Source of the DNA: Lysobacter sp.
GTDB taxonomy: Bacteria > Pseudomonadota > Gammaproteobacteria > Xanthomonadales > Xanthomonadaceae
Direction: 5' to 3'
Assembly (NCBI GenBank): GCA_013141175.1
Contig: JABFRN010000001.1
Location: 3,492,001 to 3,556,000, forward strand
Length of the DNA stretch: 64,000 nt
In this document: positions 1 to 64,000 of the stretch, in pieces
How the letters are laid out: each line of letters begins with the position of its first letter
How positions within the stretch are numbered: the stretch's first letter is position 1
The notes under the pieces: model-generated
What the model saw: only the letters and a program-made list of their open reading frames with translations
Told to the model about the DNA's origin: nothing
The model's database searches: none
Program-made: the position numbers and the translations under genes

Positions 1-239
1 GGATCGGCGTCGGGCGTGCGCGCGTCCGGTTTGAGTGCGCGCGTAAAGAAGGCGTTGAAGGTCGGATAGGCGCGGGGGTCGGGTTCCGCGGCTTCATCCA
101 GATCGACCTTGAACTTGCGGGTCACGGTATCGATCAGCCACTGCTTGATGGCCGGATTGCGCGAATACGCCAGCCGGCGTGCCGCCGAAGACATCCATCG
201 ATGCGGGAGGACGTAGGTGAGAGTCGTGATCAGCCCCAC
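1..239 (-). CDS. psd: Phosphatidylserine decarboxylase proenzyme, N-terminal part (runs off window start)
   Basis: Psd decarboxylates phosphatidylserine to phosphatidylethanolamine at the inner membrane. Reading the minus strand from a GTG at 239 gives about 79 residues that match the Xanthomonadaceae Psd N-terminus as I remember it, including the segments [17 protein letters not shown] and [11 protein letters not shown], which are characteristic of the family. The pyruvoyl-forming C-terminal cleavage site lies outside the window. The GTG follows the TAA of the upstream SCO1 gene directly (240-242), so the two genes are probably translationally coupled. An internal ATG at residue 16 is possible but would remove conserved residues. 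Confidence 0.85.
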
Positions 240-881
240 TTATTTGCCTGCCCCGGTGAGCGCGATCAGGTCCTCGGCGATGGCCTTGGGCTTCAGCGGC
301 GGCTGGATCACACCGGCCATCCGGCCCTGCGGGTCCAGCACCACCACGGCGGCGGAATGGTCGATGGTGTACTGATCGGGCGGGGCATCCTTGCCCAGCG
401 GTACTTTGGCGAACACCAGCGACAGCGATTTCGCGAATGCCTCCAGCGTCGGCAGGTCGGCGGTGGCGGCGAGGGTGTCCTTGTGGAAGCCATGGGCGTA
501 TTCGCCGAGCTTCTCGATCGAATCGCGCTCCGGATCCACCGAGACGAACAGGACCCGCGGTCGCGTGGTTTCCGGCAGCGCCGCCCAGCGCGCCTGCGCC
601 TGCGCCAGTTCGCCGAGCGTCGTCGGGCACACGTCCGGGCAGTAGGTGAAGCCGATGAAGACCAGTGTCCAGTGTCCGTGCAGCTCGCCCGGGACCATTT
701 GGGTCCGATCCGACTGCCGCAGCGTGAATCCCGGCAGCTCGCGCGGAGTCGTCAGCAGGCGGACGGTCTGCAGCTCGGGGCCTGCGGCGGTACGGCTGCC
801 GAGAAAGTATTCGGCGGCCCAGAGCCCGGCGCCGGTCGCCAGCGCGACCAGCAGGATCAGGAGAGTGGTGCGGTTGAACAT
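240..881 (-). CDS. SCO1/SenC family copper chaperone for cytochrome oxidase assembly
   Basis: This is a 213-residue membrane-anchored thioredoxin-fold protein. SCO proteins deliver copper to the CuA site of cytochrome c oxidase or act as thiol-disulfide reductases on the periplasmic face. Residues 6-27 are hydrophobic and form a signal anchor. The copper motif is CPDVC at 81-85, and the third ligand is H175 in YTIDHSA. The chosen ATG at 881 starts directly before the hydrophobic anchor. An in-frame ATG at 920 would add 13 residues and cannot be excluded because neither start has a clear ribosome binding site. The gene lies immediately upstream of psd and is divergent from prmB. Confidence 0.85.
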   Translation of the reverse strand: MFNRTTLLILLVALATGAGLWAAEYFLGSRTAAGPELQTVRLLTTPRELPGFTLRQSDRTQMVPGELHGHWTLVFIGFTYCPDVCPTTLGELAQAQARWAALPETTRPRVLFVSVDPERDSIEKLGEYAHGFHKDTLAATADLPTLEAFAKSLSLVFAKVPLGKDAPPDQYTIDHSAAVVVLDPQGRMAGVIQPPLKPKAIAEDLIALTGAGK

Positions 882-983
882 CGTGGCGATGTCTCGAGGG
901 ATGGCGACGGGTACGGCCATGATAACCGCGCGGCCGTTATACTTCGCGGTCACGCCGCGCGACCCCCAAGCCCAGACCCCGCC

Positions 984-1946
984 ATGACCGACGAGCTGCA
1001 GACGATCATCGACCTGATCCGGTATGGCGCCAGCCGTTTCAACGCGGCCGGACTGACCTTCGGCCACAGCTACGACAACGCGCTCGACGAGGCCACCCAG
1101 CTCACCCTGCACGCCCTGCACCTGCCGCACGACCTGCCGCCGGTCTACGGCCAGTCGCGGGTCACGCTGGCCGAGAAGGAAGATGTGCTGAAACTGTTCC
1201 TGCGCCGCATCGAGGAACGCATTCCCGCCGCCTATCTCACCGGCGAGGCCTGGTTCGCCAGCCTCAGCTTCAAGACCGACGCCCGTGCGCTGGTGCCGCG
1301 TTCGCCGATCGCCGAACTCATCGAGTCGGGCTTCGAGCCCTGGCTGGGCGGCAGGGAGGTTCGCCGCGCGCTGGATCTGTGCACCGGTTCCGGCTGCATC
1401 GCCATCGCCATGGGCCACCACAATCCGGATTGGCAGGTCGACGGCATCGACATCAGCGACGACGCCCTCGCGCTGGCATCGGAAAACAAGGCGCGCCTGC
1501 ACGCCGAAAACGTCCGTTTCCTGACCTCTGACCTGTTCGCTGGTCTGCAGGGCGAACATTACGATCTGATCGTCACCAATCCGCCCTACGTCACCAACGC
1601 CGAAACCGACGCGCTGCCGAAGGAGTATTCCTTCGAGCCCGAGCTGGGCCTGCGCGCGGGCGACGACGGCCTCGATCTGGCCCTGCGCATCCTCCGCGAT
1701 GCGCCGCTGCATCTCACAGAAGACGGCGTGCTGATCTGCGAAGTCGGCGAGTCCGAGCGCGCACTCGGTCGCCTGCTGCCGGAACTGCCGCTGGCCTGGG
1801 TCGAGTTCAAGGTCGGGCAGATGGGCGTGTTCGTCGCCGAGTGTCGCGATCTGGTCACGTATCACGCGCGCATCCGTCAGCTGGCCGATGCGCGCGATCC
1901 CGCGCTGCGTACGCCTCCGGCACCGGCATCCGCCGGTTTGTTCTGA
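984..1946 (+). CDS. prmB: 50S ribosomal protein L3 N5-glutamine methyltransferase
   Basis: PrmB methylates a conserved glutamine of ribosomal protein L3 using S-adenosylmethionine. The 320-residue product has an N-terminal helical domain, the SAM-binding motif DLCTGSGC at 131-138 and the catalytic NPPY at 199-202. The stretch after NPPY (YSFEPELGL) is typical of PrmB rather than PrmC. The ATG at 984 begins [12 protein letters not shown], the expected family N-terminus; the longer open frame upstream overlaps the divergent SCO1 gene and is not coding. aroC follows after 10 bases, as in related genomes. Confidence 0.92.
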
Positions 1947-1956
1947 GGCCGGCCGC

Positions 1957-3081
1957 GTGAGCAACAGTTTCGGTCAACTGCTCCGCGTCACCACCTTCGG
2001 TGAATCGCATGGGCCGGCGATCGGCTGCGTGATCGACGGCTGCCCGCCGGGTCTGGCGATCTCGGAAGAAGCATTCGCGCAGGATTTGCAGCGTCGCGCC
2101 ACCGGGCGCACGCGACACACTTCGCAGCGGCATGAAACCGATGCGGTCGAAATCCTCAGCGGCGTGTACGAAGGTCGTACCACGGGCACGCCGATCGCAC
2201 TGCTGATCCGCAATACCGATGCGCGCAGCAAGGACTACAGCGACATCGCCGCGCAGTTCCGCCCGGCGCACGCCGATTACACCTACTGGCAGAAATACGG
2301 CCATCGCGATCCGCGCGGTGGCGGGCGCAGCAGCGCGCGCGAAACCACGATGCGCGTGGCCGCTGCCGTGATCGCCAAGCAATGGCTGGCCGAGCGCTAC
2401 GGCGTGACCGTGCGCGGCCATCTGTCGCAGCTCGGTGAGGTGTTGCCGGATCACGCGCTGGGCGCGTTCGACTGGAGCGCGGTCGAGGACAACCCGTTCT
2501 TCTGGCCGGTCGCCGCACAGGTGCCGGCGCTCGAAACCTACATGGATGCGCTGCGCAAGTCCGGCGATTCGGTTGGCGCGCGCGTCACCGTGGTCGCGGA
2601 TGGCGTGCCGCCGGGTTGGGGCGAGCCGGTCTACGGCAAGCTCGATGGCGATCTGGCCGCAGCGATGATGTCGATCAACGCGGTCAAGGGCGTGGAGATC
2701 GGTGATGGTTTCGCAGCCGTCGCGCAGAAAGGCAGCTTCCATCGCGATGGGATGAGCCGCGAGGGTTTTCTGTCGAATCACGCCGGCGGCATTCTCGGTG
2801 GGATCAGCAGCGGCCAGCAGGTGGTGTGTTCGGTGGCGTTCAAGCCCACGTCGAGCCTGCGCCTGCCGGGACGCGGCATGAACGTGCTGGGCGAGGAGGT
2901 CGAAGTGATCACCACTGGTCGCCACGACCCCTGCGTGGGTATCCGCGCGACGCCGATCTGCGAAGCGATGATGGCGCTGGTGCTGATGGATCAGGCGCTC
3001 CGCCATCGCGCGCAATGCGGCGATGTCGGCGAGATTTCGCCGCGAATTCCCGCGACCGCGAAAGCGGACGAAAAACGATAG
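1957..3081 (+). CDS. aroC: Chorismate synthase
   Basis: AroC performs the last shikimate-pathway step, converting 5-enolpyruvylshikimate-3-phosphate to chorismate with reduced FMN. The 374-residue protein starts at a GTG and opens with [18 protein letters not shown], the family N-terminal signature. The later signature regions [10 protein letters not shown] and HDPCVGIRA are also present. The lysine-rich C-terminal tail after EISPRIP looks variable. It follows prmB by 10 bases. Chorismate feeds the trp genes found about 4 kb downstream. Confidence 0.95.
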
Positions 3082-3152
3082 CGGCCAGTCGCCGAATCCC
3101 GCCCCCCACAGGCACCGACTGCGCCGCAGCGACATCCGAAACGAATTTTTTC

Positions 3153-3220
3153 TGTAGGAGCGGCGCAAGCCGCGATACGCGCCCTGCAAACGGCTGATCG
3201 CGGCTTGCGCCGCTCCTACA
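3153..3220. repeat. Palindromic repeat pair, GTAGGAGCGGC family (copy 1)
   Basis: Two 24-base arms, 3153-3176 and 3197-3220, are perfect inverted copies separated by 20 bases. Each arm contains TGTAGGAGCGGC followed by a short internal palindrome. This lies in the aroC-asd gap. A second pair with the same core is at 60398-60538. Such REP-like elements are common between genes in Xanthomonadaceae. In RNA the pair would form a long hairpin and could act as a transcript stabiliser or weak terminator. Confidence 0.9.
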
Positions 3221-3243
3221 CCAGACCATAGCGAGCGAATCGA

Positions 3244-4260
3244 ATGAGCAAGCAATTCAAGGTGGCGGTGGTCGGCGCGACGGGCGCCGTGGGCGAGGTG
3301 ATGCTGACGGTGCTGGCCGAGCGCAAATTCCCGATCAGCGAGATCCATGCGTTGGCGAGCGAACGCTCGGCCGGCGAGTACGTGAAGTTCGGCGACGACG
3401 AAGTGATGGTGCGCGACCTCGCGACCTTCGATCCGGCCGGCATCGACATCGCGCTGTTTTCGGCCGGTGGCTCGATTTCGAAGGAATACGCGCCGAAATT
3501 CGCGGCTGCCGGCGTGGTGGTGATCGACAACTCCTCGGTCTTCCGCTACGACGACGACGTGCCGCTGGTGGTCAGCGAAGTCAATCCCGAGCAGATCCGC
3601 AACCGCCCGCGCGGCATCATCGCCAATCCGAACTGCTCGACCATGCAATTGATGGTCGCGCTGGCGCCGATCCATCGCAAAGTCGGGATCGAACGCATCA
3701 ACATCGCGACCTACCAATCGGTCTCCGGTACCGGCCGGCGCGCGCTGGAGGAATTGGGCAAGCAGACCGCCGCGCTGTTGAACTTCCAGAGCGCCGAACC
3801 CGAGGTCTACCCGGTGCAGATCGCGTTCAATGTGATCCCGCATGGCGGCGATTTCCTCGACAACGGCTACACCAGCGAAGAAATGAAGCTGGTGTGGGAG
3901 ACCCGCAAGATCCTCGCCGACGACAACATCCAGATCAATCCGACCGTGGTCCGGGTGCCGGTGTTCTACGGCCACTCCGAGGCGGTGCATATCGAAACCC
4001 GCGACAAGATCACCGCCGCCGAGGCCCGCGCGCTGCTGGAGCAGGCGCCGGGAGTGGAAGTCGTCGATGAACGCCAGGCCGGCGGTTATCCGACGCCGGT
4101 CACCCATGCGTCGGGTCGCGACCCGGCCTTCGTCGGCCGCATCCGCGAGGACATCTCGCACCCGCGCGGGCTCGATCTGTGGGTCGTCTCGGACAATATC
4201 CGCAAGGGCGCGGCGCTGAATGCGGTGCAGATCGCCGAACTGGTCGCGGCCGAAGGCTGA
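3244..4260 (+). CDS. asd: Aspartate-semialdehyde dehydrogenase
   Basis: Asd makes L-aspartate-4-semialdehyde from aspartyl phosphate with NADPH, at the branch point to lysine/diaminopimelate, threonine and methionine. The 338-residue protein has the nucleotide-binding GATGAVG at 11-17 and the catalytic cysteine C131 in NPNCST. Its length and sequence fit the short Asd class (about 340 residues). It follows a palindromic repeat and precedes fimV, the usual order in Xanthomonadaceae. Confidence 0.95.
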   Translation: MSKQFKVAVVGATGAVGEVMLTVLAERKFPISEIHALASERSAGEYVKFGDDEVMVRDLATFDPAGIDIALFSAGGSISKEYAPKFAAAGVVVIDNSSVFRYDDDVPLVVSEVNPEQIRNRPRGIIANPNCSTMQLMVALAPIHRKVGIERINIATYQSVSGTGRRALEELGKQTAALLNFQSAEPEVYPVQIAFNVIPHGGDFLDNGYTSEEMKLVWETRKILADDNIQINPTVVRVPVFYGHSEAVHIETRDKITAAEARALLEQAPGVEVVDERQAGGYPTPVTHASGRDPAFVGRIREDISHPRGLDLWVVSDNIRKGAALNAVQIAELVAAEG

Positions 4261-4269
4261 CGGCAACCG

Positions 4270-4298
4270 TTGCGAACCCCGGGACAGATGGCTAGAGT
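4270..4298 (+). promoter_or_regulatory. Candidate sigma70 promoter for fimV
   Basis: TTGCGA at 4270-4275 and TAGAGT at 4293-4298 are separated by exactly 17 bases. Transcription would start near 4305, after two possible upstream fimV start codons (TTG 4270, ATG 4288) but before the GTG at 4324, which has GGGGA at 4314-4318. The site therefore bears on the start choice. It is recognised by pattern only. Confidence 0.4.
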
Positions 4299-4323
4299 CT
4301 CGGGGTTGGCTCTGGGGACAAGC

Positions 4324-6150
4324 GTGATCAAACACTTGCGCATCACAGTTAGTGTGCTACTGGCAGTGGCGGCCTTGTTGTCGCCGCTGTCGGCGTGGGC
4401 GCTCGGGCTGGGCCAGATCAATGTGATCTCGCAGCGCGACCAGCCGCTGTTGGCCGAAATCCCGATCATTTCCACGGATACCTCCGAGCTGGAGGCCCTT
4501 CATGCGCGTTTGGCTTCGCCGGAAACCTTCGCCCGGATCGGCCTGTCGCCGCCGCAGGGCATCGTCTCGGATCTGCAGTTCTCGGTCGCCCTGGACGCCC
4601 GTGGTCGTCCGGTGATCCGGGTGACCAGCGCCGTACCGGTGCAACAGTCGCTGTTGACCTTCCTCGTCGAGGTCGATTGGGGCAAAGGCCGTCTGGTGCG
4701 CGAATACTCCGCGCTGCTGGAGACCCCACAGACCGCCGCCGCACCTGCGCAGCCGCCGATCCAGGAAGCGACGGTCGATCCGGGCAATGCCGTCGTCCGA
4801 CTCCCGGACCCGCCGCCAGCGCCCGCCAACCCCCTGGAAGCCGCCACGCCGACCGCTGTGCCGCTGCCGCCGACGCCCACCGGGCAGCAGACCGCGTCCG
4901 CCCCGAGCGACGTGCTCAGTTCGCCGGTCCCCATGCCGATCCCGCTGCCGGCCGAACCCGACGAAGTGGCGACTGCTGCGCCGATCGAAGTCGTCGCTGG
5001 CGGCGATACCCGGGCTGTGCGTGCCGGAGAAACCCTTGGCGGCATCGCCGCGGGTCTGGGGCGCGGCCACAGCCTCGACCAGACCATTCTCGCCTTGCTC
5101 CGCGCGAACCCGGAAGCCTTCATCGATGGCAATGCCAACCGGCTGAAGGCCGGCGCGGTGCTGCGCATCCCCGACGACGCCAGCATTGCCCAGTACACGC
5201 CCGACGAGGCCGCCGTCGTGGTGCGCGAACAGGCAGCGCAGTGGCGCGGCACCGGCCGTGCGCTGCCGCAGCCACCGGCAGTGGTGGGTGCGCCGACTAG
5301 CGATCCGGTGCCGGTCGCGACGGCGGCAACGCCAAGGCCTCCCCGCGCCGCGCGCCCGACCGCGCAGGCACGACTCGAAATTGTTCCGCCGTCGGCCAGC
5401 GACGCGCGGCGAGCAGGAACGCGATCCGGCGTCAGCGCCGGCGGTGAGGGCGAGATGTTGCGACAACAGGAACTGCAGCAGACCAAAGAAACATTGGTGG
5501 CGCGCGACGCCGAAGTCCAGGAGCTCAAGGCGCGCGTCGCCGAGCTCGAACAGCTGAAACAGCAGCAGGACCAGCTGGTCGCGCTCAAGGACAGCGAACT
5601 GGCGGCGGCGCAGCAACGCCTCGCCACGACCCAGGCGGCCGATGCCGGGACACCCGTGAATTTCGGGCCGTGGCTGGGTGTCGGCGCCGGTCTGCTGGTG
5701 ATCGGTCTTCTGGCCGGATGGTGGTTGCGCCGTCGTCAGGCGGTCGCGGATGGGATCGGGCTGGATCGCCAGCGTGTCGCCCCGGCCATGCCCGAGTCTG
5801 CTGATGCCGACCTGGAAGCGCAGGGCGCGTTCGCCGAAGACGAGATCCCGCCGCAACCCGAACCCTTGCCGGTCGAGCCGGCATGGAACCGCCTGGCCAA
5901 ACCCGTCGAGCCTGAGATCGAGACACCCGCGCCGCCCACGCGTGGCGTGCCGACCTGGCATTCCGGCGATTTCGAAGTCGGCCCGCTCAATCCGGCACCT
6001 CCGGGTCAAGGACGCCTCGATCTGGCGTGCGCCTATCTCGAGATGGGCGATCGCGACACCGCACGCAGCCTGCTGCAGGAAGTGGCGACCCGTGGCGACA
6101 ACATCGATGTGCGCCGTCAAGCCGAGCAACTGTTGCGGGAACTGGGCTGA
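4324..6150 (+). CDS. fimV: FimV-like type IV pilus assembly / polar hub protein
   Basis: FimV-type proteins sit at the cell pole, bind peptidoglycan by a LysM domain and organise type IV pilus and twitching functions. The 608-residue product starts with a signal-like hydrophobic stretch (about 8-27) ending in AWALGLG. It then has the FimV N-terminal domain, a Pro/Ala-rich linker, a LysM-like segment (about residues 230-282, VRAGETLGGIA), a Gln/Glu-rich coiled coil, a transmembrane helix (about 455-475) and the short C-terminal FimV domain ending LLQEVATRGDN. I chose GTG 4324 because it has a well-spaced GGGGA and lies downstream of a candidate promoter; longer starts at 4270 (TTG) and 4288 (ATG) exist. 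Confidence 0.85.
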   Translation: MIKHLRITVSVLLAVAALLSPLSAWALGLGQINVISQRDQPLLAEIPIISTDTSELEALHARLASPETFARIGLSPPQGIVSDLQFSVALDARGRPVIRVTSAVPVQQSLLTFLVEVDWGKGRLVREYSALLETPQTAAAPAQPPIQEATVDPGNAVVRLPDPPPAPANPLEAATPTAVPLPPTPTGQQTASAPSDVLSSPVPMPIPLPAEPDEVATAAPIEVVAGGDTRAVRAGETLGGIAAGLGRGHSLDQTILALLRANPEAFIDGNANRLKAGAVLRIPDDASIAQYTPDEAAVVVREQAAQWRGTGRALPQPPAVVGAPTSDPVPVATAATPRPPRAARPTAQARLEIVPPSASDARRAGTRSGVSAGGEGEMLRQQELQQTKETLVARDAEVQELKARVAELEQLKQQQDQLVALKDSELAAAQQRLATTQAADAGTPVNFGPWLGVGAGLLVIGLLAGWWLRRRQAVADGIGLDRQRVAPAMPESADADLEAQGAFAEDEIPPQPEPLPVEPAWNRLAKPVEPEIETPAPPTRGVPTWHSGDFEVGPLNPAPPGQGRLDLACAYLEMGDRDTARSLLQEVATRGDNIDVRRQAEQLLRELG

Positions 6151-6162
6151 CAGGATCTGTCG

Positions 6163-6954
6163 ATGCGATATGCCCTTGGCGTCGAATACGACGGCAGCAA
6201 TTTCAAAGGATGGCAGCGGCTCACGCCTTACGGCCAGGAAGGCGGGCCGCGCACGCTGCAGGTCACGCTGGAAGACGCCCTGTCGGGCGTCGCCAGCCAC
6301 CCGGTTGAAGTGACCTGCGCCGGGCGTACCGACGCGGGCGTGCACGCCGAATGCCAGGTGGTGAATTTCGACAGCGATGCGCGGCGCGATCCGCGCGCGT
6401 GGGTCCTGGGCACGACCACGCGTCTGCCGCCCGCGATGCGCGTGCGCTGGTGCGTGCCGGTGAGCGATGAATTCAATGCCCGGTTTTCGGCACGGGCGCG
6501 GCGTTACCGCTATCGTCTGCTCAACCATCAGGTACGGCCGGCGCTGGGCAGGCAATACCTGGCCTGGGAGCGCCGCAGGCTGGATGCCGATGCGATGCAT
6601 CGCGCGGCGCAAAGCCTGCTGGGCGAGCAGGATTTCACGACCTTCCGCACCGTGCATTGCCAGGCCTCGCATCCGCGACGGCACCTGCAGTTCATCGAAG
6701 TCGTACGGGAAGGCGATATCGTCACGGTGACCGTGCAGGCCAATGCGTTCCTGCATCACATGGTCCGCAATATCGTGGGTTCGTTGCTGATGATCGGCGC
6801 CGGCGAACGGCCCGAAACGTGGATGACCGAATTGCTGGCGGCGCGCGATCGCAGCGTCGCGGGGCCGACGGCCTTTGCGCAGGGATTGGTGTTGATCGGT
6901 CCGCGTTATCCCCGCGAATGGCCGTTGCCCGAAGAAGTGCTGCTCGATGCATGA
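6163..6954 (+). CDS. truA: tRNA pseudouridine(38-40) synthase
   Basis: TruA converts uridines 38, 39 and 40 in the tRNA anticodon arm to pseudouridine. The 263-residue protein has the catalytic motif GRTDAGVHA at 54-62, with D57 as the nucleophile, and the FMAFHHMVRN-type region present here as [14 protein letters not shown]. It starts 12 bases after fimV and its last 8 bases overlap trpF, so the genes are likely co-transcribed. In E. coli truA is also close to asd and a FimV homologue. Confidence 0.95.
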
Positions 6955-7606
6955 CCTGCGTCGCACCCGGATCAAATTCTGCGGACTGACACGCGCCGAA
7001 GACGTGGCCGTGGCTTGCGCGCTCGGTGTCGACGCCATCGGATTCGTGTTCGCCGAACGCAGCAAGCGCCGGTTGTCGCCGCAAGCTGCCGCCGCGCTCC
7101 GCGAGGAACTGCAGCCGTTCGTCGACACGGTCGCGCTGTTCATGGACAACGATGCCGACACCGTGCGCGACAGCGTCGCGATGGTGCGACCGACCTTGCT
7201 GCAGTTCCATGGTGGCGAGGACGATGCGTTCTGCGCCGGTTTCGGCCTGCCCTACCTGAAAGCGATCGCCATGGGCGGCGATGCAGGTATCGATGCCGAT
7301 ACCGATGCTGCTTCGCTGCTGCGCCGCTACCCGCGTGCGGCGGGCTTCCTGTTCGACAGCAACGCCAGCGGCCAGGCCGGTGGCAGCGGCCACACGTTCG
7401 ACTGGTCGCGCATCCCTGCGGACTGCCCGCGACCGTATCTGCTTGCCGGTGGATTGAATCCGGACAACGTGTTCGAGGCGATCCGCGCCACCGGCTGCTG
7501 GGGCGTCGATGTCTCCAGCGGCATCGAAACCGCGCCCGGCGTCAAGAATCATGAGCGGATGCGGCGATTCGTGGCGGAAGTCGGGCGCGCAGACGGTATC
7601 CTGTGA
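6947..7606 (+). CDS. trpF: Phosphoribosylanthranilate isomerase
   Basis: TrpF catalyses the Amadori rearrangement of phosphoribosylanthranilate in tryptophan synthesis. The 219-residue TIM-barrel protein has the catalytic cysteine in IKFCGLTR at the N-terminus and the C-terminal phosphate-binding region [10 protein letters not shown]. The start overlaps truA by 8 bases. Monofunctional trpF beside trpB and trpA, with the rest of the pathway elsewhere, is the usual split arrangement in this group. Confidence 0.95.
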
Positions 7607-7665
7607 ACCTGCGCGCAGCGGATCGCGATCCGGGCGCTCCCCTTCCAGGATGCAGTGATCACGTC

Positions 7666-8880
7666 ATGCTCGACACGCACACCGACTACAACGCCTTTCC
7701 GAACGCCGAGGGGCACTTCGACCGTTTCGGCGGACGCTTCGTCGCCGAGACCCTGATCGGCCCGCTGCAGGAATTGGCGGCGGCTTACGACACGGCCCGG
7801 GTCGATCCGGCATTCATCGCCGAGTTCGATCGCGATCTCAAGCACTACGTCGGTCGCCCCAGCCCGATCTACCACGCCGAACGGCTGAGCGCGAAAGTCG
7901 GCGGTGCGCGCATCCTGCTCAAGCGCGAAGACCTGAACCACACCGGCGCGCACAAGATCAACAACACCATCGGCCAGGCGCTGCTCGCCAGCCGCATGGG
8001 CAAGCCGCGGATCATCGCCGAAACCGGCGCCGGCCAGCACGGCGTGGCTTCGGCCACGGTCGCCGCGCGCCTCGGGCTGGAATGCGTCGTGTACATGGGC
8101 GCGACCGACATCGAACGCCAGAAGATCAACGTCTACCGGATGAAGCTGCTCGGTGCGACCGTCGTGCCTGTCACCAGCGGATCGGCCACGCTCAAGGACG
8201 CGTTGAACGAAGCGATGCGCGACTGGGTGACGAACGTGCACGACACGTTCTACATCATCGGCACCGTCGCTGGCCCCGACCCGTACCCGCGCATGGTCCG
8301 CGACTTCAACGCCGTGGTCGGCCGCGAAGCGCGCGCGCAGATGCTGGCCGATTACGGCCGACTGCCCGATGTGATCACCGCCTGCGTCGGCGGCGGCAGC
8401 AACGCGATCGGTATCTTCCACGCCTTCCTCAACGATGCCGGCGTGCGCCTGGTCGGCGCAGAAGCGGCGGGCGAGGGCATCGACACCGGTCACCACGCCG
8501 CGTCGCTGGCGGCAGGCCGTCCCGGCGTGCTCCACGGCAACCGCACCTACGTGCTGTGCGACGACGATGGCCAGATCATCGAAACCCACTCGATCTCGGC
8601 CGGCCTCGACTATCCCGGCGTCGGCCCCGAGCATGCGTTCCTGAAGGATCGCGGTCGCGCCGATTATCTCGGCATCACCGACGACGAGGCGATGGAAGCT
8701 TTTCATCTGCTTGCGCGCACCGAGGGCATCCTGCCGGCGCTCGAATCCGCCCATGCCATCGCCCAGGCGATGAAGCTCGCCCGCGAATTGCCGAAGGACG
8801 GGCTGGTGCTGTGCAATCTGTCCGGTCGCGGCGACAAGGACGTGCATACGGTCGCAGCGCGCGAAGGCATCATCTTCTGA
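7666..8880 (+). CDS. trpB: Tryptophan synthase beta chain
   Basis: TrpB joins indole to L-serine using pyridoxal phosphate. The 404-residue product has the PLP lysine K97 in [10 protein letters not shown]119 in AETGAGQHG and the phosphate-binding GGGSNAIG near residue 245. The ATG at 7666 gives the normal family length. A GTG at 7603 overlapping the trpF stop would add 21 residues that do not resemble TrpB, although that overlap could help translational coupling. trpA follows after a 98-base palindromic gap. Confidence 0.95.
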
Positions 8881-8883
8881 ACT

Positions 8884-8964
8884 GGGCACGCCTTGGCGCA
8901 CCGTTCAAAAAACATCGCACTTCGGTGTGCCGAATGTAAAGCAACGGTGCGCCAAGGCGCACCC
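8884..8964. repeat. Palindromic repeat pair, GGTGCGCC(T)TGGCGCACC family (copy 1)
   Basis: Arms 8884-8905 and 8943-8964 are inverted copies matching at 20 of 22 positions. Each arm is itself palindromic around GCGCCTTGGCGC. The pair fills the gap between trpB and trpA, so it must be transcribed if the two genes share an mRNA. A related three-copy cluster is at 38609-38706. Confidence 0.88.
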
Positions 8965-8978
8965 TATCGAATGAACCC

Positions 8979-9782
8979 ATGAACCGCATCGACACCCGTT
9001 TCGCCCAGCTCAAATCCGTCGGCCGCAAGGCATTGGTGCCGTTCATGACCGCAGGCGATCCGTCGCGCGAAGCCACGGTGCCGGTCATGCATGCGCTCGT
9101 CGATGCCGGCGCCGATGTGATCGAGCTCGGCGTGCCGTTCTCCGATCCGATGGCCGACGGTCCGACCATCCAGCGCAGCTCCGAGCGTGCGCTCGCGCGC
9201 GGTGCCGGATTGACGTTCGTGTTCGAAGCGGTGCGTGAATTCCGCACGGTCGATGCCGATACGCCGGTGGTGCTGATGGGCTATCTCAACCCGGTCGAGA
9301 TCCGCGGCTACGCGCGTTTCGCCGAAGAGGCCGCTGCCGCAGGTGTCGACGGTCTGTTGGTGGTCGATCTGCCGCCCGAGGAAGCCGACGATCTGCGCAT
9401 CGCGATGCGAACGCACGGACAGTCGCTGATCCTGCTGGCCTCGCCGACCACTCCGGACAAGCGCCTGGACAGGCTCTGCGCCGACGCCGAGGGTTATCTC
9501 TATTACGTCAGTTATGCCGGGGTGACCGGTGCCGATCGCCTCGACGCCGGCGACGCCAGCGGACATCTCGACACCATCCGCTCCCGTGCCGGAGTGCCGG
9601 TCGTGGCCGGTTTCGGAATCAAGGATGCCGCCAGCGCTGCGGCGATGGCGCGCTCGGCCGAAGGCGTCGTGGTCGGCAGCGCGCTGGTCGCCGCCCTCGC
9701 GGAGGCGACGGATCCGGCCGATGCGGCGGCGCGCGCGCGCACCTTCCTCGCGCCACTGCGGGCGGCGCTCGACGCGGGTTGA
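8979..9782 (+). CDS. trpA: Tryptophan synthase alpha chain
   Basis: TrpA cleaves indole-3-glycerol phosphate and channels indole to TrpB. The 267-residue TIM-barrel protein keeps the two catalytic acids, E49 in VIELGVPFSDP and D60 in MADGPTIQ, at the canonical numbering. The phosphate-binding segment GFGIKD is also present. It lies between trpB and accD, the usual neighbourhood. Confidence 0.96.
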   Translation: MNRIDTRFAQLKSVGRKALVPFMTAGDPSREATVPVMHALVDAGADVIELGVPFSDPMADGPTIQRSSERALARGAGLTFVFEAVREFRTVDADTPVVLMGYLNPVEIRGYARFAEEAAAAGVDGLLVVDLPPEEADDLRIAMRTHGQSLILLASPTTPDKRLDRLCADAEGYLYYVSYAGVTGADRLDAGDASGHLDTIRSRAGVPVVAGFGIKDAASAAAMARSAEGVVVGSALVAALAEATDPADAAARARTFLAPLRAALDAG

Positions 9783-9918
9783 TGTGGCGACATCGTCTGC
9801 AGCGGAAGGCGGCACCATGCGGCAGCGTACGGAATACGAGGGGCAGTCTTGCTAGACTGCAGCGCTCGGGCCGATCCGGCCTGAGCCCTGTCCACACCTG
9901 AAGACGACACTCGAACGC

Positions 9919-10809
9919 ATGTCCTGGCTGAAGAAATTGATGCCCGTTCGCATCCGCACGGAAAGCGGAGCCTCCCGGAAACGCAGCGTGCCCGAAGGGC
10001 TCTGGGAGAAATGTGATGGTTGCGGTGCGGTGCTGTACCGGCAGGAGCTGGAGGACAACCTCGAGGTCTGCCCGAAATGCGCGTTCCACATGCCGATTCG
10101 CGCCCGCGCCCGACTCGCCGGGTTTCTGGATGCCGGCGCCGGCCGTGAGATCGGTGCGGAACTCGGCCCGACCGATCCCCTGAAGTTCAGGGACCAGAAG
10201 AAATACATCGATCGCATCAAGTCGAGCCAGAAGGCGACCGGCGAGCGCGACGCGCTGATCGTGATGGAAGGCGCGCTCCGCCAGCGCCCGATCGTGGCCG
10301 CCGCGTTCGATTTCGCTTTCATGGGCGGCTCGATGGGATCGGTGGTCGGCGAACGCTTCGCCCGTGGCGCCGAACGCGCCCGAGACATCGGCTCGCCCTT
10401 CGTGTGCTTTTCCGCCAGCGGCGGCGCACGCATGCAGGAGAGCCTGTTCTCGCTGATGCAGATGGCCAAGACCTCGGCTTCGCTCGCGCGCCTGCGCGCG
10501 GCGGGTCTGCCGTACATCTCGGTGATGACCCATCCGACCACCGGCGGCGTGTCCGCGTCGTTCGCGATGCTCGGCGACATCAATATCGCCGAACCCGGCG
10601 CACTGATCGGTTTCGCCGGCCCGCGCGTGATCGAACAGACCGTGCGCGAGACGCTGCCGGAAGGTTTCCAGCGCCCCGAATTCCTGCTCGACCATGGCGC
10701 CCTCGACCAGATCTGCGACCGCCGCGAACAGCGCGAACGCATCGCACGGCTGGTCGCGCTGCTGATGCGCCAGCCGGAACCCGAAGACGAAGCCGTGGTG
10801 GAAGGCTGA
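9919..10809 (+). CDS. accD: Acetyl-CoA carboxylase carboxyltransferase subunit beta
   Basis: AccD is the zinc-containing beta subunit that, with AccA, transfers carboxyl from biotin to acetyl-CoA for fatty acid synthesis. The 296-residue protein has a C4 zinc ribbon (C32, C35, C51, C54) and then the carboxyltransferase core with the [10 protein letters not shown] motif. The 136-base gap from trpA contains a short inverted repeat, GCAGTCT/AGACTGC at 9843-9860, of unclear role. In many relatives folC follows accD; here glmM does. Confidence 0.96.
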
Positions 10810-10944
10810 GGCCGGCACCGCGGTATCCGTAATGCAGAATCGAGAAGCGAAGTGTCGTTGTCATCCCTCGCCCGCGGATCGGGGCGACGGCGACACGGGA
10901 CGTTCACATTTTCCATTTCCCTTTTTCGATTCCCGGTTGTTCCA

Positions 10945-12315
10945 ATGACAAGAAAATACTTCGGCACCGACGGCATCCGCGGCAGGGTCGGCGAGGGTGC
11001 GATCTCGGCGGATTTCGTGCTGCGCCTCGGCAACGCCTACGGTCATGCGCTGCGCCGCGCGGTACGCCATATCGACGAGAAAAACGGCGACGAATGGCGC
11101 AAGCCCGTCGTCGTGATCGGCAAGGACACGCGCATCTCCAATTACATGTTCGAGGCGGCGCTGGAGGCCGGGCTGGTGGCGGCCGGCGTCGACGTGCAGT
11201 TGATGGGGCCGATGCCCACGCCGGCGGTGTCGCACCTGACCCGTTCGCTCGGCGCCGATGGCGGCATTGTCATCAGCGCATCGCACAATCCGCACTACGA
11301 CAACGGGATCAAGTTTTTTTCGGCCGAGGGCGAAAAGCTCGACGATGCGACCGAGCTGGCGATCGAAGCCGCGCTGGAGAAGCCTTTCAGCACCGTGCCC
11401 TCCGACCAGTTGGGCAAGGCGGTGCGCACCCGCGACACCATCGGCCGCTATGTCGAAGCCTGCAAGAGTTCGGTGCCGCGGCGTTTCGATCTGGGCGGCA
11501 TGAAGATCGTCGTCGATTGCGCGCACGGCGCGACCTACCAGATCGGCCCGCTGGTGCTGCGCGAGCTGGGTGCCCAGGTCGAGGCCATCGGCGTCGATCC
11601 CAACGGCCTGAACATCAACGATGGCGTCGGCTCGACCCATCCGGAAACGCTGGTTGCGCGCGTACTGGCGAGCGGCGCGGACCTGGGCATCGCCTTCGAC
11701 GGCGACGGCGACCGGCTGATGTTCGTCGACAGCGACGGCACGGTGCGCGATGGCGACGATCTCCTGTATGTGCTCGCGACCGACTGGCAGGCCAGCGGCC
11801 GTCTGCGCGGCCCGGTGGTCGGCACGCTGATGACCAATTACGGATTGGAACGTGCGTTCGCCGAACGCGGGATCGAATTCCTGCGCACCAAGGTGGGCGA
11901 CCGCTACGTCCATCAGGCGCTGATCGAGCGCGCTGCGGTGCTCGGTGGCGAAACCTCCGGGCACCTGCTCTGCCTGGACCGGGTCAGTTCGGGCGACGGC
12001 ATCATCAGCGCGCTGCAGGTACTGGAAGTGCTGCGCCGGCGCGGTCTGACGCTGCAGCAGGTGCTGGCCGGTTTCGGCAAAGTGCCGCAGAAGACCGTGA
12101 ACGTGAAAATCGATGCCGGCAGCAAGCCCGCCGAAGCCGACAGCGTCAAGGCGGCGCTGGTCGAAGCCCAGGCAGCGGTAGCAGGGCGGGGAAGGGCGTT
12201 CCTGCGGCCTTCGGGTACCGAGCCGGTGGTGCGGGTCACCGTGGAGGCCGACGATGAGGCGTTGATGCGGGGTATCCTCGACCGCCTCGCCGAAGCAGTC
12301 CGCGCCGCCGCTTGA
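10945..12315 (+). CDS. glmM: Phosphoglucosamine mutase
   Basis: GlmM interconverts glucosamine-6-phosphate and glucosamine-1-phosphate on the route to UDP-GlcNAc for peptidoglycan and LPS. The 456-residue product opens [13 protein letters not shown], the family start, has the phosphoserine loop ISASHNP (S113 as phosphoacceptor), the metal-binding DGDGDR and the C-terminal phosphate loop [11 protein letters not shown] chose ATG 10945 because the family begins with this motif; the frame is open upstream to 10852 but that part has no resemblance. No clear ribosome binding site precedes the ATG. Confidence 0.95.
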
Positions 12316-12425
12316 TCGCGATCAAAGCCAACCAGGCCTCGCTGCAGGCAGAATTCCGCACTTCGCATGCCGGCCGGGCCCGGCAGCGGTAATCTTGACG
12401 ACGACTCTCAGGACGATAGAACGAC

Positions 12426-13367
12426 ATGAGCGACCAGCCTTATATCCCGACCCTCGACATCCGCCGTTTCGATACGGACCGCGATGCTTTCGTTGCCGAA
12501 CTCGGCGCGGCCTACCGCGAATGGGGCTTCGCCGGCATCCGCGGCCACGGTATCCCGCAGGAACTCATCGACGGCGCCTACGACGCCTTCCTGCACTTCT
12601 TCGCGTTGCCCACCGGAACCAAGATGCAGTACCACATCGCCGGCGGCGGCGGCGCGCGCGGCTATACGCCGTTCGGTGTGGAAACAGCGAAGGATTCCAA
12701 GCACTTCGATCTGAAAGAGTTCTGGCACGTCGGCCGCGAAGTGCGCGATGCCAAATACGTGGATGTCATGGCGCCGAACGTGTGGCCGTCGGAGGCCCCT
12801 GAATTCCGCGAGCGCGCGCTCGCGTTGTACGGTGCGCTCGACAGTCTCGGTTCGCGCATGCTGTCGGCGCTCGCGCTGAATCTCGGCCTGGCGGAGAACT
12901 ACTTCGCCGACAAGACCGACAACGGCAATTCGATCCTCCGCCCGATCCATTATCCGCCGATCACCACCGACGACGTTCCGAACGTCCGTGCCGGCGCGCA
13001 CGAGGACATCAACCTGATCACCCTGCTGGTCGGCGCCAGCGCTGAAGGCCTGCAGGTGCTGTCCCGCAAGGGCGAGTGGGTGCCGTACACCGCCGCCGCC
13101 GACACCATCGTGGTCAACATCGGCGACATGCTCCAGCGCCTGACCAATCATGTGCTGCCGTCGACGACCCATCGCGTCGTCAACCCGCCGGGCGAGAAGG
13201 CGCGTCAGCCGCGATACTCGACGCCGTTCTTCCTGCACCCGAATCCGGATTTCGTGATCGATGTGCTGCCCAACTGCGTGACTGCCGACAATCCGAACCG
13301 TTATCCCGAAGCGATCAGTGCACAGGGCTATCTCGAGGAACGGCTGCGCGAGATCGGACTGATGTGA
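12426..13367 (+). CDS. Isopenicillin N synthase-like Fe(II)-dependent oxygenase
   Basis: This is a 313-residue member of the 2-oxoglutarate/Fe(II) dioxygenase and isopenicillin N synthase superfamily. The iron facial triad is visible as H192 and D194 (AHEDINLITLL) plus H249 (TTHRVV). The RxS co-substrate motif is R263/S265 in PRYSTPFF. The N-terminal half has the usual DIOX_N character (WGFAGIRGHGIP). The substrate is unknown; bacterial homologues are often annotated simply as 2OG-Fe(II) oxygenases. It is 110 bases downstream of glmM and ends at a strong bidirectional terminator. Confidence 0.85.
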   Translation: MSDQPYIPTLDIRRFDTDRDAFVAELGAAYREWGFAGIRGHGIPQELIDGAYDAFLHFFALPTGTKMQYHIAGGGGARGYTPFGVETAKDSKHFDLKEFWHVGREVRDAKYVDVMAPNVWPSEAPEFRERALALYGALDSLGSRMLSALALNLGLAENYFADKTDNGNSILRPIHYPPITTDDVPNVRAGAHEDINLITLLVGASAEGLQVLSRKGEWVPYTAAADTIVVNIGDMLQRLTNHVLPSTTHRVVNPPGEKARQPRYSTPFFLHPNPDFVIDVLPNCVTADNPNRYPEAISAQGYLEERLREIGLM

Positions 13368-13421
13368 TCCGTGCGGGCGACCGGTGTTCCGGCGCTCGCG
13401 ATTCCCGATGCCCCATCGATG

Positions 13422-13453
13422 AAAAGGGCCCCCGGTCGCTCGGGGGCCCTTTT
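13422..13453. terminator. Bidirectional intrinsic terminator between convergent genes
   Basis: A perfect 13-bp stem (13422-13434 with 13441-13453) and 6-base loop is flanked by AAAA on one side and TTTT on the other, so it can terminate both the plus-strand oxygenase gene and the minus-strand protease gene. The pairing core is GGGCCCCCG. Confidence 0.92.
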
Positions 13454-13499
13454 CCGTTTGCAGGAAGCGGTCATGCCGCCTGCGGTCCGGTGCGAAGCA

Positions 13500-14654
13500 T
13501 CAGCAGCCGATGGCGTTGCAGATCGGCACGATGTTGTAGCTGCTGAAGCGGGCGCCGACATAGGCGGTGCCGAACGCTCCGATATGCGGCCCGCTGACGA
13601 CGCTGTTGACGAAATTGCCGGCGTGCGAGTTGTGGGTGAACTCGCGCAGCCATGGCCCGCCGCTGCTGCCATAAGTCATGTCGCAACCCTGCACCAGCAC
13701 GTCGGAGCCTTCGGATGGTGCGTAGTAAGTCCATCCCGCGCAGACATTCGTGTACTGGGTGCTGAAGTTGCTGGCGTAACCATGGGAATAGGTCCACTGC
13801 TCGTAGCCCCAATCCCAACTGCGGCCCAGCCAGCCGACATAATTCACTACCGGCAGGCCGGTGGAGCTCTCGCCGGTGAGTTTGATCGCGGCGACATCGT
13901 CGCGGCGCCCGCCGACGTTGATCCAGCTGGTCAGGATCGTTGCCGTCTGCCAACCGTAGCTGCCGTAGGGCGCGGCGCCGTAACGGTCGGCCGGCACGAA
14001 CACGAAGTTGTAGTTCCAGCCGGCGCCGCGGGTGTAGACGCAATGTGCCGCAGTGAGGATCACCGAATTGCCGCTGGCGACGCTCGCCGTGCAGTACGAA
14101 CTGCCGCCGCCGGGCACGTTGAAATACAGCTTGCCGATCTTGTTCCACGGCGGGACCGTCCACTGCGAGGTGTAGTAGTTGCCCAGGAAGCGGGTGAAAG
14201 GATAGTGGGCGCCATCCTGCGGCGTGATGTCCCGGGTGCCGGCGGCACCGTTGTTTTCCTGCGCGGCGACCTTGTCCACGACATTCCATGCGCCCGGGAA
14301 GTCGTTGCGGGCCATGTAGTCGCCGAAACTGGGAGCGGTGCCACCGCTCGCCAGATCGGGGCGTGAAGCCCGGGTGCCGACGGTGGGCGCAGCAGGGCCG
14401 GCGTTTGCCACGGTGTCGTTCCAGATCATCGGTTTCACGGCCGCCCGCTGCGCCATCGTCGAGAAGGGGCGGACTGCGGTTGCGGATCGTTGCGCGGCCG
14501 GTGCGGCGATCTGCGCGATCTCGCCCGGTGCTGCGCGAAGGTTTTTCTCTGCGGAGAAGGCTGGGGCGCAGAAAGCGCCGAGTGCGATCGTGCAGACAGT
14601 GGCCATGCCGATCAAATGGCCGAGTGCACGGGAAGATCTCGATGCATCGTTCAT
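13500..14654 (-). CDS. Secreted trypsin-like serine endopeptidase
   Basis: The 384-residue product carries an N-terminal signal peptide (hydrophobic about 13-34, probable cleavage near AFSA-EK). A propeptide-like Ala-rich region follows, then an S1-type protease domain. The catalytic triad can be placed as H204 in LTAAHC, D252 or D253 in RRDDVAAIKL, and S331 in GSSGGPW. The usual aspartate before the serine (GDSGGP) is serine here, as seen in some glutamyl-endopeptidase-like enzymes. The ATG at 14654 has GAAGGAA upstream at good spacing. Its substrate is not predictable; an extracellular digestive role is inferred. Confidence 0.85.
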   Translation of the reverse strand: MNDASRSSRALGHLIGMATVCTIALGAFCAPAFSAEKNLRAAPGEIAQIAAPAAQRSATAVRPFSTMAQRAAVKPMIWNDTVANAGPAAPTVGTRASRPDLASGGTAPSFGDYMARNDFPGAWNVVDKVAAQENNGAAGTRDITPQDGAHYPFTRFLGNYYTSQWTVPPWNKIGKLYFNVPGGGSSYCTASVASGNSVILTAAHCVYTRGAGWNYNFVFVPADRYGAAPYGSYGWQTATILTSWINVGGRRDDVAAIKLTGESSTGLPVVNYVGWLGRSWDWGYEQWTYSHGYASNFSTQYTNVCAGWTYYAPSEGSDVLVQGCDMTYGSSGGPWLREFTHNSHAGNFVNSVVSGPHIGAFGTAYVGARFSSYNIVPICNAIGC

Positions 14655-15003
14655 GACGATTTCCTTCTGTTGATTGTGAAGAAACGAGCCACCGTCATCC
14701 GGACGGTGTGGGGCTGCATGCCGTGTTCGTACTGCGCGCAGCATCGCGTCGAGTCGCTCGTTTTATCCCGACGCGATTGTTCTATCGTGCTTGCATGGCG
14801 TGGATGGGACGTATGGCATCCCGCCGGCGGGTTCGTGGGCGAATGCTGGCAGGTGGTCGAATGCCGCCTCTGCGGAAGCGAGGGCGCTCCGGCCGGATGC
14901 TGGTCGATGTGGATGTCTGTATGGCATCCATGGAGACGCACGCGTCGGCATGCGCGCCCACCCGTCCGGTTCCGGTCCCTGCGGCGAGGCGGTATCGCCG
15001 CCT

Positions 15004-15048
15004 GCCCGGTACTTCCGTGCCCGGTACTTCCGTGTACGGTACTTCCGT
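15004..15048. repeat. 15-bp tandem repeat, three units
   Basis: Three successive 15-base units (15004-15018, 15019-15033, 15034-15048) share the core CGGTACTTCCGT. The first two are identical; the third has GTA in place of GCC at its start. A truncated fourth beginning follows. The 15-base period keeps any reading frame open, which explains the repetitive spurious peptides in this stretch. Confidence 0.9.
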
Positions 15049-15131
15049 GTACGACATATGCAGAACTCCTGTGCTGCAAATGATGATCCCGCTGCAATCA
15101 TCGAAAACTTTTAATGCGTTGGCCGCAAGCT

Positions 15132-15165
15132 GTCATATCCAACAGCCCGTCATATCCAACAGCCC
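15132..15165. repeat. 17-bp direct tandem duplication
   Basis: The unit GTCATATCCAACAGCCC occurs twice back to back (15132-15148 and 15149-15165). It lies 75 bases from the SDR stop codon in a non-coding stretch. It probably reflects replication slippage. Confidence 0.9.
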
Positions 15166-15240
15166 GTTTGCGGCGATGCTCGGGAAGCCACTGGCGGTCG
15201 TCCGGGCACGCGGAACGATCCGATGTGCGGCCGGTCACGC

Positions 15241-16059
15241 TCAGTCGCTGTCGCGGAATTCCTTGCTGCGGCTCGCCACCAGTGATCGTGCCAATCCATC
15301 CGGCAGGTATTTCGAAATCCCGGCGATCACCCGGTTGGCGCGTCCGGTCACGTAGCGGGTGCGACCCCGTTCCACCGCGTCCAGTCCCAGCCGGGCGACG
15401 CTGTCGGCGTCGAGCCACAGCAGCTTCGGCAGTTTCGACACCCGTTCGCGCATGCCGTTGACATCGTGGAACTCGGTGTAGGTGAATCCGGGGCAGAGCG
15501 CGCACACGTGGATGCCCTTTGCCCGTGTTTCCAGCGCCAGGCATTCCGAGAACCGGATGAGGAAGGCTTTGGTCGCGCCGTACAGCGTATGGCCCGCCGA
15601 GGCTGGAACGAGCCCCGCGAGCGAGGCGACGTTGATGATCCTTCCGTAGCCGGCGGCTTCCATTGCCGGCAGGAAGCGATGGGTCAGCTCGCAGACGCCC
15701 GTCAGCATCACCTGCAACGAATCGGCATGGGTCTTCCAGTCGGCGGACAGAAAGCGTCCGGGCACCCCATAGCCGGCATTGTTCACCAGATGCGCCACAT
15801 GCAGGCCCCGGGATGCGATCTCTGCCTGCAGCGCCGCCGGGGCGCCGGGATCGGCCAGGTCTGCCGCCAGCACCACCACATCGACCTGCTTGCCGAGCTC
15901 TTCGGCCAAGGCCTGCAGGCGCTCGATCCGGCGTGCGGTCAGGATCACCGGCACGCCGCGACGGGCGTATTCCCTGGCGATCGCGGTGCCGATGCCGCTC
16001 GATGCGCCGGTGACCAATGCATGGCCTGCCACTGTGCTCGCCTGGTTTTTCGGGCTCAT
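15241..16059 (-). CDS. Short-chain dehydrogenase/reductase (classical SDR)
   Basis: This 272-residue classical SDR has the cofactor motif TGASSGIG at 17-24, NNAG at 93-96 and the catalytic set S146, Y160, K164 (YGATK). Such enzymes oxidise or reduce alcohols, ketones or sugars with NAD(P)(H); the substrate cannot be read from the sequence. The ATG at 16059 starts directly before the Rossmann fold; a much longer open frame upstream overlaps tpiA antisense and is not used. The gene is divergent from tpiA with a 94-base shared upstream region. Confidence 0.88.
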   Translation of the reverse strand: MSPKNQASTVAGHALVTGASSGIGTAIAREYARRGVPVILTARRIERLQALAEELGKQVDVVVLAADLADPGAPAALQAEIASRGLHVAHLVNNAGYGVPGRFLSADWKTHADSLQVMLTGVCELTHRFLPAMEAAGYGRIINVASLAGLVPASAGHTLYGATKAFLIRFSECLALETRAKGIHVCALCPGFTYTEFHDVNGMRERVSKLPKLLWLDADSVARLGLDAVERGRTRYVTGRANRVIAGISKYLPDGLARSLVASRSKEFRDSD

Positions 16060-16153
16060 CCTGTTCTCCGTCGATCGGGGCCGCCAAGCATACCTGTGCC
16101 CCGACGACGCCCCGCCATCGGCTATCCTGTCGCATCTCGCTTCGGAGCAGGCC

Positions 16154-16906
16154 ATGCGTCGCAAAATCGTTGCCGGAAACTGGAAGCTGCATGGCAGCAA
16201 AGCGTTCGCGGCGGATCTGGTCACTGCGATCGTCGCCGGCATGCCGGCGGACGGGGTCGATGTCGTGGTCCTGCCGCCGCTGCCTTATCTCGGTGAACTG
16301 ATCGAAAGCTTCGAGGCCCGCATGCTGTCGTTCGGCGCCCAGGACGTCAGCGCCAACGAAAAAGGCGCTTACACGGGCGAGGTTTCGGCTGGGATGCTGG
16401 TCGATATCGGGGCCCGTTACGGTCTGGTGGGCCATTCGGAGCGCCGCCAGTACCACGCCGAGAGCGATGCCCTGGTCGCCCGCAAATTCATCGCGGCCAA
16501 GCACGCCGGGCTGGTTCCGATCCTCTGCGTCGGCGAATCGCTGCATGAGCGCGAAGCCGGGCAGACCGAATACCGGATCGAGACCCAGCTCGCCGCGATC
16601 TTCGAGCTTGCGGGCGCGCAGGCCTTCGCGGGCGCCGTGATCGCCTACGAGCCGGTCTGGGCGATCGGCACCGGAAAGACCGCGACACCTGCCCAGGCGC
16701 AGGCGGTCCATGCCTTCATTCGTGGCGAAATCGCGGCACGCGATGCTACAATCGCCGGCTCGCTGTCCATCCTGTACGGGGGCAGCTGCAAGCCGGACAA
16801 CGCGGCCGAGCTGTTCTCGCAGCAGGACGTGGATGGCGGGTTGATCGGCGGCGCCTCGCTGGTGGCGTCCGATTTCCTCGCGATCGTCACGGCCGCACGG
16901 GCCTGA
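16154..16906 (+). CDS. tpiA: Triosephosphate isomerase
   Basis: TpiA interconverts dihydroxyacetone phosphate and glyceraldehyde-3-phosphate in glycolysis and gluconeogenesis. The 250-residue TIM barrel begins MRRKIVAGNWKLHG and has the catalytic N9, K11, H94 (VGHSERR) and E166 (AYEPVWAIGTG). The loop after E166 is intact. It is followed by secG after 62 bases, the conserved tpiA-secG order. Confidence 0.97.
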   Translation: MRRKIVAGNWKLHGSKAFAADLVTAIVAGMPADGVDVVVLPPLPYLGELIESFEARMLSFGAQDVSANEKGAYTGEVSAGMLVDIGARYGLVGHSERRQYHAESDALVARKFIAAKHAGLVPILCVGESLHEREAGQTEYRIETQLAAIFELAGAQAFAGAVIAYEPVWAIGTGKTATPAQAQAVHAFIRGEIAARDATIAGSLSILYGGSCKPDNAAELFSQQDVDGGLIGGASLVASDFLAIVTAARA

Positions 16907-16968
16907 TGTTTCCGGTTCCGCGCGGGCCGTGCCGGCGCCCCGCATTCCATTTCTGACGAGCGCCAACG

Positions 16969-17418
16969 ATGCTGTTGATCCTCAATGTTCTCTACGTGCT
17001 GGTCGCGATCGCCATGATCGCGCTGATCCTCATGCAACGCGGCGCGGGTGCGCAGGCGGGTTCGGGCTTCGGTGCCGGCGCATCGGCCACGGTGTTCGGC
17101 TCGCGCGGTGCGTCCAACTTCCTGTCGAAGTCGACCAAGTGGCTGGCGATCGTGTTCTTCGCGGTGGCCCTGTTCATGGCCTGGAACGCGACCCACAGCG
17201 CCAAACCGAAGGCGGTGTCCGAACAGGATCTCGGCGTGATGTCGCAGACCGCGGTGCCGAAAGCGGACCAGAAGGCGCCTGCGGCACAGCCTGCTCCCAA
17301 AGCGGTTCCGCAAACGATCCCGGCCGCGCCAACGCAGTCGGTTCCCGCAGCGCCGACGCCTTCGCAGTCGGCACCGGCTGCGACGCCCCCCGTCTCGCCA
17401 GCGCCGAAGGGAGGCTGA
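16969..17418 (+). CDS. secG: Preprotein translocase subunit SecG
   Basis: SecG is the small accessory subunit of the SecYEG channel. The 149-residue protein has two transmembrane helices (about 2-21 and 53-72) around the conserved cytoplasmic loop with QRGAGAQAGSGFG. The C-terminal half is a long Ala/Pro/Gln-rich tail, longer than in E. coli SecG (110 residues). It lies between tpiA and a leucine tRNA that precedes the nuo operon, the typical proteobacterial arrangement. Confidence 0.93.
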   Translation: MLLILNVLYVLVAIAMIALILMQRGAGAQAGSGFGAGASATVFGSRGASNFLSKSTKWLAIVFFAVALFMAWNATHSAKPKAVSEQDLGVMSQTAVPKADQKAPAAQPAPKAVPQTIPAAPTQSVPAAPTPSQSAPAATPPVSPAPKGG

Positions 17419-17634
17419 TCGCCAAGCGCTTCAGATATGCCGGGCGGATCCTTGTCATTGCCCGGCGCTGCCGACATTCGTCGCATGGCGGATGTCCCGG
17501 CGAACAGTGATGATCCGCATCCGGTTCTTGTTTGCTCCGGTCCTGCGATTCGGATCGATAAGGGTGCGACTTTCACTCGGCATCCTTTACAATATCCCGG
17601 CTTCGCGAATGCAAAGACGCGGGACCGCAGCACT

Positions 17635-17719
17635 GCCCAGATGGCGGAATTGGTAGACGCACTACCTTGAGGTGGTAGCGACGTAAGTCGTGGGGGTTCG
17701 AGTCCCCCTTTGGGCACCA
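17635..17719 (+). tRNA. tRNA-Leu (anticodon GAG)
   Basis: The 85-base gene folds with a 7-bp acceptor stem (GCCCAGA with TTTGGGC, one G-T pair), an anticodon stem CTACC/GGTAG and loop TTGAGGT giving anticodon GAG. A long class II variable arm and an encoded CCA end are present. The T arm contains GGTTCGAGTCC. A -10-like TACAAT at 17588-17593 lies upstream, but a matching -35 box is unclear. Placement between secG and nuoA is conserved in many gammaproteobacteria. Confidence 0.97.
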
Positions 17720-17946
17720 ATACGAAAGCTCGTGCATGGAAGCATGGGCTTGTCAGTCAGGGACGATGGACGTCAGCGATGGCGCCCGACCATGGCTCTC
17801 CGTGAGATCCGCACCTGTCGAGCGGCTCTGCGAAAGGCCAATGGGCCAGGAACGGCGCATTCGCGGTCGTTTCCGGCAACAGTCGTGGAGACGCGGCTAT
17901 GTTTTTTCACGATCCGTCGACACAACTCAACGCCGAGAGAACTGAA

Positions 17947-18303
17947 GTGCTGGCCGAATATCTGCCGACCCTGCTGTTTCTGATCGTTGCTACCGGCATA
18001 GGCATCGCCCTGATTGTCGTTGGCAACTTCCTTGGCCCCAAGCGCTTCGATCCCGATAAGCTGTCGCCCTATGAGTGCGGATTCAACGCATTCGAGGACG
18101 CACGCATGCGTTTCGACGTCCGCTACTACCTGATCGCGATCCTGTTCATCGTCTTCGATCTCGAAATCGCCTTCGTCTACCCGTGGGCGCTGGTCTTCCG
18201 CGAGCTGGGCGTGTTCGGACTGATCGAGATGGGCGTGTTCCTGGGGCTGCTGCTGATCGGTTTCATTTACGTCTGGAAGAAGGGTGCGCTGGAATGGGAG
18301 TGA
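17947..18303 (+). CDS. nuoA: NADH-quinone oxidoreductase subunit A
   Basis: NuoA is a small membrane subunit at the junction of the peripheral and membrane arms of complex I. From the GTG at 17947 the product is 118 residues with three transmembrane helices and the conserved loop [21 protein letters not shown]. The frame is open upstream to 17899, but the added 16 residues are polar and unlike the family, and GAGAGA precedes the GTG at suitable spacing. It is the first gene of a complete nuoA-N operon; nuoB overlaps its end by 10 bases. Confidence 0.94.
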
Positions 18304-18890
18304 TCCAAACCGTCCAGAAGGTCGCGGACTTCGCGAACAACCCGATCCCGGAAGGGAGGGTCGACGACATCCTTCGCCCCGAAAGCCTGCTCTCGACGGA
18401 CGGCAATCCGCTGCTCGAGCATGGTTTCGTCACCACCAGCTTCGACGTGCTCTGGAACTGGGCACGTACCGGTTCCATGTGGCCGATGACCTTCGGCCTG
18501 GCCTGCTGCGCCGTGGAAATGATGCACGCCGGCGCTGCGCGCCTCGATCTCGACCGCTACGGCGTGGTGTTCCGCCCGTCGCCGCGCCAGTCGGACGTGA
18601 TGATCGTCGCCGGCACGCTCGTCAACAAGATGGCCCCGGCGCTGCGCAAGGTCTACGACCAGATGCCCAATCCGAAGTGGGTGATCTCGATGGGCAGCTG
18701 CGCCAACGGCGGCGGTTACTATCACTATTCCTATTCGGTGGTGCGCGGCTGCGACCGTATCGTCCCGGTCGATGTCTATGTGCCCGGTTGTCCGCCGACC
18801 GCCGAAGCGCTGGTCTACGGCATCCTGCAACTGCAGAAGAAGATCCGTCGCGGCACCAATTTCGGCGACAACATCCAGGGTGTCCGCTGA
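18294..18890 (+). CDS. nuoB: NADH-quinone oxidoreductase subunit B
   Basis: NuoB binds iron-sulfur cluster N2, the terminal cluster that passes electrons to quinone. The 198-residue product has the adjacent cysteines in GLACCAVEM, the cysteine in [10 protein letters not shown] and that in [11 protein letters not shown], together the four N2 ligands. The ATG overlaps the end of nuoA by 10 bases, and nuoC starts one base after its stop codon, consistent with coupled translation. Confidence 0.97.
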
Positions 18891-18891
18891 C

Positions 18892-19647
18892 ATGGCTGAA
18901 ACCGCCTTCGTCGAGCGCCTGCGCGCGCACTTTCCGGACGCCACCGTCACTGTCGCCGAGCCGCGCGGCGAAGTCGGCATCGAATTTCCGAATGGCGACT
19001 GGCATGCCGGCTGTGCAGCGCTGCGCGACGAGTTCGGTTTCGAGTCGCTGGTCGATCTGTGCGGTGTCGATTATCTCGGCTATGGCAGCGACGAGTGGGA
19101 TACCGACGTGTCTTCGGAAGGTTTCAGCCGTGGCGTCGAAGGTCGTGGCGTAGGCCGTTTCAAGTACGGCGAAACCACCACCCGGCAGACCCAGGGGATC
19201 GAAGGCCAGGCCATCGAGCCCGTGCCGCACCGCCGCTACGCTGCGGTTGCGCAACTGTTGTCGGTGCAGCACAACCGCCGCGTGCGCGTGAAGGCCTTCG
19301 CGCAGAACGACGACCTGCCGGTCGTGGCCTCGCTCACCGGTCTGTGGCCGGTCTCGAACTGGTTCGAGCGCGAAGCGTTCGATCTGTTCGGCATCATCTT
19401 CGAAGGCCATCCCGACCTGCGCCGCATCCTCACCGACTACGGCTTCGTCGGTCACCCGTTCCGCAAGGATTTCCCGCTGATCGGCAACGTCGAAGTCCGT
19501 TACGACGAAGAGAAGAAGCGCGTGATCTACGAACCGGTCACTTCCGTCGAACCCCGCGTCGGCGTGCCGCGCGTGATCCGCGACGACGCACGCTACGCCA
19601 CCGCCTCGGGCGAGTCGGCTGCGCGCAAGGCGGAGGCGACGAAATGA
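18892..19647 (+). CDS. nuoC: NADH-quinone oxidoreductase subunit C (30 kDa)
   Basis: NuoC is a peripheral-arm subunit beside NuoD. The 251-residue protein has the complex I 30 kDa signature ending in [20 protein letters not shown], followed by [16 protein letters not shown]. It is separate from nuoD here, unlike the fused nuoCD of E. coli. Its stop overlaps the nuoD start in an ATGA junction. An insertion at about residues 65-100 containing a [11 protein letters not shown] segment makes it slightly longer than many homologues. Confidence 0.96.
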
Positions 19648-20951
19648 GCACTGCGCATCCGGCCAATGAAGCCTTCGCAAGCAACGCTGCGGAGTCGAAG
19701 CAGGAAATTCGGAACTACACCCTGAATTTCGGTCCGCAGCATCCGGCCGCGCACGGTGTGCTGCGCCTGATCCTGGAAATGGACGGCGAAATCGTCCAGC
19801 GCGCCGACCCGCATGTCGGGTTGTTGCATCGCGGCACCGAAAAGCTTGCCGAATCCAAGCCATTCAACCAGTCGATCGGCTACATGGATCGCCTGGACTA
19901 CGTGTCGATGATGTGCAACGAACACGCCTACGTCCGCGCGATCGAAACCCTGATGGGGATCGAAGCGCCGGAACGCGCGCAGTGGATCCGCACGATGTTC
20001 GACGAGATCACCCGTATCCTGAACCACTTGATGTGGGTCGGCTCGAACGGTCTGGACCTCGGCGCGATGGCGGTGTTCCTGTACGCCTTCCGCGAGCGCG
20101 AAGAGCTGATGGACGTGTACGAAGCCGTGTCCGGCGCGCGCATGCACGCGGCCTACTACCGTCCCGGCGGCGTGTATCGCGATCTGCCGGAAAAAATGCC
20201 GCAATACCGCGAATCGCCGTGGCGCAAGGGCGGCAAGCTCAAGCGCTTCAACGAATGGCGCGAAGGCTCGATGCTCGATTACCTGGAAGCGTTCACCCAC
20301 GACTTTCCGGCGCGCGTCGACGAATACGAAACCCTGCTCACCGACAACCGCATCTGGAAACAGCGCACGGTCGGCATCGGCGTGATTCCGCCGGAACAGG
20401 CGCTGGCCTGGGGCATGACCGGCCCGATGATCCGCGGTTCCGGCATCGCCTGGGACCTGCGCAAGAAGCAGCCGTACGCGAAATACGCCGAAGTGGATTT
20501 CGATATCCCGGTCGGCGTGAAGGGCGACTGCTACGACCGTTACCTGGTCCGGATCGCGGAAATGCGCGAGTCCAACCGCATCATCCAGCAGTGCGTGAAG
20601 TGGCTGAAGGCGAATCCCGGCCCGGTGATGATCGACAACTACAAGGTCGCACCGCCGAGCCGCGAGTCCATGAAGGACGACATGGAAGCGCTGATCCACC
20701 ACTTCAAGCTGTTCACCGAAGGTTATTGCGTACCGGCCGGCGAAACGTATTGCGCGGTCGAAGCGCCGAAGGGCGAGTTCGGCTGTTACCTGGTATCCGA
20801 TGGTGCGAACAAGCCGTTCCGTGCGCATCTGCGCGCGCCGGGTTTCGCCCATCTGTCGTCGATGGACGCGATCGTGAAAGGCCACATGCTGGCCGACGTG
20901 GTCGCGATGATCGGCACCTACGACATCGTGTTCGGCGAAATCGATCGCTGA
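19644..20951 (+). CDS. nuoD: NADH-quinone oxidoreductase subunit D (49 kDa)
   Basis: NuoD forms the quinone-binding pocket with NuoB. The 435-residue protein has the family signature [16 protein letters not shown] near residue 30 and [10 protein letters not shown] shortly after. The ATGA overlap with nuoC supports the start at 19644; a longer upstream open frame is antisense to known content of nuoC and is not used. Length is typical for the unfused subunit. Confidence 0.97.
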
Positions 20952-20964
20952 GGCGCAGAGAAGA

Positions 20965-21492
20965 ATGAAAGCGACTGGAAATTTCGAAGCCTGCCGCAAC
21001 GTCGATCCGATGGTCGCGTTGTCCGACAAGACACGGGCGCATATCGATCACTGGCTGGCCAAGTTTCCGCCGGATCGCAAGCGTTCGGCGGTGCTGCAGG
21101 GCCTGCACGCGGCGCAGGAACAGAACGGCGGCTGGTTGAGCGACGAGCTGATCGCTGCGGTCGCGAAGTATCTCGACCTGCCGCCGGTGTGGGCGTACGA
21201 AGTCGCGACTTTCTACTCGATGTTCGAGACCGAGAAAGTCGGCCGCCACAACGTGGCGTTCTGCACCAACATCAGCTGCTGGCTCAACGGCGCCGAGGAT
21301 CTGGTCGCGCATGCCGAGAAGAAGCTGGGCTGCAAGACCGGCGAATCCACCGAGGACGGACGCATCTTCCTCAAGCGCGAGGAAGAATGCCTGGCCGCGT
21401 GCTGCGGCGCGCCGATGATGGTCATCAACGGTCATTACCACGAAAAGCTCGACGTCGCGAAAGTCGACGAGCTGCTCGACGGTCTGAAGTGA
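20965..21492 (+). CDS. nuoE: NADH-quinone oxidoreductase subunit E (24 kDa)
   Basis: NuoE is a thioredoxin-fold subunit carrying the [2Fe-2S] cluster N1a beside NuoF. The 175-residue product has the four expected ligands C100 and C105 (CTNISC) and C142 and C146 (ECLAACC). The helical N-terminal half includes [13 protein letters not shown], typical of the family. It follows nuoD by 13 bases. Confidence 0.96.
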
Positions 21493-21506
21493 GGCAGGGC
21501 GACGAG

Positions 21507-22886
21507 ATGGCTCATCACGACACCAATCCGCACGCCACCGGTCCAGTCGGCCCCGCGCCGAAGGAACATCAGGTCGTCTACACCACGCTGCATTTCGACA
21601 AGCCGTGGTCGTACGAAAACTACCTGAAGACGGGCGGCTACAGTGCGCTGCGCAGGATCATCGAAGAAAAGATCCCGCCGGAACAGGTGATCGAAATGGT
21701 CAAGGGTTCCGGGCTGCGCGGCCGTGGTGGCGCGGGCTTTCCCACCGGCCTGAAGTGGAGCTTCATGCCCAAGGGCACCGGCATGCAGAAATACATCCTC
21801 TGCAACTCGGACGAATCCGAGCCGGGCACCTGCAAGGACCGCGACATCCTGCGTTTCAACCCGCATGCGGTGATCGAAGGCATGGCCATCGCGTGTTACG
21901 CGACCGGTTCGGCCGTCGCTTACAACTACCTGCGCGGCGAATTCCATCACGAGCCGTTCGAGCATCTGGAAGAAGCCACCGCCGAAGCCTACAAGCACGG
22001 CTGGCTGGGCAAGAACGTGCTCGGCAGCGGCCTCGACATCGATATCCACAACGCGCTCGGCGCGGGCGCCTACATCTGCGGCGAAGAAACCGCGCTGATG
22101 GAATCGCTGGAAGGCAAGAAGGGCCAGCCGCGCTTCAAACCGCCGTTCCCGGCCAACTTCGGCCTGTACGGCCGCCCGACCACGATCAACAACACCGAAA
22201 CCTATGCGTCGGTGCCGGCGATCATCCGCAACGGCGCCGAATGGTTCCTCAATCTCGGCAAGCCGAACAATGGCGGCCCGAAGATCTTCTCGGTCTCCGG
22301 CCATGTCGCCAAGCCGGGCAATTACGAAATCCGACTCGGCACTTCGTTCGCCGATCTGCTGGAGATGGCAGGCGGCGTGCGCAATGGCCACCAGCTGAAA
22401 GCGGTGATTCCGGGCGGCTCGTCGATGCCGGTGCTGCCGGCCGAGACCATGATGGGCCTGACCATGGATTACGACGCGATCCAGAAGGCCGGTTCCGGTC
22501 TTGGCTCGGGCGCGGTGATCGTGATGGACGAAACCGCCTGCATGGTGCGCGCCTGCCAGCGCATCGCACGCTTCTATTTCAAGGAAAGCTGCGGCCAGTG
22601 CACGCCGTGCCGCGAAGGCACCGGCTGGATGTACCGCATGCTCACCCGCATCGTCGAGAAGCAGGCGACGATGGACGACCTGCACATGCTGAAAGCGGCG
22701 GCGGGCCAGATCGAAGGCCACACCATTTGCGCGTTCGGCGAAGCCGCCGCGTGGCCGGTGCAGGGTTTCCTGCGCCATTTCTGGCACGAATTCGAATACG
22801 CGATCGTGAACCGGCGTTTCCTGGTCGATGATCGGCGCGCGGGCACGGTGGTCGAACAGGCAACGGCCGAGAAGGTGACGGCATGA
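21507..22886 (+). CDS. nuoF: NADH-quinone oxidoreductase subunit F (51 kDa, NADH/FMN-binding)
   Basis: NuoF holds FMN, the NADH site and cluster N3. The 459-residue protein has the glycine-rich NADH-binding segment [13 protein letters not shown] near residue 70, the FMN-binding region with [15 protein letters not shown], and the cluster motif [12 protein letters not shown] near residue 360. The ATG at 21507 follows nuoE by 14 bases with a GACGAG ribosome-binding-like sequence. nuoG starts within its last codons (ATGA overlap). Confidence 0.96.
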
Positions 22887-25147
22887 GTACCGAAACCGTC
22901 AACGCGCCCGTCGTGCCGGTCGTCCCCGAGGGCCACGTCGCGATCGAGATCGACGGTCAGCCGCTGTTCGCGCCGAAAGGCTCGATGATCATCCACGCCG
23001 CCGACAAGGCCGGCATTCCGATTCCGCGCTTCTGCTACCACGAGAAGCTGCCGATCGCCGCGAACTGCCGCATGTGTCTGGTCGACGCCGAAATGGGCGG
23101 ACGGCCGATGCCCAAGCCGCAGCCGGCCTGCGCCACGCCGGTCGCCGACGGCATGAAGATATTCACGCGCAACGAGAAAGCGCTGAAAGCGCAGCGCAAC
23201 GTGATGGAATTCCTGCTGATCAACCATCCGCTCGACTGTCCGATCTGCGATCAGGGCGGCGAGTGCGAACTGCAGGACATGTCGCTGGGCTACGGCCGTT
23301 CGGTCAGCCGGTTCTCGGAGCGCAAGCGCACCGTGGCCGACGAGGACATGGGGCCGCTGGTCGCCACCGACATGACCCGCTGCATCCAGTGCACGCGCTG
23401 CGTGCGCTTCACCGCGGACATCGCCGGCACCTACGAACTCGGCGGCATGCAGCGCGGCGAGAATCTGCAGATCGGCACGTTCGACGGCAAGCCGTTGACC
23501 ACCGAACTCTCCGGCAACGTCATCGACGTGTGCCCGGTCGGCGCGCTCACCAATAAAGTGTTCCGCTTCCGCGCGCGTCCGTGGGAACTGATCGCCAAGG
23601 AATCGCTCGGCTATCACGATGCGCTGGGCAGCAACCTGTTCCTGCACGCGCGTCGCGGCGACGTGCTGCGTTCGGTGCCGCGCGACAACGAAGCGGTCAA
23701 CGAGTGCTGGCTGTCGGATCGCGACCGTTACTCGCATCAAGGCCTGGGCGCCGAGGATCGCGCGACGAAGCCGCTGATCAAGGAAGGCGACACCTTCCGC
23801 GAAGCAAGCTGGGAAGAGGCGCTGGCCAAAGCCGCCGACATCCTGCGGGCCAACCGTGGCGACGCGCTGGGTGTGCTCGTGCATCCGGCGAGCTCGAACG
23901 AAGAAGGCGCGCTGCTCGCCCGTCTCGCCGGAGCGCTCGGCACCGGCAATCTTGATCACCGCATCGCCCAGCACGACCTGTCCGATGGCGCGACCGCCGC
24001 GCAGTTCGGCATGTCGGTCGCCGATCTCGAAACCGCCGATGCGATCGTCATCGTCGGCTCGAATCTGCGCCATGAAGTGCCGTTGCTGCATCAGCGCCTG
24101 CACAAGGCGGCGAAGCGCGGCGCGAAGATCCACGTCATCAATCCGGTCGATTTCGATTTCACCTTCAAGGCGGCTTCGAAGACCATCGTGCCGCCGTCGC
24201 AGTTGGCGTCGTCCTTGGCCGGCTTCAAGCTGGACAACCTCGCGAAAGCCGCGGTGATCGTCGGTGCCGTGGCCGAAAATTCCATCCACGCCGCTGCGAT
24301 CCGCAGCGCAGCGGCTGCGTTCGCTTCCGCGAACAATGCCGCGCTGTGCCGCATTCCGCAGGGCGCCAACGCGCTGGGTCTTTCGCGCCACGGTGTGCTG
24401 CCGACCGCGCTCGATGCGCAGGCGATGCTCGCCGATCCGCGTGCCGCGTACGTGCTGTACGGCATCGAACCCGGCCTCGACTTCGCCGACCAGGCGCGCG
24501 CGCTCAAAGCGCTGGGTGCGGCCAAGGTCGTGGCGTTCAGCCAGTTCGCCTGCCGTTCGACGCGTGCGGTCGCCGACGTGATCCTGCCGATCGGCGCGCT
24601 GCCGGAAATCGACGCCACGCTGACCAATCTCGATGGTCGAGACCAGCGCGCGATCGCCGGCGGCAAGTTGCCGGGCGATGCGCGCCCGGGCTGGCGCGTG
24701 CTGCGTGCGCTTGGCGGCGAACTCGCTGCCCCCGGCTTCGAATTCACCGATCTCGCCGGCCTGCGTGCAGGCATCAGGACGCGCGATGTCGCGGTCAAGG
24801 TCTCGATGTCACCGACGCCGACCGGCGAGGGCATCGAACTCGTTGTCACACAGGCGATCTATCGCGTCGATGGCGTGACCCGTCGCGCCGCCGCGCTGCA
24901 AGCGCATCCGCTCAATGCCGGTCCGCGCATCGTGCTGCATCCGCAGGATGCCGCTGCGGCTTCGCTCGTGACGGGTGCGATGGCCAAGGTCGACAATGGT
25001 GTCGGCACTGCAACGCTGCAGGTCGTCCTCGACGATCGCGTCGCCAAGGGGGCCGCCTGGGTCGAATCCGGTTACGGCCCGACCGCAGCGCTGGGTGCGG
25101 GACGCGTTCGCGTCGCGGCGGTCGCATCGACGGGAGCCGACGCATGA
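22883..25147 (+). CDS. nuoG: NADH-quinone oxidoreductase subunit G (75 kDa)
   Basis: NuoG carries several iron-sulfur clusters of the electron wire. The 754-residue protein opens with a ferredoxin-like [2Fe-2S] domain (C residues in [17 protein letters not shown]). It then has the HxxxC ligand region [14 protein letters not shown] and the 4Fe-4S motif [10 protein letters not shown], and ends with a molybdopterin-oxidoreductase-like domain that is catalytically inactive in complex I. It overlaps nuoF by 4 bases and nuoH by 4 bases. Confidence 0.95.
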
Positions 25148-26223
25148 ACATGCTGTTCGACGTCCTGCGCGACTGGATCCTGGCCATGGGCACCACCGGC
25201 GCGGTCCTGTGGATCGTGCTGAAGATCCTCGCGGTCGCGATGCCGGTGATCATCGCCGTCGCGTTCTACGTGGTCTGGGAGCGCAAGCTCATCGGCTGGA
25301 TGCATGTCCGTCATGGGCCGATGTATGTCGGCTGGGGCATCCTCCAGGCGTTCGCGGACGTCTTCAAACTGTTGTTCAAGGAAGTGATCCAGCCCAGCAG
25401 CGCGAACAAGCCGCTGTTCATCCTCGCGCCGATGATCGCACTGGTTCCCGCATTGGCGGCCTGGGCGGTGGTGCCGTTCGACGCGAAGCTGGTGTTGTCG
25501 AATGCGAACGCCGGCCTGCTGTATCTGCTGGCGATGACCTCGCTGGGCGTGTACGGCATCATCCTCGCCGGCTGGGCCTCGAACTCGAAGTACGCGTTTC
25601 TCGGCGCGATGCGCGCTGCCTCGCAGGTCGTGTCCTACGAAATCGCGATGGGCTTCGCGCTGGTCGGCGTGCTGATGGCCGCCGGCAGTCTGAACATCAC
25701 CGACATCGTGGTCGCGCAGTCCGGCAACGCCGGCCCGTTCGAGTGGTTCTGGCTGCCGCTGCTGCCGCTGTTCGTCGTCTACTTCGTGTCCGGTGTGGCC
25801 GAAACCAACCGCGCGCCGTTCGACGTGGTGGAAGGCGAGTCCGAAATCGTCGCCGGCCACATGGTCGAGTATTCGGGTTCGCAGTTCTCGCTGTTCTTCC
25901 TGGCCGAATACGCCAACATGATCCTGGTCAGCTTCCTGACCGCGCTGTTCTTCCTCGGTGGCTGGCTCAGCCCATTCCAGGGCGTTCCACTGGGCGACGT
26001 GTCGCCGTGGGTCGACTGGATCTGGAAGGGCGGTTGGCCGTGGCTGTTGATGAAGGTGTTCCTCTTCGCCAGCCTGTTCATCTGGTTCCGCGCATCGTTC
26101 CCGCGTTACCGCTACGACCAGATCATGCGTCTGGGCTGGAAGGTCTTCATCCCGATCACCCTCGTGTGGATCTTCGCGACGGCGTTGATGGTGTTCTTCG
26201 GCGTGTTCGAGGCGGGGCAGTGA
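25144..26223 (+). CDS. nuoH: NADH-quinone oxidoreductase subunit H
   Basis: NuoH is the membrane subunit that shapes the quinone channel next to NuoB and NuoD. The 359-residue product has eight predicted membrane segments and the conserved cytoplasmic motifs [14 protein letters not shown] and [19 protein letters not shown]. The ATGA overlap with nuoG fixes the start at 25144. Its stop shares a base with the nuoI start (TGATG). Confidence 0.96.
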
Positions 26224-26711
26224 TGAACAAGGCGATGTCCTATCTCAAGAGCCTGCTGCTGCTGGAACTGTTCCAGGGCATGTGGCTGACGCTGAAGTAC
26301 CTGTTCCGTCCCAAGTACACGCTGATGTACCCGATGGAAAAGACCCCGCAGTCGCCGCGCTTCCGCGGCCTGCACGCCCTGCGCCGCTATCCGAACGGCG
26401 AAGAGCGCTGCATCGCCTGCAAGCTGTGCGAAGCGGTCTGCCCGGCGCTGGCGATCACCATCGATTCGGAGCAGCGCGCCGACGGCACCCGCCGCACCAC
26501 GCGCTACGACATCGATCTGTTCAAGTGCATCTTCTGCGGATTCTGCGAGGAATCCTGCCCGGTCGATTCGATCGTGGAAACCCATCTCCACGAGTACCAC
26601 TTCGAAAAGCGCGGCGAGAATATCGTGACCAAAACGCAGCTGTTGGCGATCGGCGACCGTCTCGAAAAAGAGATCGCCGAACGTCGCGCCGCCGACGCCA
26701 GCTACCGCTGA
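26223..26711 (+). CDS. nuoI: NADH-quinone oxidoreductase subunit I (two 4Fe-4S)
   Basis: NuoI is a ferredoxin-like subunit with clusters N6a and N6b leading to N2. The 162-residue protein has two 4Fe-4S motifs, [12 protein letters not shown] and [12 protein letters not shown], separated by about 40 residues. The N-terminus contains a membrane-associated amphipathic stretch. The start at 26223 overlaps the nuoH stop by one base; the longer open frame upstream is out of frame with nuoH and not used. Confidence 0.97.
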
Positions 26712-26751
26712 ACATGCATCGTCGAATGAACAAGTCTCCCTGAGGGCCGCC

Positions 26752-27396
26752 GTGGAATTCACCACTCTCGCATTCATGGTTTTCGCCACGGTCGCCGTGC
26801 TTTCGGCGGGCGCGGTGATCACCGTGCGCAATCCGGTGCACGCCGCGCTCTGCCTCGTGCTGACCTTCTTCACCGTGGCCTGCACCTGGATCCTGGCCGG
26901 CGCCGAGTTCCTTGGCGTTGCGCTGATCCTGGTCTACGTCGGCGCGGTGATGGTGCTGTTCCTGTTCGTGGTGATGATGCTCGACGTCGATACCGCGCCG
27001 ATGCGCGAAGGCTTCGTGCGCTATCTGCCGCTCGGGCTGCTGGTCGCGGTGGTGATGCTGATCGAAATGCTGACCCTGATCGGCGTGGAAGCGAAGTTCG
27101 CCTCGACATTCGGCGAGGATCCCGCCGCCGCAGCCGGCCTTTCGAACACGGCCTGGCTCGCCAATGCACTGTTCACCGATTACATGCTGCCGTTCGAGGT
27201 CGCCGCGGTCATCCTGACCATCGCGGTGGTCGCCGCCGTGATGCTGACCCTGCGTCGCCGCGTCGGCGCCAAGCATCAGAACCCGGGCGAGCAGTCGCGC
27301 GTTCGTGCGCAGGACCGGGTCCGTCTGGTCAAGATGGATGCGGTACGCCCGGCGCCGGTCGGCGACGCCGTCGCAGCCGATGAGGTGAAATCATGA
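26752..27396 (+). CDS. nuoJ: NADH-quinone oxidoreductase subunit J
   Basis: NuoJ is a membrane subunit whose third helix contributes to the conformational coupling of complex I. The 214-residue protein starts at a GTG (26752), has five transmembrane segments and the conserved region [20 protein letters not shown]. The basic C-terminal tail after the last helix is longer than in E. coli. It lies 40 bases after nuoI and overlaps nuoK by 4 bases. Confidence 0.94.
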
Positions 27397-27707
27397 TGGG
27401 ACCGTTGGCCCTCGGGCACTATCTGGCGTTCGGCGCGGCGCTGTTCTGCATCAGCCTGGCCGGCATCTTCCTCAACCGGAAGAACGTCATCATCCTGTTG
27501 ATGTCGATCGAGCTGATGCTGCTGAGCGTCAACATCAACTTCGTCGCGTTCTCGCGCCACCTCGGCGACGCCGCCGGTCAGATCTTCGTGTTCTTCATCC
27601 TGACCGTGGCCGCTGCGGAGGCTGCGATCGGCCTGGCCATCCTGGTCACCCTGTTCCGCAATCGGCGCACGATCAACGTCGCCGAAATCGACACCTTGAA
27701 AGGCTGA
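27393..27707 (+). CDS. nuoK: NADH-quinone oxidoreductase subunit K
   Basis: NuoK is a three-helix MrpC-like membrane subunit in the proton-pumping arm. The 104-residue product has the conserved glutamate in the second helix ([16 protein letters not shown]), needed for pumping in characterised homologues. ATG 27393 overlaps the nuoJ stop; a second ATG directly follows and could serve instead. Confidence 0.95.
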
Positions 27708-27718
27708 CGGGACCCGGT

Positions 27719-29866
27719 ATGGAACCTGCTGTTGTGGAACATGTGATTTCCAAGTCCATCCTGGTCGTGATCGTCCTCGCGCCGCTGATCGGCGCGATCC
27801 TCGCCGGGCTGTTCGGCCGTCGCATCGGCCGGGTCGGCGCGCACAGCGCGACCATCCTCGGCGTCGGCATCAGCTGTGCATTGTCGTGCTATGTCCTGTG
27901 GCAACTGGTCGCGCAGGGCGTTTCGCCGTTCAACCAGAACCTGTACACCTTCTTCGATGTCGCCGGTTACGACGCCCACGTGGGTTTCATGGTCGACAAG
28001 CTGACCGCGATGATGATGGTCGTGGTGACTTTCGTCTCGCTGCTGGTGCACGTCTACACCATCGGTTACATGGCCGAAGATCCCGGTTACCAGCGCTTCT
28101 TCAGCTACATCAGCCTGTTCACGTTCTCGATGCTGATGCTGGTGATGAGCAACAATTTCCTGCAGCTGTTCTTCGGCTGGGAAGCGGTGGGCCTGGTGTC
28201 GTACCTGCTGATCGGTTTCTGGTTCAAGCGGCCGAGCGCGATCTTCGCGAACATGAAGGCATTCCTCGTCAACCGCGTCGGCGACTTCGGCTTCCTGCTC
28301 GGGATCGCCGGCGTGCTGTTCTGGTTCGAGACCCTCGATTACGCGACCGTGTTCGCGAACGCGTCCAGCACGATCGGCGGCGGCCAGACCGTTGCGATCT
28401 TCAGCGGCCACGAATGGTCGGTCGCGACCGTCATCTGCATCTGCCTGTTCATCGGTGCGATGGGCAAGTCGGCGCAGGTACCGCTGCACGTGTGGCTGCC
28501 GGATTCGATGGAGGGCCCGACCCCGATCTCGGCGCTGATCCACGCCGCGACGATGGTGACCGCCGGCATCTTCATGGTCGCGCGCATGTCGCCGCTGTTC
28601 GAGCTGTCGGAGACCGCGCTGAACTTCGTGCTGTTCATCGGTGCGACCACCGCGTTCTTCACCGGCCTGATCGGTATCGTCCAGAACGACATCAAGCGCG
28701 TCGTTGCGTACTCGACCTTGTCGCAACTGGGCTACATGACCGTGGCGCTCGGCGTGTCGGCCTATTCGGCGGCGGTCTATCACCTGATGACCCACGCCTT
28801 CTTCAAGGCGTTGCTGTTCCTCGCGGCCGGCTCGGTGATCATCGGCATGCACCACGAGCAGGACATGCGCAAGATGGGCGGCCTGCGCAAATACATGCCG
28901 ATCACCTTCTGGACCAGCGTCATCGGCACGCTGGCGCTGGTCGGCACGCCGTTCTTCAGCGGGTTCTACTCGAAAGACACGATCATCGAGGCCGCAGCGC
29001 ATCACGCGCACGAGTCGGCGACATGGGTCGCGAACTATGCTTACCTGGCCGTGTTGCTGGGCGCGTTCGTGACGTCGTTCTACAGCTTCCGCCTGCTGTA
29101 CATGACGTATTTCGGCGAAGAGCGCTTCCGTCACGCGCACGACGCGGATGGCCATGATGATCACGCGCATCACGATGCGCATGCCGGGCATGCGCAGGAC
29201 GACAACGGTCATGACGCGCACGGCCACGATGATCACGGCCATCACGGCGCGCATGAGCCTCACGAATCTCCATGGGTGGTGACCGTTCCGCTGATCCTGC
29301 TGGCGATCCCGTCGGTCGTGATCGGTTTCCTGACCGTCGGGCCGATGCTGTTCGGCACGGACTGGAGCGGCCATCACCAGCAGTTGCCGTTCTTCCTCGG
29401 CGCGATCGACGTAAGCGGGGCCAACGACGTGATCGGCAAGCTGAAGGAGGAATTCCACGGGCCGGTCGCGTTCGCGCTGCACGGTTTCATGGCCCCGGCG
29501 TTCTGGCTTGCGTTTGGCGGTTTCGCGCTTGCGACCCTCATGTATCTGATCAAACCGGAGCTGCCGGCGAAGTTCGCGGCGTTCCCGCCGTTCGCACTCG
29601 CGCGCCGGATCCTCGAAAACAAATACGGGATGGACGATCTGTGGATCGGCGGCTTCGCGGGCGGTGGTCTGCTCGCCGGCAAGCTTTCGCGCAGGAACGA
29701 TGAGAAGGTCATCGATGGCTTCTTCGTCAACGGCAGTGCGCGGATCGTCGATCTGGTCTCCGGCCTGCTGCGCAAGACCCAGTCCGGCTATCTCTACCAT
29801 TACGCCTTCGCGATGATTCTCGGCCTGATCGCTTTGCTGGCCGTGTTGATCAAGTTCTGGCGCTGA
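27719..29866 (+). CDS. nuoL: NADH-quinone oxidoreductase subunit L (antiporter-like)
   Basis: NuoL is the distal antiporter-like proton-pumping subunit with a long lateral helix. The 715-residue protein has the typical core (FFGWEAVGLVSYLLIGFW, then SKDTIIEAA) and a C-terminal lateral helix region. An unusual feature is a histidine-rich loop at about residues 472-518 with around 16 histidines, rich in HD and HDDH patterns, between two membrane segments. Related proteobacterial NuoL proteins can have such loops, but this one is long. It follows nuoK by 11 bases. Confidence 0.95.
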   Translation: MEPAVVEHVISKSILVVIVLAPLIGAILAGLFGRRIGRVGAHSATILGVGISCALSCYVLWQLVAQGVSPFNQNLYTFFDVAGYDAHVGFMVDKLTAMMMVVVTFVSLLVHVYTIGYMAEDPGYQRFFSYISLFTFSMLMLVMSNNFLQLFFGWEAVGLVSYLLIGFWFKRPSAIFANMKAFLVNRVGDFGFLLGIAGVLFWFETLDYATVFANASSTIGGGQTVAIFSGHEWSVATVICICLFIGAMGKSAQVPLHVWLPDSMEGPTPISALIHAATMVTAGIFMVARMSPLFELSETALNFVLFIGATTAFFTGLIGIVQNDIKRVVAYSTLSQLGYMTVALGVSAYSAAVYHLMTHAFFKALLFLAAGSVIIGMHHEQDMRKMGGLRKYMPITFWTSVIGTLALVGTPFFSGFYSKDTIIEAAAHHAHESATWVANYAYLAVLLGAFVTSFYSFRLLYMTYFGEERFRHAHDADGHDDHAHHDAHAGHAQDDNGHDAHGHDDHGHHGAHEPHESPWVVTVPLILLAIPSVVIGFLTVGPMLFGTDWSGHHQQLPFFLGAIDVSGANDVIGKLKEEFHGPVAFALHGFMAPAFWLAFGGFALATLMYLIKPELPAKFAAFPPFALARRILENKYGMDDLWIGGFAGGGLLAGKLSRRNDEKVIDGFFVNGSARIVDLVSGLLRKTQSGYLYHYAFAMILGLIALLAVLIKFWR

Positions 29867-29909
29867 ACTTCGATGTCGATCGAAACGAACTGACGGATAC
29901 CGAATCGCG

Positions 29910-31436
29910 ATGCAAAATTGGCCTCTTCTCAGCACGCATTTACTGAGCACGTTGATATGGCTGCCCATCGTTGGCGGCGCAGTCGCGCTCGCGCTCGGCA
30001 ATCAGCGGGCGCAGACCGCGCGTTGGCTGGCGCTGACGGTCGCTTTGGCGACGTTCGCCCTGAGCATACCGCTGCTGACCGGGTTCGATCATGTCACTTC
30101 CGCGCTGCAGTTCATCGAGCAGCGCGAGTGGATTCCGGCCTACGGTATCCAGTACCACCTCGGCGCCGACGGCCTCTCGGTCGCGCTGATCGTGCTGACC
30201 ACGCTGGTCACCGCGCTGGTCCTGATCGGTGCGTGGGGTTCGATCGACAAGCGCGTGAACCAGTACGTCGCTGCATTCCTCTTCCTCGAAGGCCTGATGA
30301 TCGGCGTCTTCGCCGCCGTCGATGCGATGCTCTTCTATGTGTTCTTCGAGGGCATGCTGATTCCGATGTTCATCATCATCGGCGTCTGGGGCGGTCCACG
30401 ACGCGTGTACGCATCGGTGAAGTTCTTCCTGTACACCTTCCTCGGCTCGGTGTTCATGCTGGTCGGGTTGATCTACCTGTACCTGAAGGCGGGCAGCTGG
30501 CAGTTGCCCGATCTGTACGCGCTGCCGCTCGGCGCCAGCGAGCAGATGTGGCTGTTCTTCGCGTTCCTGATCGCGTTCGCGGTCAAGGTGCCGATGTTCC
30601 CGGTCCATACCTGGCTGCCCGACGCCCATGTCGAAGCGCCGACCGGCGGCTCAGTGATCCTGGCGGCGATCATGCTGAAGATCGGCGGTTACGGTTTCCT
30701 GCGCTTCAATCTGCCGATCGTTCCCGACGCCAGCCACGAATTCGCCTGGCTGGTGATCGCGCTGAGCCTGATCGCCGTGGTCTACATCGGACTGGTCGCG
30801 CTGGTCCAGGAAGACATGAAGAAGCTGATCGCCTATTCGTCGATCTCGCACATGGGTTTCGTCACGCTCGGCATCTTCATCGCGATGATGCTGGTGCGCG
30901 ATGCCGGCAACCCCGAAGCCGCACGGCTCGGCATGCAGGGCGCGATGGTGCAGATGGTGTCGCACGGTTTCATCTCCGGCGCCATGTTCTCCTGCGTCGG
31001 CGTGCTCTACGACCGCATGCACAGCCGCATGATCAAGGATTACGGCGGCGTCGCCAACGTGATGCCGTGGTTCGCCGCGTTCATGGTGTTCTTCAGCATG
31101 GCCAATGCCGGTCTGCCGGGCACCTCGGGCTTCGTCGGCGAATTCATGGTCATCCTGGCCAGCTTCCAGGCGCATCCGCTGCTGGCTTTCACCGCTGCGA
31201 TGACCCTCGTCATCGGCGCCGCCTATACGCTGTGGCTGGTCAAGCGCGTGGTGTTCGGCGACATCGGCAATGCGCATGTCGCCGAGCTCGAAGACATCAA
31301 TCCACGCGAATGGATCGTGCTCTCGGTCTTCGCCGCAGGCGTGCTGCTCATCGGTCTGTATCCGAAGCCGTTGACCGATCTGATGGAACCCGCCATCGCC
31401 CAACTCGCCAGCCAGCTGGCGATCAGCAAGCTCTGA
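29910..31436 (+). CDS. nuoM: NADH-quinone oxidoreductase subunit M (antiporter-like)
   Basis: NuoM is the middle antiporter-like subunit of the membrane arm. The 508-residue protein has about 14 membrane segments. The conserved pump residues are visible in YVFFEGMLIPMFIIIG (essential glutamate) and in VKVPMFPVHTWLPDAHVEAP (essential lysine region). It follows nuoL by 43 bases. Confidence 0.96.
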   Translation: MQNWPLLSTHLLSTLIWLPIVGGAVALALGNQRAQTARWLALTVALATFALSIPLLTGFDHVTSALQFIEQREWIPAYGIQYHLGADGLSVALIVLTTLVTALVLIGAWGSIDKRVNQYVAAFLFLEGLMIGVFAAVDAMLFYVFFEGMLIPMFIIIGVWGGPRRVYASVKFFLYTFLGSVFMLVGLIYLYLKAGSWQLPDLYALPLGASEQMWLFFAFLIAFAVKVPMFPVHTWLPDAHVEAPTGGSVILAAIMLKIGGYGFLRFNLPIVPDASHEFAWLVIALSLIAVVYIGLVALVQEDMKKLIAYSSISHMGFVTLGIFIAMMLVRDAGNPEAARLGMQGAMVQMVSHGFISGAMFSCVGVLYDRMHSRMIKDYGGVANVMPWFAAFMVFFSMANAGLPGTSGFVGEFMVILASFQAHPLLAFTAAMTLVIGAAYTLWLVKRVVFGDIGNAHVAELEDINPREWIVLSVFAAGVLLIGLYPKPLTDLMEPAIAQLASQLAISKL

Positions 31437-31443
31437 GACCATC

Positions 31444-32877
31444 ATGATTGCAAACAGCGTCACTCCCGCCGATCTGATGCCGTTGCTGCCCGAGCTGGTG
31501 CTCGTGGGCGCTGCGTTCGCCTTGCTGCTGCTCGATCTGTTCGTCAGCGAGCGTCAGCGCGGCATCGTCCACATGCTGGCCATCGCCACCCTGATTGCGG
31601 TCGCGGGCATGCTCGCGCTCCATGTGGGCGGGCAGGGCACGGTGCTCAACGGCATGTTCATCCGCGACACCATGGCCGATGTCCTGAAGTGGGTGGTCTG
31701 CGTGGTCAGCGCGCTGGCGATGGTCTACACATGGTCGTTCCTGCGCGAGCGCGGACTGTACAAGGGCGAGATCGCGGTGCTGATGCTGTTCTCCGTCGCC
31801 GGCATGATGCTGCTGATCTCGGCCGGCAACCTGGTGATGGTCTATCTCGGCCTCGAAATGCTCGCGCTGTGTTCGTACGCGCTGGTCGCGATCGACCGCG
31901 ACAGTCCGCTGGCGTCGGAAGCGGCGATGAAGTATTTCGTGCTGGGCTCGCTGGCCTTGGGCATGCTGCTGTACGGCATGTCGCTGATCTACGGCGCCAC
32001 CGGCAGCCTCGACCTCGCTGCGATCCATGCCGCGACCACCTCCACGCCGATCCTGTTGACCGGCATGGTGTTCCTGGTCGCGGGCATCGCGTTCAAATTC
32101 GGCGCCGCGCCGTTCCACATGTGGCTGCCGGACGTCTATCAGGGCGCGCCCACGCCGATCACCCTGTTCATCGGCGCCGCGCCCAAGCTGGCGGCGTTCG
32201 CGATGGCCTACCGTCTGCTCGAAGCCGGTGTCGGCCCGCTCGACGAACAGTGGCGGACGCTGCTGTCCGGGATCGCGGCGCTGTCGCTGGTGGTCGGCAA
32301 TCTGATCGCGCTGGCGCAGACCAATCTCAAGCGGATGCTCGCGTATTCGACCGTGTCCCACGTCGGCTTCCTGCTGATGGGCCTGGCCGGCGGCGGCGCG
32401 GTCGGCTATGCGGCCGGCATGTTCTACGCCATCAGCTATGCGGTGATGGCGGCGGCGGCCTTCGGCACGATCGTGGTGCTGTCCCGGCAGGGTTTCGAAG
32501 CCGACCGTATCGAGGACTTCAAGGGCCTGAATGCCCGCAGCCCGTGGATGGCAGGCCTGGTGCTGTGCGTGATGGCGTCGCTGGCCGGCGTGCCGCCGTT
32601 CCTCGGCTTCTGGGCGAAGCTGGCGGTGCTGCGCGCGGCGTGGGAAGGCGGCCAGATCTGGCTGGTGATCGTCGGTATCGTGTTCGCGGTGATCGGTGCG
32701 TTCTATTACCTGCGGGTGATCCGTGCGATGTATTTCGACGAACCCGAGGGCGAGCCGATGATCCAACGCGAAGACTTGTCGCTGCGGGTGGTGTTCGCGG
32801 TCAATGCGCTGTCGCTGCTGGTCCTGGGCATCGCCTGGAACCCGATCATTGCGTGGTGCCAGAAGGCCTTCGCTTGA
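31444..32877 (+). CDS. nuoN: NADH-quinone oxidoreductase subunit N (antiporter-like)
   Basis: NuoN is the antiporter-like subunit next to NuoK and the last gene of the operon. The 477-residue protein has about 14 membrane segments, the lysine-containing region FKFGAAPFHMWLPDVYQGAP, and YLGLEMLALCSYALVA with the conserved glutamate. It starts 7 bases after nuoM. No clear terminator follows before the tRNA-fMet promoter. Confidence 0.96.
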   Translation: MIANSVTPADLMPLLPELVLVGAAFALLLLDLFVSERQRGIVHMLAIATLIAVAGMLALHVGGQGTVLNGMFIRDTMADVLKWVVCVVSALAMVYTWSFLRERGLYKGEIAVLMLFSVAGMMLLISAGNLVMVYLGLEMLALCSYALVAIDRDSPLASEAAMKYFVLGSLALGMLLYGMSLIYGATGSLDLAAIHAATTSTPILLTGMVFLVAGIAFKFGAAPFHMWLPDVYQGAPTPITLFIGAAPKLAAFAMAYRLLEAGVGPLDEQWRTLLSGIAALSLVVGNLIALAQTNLKRMLAYSTVSHVGFLLMGLAGGGAVGYAAGMFYAISYAVMAAAAFGTIVVLSRQGFEADRIEDFKGLNARSPWMAGLVLCVMASLAGVPPFLGFWAKLAVLRAAWEGGQIWLVIVGIVFAVIGAFYYLRVIRAMYFDEPEGEPMIQREDLSLRVVFAVNALSLLVLGIAWNPIIAWCQKAFA

Positions 32878-32942
32878 GCTGAATCGGCCGCGTCCGGGTC
32901 CACGGCAGTCACTTGCATCCGCTTGGACCGCATAACAATGGC

Positions 32943-32971
32943 TTGCATTTTCATGACTCTGTCACCATAAT
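32943..32971 (+). promoter_or_regulatory. Candidate sigma70 promoter for tRNA-fMet
   Basis: TTGCAT at 32943-32948 and CATAAT at 32966-32971 are separated by 17 bases and lie 11 bases before the mature tRNA. The stretch after the -10 box is C-rich (CCGCTCCT), not a typical stringent GC discriminator but pyrimidine-rich. Pattern-based call. Confidence 0.5.
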
Positions 32972-32982
32972 TCCGCTCCTGA

Positions 32983-33059
32983 TGCGGGGTGGAGCAGTCT
33001 GGCAGCTCGTCGGGCTCATAACCCGAAGGTCGCAGGTTCAAATCCTGCCCCCGCTACCA
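32983..33059 (+). tRNA. Initiator tRNA-fMet (anticodon CAT)
   Basis: The 77-base gene has anticodon CAT in CTCATAA, with three consecutive G-C pairs in the anticodon stem (GGG/CCC), the hallmark of initiator tRNA. The first acceptor position is unpaired: T1 faces T72, where E. coli has C1-A72. CCA is encoded. Position upstream of rimP-nusA-infB corresponds to metY in E. coli, so this is the classic metY-nusA-infB arrangement. Confidence 0.96.
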
Positions 33060-33169
33060 GCTTTCGAGTTCGGAAATCGCCATGTTTCGTGGTGGTCGAA
33101 GAGCTAGGGAAGTCGGGCTTGGTCGAAGCATGAGCTGCGCTTCGACGCCGAAATCCAGCGGTATTGGAC

Positions 33170-33193
33170 AAGGGGCCCGCAAGGCCCCTTTTT
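33170..33193 (+). terminator. Intrinsic terminator between tRNA-fMet and rimP
   Basis: A 7-bp stem AAGGGGC/GCCCCTT (33170-33176 and 33184-33190) with a 7-base loop is followed by TTT. It ends 16 bases before the rimP start codon. Partial readthrough would feed the rimP-nusA-infB operon, as described for the E. coli metY-nusA operon. Confidence 0.75.
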
Positions 33194-33208
33194 CATTCCG
33201 GAAATTTT

Positions 33209-33832
33209 ATGGCGGACAAGGCCACCGACATCTCGAATCTGCTGTCACCGACGGTGCAGGCCCTGGGCCTGGAACTGCTCGGTGTCGAGTATCTGCCTTC
33301 GCAGGGCGGCGCGTTGTTGCGGCTTTACATCGATATTCCGCAGGATGCGATCGGCGATGCGGAGACACCGCGCATGGTCGGTATCGAGGATTGCGAGTCG
33401 GTCAGCCGGGAAGTGTCCGCACAGCTCGATGTCGAGGATCCGATCAGCAGTCACTACACGCTGGAAGTTTCGTCGCCGGGCGTGGATCGCCCCTTGTTCA
33501 CTCCCGCGCAATTCGCGCGTTTCCTCGGTGAGCAGGCCAAGATCGGCCTGAAACTCCCCCAGGACGGGCGCCGCAAGCTGCAGGGGAGGATCGTTGCGGT
33601 CGAGGGCGAGCGGATCGACGTCGAACTCGACGCCAAACCCGAACCGCAGCGCGTTTCGATCGCTTTCGAGAATATCGAGAAGGCGCGTCTGATCCCCGAT
33701 TGGGCTGCGCTGGGCTTCGGCCCGGCGAAGCAGGAACCCCCGGCGGGACCGGACAGGAAGAAGAAGCCGGCCGGAAGATCGGCAGGCAAGCCGAAGGGCA
33801 AACCGAAGGCCTCGCGGCCTTCGGGCAGTTGA
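33209..33832 (+). CDS. rimP: Ribosome maturation factor RimP
   Basis: RimP helps mature the 30S ribosomal subunit. From ATG 33209 the 207-residue product begins MADKATDISNLLSPTVQALG and has the family core (LELLGVEY, LEVSSPGVDRPL). The C-terminus has an added basic tail of about 45 residues rich in lysine and glycine (GPDRKKKPAGRSAGKPKGK). A TTG start at 33164 would add 15 residues overlapping the terminator hairpin and is unlikely. It opens the rimP-nusA-infB operon. Confidence 0.93.
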   Translation: MADKATDISNLLSPTVQALGLELLGVEYLPSQGGALLRLYIDIPQDAIGDAETPRMVGIEDCESVSREVSAQLDVEDPISSHYTLEVSSPGVDRPLFTPAQFARFLGEQAKIGLKLPQDGRRKLQGRIVAVEGERIDVELDAKPEPQRVSIAFENIEKARLIPDWAALGFGPAKQEPPAGPDRKKKPAGRSAGKPKGKPKASRPSGS

Positions 33833-33938
33833 ACGGGATTCCGGCGCTTCGTTCGCGGAGTGCTTCCAGCGCAGACATGGCATCACGGTCCGCGCTTCCA
33901 ACCAAGACACGACATTCAAGTTTTAGAGGCGTAACAGA

Positions 33939-35450
33939 ATGAGTAAGGAACTCCTGCTTGTCGTCGACGCGGTCGCCAATGAAAAGGGCGTGCCGGAGTC
34001 GGTCATCATCGAGGCCCTCGAGGCGGCGCTGGCGACGGCGGCCAAGAAGCGGTATCACGAACAAGACGTCCTGACCCGCGTGTCGATCAATCCGAAGGAC
34101 GGCAGCTACGAGACCTTCCGTCGCTGGGAAGTGGTCGCCGATGACGTGGTGATGGAGTCGCCCGACCGCCAGACCCGTCTGATGGATGCCGTCGACGAAG
34201 TCGAAGGCGTGGAAGTCGGCGACTACATCGAAGAGCAGATCGAGAACCCCGAATTCGGCCGCATCGCCGCGCAGGCCGCGAAGCAGGTGATCGTGCAGCG
34301 CGTGCGCGAAGCCGAGCGCAATCAGGTCGTCGATGGATGGAAAGATCGCGTCGGCGAGCTGGTGACCGGTATCGTCAAGCGTGTCGAACGCGGCAACGTG
34401 TACGTCGATCTCGGCGGCAATGCCGAAGCCTTCATTCCCAAAGACAAGGCGATCCCGCGCGACGTCGTGCGTGCCGGCGATCGCGTTCGCGGCTATCTGT
34501 TCGACGTGCGCAGCGAACCGCGCGGCCCGCAGTTGTTCATCAGCCGCGCCGCGCCCGAATTCATGATGGAACTGTTCAAGCTCGAAGTGCCGGAAGTCGG
34601 CCAGGGCCTGGTCGAAATCAAGGCCTGCGCCCGCGACCCGGGCGACCGCGCCAAGATCGCGGTCATCGCCTACGACACCCGTACCGACCCGATCGGCGCC
34701 TGCATCGGCATGCGCGGCTCGCGCGTGCAGGCGGTGTCGAACGAACTCAATGGCGAACGTGTCGATATCGTCCTGTGGTCGGACAACCCGGCGCAGTTCG
34801 TGATCAATGCGATGGCCCCGGCGGAAGTGCAGTCGATCATCGTCGACGAAGAGAAGCACTCGATGGATCTGGCGGTCGCCGAAGAGCGCCTGGCCCAGGC
34901 GATCGGCAAGGGCGGCCAGAATGTGCGCCTCGCCAGTCGTTTGACCGGTTGGCAGCTGAACGTGATGACCGCCGACCAGGTTCAGGCCAAGAGCGAAGCC
35001 GAGCAGACCGCTGCCCGTCAGCTGTTCATGGCGAAACTCGAAGTCGACGAGGAAATCGCCAGCATCCTGGTGGCCGAAGGCTTCAGCACGGTCGAGGAAA
35101 TCGCTTACGTGCCGGTCGGCGAGCTGCTGGCGGTGGAGGGTTTCGACGAAGACATCGTCGAAGAACTCCGCTCGCGCGCCCGCGACGCTCTGCTGAACGA
35201 GGCTTTGGCGGTCGAGGAAGAGCTGGACGAGCACCAGCCGGCCGAGGAACTGCTGGGTCTGGACGGCATGGACAGCGATACCGCGTATGCCCTGGCCGCG
35301 CATGGTGTCCGCACCGTCGACGACCTGGGCGAGCTGGGCGCGGACGAAGTGGCGGAGTTCGGCATCGAAGGTCTGGACGAGGCCCGCGCCGCGGCGCTGA
35401 TCCTGGCTGCCCGCGCCGAGGAAATCGCCCGTCTCGAACGTGAAACCTGA
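33939..35450 (+). CDS. nusA: Transcription termination/antitermination factor NusA
   Basis: NusA binds RNA polymerase and nascent RNA, controlling pausing, termination and antitermination. The 503-residue protein has the N-terminal RNAP-binding domain (about 1-130), an S1 domain (about 135-200), two KH domains (about 200-345, with IGACIGMRGSRVQ and AIGKGGQNVRLAS) and two acidic C-terminal repeats as in E. coli. It follows rimP by 106 bases. Autoregulation of this operon by NusA is known in E. coli; here only the gene order is seen. Confidence 0.97.
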   Translation: MSKELLLVVDAVANEKGVPESVIIEALEAALATAAKKRYHEQDVLTRVSINPKDGSYETFRRWEVVADDVVMESPDRQTRLMDAVDEVEGVEVGDYIEEQIENPEFGRIAAQAAKQVIVQRVREAERNQVVDGWKDRVGELVTGIVKRVERGNVYVDLGGNAEAFIPKDKAIPRDVVRAGDRVRGYLFDVRSEPRGPQLFISRAAPEFMMELFKLEVPEVGQGLVEIKACARDPGDRAKIAVIAYDTRTDPIGACIGMRGSRVQAVSNELNGERVDIVLWSDNPAQFVINAMAPAEVQSIIVDEEKHSMDLAVAEERLAQAIGKGGQNVRLASRLTGWQLNVMTADQVQAKSEAEQTAARQLFMAKLEVDEEIASILVAEGFSTVEEIAYVPVGELLAVEGFDEDIVEELRSRARDALLNEALAVEEELDEHQPAEELLGLDGMDSDTAYALAAHGVRTVDDLGELGADEVAEFGIEGLDEARAAALILAARAEEIARLERET

Positions 35451-35625
35451 GCCACGCAACACGATTAGAATCCAACGTTTACCGAGCATGAGCCCACCCG
35501 AGGCCGGTCTGCCTCCAGTCCAGCCTCACGCGAGCCCAGTTGTACAACCAGCAGCTTCACAATAAGCAGCCCACGCGCGACACCGTCGATCCATCGCCGG
35601 CCGCGCCTCAGGATACGGACACCGA

Positions 35626-38232
<2,607 letters not shown>

Positions 38233-38260
38233 GCGTGCGTTGACCCGAAGAAGATCGACC

Positions 38261-38611
38261 GTGAAGAAATCCTTCCATCGCACCGATCGCGTCTCCGCCC
38301 AGCTCCGCCGCGAGCTGGGCACGATCGTGCACGCCATGGTGCGTGTGCACGGCCTGCCGTCGGTCAGCGTGTCCGATGTCGAGGTGACCCGCGACATGGC
38401 CCACGCCAAGGTATTCGTGACCGCGCTGCAGCCCGAGCGCGCGAAGGAAGCCATGAAGGGGCTCAAGGAACTGGTGCCGGAAATCCGCCACGAGCTGTCG
38501 CGCGCGGTGAAGATGCGCCATACCCCCGAACTGCATTTCCACTACGACGATTCGGTGGATCGCGGCGAGCGCATCGACAATCTCCTGCGCGATCTCAACA
38601 CCGAGTCATAG
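38261..38611 (+). CDS. rbfA: Ribosome-binding factor A
   Basis: RbfA assists late 16S rRNA maturation of the 30S subunit. From GTG 38261 the product is 116 residues, beginning MKKSFHRTDRVSAQLRREL, and contains the KH-like core VSVSDVEVTRDMAHAKVFVT and the C-terminal PELHFHYDDSVDRGERI. A TTG at 38240 would add seven residues; GTG 38261 matches the family start better. It ends at a palindromic repeat cluster. Confidence 0.93.
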   Translation: MKKSFHRTDRVSAQLRRELGTIVHAMVRVHGLPSVSVSDVEVTRDMAHAKVFVTALQPERAKEAMKGLKELVPEIRHELSRAVKMRHTPELHFHYDDSVDRGERIDNLLRDLNTES

Positions 38612-38706
38612 GGTGCGCCTTGGCGCATCGGCTTTTTCCCATGCGATGGCGCGTCAGGGCGCACCGGCTGTTTTCCGATGCAATGGTGCGCCAGGGCGCA
38701 CCCTAT
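38609..38706. repeat. Palindromic repeat cluster, GGTGCGCC family (three copies)
   Basis: The cluster spans the rbfA-truB gap. A left copy (38609-38631) and a right inverted copy (38683-38706) begin and end with TAGGGTGCGCC/GGCGCACCCTA. A middle degenerate copy (about 38644-38667) is in the same orientation as the right one. The left copy begins within the rbfA stop codon TAG. Same family as 8884-8964. Confidence 0.88.
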
Positions 38707-38737
38707 ACACCGGCCGATTAGGACATATCATCCCCCG

Positions 38738-39688
38738 ATGGCCGAGGCTCCCCGCAAACAATTCCGCAAACTCGACGGCATCCTGCTGCTCGACAAGCCG
38801 CAGGGGTTGAGCTCGAACCAGGCGCTGCAGCGCGTGCGTCATCTGTTCCGCGCCGACAAGGCCGGCCATACCGGCAGCCTCGATCCGCTGGCCACCGGCC
38901 TGCTGCCGATCTGTTTCGGAGAAGCCACCAAGATCGCCGGCAATCTGCTCGGTTCGCGCAAGGCCTACGACACCGTGGCCAGGCTCGGGATGGTCACCGA
39001 TACCGACGACGCCGAGGGCGTCCTGCTGCGCGAACGTCCCGTCCAGCGTTACGACATCGACACCATCGATGCCGCGCTGCGCGATCTCACCGGACGCATC
39101 ATGCAACGGCCGCCGATCTATTCGGCGCTCAAGCGCGGCGGGGAACCGCTGTACGTGAAGGCGCGTCGCGGCGAGGCCATCGAGATCGATCCGCGTCCGG
39201 TCGACGTCCACGCCTTCGAGCTGCTGTCCGAAGCCGATCTGCTCGATGGCGACGAGCCGCGTCTGCGCTTGCATGTGGAGTGCGGCTCGGGCACCTACGT
39301 GCGCAGCCTCGTGCGCGATCTCGGCGAAGCATTGGGCTGCGGCGCGCATGTCGCCGAACTGCGGCGGCTGTGGGTGGACCCGTTCCGCGATCCGCGGATG
39401 TGGACGCTCGAATCGCTGCAGGCACTGGCCGAGCGCGACGCGCACTGTCTCGATGCCTGCCTGTTGCCGATCGAAGTGGGGCTGGTCGGCTATCGCCGGG
39501 TCGATCTCACCGATGACGGCGTGCGCCGGTTCGAGCACGGCCAGCGGCTGCAGGTGAGCCATGAAATCCCCGGCGAATGCGCGGTGTTCGATCCTGCCGG
39601 CCGCGCGCGCGGGCTTGCCCGGATCGACGAGGAAGGCAGCCTTGCGCCGCAGCGGTTGTTCCACTGCCCGCCTTCCGGAAAACACTGA
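38738..39688 (+). CDS. truB: tRNA pseudouridine(55) synthase
   Basis: TruB makes pseudouridine 55 in the T loop of tRNAs. The 316-residue product has the catalytic motif [15 protein letters not shown] with D48 as the nucleophile, and the C-terminal PUA-like region. ATG 38738 begins [23 protein letters not shown], the usual start. The order rbfA-truB-rpsO-pnp is conserved, though a secreted unknown gene is inserted before rpsO here. Confidence 0.95.
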
Positions 39689-39705
39689 ACTCACGGAGCC
39701 ATTGC

Positions 39706-40365
39706 ATGCCCAGTTTCCGCTTCCTCCGCTTTCTGTCGCTGTCGCTCGCGCTGCAGTGCGCAGGGCCGGTCGCTGCCGCCGAACTGACGGTCGACATGCT
39801 GCCCGAGCAGGTCGCGCGCGAGGCCTACAGGCGCATGCAGGCCGCCGACTGGGTCGCCGCTGCCGAGACCTTCGATCCCGCCGCGCTGAAGCGTTTCCGC
39901 GAATTGCTGCTGCCGGTGCTCGATGCGGTCGGCGCGGCCGGCAAGGATCCCGCTGGCAGTAAGCAGGCCGGCAAGGATCAGGACAGCGCGTCCGCCGGTG
40001 CGCTCATGCTGTGGGTGCTGTTCGCGCCCGCGACCTCGGTCGAGGAGATCAAGGCGCTGTCCGATCGCGAGGTCTTCGCCCGGATCATGGCCAATACGAT
40101 GTCGCTGGCCAGCGCGAAGCTGGAAGGCCAGGACGTGATCGGGAGCGTGGCCGAGGGCACCGACATGGTGCATGTCGTCACCCGGAATGTCGCCAAGGTC
40201 GAAACGATGACCATGACCAAGGTCGAAGCCATCACCCTGCATCGCACGCCGCAAGGTTGGCGGCTTGCGCTCACCGGCGATCTGGAAGGGCTGGCGGAAA
40301 CGCTGCAGGCTTCGATCGCGCCGCCTCGAGACGCCGCAGCGGGCGACGATTCGCCTTCACCCTGA
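39706..40365 (+). CDS. Secreted protein of unknown function
   Basis: I do not recognise a family. The 219-residue product has a signal peptide (hydrophobic about 8-24, probable cleavage after PVAAA). The remainder is predicted mainly helical, with a threonine/methionine-rich beta segment near residues 155-180 (TRNVAKVETMTMTKVEAITLH) and GWRLALTG near the end. The layout suggests a periplasmic protein with a DUF-type NTF2-like or lipoprotein-carrier fold, but this is guesswork. ATG 39706 is 18 bases after truB, so it may be co-transcribed. An rpsO promoter lies downstream. Confidence 0.7.
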   Translation: MPSFRFLRFLSLSLALQCAGPVAAAELTVDMLPEQVAREAYRRMQAADWVAAAETFDPAALKRFRELLLPVLDAVGAAGKDPAGSKQAGKDQDSASAGALMLWVLFAPATSVEEIKALSDREVFARIMANTMSLASAKLEGQDVIGSVAEGTDMVHVVTRNVAKVETMTMTKVEAITLHRTPQGWRLALTGDLEGLAETLQASIAPPRDAAAGDDSPSP

Positions 40366-40410
40366 ACGATTTTTTGCGGCGCGGATCCATGCGCATCCCG
40401 CCTCCGACCC

Positions 40411-40439
40411 TTGTTCGAACCGGGGGGCGGGGCTACAAT
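40411..40439 (+). promoter_or_regulatory. Candidate sigma70 promoter for rpsO
   Basis: TTGTTC at 40411-40416 and TACAAT at 40434-40439 are separated by 17 bases. Transcription would start near 40446 and give a leader of about 158 bases before the rpsO start. The first leader bases fold into a nested hairpin (separate entry). Confidence 0.55.
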
Positions 40440-40448
40440 TCCGCTGCT

Positions 40449-40567
40449 GTCCGGGCCGGATTTGATCCGATCCCCGGACAGCGTCCTTTCTGCGGTTCCA
40501 CTGTTCGTTCCATCAATCCATTTCATTCAGGCGGATTCTGCGGTGCGCCGTGCCGGTCGAGACCGGT
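40449..40567 (+). promoter_or_regulatory. Structured rpsO 5' leader
   Basis: A nested hairpin has an outer stem GTCCGGG (40449-40455) with CCCGGAC (40473-40479) and an inner stem CGGAT (40457-40461) with ATCCG (40465-40469). A second hairpin, CCGGT/ACCGG, lies at 40554-40567. In E. coli, S15 represses its own mRNA through leader structure; a comparable control is inferred, not shown. Confidence 0.4.
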
Positions 40568-40603
40568 GCCGTTCCTGCCGATCACGCGTCCAAGAGGCCT
40601 TTC

Positions 40604-40864
40604 ATGTCCATCGATTCAAACACTGTCATCGAAGCGCACAAGCGCAGCGAGAACGACACCGGTTCGCCGGAAGTCCAGGTTGCGCTGCTCACCGCGCGCA
40701 TCACCCAGCTTACCGAACACTTCAAGATGCACAAGCAGGACCACCACAGCCGTCGTGGTCTGTTGAAGATGGTCAACAACCGTCGCAGCCTGCTCGACTA
40801 CCTGCATCGCAAGGATGCCGAGCGTTACAAGGCCCTGATCGAAAAACTCGGTCTGCGTCGCTAA
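40604..40864 (+). CDS. rpsO: 30S ribosomal protein S15
   Basis: S15 is a primary 16S rRNA-binding protein of the 30S platform. The 86-residue product starts [20 protein letters not shown] and has the canonical [19 protein letters not shown] and [17 protein letters not shown]-like signature, here [19 protein letters not shown] longer open frame from 40550 adds 18 unrelated residues and is not used. A strong terminator lies 10 bases downstream. Confidence 0.97.
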
Positions 40865-40873
40865 GCATCACCC

Positions 40874-40909
40874 GACCGCGGCGCAGCAATGTGCCGCGGT
40901 CTTGTTTTT
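40874..40909 (+). terminator. Intrinsic terminator after rpsO
   Basis: A 9-bp stem GACCGCGGC/GCCGCGGTC (40874-40882 and 40893-40901) with a 10-base loop is followed by TTGTTTTT. Partial readthrough to pnp is expected, as in E. coli rpsO-pnp. Confidence 0.88.
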
Positions 40910-41075
40910 GGGCCCGCGAGGCCCGGTTTGGCAGATTCAAGGCAATCCGCTTTCAAGGCAATTCGCTGCAGCGCAATCCGAATTTTCGTATTGCCCGGCC
41001 GCATCGCGCGGCCACCCGGACCGGGGCAGGGGCTCCGACCGGTTCATCGACAAAGATTTTCGAGGACATTCCAAC

Positions 41076-43172
<2,097 letters not shown>

Positions 43173-43224
43173 GCTGCTGACTGTCGCATAGCGACGGGAC
43201 AGGCCCGGAGTTCATCGGGCCGCG

Positions 43225-43269
43225 AAGGGTGGGAGTTGTCGGGTACGCCCGATGGCGCCCACCCTTTTT
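43225..43269 (+). terminator. Intrinsic terminator after pnp
   Basis: AAGGGTGGG (43225-43233) pairs with CCCACCCTT (43258-43266), enclosing a second small stem TCGGG/CCCGA, followed by a T run to 43269. It closes the rpsO-pnp unit. Confidence 0.8.
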
Positions 43270-43405
43270 CGTTGGCGCGGGTCGTTGCGCCTGTCGCGTG
43301 CAGGACGCCAAAACAGTGTGCTAGGGTTTCGTATCCGTCGCGATGGTATGCGGCGTGTGGGCCGCAGGAGCGGTCCGCGTGGATCAACAGGGGCGTGTTG
43401 CAGCT

Positions 43406-44176
43406 ATGGACGGCACAGGATCGGGCGAAGCCCGGCAGGCGGTACCCACATCGTTGTTCGTACTGTCGTTGCCCCGTTCGCTGTCCACGGTGGTCTATCA
43501 CGCCGCGTGCATGTCGCTTGATCTCAGCCAGCCGGCATGGACGACCGACGGCGAACTGCTGAATTCGGATCGTTTCGCACGATCGCCCGGCGACGATGCC
43601 GGCGAACCGGGCACCAAGTACACGCAGCGCGGGCACGCGCCGACCTTCTTCGACGATCTCGGCCGTTTTCTCGACCGCACCGTCTCCCTGCAAGGACATG
43701 GTTACAAGGATGTCGTGCATCCTTTCGTCTGCGCGGCGTGGTTGGCGGACGGTCGTTTTCCCACTCTAAAGCTGCGTCGCGACCCGGCCGAAGTGGCGAT
43801 GTCGATGCTGGCGCGCGGATGGCATTACCCGGCGACGGTGGCATCGCCCGGCCGCGCGCTCGACGTGGCCGTCATCGAAGGTTTGCTGCGTGCCTGGCGC
43901 GCGATCGATGCGGTGCCCGGCGTGACGCTGGACTACGACGCCGTGATCGCCGATGAAGACGCGCTGCATGCGGCGCTCGCCGAACTGTATCCGGAAGTGC
44001 CGCTGCGCCGCGTCCGCTTCATCGACAGCGCGTTCGGCAACGATCGCGACCATCAGCTCGCCCGGCGCGAAACCGACGAATACCGCCGGCTGTCCGCGAT
44101 TGTCGATGCGGTGGCAAGCGATCTCGACGCGGTGCCGCATTCGAACGGACCGGATCCAAAGACGGCAGGAGCATGA
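43406..44176 (+). CDS. Sulfotransferase-like P-loop protein
   Basis: The 256-residue product has the 5'-phosphosulfate-binding-like loop near the N-terminus, FVLSLPRSLSTVVYHA (residues 18-32), where PRSLST replaces the more common PRSGST. A second motif, LRRDPAEVAMSML (about 123-135), fits the 3'-phosphate-binding region with a conserved arginine and serine. This suggests PAPS-dependent sulfate transfer, though related P-loop proteins exist that are not sulfotransferases. The start ATG 43406 precedes this loop by 17 residues. An 82-residue gene and a glycosyltransferase follow in the same direction; the acceptor is unknown. Confidence 0.65.
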   Translation: MDGTGSGEARQAVPTSLFVLSLPRSLSTVVYHAACMSLDLSQPAWTTDGELLNSDRFARSPGDDAGEPGTKYTQRGHAPTFFDDLGRFLDRTVSLQGHGYKDVVHPFVCAAWLADGRFPTLKLRRDPAEVAMSMLARGWHYPATVASPGRALDVAVIEGLLRAWRAIDAVPGVTLDYDAVIADEDALHAALAELYPEVPLRRVRFIDSAFGNDRDHQLARRETDEYRRLSAIVDAVASDLDAVPHSNGPDPKTAGA

Positions 44177-44282
44177 ACCGACCACGATCATGACCACGAC
44201 AAGGGGGTGTCGCCGCAGAAAACCATGCAATCGGATCTTGCGATAAAGGAACGTCCATTCAACCAACAGGAAAGGAAAGATC

Positions 44283-44531
44283 ATGAAGATCATCAACAAG
44301 ACCAACGACCGGCTGTATTACCTCGTGACCCCGAGCGGAACCACGCTCTCCGGCTCCAAGGTCATCGCATCGGGCGTGGTCGACAAGGGCAATGCGCTCG
44401 AGTTTCCGCTGCCGGCGGGCAAGAGCCCGATCGTGTACGTGAAATCGATCGGCCAGTACGACCAGGGCTATTTCTCGGCGCAGCCCGCGGACGGCAACGG
44501 CACGGTCACGATCGCGCTCATCACGTCCTGA
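44283..44531 (+). CDS. Small beta-rich protein of unknown function
   Basis: This 82-residue product was not recognised. It has no signal peptide or membrane segment and alternates hydrophobic and polar residues in a beta-rich pattern (RLYYLVTPSGTTL, SPIVYVKSI, GTVTIALITS), suggesting a small beta-sandwich. It is one of a plus-strand series, 106 bases after the sulfotransferase-like gene and 117 bases before the glycosyltransferase. AGGAAAG lies upstream of ATG 44283 at good spacing, which supports expression. Confidence 0.6.
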   Translation: MKIINKTNDRLYYLVTPSGTTLSGSKVIASGVVDKGNALEFPLPAGKSPIVYVKSIGQYDQGYFSAQPADGNGTVTIALITS

Positions 44532-44648
44532 CGCGCGGTGGCTGCGGTCTGCGGAGCATTCGCAGGCGCAGCGATCGTGCGTGGAACGCAGCCCGCTGTC
44601 CGGGCTGCGTTCTCCAGGAAAACCGCAGGAACCAGCGCAAGGATCAGC

Positions 44649-45899
44649 ATGAACGCAATTCCATCGGCGGCATCCCGTCCCCCGGTCCTGTTCGTCGGCG
44701 ATGCCGTGGCCGCCACCGGCTTCGCGCGCGTGATGCACAGCCTGTGCGAAACGCTGCAGTCCGATTACGACATCCATCAGATCGCGATCAACTACCACGG
44801 CGATCCGCACGATTGCGCCTGGCGGATCTACCCCGCGAAACTCGGCGGCGACGCGTTCGGCGTCGGCCGTTTGCTGCCGCTGGTCGAAAGCGTGCGTCCG
44901 GCATTGATTTTCCTGCTGAACGATCTGTGGATTCTCGCCGACTACATGGCGCAGCTGCGGACATTGCCGCGGATGCCGAAGGTCGTGATGTACTGCCCGG
45001 TCGATGCCGGTCCGATCGAACCCTCCGCCGTCGAACGCATCGAGGGCGTCGACAGATTCGTGGTCTATACCGAGTTCGCCAGGCGCGAGATAGAAGCGGC
45101 GTTGGCCGCTCTGCGCCGCAGTCGTCCGGACTTCGTGTTTCCGCAGATCGAAGTCATCGCCCACGGTGTCGATACCGCATTGTTCCATCCGCTGTCGTCC
45201 GATGACGTGGGCGAATTCGCGTCGGCGGGTCGCCGGCATGCGATCCGGTCGATCTTCGGCGACGATCCGGAGATGGAGGATGCCTTCATTGTCCTCAACG
45301 CCAACCGCAATCAACCGCGCAAGCGCATCGACCTCACCATCAAGGGGTTCGCGCAGTTCGCCTCGGGCAAGCCGGCGAACGTCAAACTCCATCTGCACAT
45401 GGGTGTCGAGGATGCGGGTTGGAACGTCGTGCATCTCGCGCGCCGCTACGGGATCGACGAGCGGATCATCCTCACCACAAACGGCGACAATCTGCCGTCG
45501 GTGCCGATCGAACAGCTCAACACGATCTACAACGCGGCTGCCGTCGGCATCAATACATCGATCGGAGAGGGCTGGGGTCTGGTCAGCTTCGAACACGCGG
45601 CCACCGGCGCCGCGCAGGTCGTGCCGCGCCACTCCGCCTGCGAGGAGCTGTGGCAGGACGCCGCGTTTATGGTCGATCCGGTGATGAGCCTCACCACCGA
45701 AGGCATGCTCACCGAAGGCCATTATGTTTCGCCCGAAGGCGTGGCCGCGGCGCTGCAGCGGCTGTACGAAGATCGCGCGCTGCTGCGCGACCTGTCGCAG
45801 GCGGCTTATCGCAATGCGACCCGGCCCGAGTACCGATGGTCGGTGATCGCGGGACAGTGGCACCGGTTGTTCGACACGGTGCTGAAGTCTCCGGTCTGA
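44649..45899 (+). CDS. Glycosyltransferase family 4-type protein
   Basis: This 416-residue protein has a GT-B fold organisation. The C-terminal nucleotide-sugar site shows the basic pair after NRNQPRKR (R224, K225) and the E-x7-E motif EGWGLVSFE (E307, E315), typical of retaining GT4 enzymes. The N-terminal acceptor domain opens PVLFVGDAVAATGFARVMHSL. The start ATG 44649 follows AAGGA at 5 bases. Donor and acceptor are unknown. No polysaccharide biosynthesis operon surrounds it, so the product may be a small-molecule or protein glycan. Confidence 0.8.
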   Translation: MNAIPSAASRPPVLFVGDAVAATGFARVMHSLCETLQSDYDIHQIAINYHGDPHDCAWRIYPAKLGGDAFGVGRLLPLVESVRPALIFLLNDLWILADYMAQLRTLPRMPKVVMYCPVDAGPIEPSAVERIEGVDRFVVYTEFARREIEAALAALRRSRPDFVFPQIEVIAHGVDTALFHPLSSDDVGEFASAGRRHAIRSIFGDDPEMEDAFIVLNANRNQPRKRIDLTIKGFAQFASGKPANVKLHLHMGVEDAGWNVVHLARRYGIDERIILTTNGDNLPSVPIEQLNTIYNAAAVGINTSIGEGWGLVSFEHAATGAAQVVPRHSACEELWQDAAFMVDPVMSLTTEGMLTEGHYVSPEGVAAALQRLYEDRALLRDLSQAAYRNATRPEYRWSVIAGQWHRLFDTVLKSPV

Positions 45900-45956
45900 T
45901 CGGATCGCAACGCGCGTCACGCGCAGCACGCATGCTGCGTGTGCAAGAATCGACGC

Positions 45957-48062
45957 ATGCGATGCTGTCTTCTCACGATCATGCTGTGGTTGCCGGCCTT
46001 CGACGCCTGCGCGCAGGCATCGGTATCGGATCCTGTCGACGACGCCGAAACGCTCGACACCGTGACGGTGACCGGCGCTGCACGCAGCCTGCGCCGATTG
46101 CCGGGCAGCGTTTCGATCGTCGATACCGATACGCTGCGCGATGGCCAGCGGCAGGTGAATCTTTCCGAATCGCTGCAGCGGGTGCCCGGATTCACTGCGC
46201 TGGACCGGCAGAACCACGCGCAGGATCTGCAGATCCAGTCGCGCGGTTTCGGCGCGCGTTCGACGTTCGGTATTCGCGGTGTCCGGCTGATCGTCGATGG
46301 CATTCCCTCCAGCGCTGCGGACGGGCAGGGGCAGGCTGCGGCATTTCCGCTGTCGTCGCTCGATCGCATCGAAGTGCTGCGCGGACCCTTGGCGCTGCAG
46401 TTCGGCAATGCGGCGGGCGGCGTGATCCTGGGCATCAGCGACTTGGGCGATGCGCGTGGCATGTCTGCGGAAGTGTGGGCGGGCGAGCATGACAGCCGGC
46501 GAGCGAGCGTCCGTGTCCACGGCGGCGATGACGACAACGCATGGCGCTGGCGCGCGAGCGGCAGCGCGTTCGCGACCGTTGGCGCGCGCCCGCACAGCGC
46601 GGCGCGACGCACACAGGTCAACGCCATCGGCGAGTGGTCGCGCAGCGAAGGCGAGCGTCTGCGCGTGGTCTACAACGGTCTGCGCCAGCCGCTCGCCGAA
46701 GATCCGCTGGGGCTGACGCGAGAGGCCTTCGCGCGCGATCCCGGAAGCACCGATCCTGCGGCGCTGTCGTTCGATACCCGCAAAACGGTGCAGGAGGATC
46801 AGCTCGGTCTGCGTTGGCAGCGCGACGCGGGCTCGGGCGGCGGGCGCTGGTTGTCGGCGTATCGCGTCGAGCGTGCGATCGAACAATTCCTTGCGGTGCC
46901 GGTCGCGGCGCAGCGCGCAGCGGGCAGTGCCGGTGGTGTCGTCGATCTGGGGCGCGGTTCGACCGGCGTCGATGTCGGCCGGCGTTGGGCGAATGCGCGC
47001 GGCTCGATCGCGTTGGGCATCGAAGCCGTACGCCTCGACGAAACCCGTCGTGGTTACGAGAATTTCGTCGGCGACCGGCTGGGCGTGCGCGGTCGTCTGC
47101 GTCGCGACGAACGCAATCGTGTCGATGCCATCGATCTGTACGCTGCCGGCGATGTTCGCTTCGCAGACGATTGGACCGTGTCTCTGGGCGCGCGCCGCGC
47201 CGCGCTGCGCTTCGGGAGCGACGACCGCCATCTCGCCAATGGCGACGACAGCGGCGCCACGCGCGATGCGCGGTTCGCATGGTCGTTCGGCGCGATACGC
47301 GCGTTCCCGCAGGGCGAAATCCATGCGGGCTACGGTCGCGGTTTCGAGACGCCGACGTTGAACGAGCGGGCGTACCGGCCGGATGGTGCGTCGGGATTCA
47401 ATCGCGAGCTGCGTGCGGCGGAGCTGGATTCGTTCGAAATCGGTGCGCGCTGGCGCGGCGGCTGGGGCGATGCCTCGCTGGCGTTGTATCGCGTCGATGG
47501 CAAGGACGACATCGTGCCGGCGCTCAATCGCGGTGGCCGCGCCAGTTTCGCCAATGCAGGCGCGACGCGTCGCGAGGGCATCGAGTTCGGTGTGTCCGGC
47601 GGGATCGGCGCGCACTGGGGCTATGCGCTGGCGGCGAGCTGGATCGATGCGCGCTTCGTCGACGGCTTCACGTTCGCGGTCGCCAGCGGGCCGTTGATCG
47701 AAACCCGGATCGTCGACGCCGGCAATCGCATTCCCGGAATCCCGCGCGCCGATGCGTTCGCCGAATGGACATGGCGTTCCGGCGATGGTCGCTGGTCGAG
47801 CGCATTGGAATCGCGTTGGCTCGGCGAGATCGCGACCGACGATCGCAACACCGACGCCACGCAGGGCCATGCCCGTTTCGCATGGCGCGGGCAGTGGCGC
47901 GCGCGACGCGACCGGGGCTGGTATGCGTTCCTGCGCATCGACAATCTGTTCGATCGCGACGATGCGGGGTCGGTGATCGTCAACGAGGCCAATGGCCGAT
48001 ACTTCGAACCCGGCGCCGGCCGCAGCGCGACCCTTGCCGTCGGCTGGTCGGGGCGGCGTTAG
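45957..48062 (+). CDS. TonB-dependent outer membrane receptor 1
   Basis: The 701-residue product has a signal peptide (about 1-20, ending ACAQA). The TonB box follows (TLDTVTVTG, 32-40), then the plug domain (LSESLQRVPG, IEVLRGPLALQFGNAAGG) and a 22-strand barrel ending NEANGRYFEPGAGRSATLAVGW. I chose ATG 45957; a GTG at 45939 would add six residues (V-C-K-N-R-R) before the signal. The ligand is not predictable. It is convergent with the first DUF1501 gene, 22 bases apart, with no terminator visible between them. Confidence 0.9.
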   Translation: MRCCLLTIMLWLPAFDACAQASVSDPVDDAETLDTVTVTGAARSLRRLPGSVSIVDTDTLRDGQRQVNLSESLQRVPGFTALDRQNHAQDLQIQSRGFGARSTFGIRGVRLIVDGIPSSAADGQGQAAAFPLSSLDRIEVLRGPLALQFGNAAGGVILGISDLGDARGMSAEVWAGEHDSRRASVRVHGGDDDNAWRWRASGSAFATVGARPHSAARRTQVNAIGEWSRSEGERLRVVYNGLRQPLAEDPLGLTREAFARDPGSTDPAALSFDTRKTVQEDQLGLRWQRDAGSGGGRWLSAYRVERAIEQFLAVPVAAQRAAGSAGGVVDLGRGSTGVDVGRRWANARGSIALGIEAVRLDETRRGYENFVGDRLGVRGRLRRDERNRVDAIDLYAAGDVRFADDWTVSLGARRAALRFGSDDRHLANGDDSGATRDARFAWSFGAIRAFPQGEIHAGYGRGFETPTLNERAYRPDGASGFNRELRAAELDSFEIGARWRGGWGDASLALYRVDGKDDIVPALNRGGRASFANAGATRREGIEFGVSGGIGAHWGYALAASWIDARFVDGFTFAVASGPLIETRIVDAGNRIPGIPRADAFAEWTWRSGDGRWSSALESRWLGEIATDDRNTDATQGHARFAWRGQWRARRDRGWYAFLRIDNLFDRDDAGSVIVNEANGRYFEPGAGRSATLAVGWSGRR

Positions 48063-48084
48063 ATCGCCGCCCTCGTTCCGACGG

Positions 48085-49581
48085 TCAGGACAGGCCGAGC
48101 GCAGCGAGCAACCGCTGGATCCAGTTTTGCTCATCGCGCTGGCGCGCGCGGATCGCACGCGAGCTTTCGCGCATCGATTCGCCGTACGCGGGCTGCGGAT
48201 TGGCCGGCAGATTGGCCATGATCCGGGCTTCGTCCGTGGCCAAGTACTGCGGCGTGAGATCGGTGCCCTGGAAAACGCCCATCGGCGTGTAGCCGGTGTA
48301 GCCGGGGAAGACCGTGCCGAGTTTGTTGTTGCCCATGCGCCGGATCAGCAGTTCCGAGAACACGCGGCGGAAGTCGGTGGTCACCGGCACGTCGCCGAAA
48401 TACGGCGACAGGACCTGCGGATCGAGACCCAGCCACTGGCCGTAGAACTTCCGTCCGTTCACCGGTCCGCCGAGGACCAGCATCGGATTGCCGTAGCCGT
48501 GGTCGGTGCCGCTGCTGCCGTTCTGGCGCACGCGACGGCCGAATTCCGACTGCACGATCACGGTGACGCGCGCGGCTTCGCCCCCGGTGTTGAGGTCGTT
48601 GTAGAACGCGGTCAGCGCTTCGGAAAGTTCGACGATCTTGTTCTGGTAGTAGTGGTAGCCGCTGCCGGCGGTGCCTTGGCCGTCGTGGGTGTCCCAGCCG
48701 CCGAGGTCGAGCGTGGCGATCCGCAGGCCGAGGTTGAAGCGGATGGACTGCGCGACCGTCCACAGTTGGCGGGCGAAGTTGGTGGTGGGCCATCCGGCCG
48801 GAAGCGTCGAGGTATACGCCTGCTGGCCGATCACGCGCAGCGCGGAATCGGCGCGCAGGCCGCCGACTTCGACACCGGTCTGACCGGTCCACAGCGACGC
48901 CAGCGTCTCGTTGAGACCCTTGGTGCCGGCAGGCATGCCGCTGCGGAACTTCTGCCACTGCCAGGCACCGGTATCGAGCGAAAAATCGGTGGGGCTCGGC
49001 ATCGACAAGGCTTCGGTCGAGCCCAGCAGGTTGGCCGGCTGACGGCTGTTGACGGCAACGACCGGCATCACCGGGTTGCCAGTGACGCCCGGTTGGGTAC
49101 TCCAGGCGCGGGTGAGCCAGCCGCTGCCGCCGCCCTGCTGTCCGGGGGTGCCGAGATCGAGGTACAGCTGCGCGTCGAAGTGGCTGCGGGTGACCACTGT
49201 CGGCATGCCGCAGCTGTGCACGATCGCCAGCTTGCCGGCGTCCCACAGGCCTTTCAGTCCCGTGGCGGCCGGATGCAGGCCGAAGCCCGTGGCGGCGCCG
49301 CTCGCCAACGTCAGCGGCAGTGCGCCGTAGGTGCCGCTGGCGGCGATGTTCAACGAGGGGCGCGCTTCCTCGTAAAAGGTGCGGTCGTTGCCGGAGACGG
49401 GCGGCACCAGATTCAGCCCGTCCATGCCGCCGCGCAGGAAGACCAGGACCACGGTGTCGTAGGTGTTGACCGCAGCCTCCGCTTCGCTGGAGAACAGCAG
49501 GCCGGGGCCGGCGGCGCCGACGGCGGCGGTGGCGCAGGCGCCCTTGATGAATTCGCGACGATCGATGTGGAGCTCGGACAT
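48085..49581 (-). CDS. DUF1501 family protein, copy 1
   Basis: DUF1501 proteins belong to the alkaline phosphatase/sulfatase-like superfamily and are usually exported; their role is not established. This 498-residue protein has a twin-arginine signal with RREFIKG (8-14) and a hydrophobic stretch, then the conserved VLVFLRGGMDGLNLVPP. It is the downstream gene of a DUF1800-DUF1501 pair and resembles copy 2 throughout, including near-identical C-termini (LLAALGLS). A 267-base inverted repeat element lies directly upstream. Confidence 0.85.
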   Translation of the reverse strand: MSELHIDRREFIKGACATAAVGAAGPGLLFSSEAEAAVNTYDTVVLVFLRGGMDGLNLVPPVSGNDRTFYEEARPSLNIAASGTYGALPLTLASGAATGFGLHPAATGLKGLWDAGKLAIVHSCGMPTVVTRSHFDAQLYLDLGTPGQQGGGSGWLTRAWSTQPGVTGNPVMPVVAVNSRQPANLLGSTEALSMPSPTDFSLDTGAWQWQKFRSGMPAGTKGLNETLASLWTGQTGVEVGGLRADSALRVIGQQAYTSTLPAGWPTTNFARQLWTVAQSIRFNLGLRIATLDLGGWDTHDGQGTAGSGYHYYQNKIVELSEALTAFYNDLNTGGEAARVTVIVQSEFGRRVRQNGSSGTDHGYGNPMLVLGGPVNGRKFYGQWLGLDPQVLSPYFGDVPVTTDFRRVFSELLIRRMGNNKLGTVFPGYTGYTPMGVFQGTDLTPQYLATDEARIMANLPANPQPAYGESMRESSRAIRARQRDEQNWIQRLLAALGLS

Positions 49582-49586
49582 GGTTC

Positions 49587-49853
49587 AGAGCCTGTTGTTG
49601 GTCTCCCCATGTTCCGCGCTGACCCGGCAGGGGCGCGGAGCAAGGAGGAGTGAGTGAATGGATGTCGATCCACGACCGAGCGAGGACGCGGCGCCGCGCC
49701 CCTGCCGGGACAGCCCTGCGGGTTGTGCCGCAGAGCGGCCCTGACGCCCGCGCGTCGCTTGACCAGACCGCCTGTCTGGCGCTGCGCGACGCGCGGTCAC
49801 CAGAACCGCTCTGCGGCACAACGCGGAATATGGGGAGACCAACAACAGGCTCT
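49587..49853. mobile_element. MITE-like palindromic element in the DUF1800-DUF1501 junction
   Basis: Perfect 24-bp terminal inverted repeats occupy 49587-49610 and 49830-49853 (outer end AGAGCCTGTTGTTGGTCTCC), extending about seven more bases with one mismatch. Inside are two further inverted pairs: 49623-49638 with 49694-49709 (16 bp, core CCGGCAGGGGCGCGG), and 49722-49738 with 49806-49822 (17 bp), the latter enclosing 49749-49758 with 49786-49795. It carries no transposase. The paralogous junction at 53364-53373 is only 10 bp, supporting insertion. No clear target duplication is seen. Confidence 0.7.
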
Positions 49854-49857
49854 CCCC

Positions 49858-51645
49858 TCAGCGGCTCATGAATTCGGGGGACATCAGGATCAGCGCGACC
49901 ATGCTGCGCAGGCGTTGCTGGTTGTAATGCGCCTTCGGATTGCCGGCTGCCCAGGTATCGGTATCGGCGATGACCTCGGTCGCGGTGCCGTTCTGGGCCA
50001 TGAACGCGACCAGCGTCTGCCGGCGCGACGCGACCGGCAGCGCGCCGAGAATGCGCTGGCACCAGAAATCGACGAGATTGTTCGCGGTCCAATTGCTCAC
50101 GTTGCTGCGCGTCAGGTCGAGGATCGGCGCCATGAACACGCTGTTCTCGCTGGTTTCGCTGATCCAGTTCAACAGCTTCCAGCTCATCGCGTAGCTGTTG
50201 GACCCCGACCAGGCGACGCCGGTGTCCGGGTAGCCGTTCGGCGCCGGCCATTCGTAGGGCATATTGCCGGTGAAACTCATGCGCCAGAACAGTTCATCGC
50301 TTTTCGGGTCGCCGACGCGCGTCGTCCAGTCGGATCCCAGCGCGCGCAGCGTGGCGGCGGCGAGCTCGAACGGACGGCGGTTCTTCTGGCCCCAGCTGTG
50401 GATGAAGGCGTTCGACAACAGGATATGGCGCAGGGTCAGCGCGATCTGGTTCGGGCTTTGCCAATTCGCGCGGAAGATCGCTGCGGCGCTGTCGATCAGC
50501 GCCTGATCGGGTTTGTCGGAGATGAAACGGCGGATCAGCTTCTTGCAGATGAATTTGGCGACGCGCGGATGGCTGGCGAGGCGGTCGAGGATGTCGCGAC
50601 CGTCCTTCATCGACGGTTGTTCGGGATTGAGGAACTTGCCGAGCACGAATTTCGGGCCGGAGTCGTGCCACGCCTGACGATAGACGAAGGTGCCGTCGTC
50701 CTCGGTCGGATATTGCCAGTGGCCGTCCTTGACCGACCAGCCGGTGAATGCGGAAGCGGTTTCGTACACATCCACATCGGTATAGCCGATCGGATACGTG
50801 GGGTCTTCGGGGCAGGGCGGGACCTGGAACGGATCGACGAATCCGAGATAGTTCTCGGCGCCCAGCGTGTGCAGTTCCAGCAGCTCGCGCGCGAAGTTTT
50901 CGTTGGGGCCCGAGCGCGTGTTGGAAGCGTTGTCGAGGAAGTACATCATCGATGTGCTCTGCGCGACCGCTTCGAGCATCGTGCGGAAGTTGCCGAGCGA
51001 GTTCGCGCGGATCACATCGCGGTTGTAGTGCACATACACCGGACCACAGGAGAAATCGGTGACAGTGACGTTGAAGTGGTTGTGCCAGAAGCCGACCATC
51101 ACTTCCTGCAATTGGCGCTTCGAATGCACCGCGCGCACCAGCGCCGATCTCTGCACTTCCCAGGCGGGGCGCATGCGGATGTCGTAGACCGGATCCGGTG
51201 CGACATGGTCGGCCCACAGTTGGGTCAGACTCTTGCCGAGCGTGGTGTAGCCGGCGCTGGCGAGACGGGTGTCGAGCGCACTGTCGTCGATCGCCGCTGG
51301 ATTGAGCTGCTGGTCCACGAAGGCGGTCAGTCGCGCGGTGTCGTTGGCGCCCAATGCGTTGAATTGCGACACCAGCGTCGGCGTGACGCCGTAGGTCAGA
51401 TGATTCAGGGCGCGCACCGCGAACGGCGCGCGCTGCAGGGTCAGCAGTTCGGCCTGCGAAATATTCGCCGCCGATGGGCCGGACATGCGCGGGGTGCGCT
51501 GGGACACGGCGACCGCGTCGGGAGTCGCGGCTTCGGGCAGGCGGTTCGGCGGAGACTTGAAGCGGAGAGGACCTGCAAGCCCGTATCGACGGGCGATCAC
51601 GGTTTGCATCGCTTTGCGGCGTGAATTCGAGAGCGGTCTTGCCAT
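49858..51645 (-). CDS. DUF1800 family protein, copy 1
   Basis: DUF1800 proteins occur next to DUF1501 genes in many proteobacteria and planctomycetes; their function is unknown. The 595-residue product has the family segments MVGFWHNHFNV (DFWQNHFNV in copy 2), YYLNNRSN-like SMMYFLDNASN, and the ending MSPEFMSR. The start ATG 51645 has GGAG at about 7 bases; longer starts at 51663 and 51684 are possible. No obvious signal peptide is seen. It is the upstream gene of pair 1. Confidence 0.85.
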   Translation of the reverse strand: MARPLSNSRRKAMQTVIARRYGLAGPLRFKSPPNRLPEAATPDAVAVSQRTPRMSGPSAANISQAELLTLQRAPFAVRALNHLTYGVTPTLVSQFNALGANDTARLTAFVDQQLNPAAIDDSALDTRLASAGYTTLGKSLTQLWADHVAPDPVYDIRMRPAWEVQRSALVRAVHSKRQLQEVMVGFWHNHFNVTVTDFSCGPVYVHYNRDVIRANSLGNFRTMLEAVAQSTSMMYFLDNASNTRSGPNENFARELLELHTLGAENYLGFVDPFQVPPCPEDPTYPIGYTDVDVYETASAFTGWSVKDGHWQYPTEDDGTFVYRQAWHDSGPKFVLGKFLNPEQPSMKDGRDILDRLASHPRVAKFICKKLIRRFISDKPDQALIDSAAAIFRANWQSPNQIALTLRHILLSNAFIHSWGQKNRRPFELAAATLRALGSDWTTRVGDPKSDELFWRMSFTGNMPYEWPAPNGYPDTGVAWSGSNSYAMSWKLLNWISETSENSVFMAPILDLTRSNVSNWTANNLVDFWCQRILGALPVASRRQTLVAFMAQNGTATEVIADTDTWAAGNPKAHYNQQRLRSMVALILMSPEFMSR

Positions 51646-51860
51646 CGGTGGACTCCAAGTCATGCCTCGTGAACAGGCAACCACAGCACTATAGGCCGGA
51701 TTTCCATGGCAGATCGGGAAGCCTCAGCAGCCGATCTGTGACGGAGGCCGCGATCCCGTCATCCCGTCGTTCCCGATGTCGGAGACGTGGAGGCGCCATG
51801 TCCGCTGCGGCGTCAAAACAGGCCGTCGGAACGGCCTGGGTTGTGCGGCACGCAGATCGA

Positions 51861-53363
51861 TTACGACAGGCCCAACGCGGCCAGTAGACGCCGGATCCAG
51901 CTGCGGTCGTCGCGTTCGCGGGCGCGCAGCGCCCGCGACGTTTCGCGCAGCGATTCTCCGTACACCGGCTGCGGATTGGCGGGCAGATTCGCGATGATCT
52001 GGCTCTGTCCGGATCCGGCGATGTATTGCGGGGCCAGATCGGTGCCCTGGAAGACGCCCATCGGCGTATAGCCCGTGTAGCCCGGGAAGATGTCGCCGAG
52101 CTTGTTGTTGGCCATGCGCCGGATCATCAGTTCGCTGAAGACGCGACGGAAATCGGTGGTGACCGGGACGTCGCCGAAATACGGCGACAGCACCACCGGA
52201 TCGAGCCCCAGCCACTGTCCGAAGAGCTGACGGCCATTGACCGGCCCGCCCATCACCAGCATCGGACTGCCATAGCCGTGATCGGTGCCATTGCTGCCGT
52301 TCTGACGCACGCGACGCCCGAACTCGGATTGCACGATCACCGTGACCCTCGCGATTTCGCCGGTCTGGTTCAGTTCGTTGTAGAACGCGGTCAACGCCTG
52401 CGACAGCTCGGTGATCCTGTTCGAGTAGTTGCTGTTGCCTGTCGTGCCCTGGTTCTCGTGCGTGTCCCAGCCGCCAAGGTCGATCGCGGCATAGCGCAGG
52501 CCAAGATTGAAGCGGATCGATTGCGCCACCGTCCACAGCTGGCGTGCGAAGGTCGTCGTCGGCCAGGCGACCGGTGCGGTGGGCAGGGTCGAGGTATAGC
52601 CCTGCTGCGCGATGAGCCGCATCGAAGCATCGGCGCGCTGGCCGGCGACTTCGACGCCGGTCTGGCCGGCCCAGAGACTGGCCATGGTTTCGGTGACGCC
52701 CTTGGTCCCGACCGGCATGCCCGAACGGTAGGCCTGCCACTGCGGAGCGCCCGAGGTCAGCGCGAAATCGCCCGGGCTCGGCATCGACAGGGACTGGGTG
52801 GAGCCGCGCATGTTGTTCGGCTGGCGGCTGGCGACGGCCAACAGCGGCATCGGACTGCTGATGCCGGCACTCTGTGTCTGCCAGGCCCGGGTCATCCAAC
52901 CGGTGCTGACGTTGAGATTGCCGGGTGTCCCCAGATCGAGATAGGCCTGCGCATCGAAGTGGCTGCGCGTCACCACGGTCTGCATGCCGCAGGACTGGAC
53001 GATGGCGAGCTTGCCCGCATCCCAGATGCCGTGCAGCCCGACCGCCGAAGGGTGCAGACCGAAACCGGTGGCGGCTCCGGAGGCGAGCGTCAACGGCAGG
53101 GCGGCATCGGTGCCGGTCGCGGGGATGCGCAGTGACGGGCGCGCTTCCTCGTAGAAGCCCCGATCGTTGCCGCTGACCGGCGGGACCAGATTCAGGCCAT
53201 CGAAGCCGCCGCGCAGGAACACCATGACCACGGTATCGAACGGATTGACCGCCGCATGCGCATCCTGCGAGAACAGCAGGCTCGGGCCGCCGACTGCGCC
53301 GACCGCTGCGGCGGCACCGCAGCCTTTGAGGAATTCGCGTCGATCGAAATGGAGATCGTTCAT
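51861..53363 (-). CDS. DUF1501 family protein, copy 2
   Basis: This 500-residue paralogue of the copy at 48085-49581 has the same Tat motif RREFLKG (8-14), the VMVFLRGGFDGLNLVPP segment and the C-terminal LLAALGLS. It sits 10 bases downstream of its DUF1800 partner. Gaps between the two copies are few, so the pairs arose by duplication rather than independent acquisition. Function unknown. Confidence 0.86.
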   Translation of the reverse strand: MNDLHFDRREFLKGCGAAAAVGAVGGPSLLFSQDAHAAVNPFDTVVMVFLRGGFDGLNLVPPVSGNDRGFYEEARPSLRIPATGTDAALPLTLASGAATGFGLHPSAVGLHGIWDAGKLAIVQSCGMQTVVTRSHFDAQAYLDLGTPGNLNVSTGWMTRAWQTQSAGISSPMPLLAVASRQPNNMRGSTQSLSMPSPGDFALTSGAPQWQAYRSGMPVGTKGVTETMASLWAGQTGVEVAGQRADASMRLIAQQGYTSTLPTAPVAWPTTTFARQLWTVAQSIRFNLGLRYAAIDLGGWDTHENQGTTGNSNYSNRITELSQALTAFYNELNQTGEIARVTVIVQSEFGRRVRQNGSNGTDHGYGSPMLVMGGPVNGRQLFGQWLGLDPVVLSPYFGDVPVTTDFRRVFSELMIRRMANNKLGDIFPGYTGYTPMGVFQGTDLAPQYIAGSGQSQIIANLPANPQPVYGESLRETSRALRARERDDRSWIRRLLAALGLS

Positions 53364-53373
53364 CGGACAGTCC

Positions 53374-55197
53374 TCAGCGGCTCATGAATTCGGGGGACAT
53401 CAGGATCATCGCGACCATGCTGCGCAGGCGCTGCAGGTTGTAATGGCGCTTGAGATCGGTGGTCGCCGAAGTGTCGGTGTCGGTGATGACGTAGGTCGCG
53501 GGGTCGCCGTTCTGGGCCAGGAATGCCACCAGCACCTGCCGGCGCGAAGCGACCGGCAGATAGCCGAGAATCCGCTGGCACCAGTAATCGACCAGGTTGT
53601 TCGCGGTCCAACTGGCGACATTGGCGCGGCTCTGCGCCACGATCGGCAGCAACGGCGTCAAGGCGGTATCGGTGTCGAGCGTTTCGGTCAGCCAGCTCAG
53701 CATCTTCCACGTGGTGACCATGTTGTTGGAACCCGCCCAGGTCACGCCGACATCCGGGTAGCCGTTCGGCGCCGCCCAGTCGTAGGGCGCGTGGCCGGTG
53801 GCGGCGAGGCGGTTCATGAAATCGTTGCTGCGGGTTTCGCTGATGCCCTTGATCGTCCAGTCGCTGCCGCAGGCGCGGACTGCTGCAGCGATCAACTCGA
53901 ACGGGCGCCGGTTCTTCTGTCCCCATGCGTTGATGAACGCGTTGGACAGCAGGATGTGGCGCAGCGTGAGCCGCAGCTGGTTCGGATGCTGCCAGTTGGC
54001 GCGGAACACCGTCGCGGCGCTGTCGATCAGGGCCTGGTCCGGCTTGTCGGACACGAAGCGCCGGATCAGTTTCTTGCAGATGAACTTGGCGACGCGCGGA
54101 TGGGTGGCCAGACGGTCGTAGATGTCGCGCCCGTCCTTCATCGCCGCCTGCTCGGGGAAGATGTACATGCCCAACACCTGCTTGGGACCGGCGTCGTGCA
54201 TGGCCAGGCGGTAAACGAACGTGCCGTCGTTTTCGGTCGGAAAACCGTTGCCCCCGTTCTTCACCGTCCAGCCGGTGAACGCTGCGGCGGTGTCGTAGAC
54301 GTCGAGATCGGTGTAGCCGATCGGATAGCTCGGGTCCTCCGGCGCGGGCGGCACCTGCGCCGGGCTGACGAAGCCGAGGTAATTTTCCGCGCCCATCGCA
54401 TGCAGTTCCAGCAGCTCGCGCGCGTAGTTCTCGTTGGGGCCGGAGCGCGAATTGCTGCGGTTGTTGAGGTAATACATCATCGCGGTGCTCTGGCCCACCG
54501 CTTCGAGCATGGTGCGGAAATTGCCGAACGCGTTGGCGCGGATCACGTCGCGGTTGTAGTGGACGTAGACCGTCGAGGCGGTGCCGCTGTTGATGGCGAC
54601 ATTGAAATGGTTCTGCCAGAAATCGACCATCGTCTCCTGCAACTGGCGTTTCGAATACGCCGCGCGCACCAGCGCGGCGCGCTGGGTTTCGCGTGCCGGC
54701 GCCGAACTGTCGGTGTTGACGAGGGTATGGTCGGCCCAGAGCTGGGCCAGCGACTTGTTGAGCGTGGTGTAGCCGTTGGCGGTGGAAAGCCGGGCCTCCA
54801 GCGCGCTGTCGTCGATCGCGGAAGGATTGAGCTGCTGATCGACGAACGCGGTGAGCCGCGCGGTATCGTTCGCGCCCAGCGCGTTGAACTCGGCGATGGA
54901 CGTGGCGGTGGCGCCTGCGGTCAGGTTGTTCAGCACGCGGACCGGGAACGGTGCGCGCTGCATCGTCAGCAATTCCGGCTGCGAGATATCCGCCGTGCCC
55001 GGGCCGGCCATCCTGGGTATGCGTGGCTGATCGTTCGACGCTCCCGGCAGGGCGGAATCGGCCAGCGGTTCGAGGTCGGATGTGCCGAAACGCTCCGGCA
55101 GCGGCTGGAAGCGCAAGGGCCCTTTGATGCCATTGCGGCGGGCGATCTCTGACAGCAGCTTGCGTTGGCGCGTGGTGGGAGCGATGGGTCTGGGCAT
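53374..55197 (-). CDS. DUF1800 family protein, copy 2
   Basis: This 607-residue paralogue of 49858-51645 begins MPRPIAPTTRQRKLLSEIARRNG and ends MSPEFMSR. It has the same internal landmarks, including KKLIRRFVSDKPDQALIDSAA. It heads the second DUF1800-DUF1501 pair, upstream of the first pair on the minus strand. The 197-base gap to the next gene (bdh-like) probably holds its promoter, but boxes are not clear. Confidence 0.86.
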   Translation of the reverse strand: MPRPIAPTTRQRKLLSEIARRNGIKGPLRFQPLPERFGTSDLEPLADSALPGASNDQPRIPRMAGPGTADISQPELLTMQRAPFPVRVLNNLTAGATATSIAEFNALGANDTARLTAFVDQQLNPSAIDDSALEARLSTANGYTTLNKSLAQLWADHTLVNTDSSAPARETQRAALVRAAYSKRQLQETMVDFWQNHFNVAINSGTASTVYVHYNRDVIRANAFGNFRTMLEAVGQSTAMMYYLNNRSNSRSGPNENYARELLELHAMGAENYLGFVSPAQVPPAPEDPSYPIGYTDLDVYDTAAAFTGWTVKNGGNGFPTENDGTFVYRLAMHDAGPKQVLGMYIFPEQAAMKDGRDIYDRLATHPRVAKFICKKLIRRFVSDKPDQALIDSAATVFRANWQHPNQLRLTLRHILLSNAFINAWGQKNRRPFELIAAAVRACGSDWTIKGISETRSNDFMNRLAATGHAPYDWAAPNGYPDVGVTWAGSNNMVTTWKMLSWLTETLDTDTALTPLLPIVAQSRANVASWTANNLVDYWCQRILGYLPVASRRQVLVAFLAQNGDPATYVITDTDTSATTDLKRHYNLQRLRSMVAMILMSPEFMSR

Positions 55198-55394
55198 CTG
55201 GCAAACTCCGTTGCGCCCGCGCCTGTCGGCCGCGTGCGTTGGCTTTATGACTCCGGATTCCCCTCTGCCAGCATGCGCGATGTCATGGCACCGGGAATGT
55301 GACCGGGCTCAAGTTCCATGAACGTCCGACCGTGGGATGCGTTGACCGGCCGGTACGATTCGACGCCCAACTCGGCGCGCCGCGATGCCGCCCG

Positions 55395-56198
55395 CTACTG
55401 CGCGGTCCAGCCGCCATCGATCGGGAAGGAGGCGCCAGTCACGTTGTGCGCCTCGCGCCGGCACAGCCACAGCACCATCGAAGCGATGTCCCCGGGCAGC
55501 GACATGCGCAGGCTCGGCTGCTTTTCCGAGAGCAGTGCGCGGACACCGTCGTCGCGGCTGCCGCCATCGCGGCGCGCTTCGATCTGCGGTTCGATCAATG
55601 CGGTTTCCACCCAGCCCGGGCAGATGCAGTTGACGGTGATGCCGCCGCTGTCGCGGGTCCCGGCGGCGGCGTATTCCAGTGCCGCGACCTTGCTCAGACC
55701 GACGATTCCGAATTTGCTGGCCACGTAGGGCGCCTTGTTCGCCGAGGCGACCAGGCCGTGTACGGACGCGATGTTCACCACGCGGCCATAGCCACGCGTC
55801 GCCATGCCCGGCATCGCCAGACGCATGCTGTGGAACGCGGAGCTGAGGTTGATCGCGAGAATGTCGTTCCACTTCTGGGTCGGCATCTCGGCCAGCGGCA
55901 CCGCGTGCTGGATGCCGGCGTTGTTCACCAATACGTCGAGCGGCGACCACGCATCGATCGCGGCCATCATCGCTTCGATCTGGTCGGGGTCGCGCAGGTC
56001 GGCGCCGAAGTGGCGCACATCGCCCGCGCCCGCGTCGCGCACCGCTTGCCGTGCGGCTTCGATCTGCTCCGGCGTGCCAAGCCCGTTGATCGCGATCTTC
56101 GCGCCCGCTGCGGCCAGACCGCAGGCGATGGCCAGGCCGATGCCGGAAGTGCTGCCGGTGACGAGGGCGGTGCGCGAAGCGAGGAAGGTGTCGGACAT
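55395..56198 (-). CDS. 3-hydroxybutyrate dehydrogenase-like SDR
   Basis: This 267-residue classical SDR has TGSTSGIG at 14-21, NNAG at 92-95 and the catalytic S145, Y158, K162 (YVASK). The overall sequence, including SGGITVNCICPGWVETALIEPQ and the C-terminal FPIDGGW, matches the D-beta-hydroxybutyrate dehydrogenase (BdhA) subfamily as I know it, which interconverts D-3-hydroxybutyrate and acetoacetate with NAD. Its neighbour is a GntP-family permease, a typical partner. The start ATG 56198 has no strong ribosome binding site. Confidence 0.82.
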   Translation of the reverse strand: MSDTFLASRTALVTGSTSGIGLAIACGLAAAGAKIAINGLGTPEQIEAARQAVRDAGAGDVRHFGADLRDPDQIEAMMAAIDAWSPLDVLVNNAGIQHAVPLAEMPTQKWNDILAINLSSAFHSMRLAMPGMATRGYGRVVNIASVHGLVASANKAPYVASKFGIVGLSKVAALEYAAAGTRDSGGITVNCICPGWVETALIEPQIEARRDGGSRDDGVRALLSEKQPSLRMSLPGDIASMVLWLCRREAHNVTGASFPIDGGWTAQ

Positions 56199-56262
56199 AT
56201 GAGGACTCGGCAGAAAGATCGAGTAAAGCGCAATTGCGCTGAGGGGATTATGCGGCTTCAAG

Positions 56263-56387
56263 CGTAGGGCGGGCCCTGGCCCGCCGTTGCGATGTTTCCG
56301 ATCGCGGCGCGCGATGATCGAAACCGCTCTCGATCATTGCTGCTTTCAACTGAGAGTTGGCAATGGCGGGCCAGGGCCCGCCCTACG
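56263..56387. repeat. Palindromic repeat pair, GTAGGGCGGGCC family
   Basis: Arms 56263-56290 and 56360-56387 are inverted copies matching at 27 of 28 positions. Each arm contains the palindromic core GGCGGGCCCTGGCCCGCC. The pair lies between the dehydrogenase and permease genes. It is a third repeat family distinct from the GTAGGAGCGGC and GGTGCGCC types. Confidence 0.9.
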
Positions 56388-56404
56388 AGGTTGGCACCAC
56401 CCGA

Positions 56405-57808
56405 TCACACCAGTCCGGTCAGATAGAACGCCGCGATGACGACGAATACCGCAGAGGTCTTGATCAGGGTGATCGCGAAAATATCCTTGTAGGCCTGGCG
56501 GTGGGTCAGACCGGTCACCGCGAGCAGGGTGATCACCGCGCCGTTGTGGGGCAGGGTGTCCATGCCGCCGGATGCCATGGACGCGATGCGATGCAGGACA
56601 TCCATCGGAATCTGCGCCGCCTGGGCGTTGGCGATGAAGGTTTCGGCCATGGCCGCCAGTGCGATGCTCATGCCGCCGGATGCGGAGCCGGTGATGCCGG
56701 CCAAGGCGGTGACGGTGATCGCTTCGTTGACCAGCGGATTCGGAATCGCGTGCAGCGCGTTCGCGACCACCAGAAAGCCGGGCAGGGCCGCGATGACGGC
56801 GCCGAAACCATACTCCGAGGCGGTATTCATCGACGCCAGCATCGCGCCGCCGATGGCGTTCTTCGCGCCCTCGGCGAAACTCGCGGTCACCGGCTTCCAC
56901 GCCAGCACGATGACGCTGGCGATGCCGACCAGCAGCGCGCCCTGCACGGCCCAGATCGCGGCCACTTTCGACACTTCCTGCACCACCGGTGCGGCGTTTC
57001 CGATCACCGCCGGCACGAACTCGTGGCTGGTGCCGTAGACCTTCGGAATCCACAGGGTCAGCAGTTTGTTGACGATGCCCACCAGCAGCAGCGGCGACAG
57101 CGCCAGCAGCGGATGCGCGAGCTTGCTGTCGGCGAAGGGCGCGGGTTCGTTGCTGAGCGTCGCCGGGTCGCCGTAGCCTTCGCCGTTGCGCTTGGCGGCG
57201 CGGCGGCGCCATTCCAGATAGCTCATGCCGACGATCAGGATGAACACCGCGCCGATCGTGCCCAGCCACGGCGCCGCCCAGGTGGTGGTGCCGAAGAACG
57301 AGGTCGGAATGATGTTCTGGATCTGCGGCGTGCCCGGCAGCGCGTCCATGGTGAAGGTGAAGGCGCCCAGCGCGATGGTGCCCGGGATCAGCCGTTTCGG
57401 GATGTCGCTCTGGCGGAACAGTTCCGCGGCGAAGGGATAGACCGCGAACACCACCACGAACAGCGACACGCCGCCGTAGGTCAGCAGCGCGCAGACCGCG
57501 ACGATCGACAGCATTGCGCGCTCCGCGCCGAACAGCCCGATCACCGCGCGGACGATGGATTTCGAGAACCCCGACAATTCGATCAGCTTGCCGAAGATCG
57601 CACCGAGCAGGAACACCGGGAAGTACAGCTTCAGGAACCCGACCATCTTGTCCATGAACAGGCCGGTGAACATCGGCGCGACCAGCGAACTGTCGGTCAG
57701 CAGCACCGCCCCCAGCGCCGCGATCGGCGCGAACAGGATCACGCTGTAGCCGCGATAAGCCACGAACATCAGGAAGCACAGCGCCGCCAGCACGATCAGA
57801 AAGGACAT
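56405..57808 (-). CDS. GntP-family permease, probable 3-hydroxybutyrate transporter
   Basis: This 467-residue membrane protein has about 12-14 hydrophobic segments. It fits the GntP (gluconate:H+ symporter) family, whose closest relatives include the D-beta-hydroxybutyrate permease; MDALPGTPQIQNIIPTSFFG and GMDTLPHNGAVITLLAVTG are characteristic. The substrate call rests on its neighbour dehydrogenase. ATG 57808 starts directly before the first helix; the frame is open further upstream but that part is polar and unlike the family. Confidence 0.82.
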   Translation of the reverse strand: MSFLIVLAALCFLMFVAYRGYSVILFAPIAALGAVLLTDSSLVAPMFTGLFMDKMVGFLKLYFPVFLLGAIFGKLIELSGFSKSIVRAVIGLFGAERAMLSIVAVCALLTYGGVSLFVVVFAVYPFAAELFRQSDIPKRLIPGTIALGAFTFTMDALPGTPQIQNIIPTSFFGTTTWAAPWLGTIGAVFILIVGMSYLEWRRRAAKRNGEGYGDPATLSNEPAPFADSKLAHPLLALSPLLLVGIVNKLLTLWIPKVYGTSHEFVPAVIGNAAPVVQEVSKVAAIWAVQGALLVGIASVIVLAWKPVTASFAEGAKNAIGGAMLASMNTASEYGFGAVIAALPGFLVVANALHAIPNPLVNEAITVTALAGITGSASGGMSIALAAMAETFIANAQAAQIPMDVLHRIASMASGGMDTLPHNGAVITLLAVTGLTHRQAYKDIFAITLIKTSAVFVVIAAFYLTGLV

Positions 57809-58047
57809 GTCACCGTCGCCATGAAGAGTTTCTCGGGAAGACCGCGATCGGGCGCCGTGGAGACGCGCGTGCTGGCCGTCGGCCACGGAGCGGCCCTGCG
57901 CAGCCGCAGTTGGGGCCGCCAGTGTCGGCAGCCGGCGCTGCGCGGCCCATTGTCCGAAGGTACAAGTGCCCGGGCCGGCGTCACTGCCTAGTCTTGCCAC
58001 CATGTGGCCGCCGAGCGTCGGCAGCCTGACCGTTTGAGGAAAGATCG

Positions 58048-60339
58048 ATGAGTCGTGCGAATCCAACCGCCTTCCCGGCCAATGCCGCGCGCAAGCGTGG
58101 AGCGTTGCCGTACAGCAGCCTGAGTCTCGCCGTCGGGACGGCGCTGGCGCTCGGCATGTTCGCGCCGATGGGGTATGCCCAGGACGCCGCTGCTGGCGCC
58201 GAATCCGATCGGAACACCCTGGATACGATCACTGTCACCGCGCGCAAACGCGAGGAAACCCTGCAGGACGTGCCCGTCGCGGTCACCGCGTTCACCGCCG
58301 ATTCGCTCGACAAACTCAACGTCGAAGACCTCAGCGACCTCGACGCGCAGGTGCCCAACCTCACGATCTACGCCGCGCGCGGCTCCAGCAGCACGGTCAC
58401 CGCCTACCTGCGCGGCGTCGGCCAGTCCGATCCGCTGTGGGGCGTCGATCCGGGCGTCGGCATCTATCTGGACGATGTCTACATCGCCCGTCCGCAGGGC
58501 GCGCTGCTCGATGTGTTCGACGTGAACCGGGTCGAAGTGCTGCGCGGACCGCAGGGCTCGCTCTACGGCAAGAACACCATCGGCGGCGCGATCAAATACG
58601 TCTCCAAGCCGCTGCCGGAGCAGGTCGACGGCTTCGCCTCGATCACCGTCGGCAACTACAACCAGCTCGATACGAAGGCTGCCATCGGCGGTCCGTTGTT
58701 CGGCGAGAACAGCGGCCTGCGCGCGCGGATCGCGGTCGCCAACCTCAACCGCGACGGCTTCGGCGAGAACGTCAACACCCACCAGCAGGTGAGCGACAAG
58801 GAAATCAACGCGTTGCGCTTCAATCTGGGCGCCTATTCGGAGGATGATTTCGATGTCCAGTTCGCCTTCGACTGGGTCGACGACAAGTCCGGCGTGCGCG
58901 CCGCGCGGATGCTGGCGCCGAACCGTTTCGCGCCGACCGCGCTGCCGCTGGACGATCGCTACGACGTGCGCAATGGCATGCTCAACACCAACAACACCGA
59001 GTTGAGGGGCGCTTCCGCGACCGTCAACTGGCGCCCGAGCGACAGTTGGGCCTTCAAATACGTGGTCGCCAAGCGCGAATCCGACACCGAGACCAACATC
59101 GATTTCGACACCCTGCCGAACAAGATCGCCGACGTGAAGGCGTTCTATACCGACGAGCAGACCTCGCACGAGATCCAGGCGAACTACGATGGCGGCGGTC
59201 GCTCTCGCGGCGTGTTCGGCGTCTACAAGTTCGACGGACGTGCCGGCGGCCAGGTGCTCAACAACTTCTTCAACCTGCTGTTCGGCGATACCCAGGGTGA
59301 CGTGTTCACCAACAGCGTGGCCGTCTACGGCGACTGGACCTTCGATCTGACCGACCAGCTCAAGCTCGATGTCGGCATCCGCTACACCGACGAAGACAAG
59401 CATGCCGTGGTGCTGAACCGCTTCTACACCGACGCCACCTACACCGTGCTGCGTCCGGTCGCGCCGATCGCTGCGAACTTCGACAAGACCATCAACTTCA
59501 AGAACACCTCGCCGAAGATCTCGCTGGACTACCAGTTCAACGACAACATCATGATCTATGGCCTCGCCAGTCGCGGCTTCAAATCGGGTGGTTACAACAT
59601 CCGCGCGCAGGCGGTTGCGGTGCCGCGCTCGGCCGAGCCCTTCCAGGACGAGTCCGTGGACAGCTTCGAGATCGGCAGCAAGATGTCGTTCCTCGATCAG
59701 CGCCTGTTCGTGAACCTGTCGGCGTTCCACAACACCTACAAGGACATCCAGCTGTCGGTGTTCACCGCCTACGACAGCAACGGCGACGGGACCGACGACG
59801 CGTTCTTCGGCGACTTCACCAATGCCGGTGAAGGCACCGTCAACGGTTTCGAAGCCGAATACCAGTGGCTGCCGTCCTCGCACTGGGCGATCTCGGGCAA
59901 CCTGGCATGGCTCGATGCCAAGTACGACCGCTACATCTTCAAGAACGTCGATATCTCCGGCCAGCAGGAATTCACCAACGCACCGGAATTCTCGGGCGCG
60001 CTGAATCTCGAATACCGCACGCCGGTCGGGGCGATGGGCAATCTGTCTGCGCGAGTGGGCTACAGCTATCAGACCGATGTGGTCGCGACCACCGAAGTGG
60101 TCCGCGATCCGGTCACCGGCGCCACCGCGACCCCGATCACCCAGGACGGCTACGGCCTGATCAACGCCGGCGTGATCTGGAAGCTCAACGATGCCTGGAG
60201 TTTCTCCCTGCAGGGCAGCAACCTCGCCGACGAGGAATACCTCACCACCGGCTACAACCTGGTGTCGGCGCTCGGCGTGTTCACCGGGTTCTACGGCCCG
60301 CCGCGCCAGTACACGCTGTCGGCGCGCTACGATTTCTGA
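58048..60339 (+). CDS. TonB-dependent outer membrane receptor 2
   Basis: The 763-residue product has a long signal peptide (about 1-44, cleavage near GYAQ-DA). A TonB box TLDTITVTA (58-66), plug domain (NRVEVLRGPQGSLYGKNTIGGAIKY) and barrel follow. ATG 58048 has GAGGAAAG upstream. It is divergent from the permease gene, so the 239-base gap holds promoters for both. Together with the dehydrogenase and permease, this suggests uptake of a hydroxybutyrate oligomer, though this is inferred from position only. Confidence 0.9.
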   Translation: MSRANPTAFPANAARKRGALPYSSLSLAVGTALALGMFAPMGYAQDAAAGAESDRNTLDTITVTARKREETLQDVPVAVTAFTADSLDKLNVEDLSDLDAQVPNLTIYAARGSSSTVTAYLRGVGQSDPLWGVDPGVGIYLDDVYIARPQGALLDVFDVNRVEVLRGPQGSLYGKNTIGGAIKYVSKPLPEQVDGFASITVGNYNQLDTKAAIGGPLFGENSGLRARIAVANLNRDGFGENVNTHQQVSDKEINALRFNLGAYSEDDFDVQFAFDWVDDKSGVRAARMLAPNRFAPTALPLDDRYDVRNGMLNTNNTELRGASATVNWRPSDSWAFKYVVAKRESDTETNIDFDTLPNKIADVKAFYTDEQTSHEIQANYDGGGRSRGVFGVYKFDGRAGGQVLNNFFNLLFGDTQGDVFTNSVAVYGDWTFDLTDQLKLDVGIRYTDEDKHAVVLNRFYTDATYTVLRPVAPIAANFDKTINFKNTSPKISLDYQFNDNIMIYGLASRGFKSGGYNIRAQAVAVPRSAEPFQDESVDSFEIGSKMSFLDQRLFVNLSAFHNTYKDIQLSVFTAYDSNGDGTDDAFFGDFTNAGEGTVNGFEAEYQWLPSSHWAISGNLAWLDAKYDRYIFKNVDISGQQEFTNAPEFSGALNLEYRTPVGAMGNLSARVGYSYQTDVVATTEVVRDPVTGATATPITQDGYGLINAGVIWKLNDAWSFSLQGSNLADEEYLTTGYNLVSALGVFTGFYGPPRQYTLSARYDF

Positions 60340-60372
60340 TCGCAGCACAAGTCGGGCAGAGATCTGAAACAG

Positions 60373-60398
60373 CGGCGGACGTAAGTCCGCCGTTTTTT
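60373..60398 (+). terminator. Intrinsic terminator after the second TonB receptor gene
   Basis: An 8-bp stem CGGCGGAC/GTCCGCCG (60373-60380 and 60385-60392) with a GTAA tetraloop is followed by six T residues. A palindromic repeat begins at the same point. Confidence 0.9.
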
Positions 60399-60538
60399 GT
60401 AGGAGCGGCTTCAGCCGCGAAGCCCGCATTGTTTCCGCTGCAGCGCAATTCGTCATCCGGATGAGATGCCTTGTGCTAGATAGCGGGCATCATTGTCTAT
60501 GCAAGCCTATGGGCTTCGCGGCTGAAGCCGCTCCTACA
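60398..60538. repeat. Palindromic repeat pair, GTAGGAGCGGC family (copy 2)
   Basis: Arms 60398-60425 and 60511-60538 are perfect 28-bp inverted copies, each starting TGTAGGAGCGGCTTCAGCCG in its orientation. It shares the core of the pair at 3153-3220 but with a different internal spacer. The rest of the 328-base gap (60340-60667) holds no gene I can support. Confidence 0.9.
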
Positions 60539-60667
60539 GAAAGCCAAGGCGTCCGCACTCCCGTGGTGTATGTCCATCTGCGATATCCTCCCGATTCGAG
60601 AGAGACCAGTCCGCATCGGGGATATGCCGAAGACCGCCATCCAGCGTAGACCCACGAGCGCAGCGTC

Positions 60668-63600
60668 ATGCTGAGCATCGGTGTCGTGATCCTCGCCAGC
60701 CTCGGTTGGCTCGGGATCATGTTCGCGGTCGCGGTCTACGGTGAACGCCGACCGCAGGCCCTGGCCCGGCGCTGGCCGGACATCTACGCGCTCTCGCTCG
60801 CGGTGTATTGCACCTCGTGGACGTTCTTCGGCACCGTCACCCAGGCCGCGCGCTACGGCTGGCCGCTGCCGCCGACCTTCGTCGGCACCATCCTCCTTTA
60901 CGTCTTCGGGATCGGCCTGTTGATGCGGCTGGTGCGGCTGGTGCGCGAAAGCAACAGCACCTCGATCGCGGATTTCGTCGCCAGCCGGCTCGGGCAGGAT
61001 GGTTGGCTCGCCGCTGCCGTCACCTTCGTCGCGGTGCTGGGCATCGTGCCGTACATCGCGCTGCAGCTGAAAGCCGTGGCGATGAGCTTCGCGCTGCTGG
61101 TCCACGACGATGCGGCGCAGGTGCCGGCGTGGCAGGACAGCGCGCTCTACGTGGCGCTGGTGATGGCCGCGTTCGCGATGCTGTTCGGCACCCGCAGCGC
61201 GAGCGCCGCCGAGCACAATCGCGGACTGATCCTGGCGATGGCGTTCGAGGCCCTGCTCAAGCTGGGCGCGATGCTGGCGATCGGGGTATTCGCGTTCGGA
61301 TTGCCGGCGGCACCGTCCGCGACCGAATTGCTGCGCCCGCAGGCAGGCGATCTTTCCGGCTTCGCGCCGCTGGTGTTGCTGGGCATGCTGGCGATGTTCA
61401 CCCTGCCGCACCAGTTCCACGTCGGTGCGGTCGAATGTCGCGACGAGCGCCACGTGCTGCGCGCGCGCTGGCTGTTTCCGCTGTATCTGCTGCTGATCGC
61501 GATTCCCATCCTGCCGCTGGCGCGCGCGGGCGATGCCCTGCTCGGTGCGCAGAACGTGCCGTCCGACCTGTACGTGCTGGCGCTGCCGCTGTCGCAGGGC
61601 CGCGAGGGGCTGGCGCTGCTCGCGTTTCTCGGCGGCTTGAGCGCGGGCACCGGCATGGTGATCGTCAGTACGGTCACGCTGAGTCTGATGATCGGCAATC
61701 ATTGGCTCACGCCGCTGTGGCTGCGCGGGGTGTGGGCACCGCGACGCGGCGATCGGGCCACGCCATCGGAGCAACCCGACCTGCGCGGCGCGGTGCTGGT
61801 GCAGCGCCGGATCGGCATTCTGGTCATCGTGCTGCTGGCCTGGGGTTACAGCCGTCTGATCGCCGGCAACGATGCGCTGGCCGATGTCGGTGCGCTGTCG
61901 TTCTCGGCGTTGGCCGCGCTGGCGCCTGCGCTGGGCTTCGCGCTGTGGCGACCGCAGACGCCGCCGCGCGCGGTGCTGCTCGGTATCGCCGCAGCGGTCG
62001 CGCTCTGGGTATGGCTGCTGCTGGTGCCGGCGCTGGTCGAAGCGCGCGGCCTTGAGACGCAGTGGTTGCGCGAGGGGCCGGGTGGCTGGTCGATACTCGC
62101 GCCGGACGCGTTCTTCGGGCTCACCGGCTGGAGCCGGCTCGGACGTGCGGTGACGATGAGCCTGTTCGCCGGCGTGATCGTCACATTGTTCGCATCGACG
62201 CGCGCGACCGCGTGGTGGCAGGCGGGCCCGCGCCGTGCGGGCGCGCGCGGACTCGCACTCGATACCTTGCGCGATGCCGGACGCCGATTTCTTCCGCGCG
62301 AGACCGTCGATGCCGCGCTGCTGGGCGCACCCGCCGCCGGTGCGGTGCCGGTGCTGCAGGAGACGCGGCTGGAGCGCGAGCTCGCGGCGGTGTTGGGGTC
62401 GGCGTCCGCACGCCTGCTGCTGGACGCCGCGCGTCGCGAGGCGGGCCGCGATTTCGATACGGTCGCCGCGATCGTCGGCGAAGCCTCGCAGGATCTGCGC
62501 TTCAACCAGCGCCTGCTCGAAGCCGCGTTGGAGAACATGAGCCAGGGCATCAGTGTCGTCGATCGCGATCTGCGCCTGGTGGCATGGAACCACCGCTACG
62601 CAGAACTGTTCGGTTATCCGGAATCGCTGCTGCGCGTGGGCGTGCCGGTCGCCGATCTGGTGCGCTACAACCTGCGCAATGGCTGGAACGCGAGTTCGAT
62701 CGAAGAGGAAGTCGAGAAACGCGTGCGCCACATGCATGCCGGCACACCGTACATCAGCGAGCGCGTGTTTCCCGATGGCGGTGCGGTCGAAGACGGCGTG
62801 ATCGAAATCCGCGGCAATCCGATGCCCGACGGCGGTTTCGTCGCGACGTTCACCGATGTCACCGCGTTCCGCCATGCCGAGGCCGAACTGATCCGCAGCA
62901 ACGAAACGCTGGAGCAGCGCGTGGCCGACCGCACCGCGCGACTCGATCAGGCGCGTGCCGACGCCGAGCGCGCCAACGATGCCAAAAGCCGCTTCCTCGC
63001 CGCGATCGGCCACGATCTGCTGCAGCCGCTGCATGCGGCGCAGTTGTTCACCGACGCGCTGGTGGAACAACTGCCCGCCGAAGCGCAGCGCGCGACCGCA
63101 CAGCAGATCCGCGGTGCGCTGGATTCCACCGGCGACCTGCTGTCGGGGCTGCTGGACATGTCGCGGCTGGAAGCCGGTGGTCTGGTGCCGCAGCCGCGCG
63201 TATTTCCGCTGGCCGACGTGCTGGAACCGCTGGCGTCGGAATTCCGCGCGCTCGCCGCGGAGCGCGGCCTGCGCTTCCGCTATCGCGCCACCCGCGCCTG
63301 GGTGCACACCGATCCGCAGTTGTTGCGGCGGGTGTTGCAGAACTTTCTCGCCAATGCCGTGCGTTACACCGAACGCGGCGGCGTGCTGCTGGGCGTTCGC
63401 CATGACGGCGGCCGACTGCGGATCGAAGTACACGACACCGGCCCCGGCATTCCCGAATCGCAGCAACGGGTGATCTTCGAGGAATTCCGGCGTGGAGACG
63501 GCGCCGCAGGGCAGGGGCTCGGTCTGGGCCTGGCCATCGCCGATCGCATCGCGCGTCTGCTCGATGCGCCGCTGCGGCTGCGCAGTCGCCGTGCGCGTGG

Positions 63601-64000
63601 AACGGTGTTTTCGCTGATGCTGGCTTCGATCGCCGCGCCACAGCAGGAAGCGACGCCTGCCGCGGCGGGTCTCGAAGGGTTGCGCGTGTTGATCGTCGAC
63701 AACGATCGACACGCGCTGGCGGCACTGCGCACGATTCTCGAAAGCTGGCATTGCAGCGTAGACGCCGTCGCCGATGGCGCGGATGCCGAAGCGCTGCTCG
63801 CTGCGGGCGCGGATCATGCGCTCTGGCTGTTCGACTATCACCTCGACGATGGCGATACCGGCGTTGCGGTGCAGGCCCGGCTCGCACAGCGTTTCGGCAC
63901 GCGTCCGACCTTGATCCTCAGCGCCGACGACAGTGGCGATGTGCGTCGCGTCGCGCTGGAGCATGGCCTCGGTCTGTTGCCGAAGCCGGTCAAAGCGCTG
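60668..64000 (+). CDS. Hybrid sensor histidine kinase with SSS-type sensor domain (3' end outside window)
   Basis: The 1111 in-window residues form an SSS (sodium/solute symporter) family N-terminal membrane domain (about 1-540, starting MLSIGVVILASLG). A linker and a PAS domain (about 616-700, LDAALENMSQGISVVDRD-like) follow. The DHp histidine is H782 in AAIGHDLLQPLH, then the HATPase (NFLANAVRY near 892, DTGPGIPE, GLGLGLAIADRI). A receiver domain from about 1006 has acidic D1010-like residues in LIVDND, phosphoacceptor D1056 in LFDYHLDDG and K1106. This layout resembles NahK/CbrA-type kinases that sense carboxylates or nutrients. The partner is not visible. Confidence 0.9.
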   Translation, partial: MLSIGVVILASLGWLGIMFAVAVYGERRPQALARRWPDIYALSLAVYCTSWTFFGTVTQAARYGWPLPPTFVGTILLYVFGIGLLMRLVRLVRESNSTSIADFVASRLGQDGWLAAAVTFVAVLGIVPYIALQLKAVAMSFALLVHDDAAQVPAWQDSALYVALVMAAFAMLFGTRSASAAEHNRGLILAMAFEALLKLGAMLAIGVFAFGLPAAPSATELLRPQAGDLSGFAPLVLLGMLAMFTLPHQFHVGAVECRDERHVLRARWLFPLYLLLIAIPILPLARAGDALLGAQNVPSDLYVLALPLSQGREGLALLAFLGGLSAGTGMVIVSTVTLSLMIGNHWLTPLWLRGVWAPRRGDRATPSEQPDLRGAVLVQRRIGILVIVLLAWGYSRLIAGNDALADVGALSFSALAALAPALGFALWRPQTPPRAVLLGIAAAVALWVWLLLVPALVEARGLETQWLREGPGGWSILAPDAFFGLTGWSRLGRAVTMSLFAGVIVTLFASTRATAWWQAGPRRAGARGLALDTLRDAGRRFLPRETVDAALLGAPAAGAVPVLQETRLERELAAVLGSASARLLLDAARREAGRDFDTVAAIVGEASQDLRFNQRLLEAALENMSQGISVVDRDLRLVAWNHRYAELFGYPESLLRVGVPVADLVRYNLRNGWNASSIEEEVEKRVRHMHAGTPYISERVFPDGGAVEDGVIEIRGNPMPDGGFVATFTDVTAFRHAEAELIRSNETLEQRVADRTARLDQARADAERANDAKSRFLAAIGHDLLQPLHAAQLFTDALVEQLPAEAQRATAQQIRGALDSTGDLLSGLLDMSRLEAGGLVPQPRVFPLADVLEPLASEFRALAAERGLRFRYRATRAWVHTDPQLLRRVLQNFLANAVRYTERGGVLLGVRHDGGRLRIEVHDTGPGIPESQQRVIFEEFRRGDGAAGQGLGLGLAIADRIARLLDAPLRLRSRRARGTVFSLMLASIAAPQQEATPAAAGLEGLRVLIVDNDRHALAALRTILESWHCSVDAVADGADAEALLAAGADHALWLFDYHLDDGDTGVAVQARLAQRFGTRPTLILSADDSGDVRRVALEHGLGLLPKPVKAL

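Follow-up and report, generated by a model that had tools for sequence, protein, structure and literature searches.

A dispersed MITE with IS5-type ends and a predicted four-way fold at a DUF1800/DUF1501 junction in Lysobacter

The window considered here, meaning the whole stretch of DNA that was analysed, comprises 64,000 nucleotides of a Lysobacter sp. genome (NCBI GenBank assembly GCA_013141175.1, contig JABFRN010000001.1, positions 3,492,001 to 3,556,000 of the forward strand). On its minus strand a DUF1800 gene (PF08811, ending at 49858) is followed by a DUF1501 gene (PF07394, starting at 49581), and the 276-base gap between them holds a 267-bp element; in a second, paralogous pair of these genes the gap measures 10 bases (53364-53373). 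A first-pass annotation had proposed both gaps, along with a MITE-like block that has perfect 24-bp terminal inverted repeats (TIRs), at least two further internal inverted pairs and no transposase. Measurement and an inverted-repeat search bore this description out. The search returned terminal arms of 40 nt (49587-49626 and 49814-49853, 90% complementary, the first 24 positions perfect) and two internal pairs (49719-49758 with 49786-49825, 85% complementary; 49618-49641 with 49691-49714, 92% complementary). With a length under 500 bp, TIRs and no coding capacity as judged by inspection, the element has the usual attributes of a MITE. Its parts and surroundings are as follows.

49587..49853, plus strand: the 267-bp element in full, of which 49588-49852 is probably the mobile unit; the tandem G.A arm folds on the plus strand
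49587..49617, plus strand: P1 left arm, terminal stem (TIR), outermost bases similar to IS5-family ends
49618..49714, plus strand: P2 arm, placed on this strand by wobble pattern and folding energy
49644..49687, plus strand: P2 top, a hairpin with ATGTCGAT together with four tandem motifs (G.A/A.G), whose G.A columns are conserved better than any other part of the family
49714..49722, no strand: P3 mini-hairpin CCC-TGC-GGG, a TNC loop on one strand and a GNA triloop on the other
49722..49822, minus strand: P4 arm, placed by wobble pattern and folding energy, with family-wide fixed C.A positions (G.T on the minus strand)
49823..49853, plus strand: P1 right arm, terminal stem (TIR)
48085..49581, minus strand: DUF1501 gene, downstream of the insertion
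49858..51684, minus strand: DUF1800 gene, upstream of the insertion
53364..53373, minus strand: paralogous junction without the element

In the window copy the TIR stem is 31 bp long, with 30 of the 31 outer pairs Watson-Crick and one G.T, and the element as a whole is predicted to fold much more stably than shuffled sequence (z = -15.8 with DNA and -15.6 with RNA parameters; 0 of 200 shuffles as good). Rfam's best match overlapping the element region had E 4 and 22.5 bits, below the cut-off of 50; across five loci with copies its sole match was a 6S RNA outside the element. In that locus (L182), the copy at 1337-1604 lies some 700 bases from the 6S RNA gene (445-631). No relative of the element was found among plasmids and phages by blastn, or among viral contigs with one pattern.

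The junction itself supplies evidence of insertion. The DUF1501 gene is present in all 10 congeners searched, and the orthologous junction before the best-matching gene lacks the element in 7 of 7 readable congeners, with gaps of 1-13 bases; orthology here means best protein match rather than synteny, and the count leaves out G005, G006 and G007, where the junction at the best-matching gene was unread. In the closest congener, G002 (94% identical protein), the junction reads TGA-GGAGAGCCTCC-ATG. A unique block conserved in position across relatives, the outcome that the first-pass annotation had set against its own proposal, is excluded by these empty junctions.

Relatives of the element are numerous. 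BLAST returned matches in 19 of 59 genomes, the window's own among them, many partial or weak; the full-length matches have unrelated flanks, so that the expected signature, similar ends shared by several copies in differing surroundings, was recovered. A core pattern drawn from the best conserved part, at no more than 3 mismatches, occurs in 59 of 398 sampled genomes of the order (own included), 16 in one family (f1) and 43 in another (f12) with 0 in other families, and reaches 27 matches in a single genome (G235); read backwards, it had no match in the same 398 genomes. A stricter pattern, matched exactly, retrieved 23 stretches in Lysobacter, Luteimonas, Vulcaniibacterium, Dyella, Rhodanobacter and other Lysobacteraceae. 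Most matches have a G+C content of 57-75%, and most full copies measure 264-268 nt. Sequence search can miss such elements: the window's own genome has one copy visible to BLAST, and a second full copy (2913433-2913699), which BLAST missed and a structure model found, shares 58% identity with the window copy. Outside that genome copy numbers come from the P2 pattern, which is blind to copies without P2.

Most comparisons below use 77 copies, namely the unique matches, 255-295 nt long, that a purine test for the strand accepted out of 215 aligned matches on both strands; the test excluded four full-length matches on the better strand (L024, L025, L051 and one in L066). The window copy is at best 75% identical to any of the other 76. 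By a simple gene call from codon composition, 0 of the 77 copies lie inside a gene. Both neighbours could be called for 48, giving 36 copies between codirectional genes (23 with the genes running against the element, 13 with it), 10 between divergent and 2 between convergent genes. Judged by both flanks, only two groups of copies share a site, L062/L072/L076 and L179/L191; the flanks of L154 and L165 are related, about 270 bases out of register. The first group occupies one site common to a Dyella and two Rhodanobacter genomes, and some insertions thus persist across genera.

YTNAR or TNA targets and frameshifted genes are features of IS5-family elements. At the ends of 76 copies (one copy without flank being left out), the commonest letters spell CTNA at the left end and TNAG at the right. 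The triplets at the TNA position agree between the two ends in 12 copies, where 4.9 would be expected and 0 of 500 shuffles did as well; this is the best of 12 offset and length settings, one other of which likewise gave 0 of 500. We take this pattern to be that of IS5-family elements. In the window copy the target triplets are imperfect (TCA / TCC), and its mobile unit probably spans 49588-49852, with a 3-bp target on either side.

Candidate transposases with matching terminal repeats, which the first-pass annotation had put forward as the way to identify the mobilising element, do exist, though none in the window's own genome. L117 of G010, one of the DDE transposase loci of the genus, encodes in a single frame a 260-aa IS5-family protein (NF033580) between ends TAGGGCCTGTTAACAC and TAGGGCGTGTTAACAC. 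A search with that protein gave matches in 13 of 198 genomes of the family, and ends equal to TAGGGCCTGTTAACAC or about one letter off were present at 15 of 30 loci, amounting to 8 elements in 6 genomes; such ends match copies of the GGGCC type, for example AGGGCCTGTTAACACTTATGG of L217. The window copy is of the AGAGCC type, as is an IS5 element of G235 that carries AGAGCCTGTTCAAAGTCTC at both ends; its putative transposase gene consists of two overlapping frames, and three copies retrieved from that genome start with AGAGCCTGTTCAAAATCTC. The window ends (AGAGCCTGTTGTTGGTCTC) and those of the G235 element disagree at 4 of 19 letters. Searching the window's own genome with the L117 protein brought up no match; no insertion sequence with matching ends was found there, and its two DDE_Tnp_1 loci both have other ends. 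The interior of the element, searched by structure model in 6 IS loci, gave no match. Among 30 Y1 transposase loci of the genus, a sample that does not cover every RAYT, no matching end pair was seen, and a Y1/RAYT partner was set aside.

Taken together, the dispersed copies, the empty orthologous junctions and the IS5-family elements with matching ends uphold the initial MITE reading. There is good support for a MITE with IS5-type ends, and good though indirect support for its mobilisation by transposases of the IS5 type.

Other short elements share this kind of end. In the genomes G005 and G006 (L094-L102), units of 60 to 410 bp have AGAGCCTGTTCAAAAT-type ends, as in the element family, around different interiors, and several passengers thus seem to use one kind of transposase. 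Two elements, of 190 bp (L096:1048-1237) and 143 bp (L102:1205-1347), differ from each other but have the same ends, and lie at what appears, from 15-base flanks, to be the same chromosomal site in two related genomes. The window's own genome (G000) holds a 164-bp unit (C1:1532387-1532550, L087) with AGAGCCTGTTC ends around a long palindrome containing GTCATTCCCGCGAAAGCGGGAATCCAG; at L091:1521 this repeat recurs in a second end.

The consensus fold of 22 aligned copies joins the TIR stem P1 and three arms, P2, P3 and P4, without unpaired bases, and an earlier three-way model was dropped once this alignment fold had been made. In these copies 96.8% of cells are paired; shuffled controls reach 77.2% and slid ones 33-42%. 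Of the 98 pairs, 67 have changed on both sides. Across the 77 copies, 95 of 97 predicted pairs are at least 75% Watson-Crick; within those 95, 6994 of 7294 cells (96%) are Watson-Crick and 26 pairs show all four pair types, each in at least 2 copies. The P2 "loop" of the alignment fold zips up in its turn as G-C, GA/AG, A-T, GA/AG, G-C, C-G or other, GA/AG, two mostly G-C pairs and GA/AG, the A-T position being G.G in 10 copies, the window copy among them. Cells of the tandem mismatches are G.A in 595 of 616 cases among the 77 copies; 57 of these were retrieved with a pattern containing G.A letters, and copies found by BLAST were therefore counted apart, giving 144 of 152 for the 19 in the set and 167 of 176 for the 22 of the first alignment. 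The inner TIR is the least conserved region measured (0.72 bits), and the P3 loop varies among copies as TNC or GNA. Covariation and conserved non-canonical pairs are both observed, and on this basis selection on the fold is strongly supported. A leader peptide in P2 was rejected by inspection, the conserved stretch there co-varying as pairs.

Since G.T on one strand is A.C on the other, the ratio of the two shows which strand is constrained. Among the 77 copies the G.T and A.C counts are 48 and 10 in P2, 37 and 9 in the P2 top, 16 and 99 in P4, and 55 and 44 in P1. Corrected for kinship by clustering at 80% (37 representatives) they are 20 and 2, 23 and 4, 8 and 43, and 26 and 17 in the same order, and in the 19 BLAST-found copies 16 and 6 in P2, 4 and 30 in P4, and 11 and 11 in P1. 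G.T is rare throughout (3-4% in P2, 2% in P1, below 1% in P4), and six weak places in P4 are C.A or A.C, that is G.T on the minus strand, in 206 of 459 cells. P2 thus tolerates G.T and not A.C, as expected of an arm built on the plus strand, and the reverse bias of P4 places that arm on the minus strand. Folding energies point the same way: P2 folds better on plus in 73 of 77 copies and P4 better on minus in 71 (DNA) or 74 (RNA) of 77, while the whole element has no comparably clear preference. The excess of G.U over A.C on one strand by which structured non-coding RNAs are recognised is accordingly present in P2, reversed in P4 and absent in P1, whose lack of clear strand bias is unlike typical RNA. 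Polarity is the same whether neighbouring genes run with (13 copies) or against (23 copies) the element, and is therefore a property of the element and not of its insertion sites.

The explanation we favour, at a probability of about 0.7, is that of an IS5-moved MITE whose persistence is tied to its four-way fold and which provides direction-independent RNA structure in read-through transcripts. It would be a non-autonomous element of the Lysobacter and Dyella families, mobilised in trans by transposases of the IS5 family through recognition of its ends, as the shared ends, target pattern, dispersal and empty sites suggest. Lineages would persist as long as they fold into the junction of the 31-bp P1, the plus-strand P2, P3 and the minus-strand P4. 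Each strand would then build just one arm well, that closest to its own 5' end; on transcription from either flank the first arm to emerge would fold at once, a step that we infer, making the element an RNA structure indifferent to direction. Such folding of read-through RNA from either side fits the well-built 5'-proximal arm of each strand. Within the window, the element separates the DUF1800 stop from the DUF1501 start and may lower translation of DUF1501: by inspection, the 20 bases before the start codon (49582-49601) contain no GGAG-like stretch, unlike those of the sister genome G002, and on the strength of this sequence difference it seems reasonable to suppose weaker DUF1501 translation after insertion. 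Roles as a separate small-RNA gene or as a terminator found no support. Around the window copy no sigma-70-type promoter or terminator pattern was found. For a separate small-RNA gene the expected promoter place would be the poorly conserved inner TIR, and for a terminator role the small number of copies between convergent genes (2 of 48 classified) is unfavourable.

Single-stranded DNA fits the evidence nearly as well as read-through RNA. On that account P2 would be extruded from the single-stranded plus strand and P4 from the minus strand, to be recognised by a protein in replication or transposition, with no role as RNA; we put it at well under an even chance. The tolerance of G.T by the arms is compatible with single-stranded DNA too, and the unclear strand bias of P1 (55 G.T, 44 A.C), the independence of polarity from gene context, and the TNC or GNA alternation of the P3 loop, GNA triloops being a DNA-stable form, all lean towards it. 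Shortened copies do likewise. Among 20 distinct shorter matches, most of them found via P2 so that losses of P2 are invisible, P4 is shortened but still paired in seven (L042, L063, L064, L077, L194, L209, L215), and in three (L078, L150, L185) both P3 and P4 are missing at the junction; the window's own genome also contains a bare P1 hairpin of 62 nt. The short L209 copy (1445-1624) has very different terminal arms (CGGACTCTCCCTTCC) that still pair. Copies without P4 show that this arm is not indispensable. These deletions suggest that hairpins can form in DNA, but not that the DNA form is what is selected, and to our knowledge nothing in IS5 transposition requires an internal fold. A tentative synthesis, to which we give a little less than an even chance, is that of a two-faced mobile nucleic acid. 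A functional arm near the 5' end of each strand would meet transcription or replication arriving at either flank, and selection acting on the element would preserve the fold across two bacterial families even as most letters of the stems change.

Template switching (quasi-palindrome correction) can homogenise the arms of inverted repeats, and an unselected fold maintained in this manner could show changes that merely look compensatory. We consider this unlikely. The very high Watson-Crick share (96%) and the lack of clear strand bias in P1 would suit it, as would the comparison of L062 with L072 at their shared site, where 6 double Watson-Crick changes stand beside 11 single ones, so that arms can change together in place. 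The course of change with distance argues otherwise: copies at least 90% identical differ mostly by single changes (75 double, 211 single), and the share of double changes then climbs with distance through 0.61 and 0.75 to 0.81, in counts that take all pairs of copies and are not independent. Such a course points to step-wise compensation rather than arm copying. Moreover, no double Watson-Crick change separates the closest pairs at shared sites (L072/L076 and L179/L191), the fixed-place mismatches (tandem G.A; C.A in P4) persist uncorrected, and the wobble bias is opposite in P2 and P4. At shared sites, constraint or repair may also act in place. Least probable by far is a host regulatory structure conserved at the DUF1800/DUF1501 junction, which the position between two codirectional genes would allow, but which is refuted by the empty junctions in seven of seven readable congeners and in the paralogous pair, copies elsewhere having unrelated flanks.

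MITEs are usually regarded as what insertion sequences leave behind; the architecture of this family stays close across two bacterial families, and the family's conserved four-way fold, co-varying arms and opposite strand bias of P2 and P4 are unusual for a MITE. It should therefore provide a handle on whether MITE folds in bacteria arise as by-products of repeats or are selected, and if selected, on which strand and in which nucleic acid.

Searches of open-licence papers brought up none on the element family, and known systems offer partial parallels. BIMEs unite hairpins of opposite strand in one unit, and the REP / BIME repeats (GTAG- or CGTC-tagged palindromes) resemble the family in this respect, whereas the long TIRs and the lack of a matching end pair at the 30 Y1 loci of the genus set it apart. 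PMC3733652 treats MITEs as a separate group beside REPs, and its main text makes no mention of Xanthomon-, Lysobacter, Rhodanobacter or Dyella. The BOX, RUP and SPRITE repeats of Streptococcus pneumoniae are interspersed like the family, and RUP uses an IS transposase; the pair-by-pair covariation over genera, the tandem G.A motifs and the arms of opposite polarity distinguish our element. BOX and RUP are described in PMC3049150 as tightly folded with their TIRs hybridised to each other, and covariation or compensatory changes go unmentioned in its main text.

Correia / NEMIS elements of Neisseria are short, TIR-bounded, folded MITEs as well, and are mobilised in trans. By description, the present family differs in being G+C-rich, in having ends of the IS5 type, and in its four-way junction with a tandem G.A arm and arms on opposite strands; MITEs are typically AT-rich, and Correia / NEMIS transcripts are cleaved by RNase III at the TIRs, according to the review PMC10969869. 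MITEs with IS5-family ends have the ends and target pattern in common with the family, which is distinguished from them by an interior without a recognisable IS remnant (6 IS loci) that is conserved over two families.
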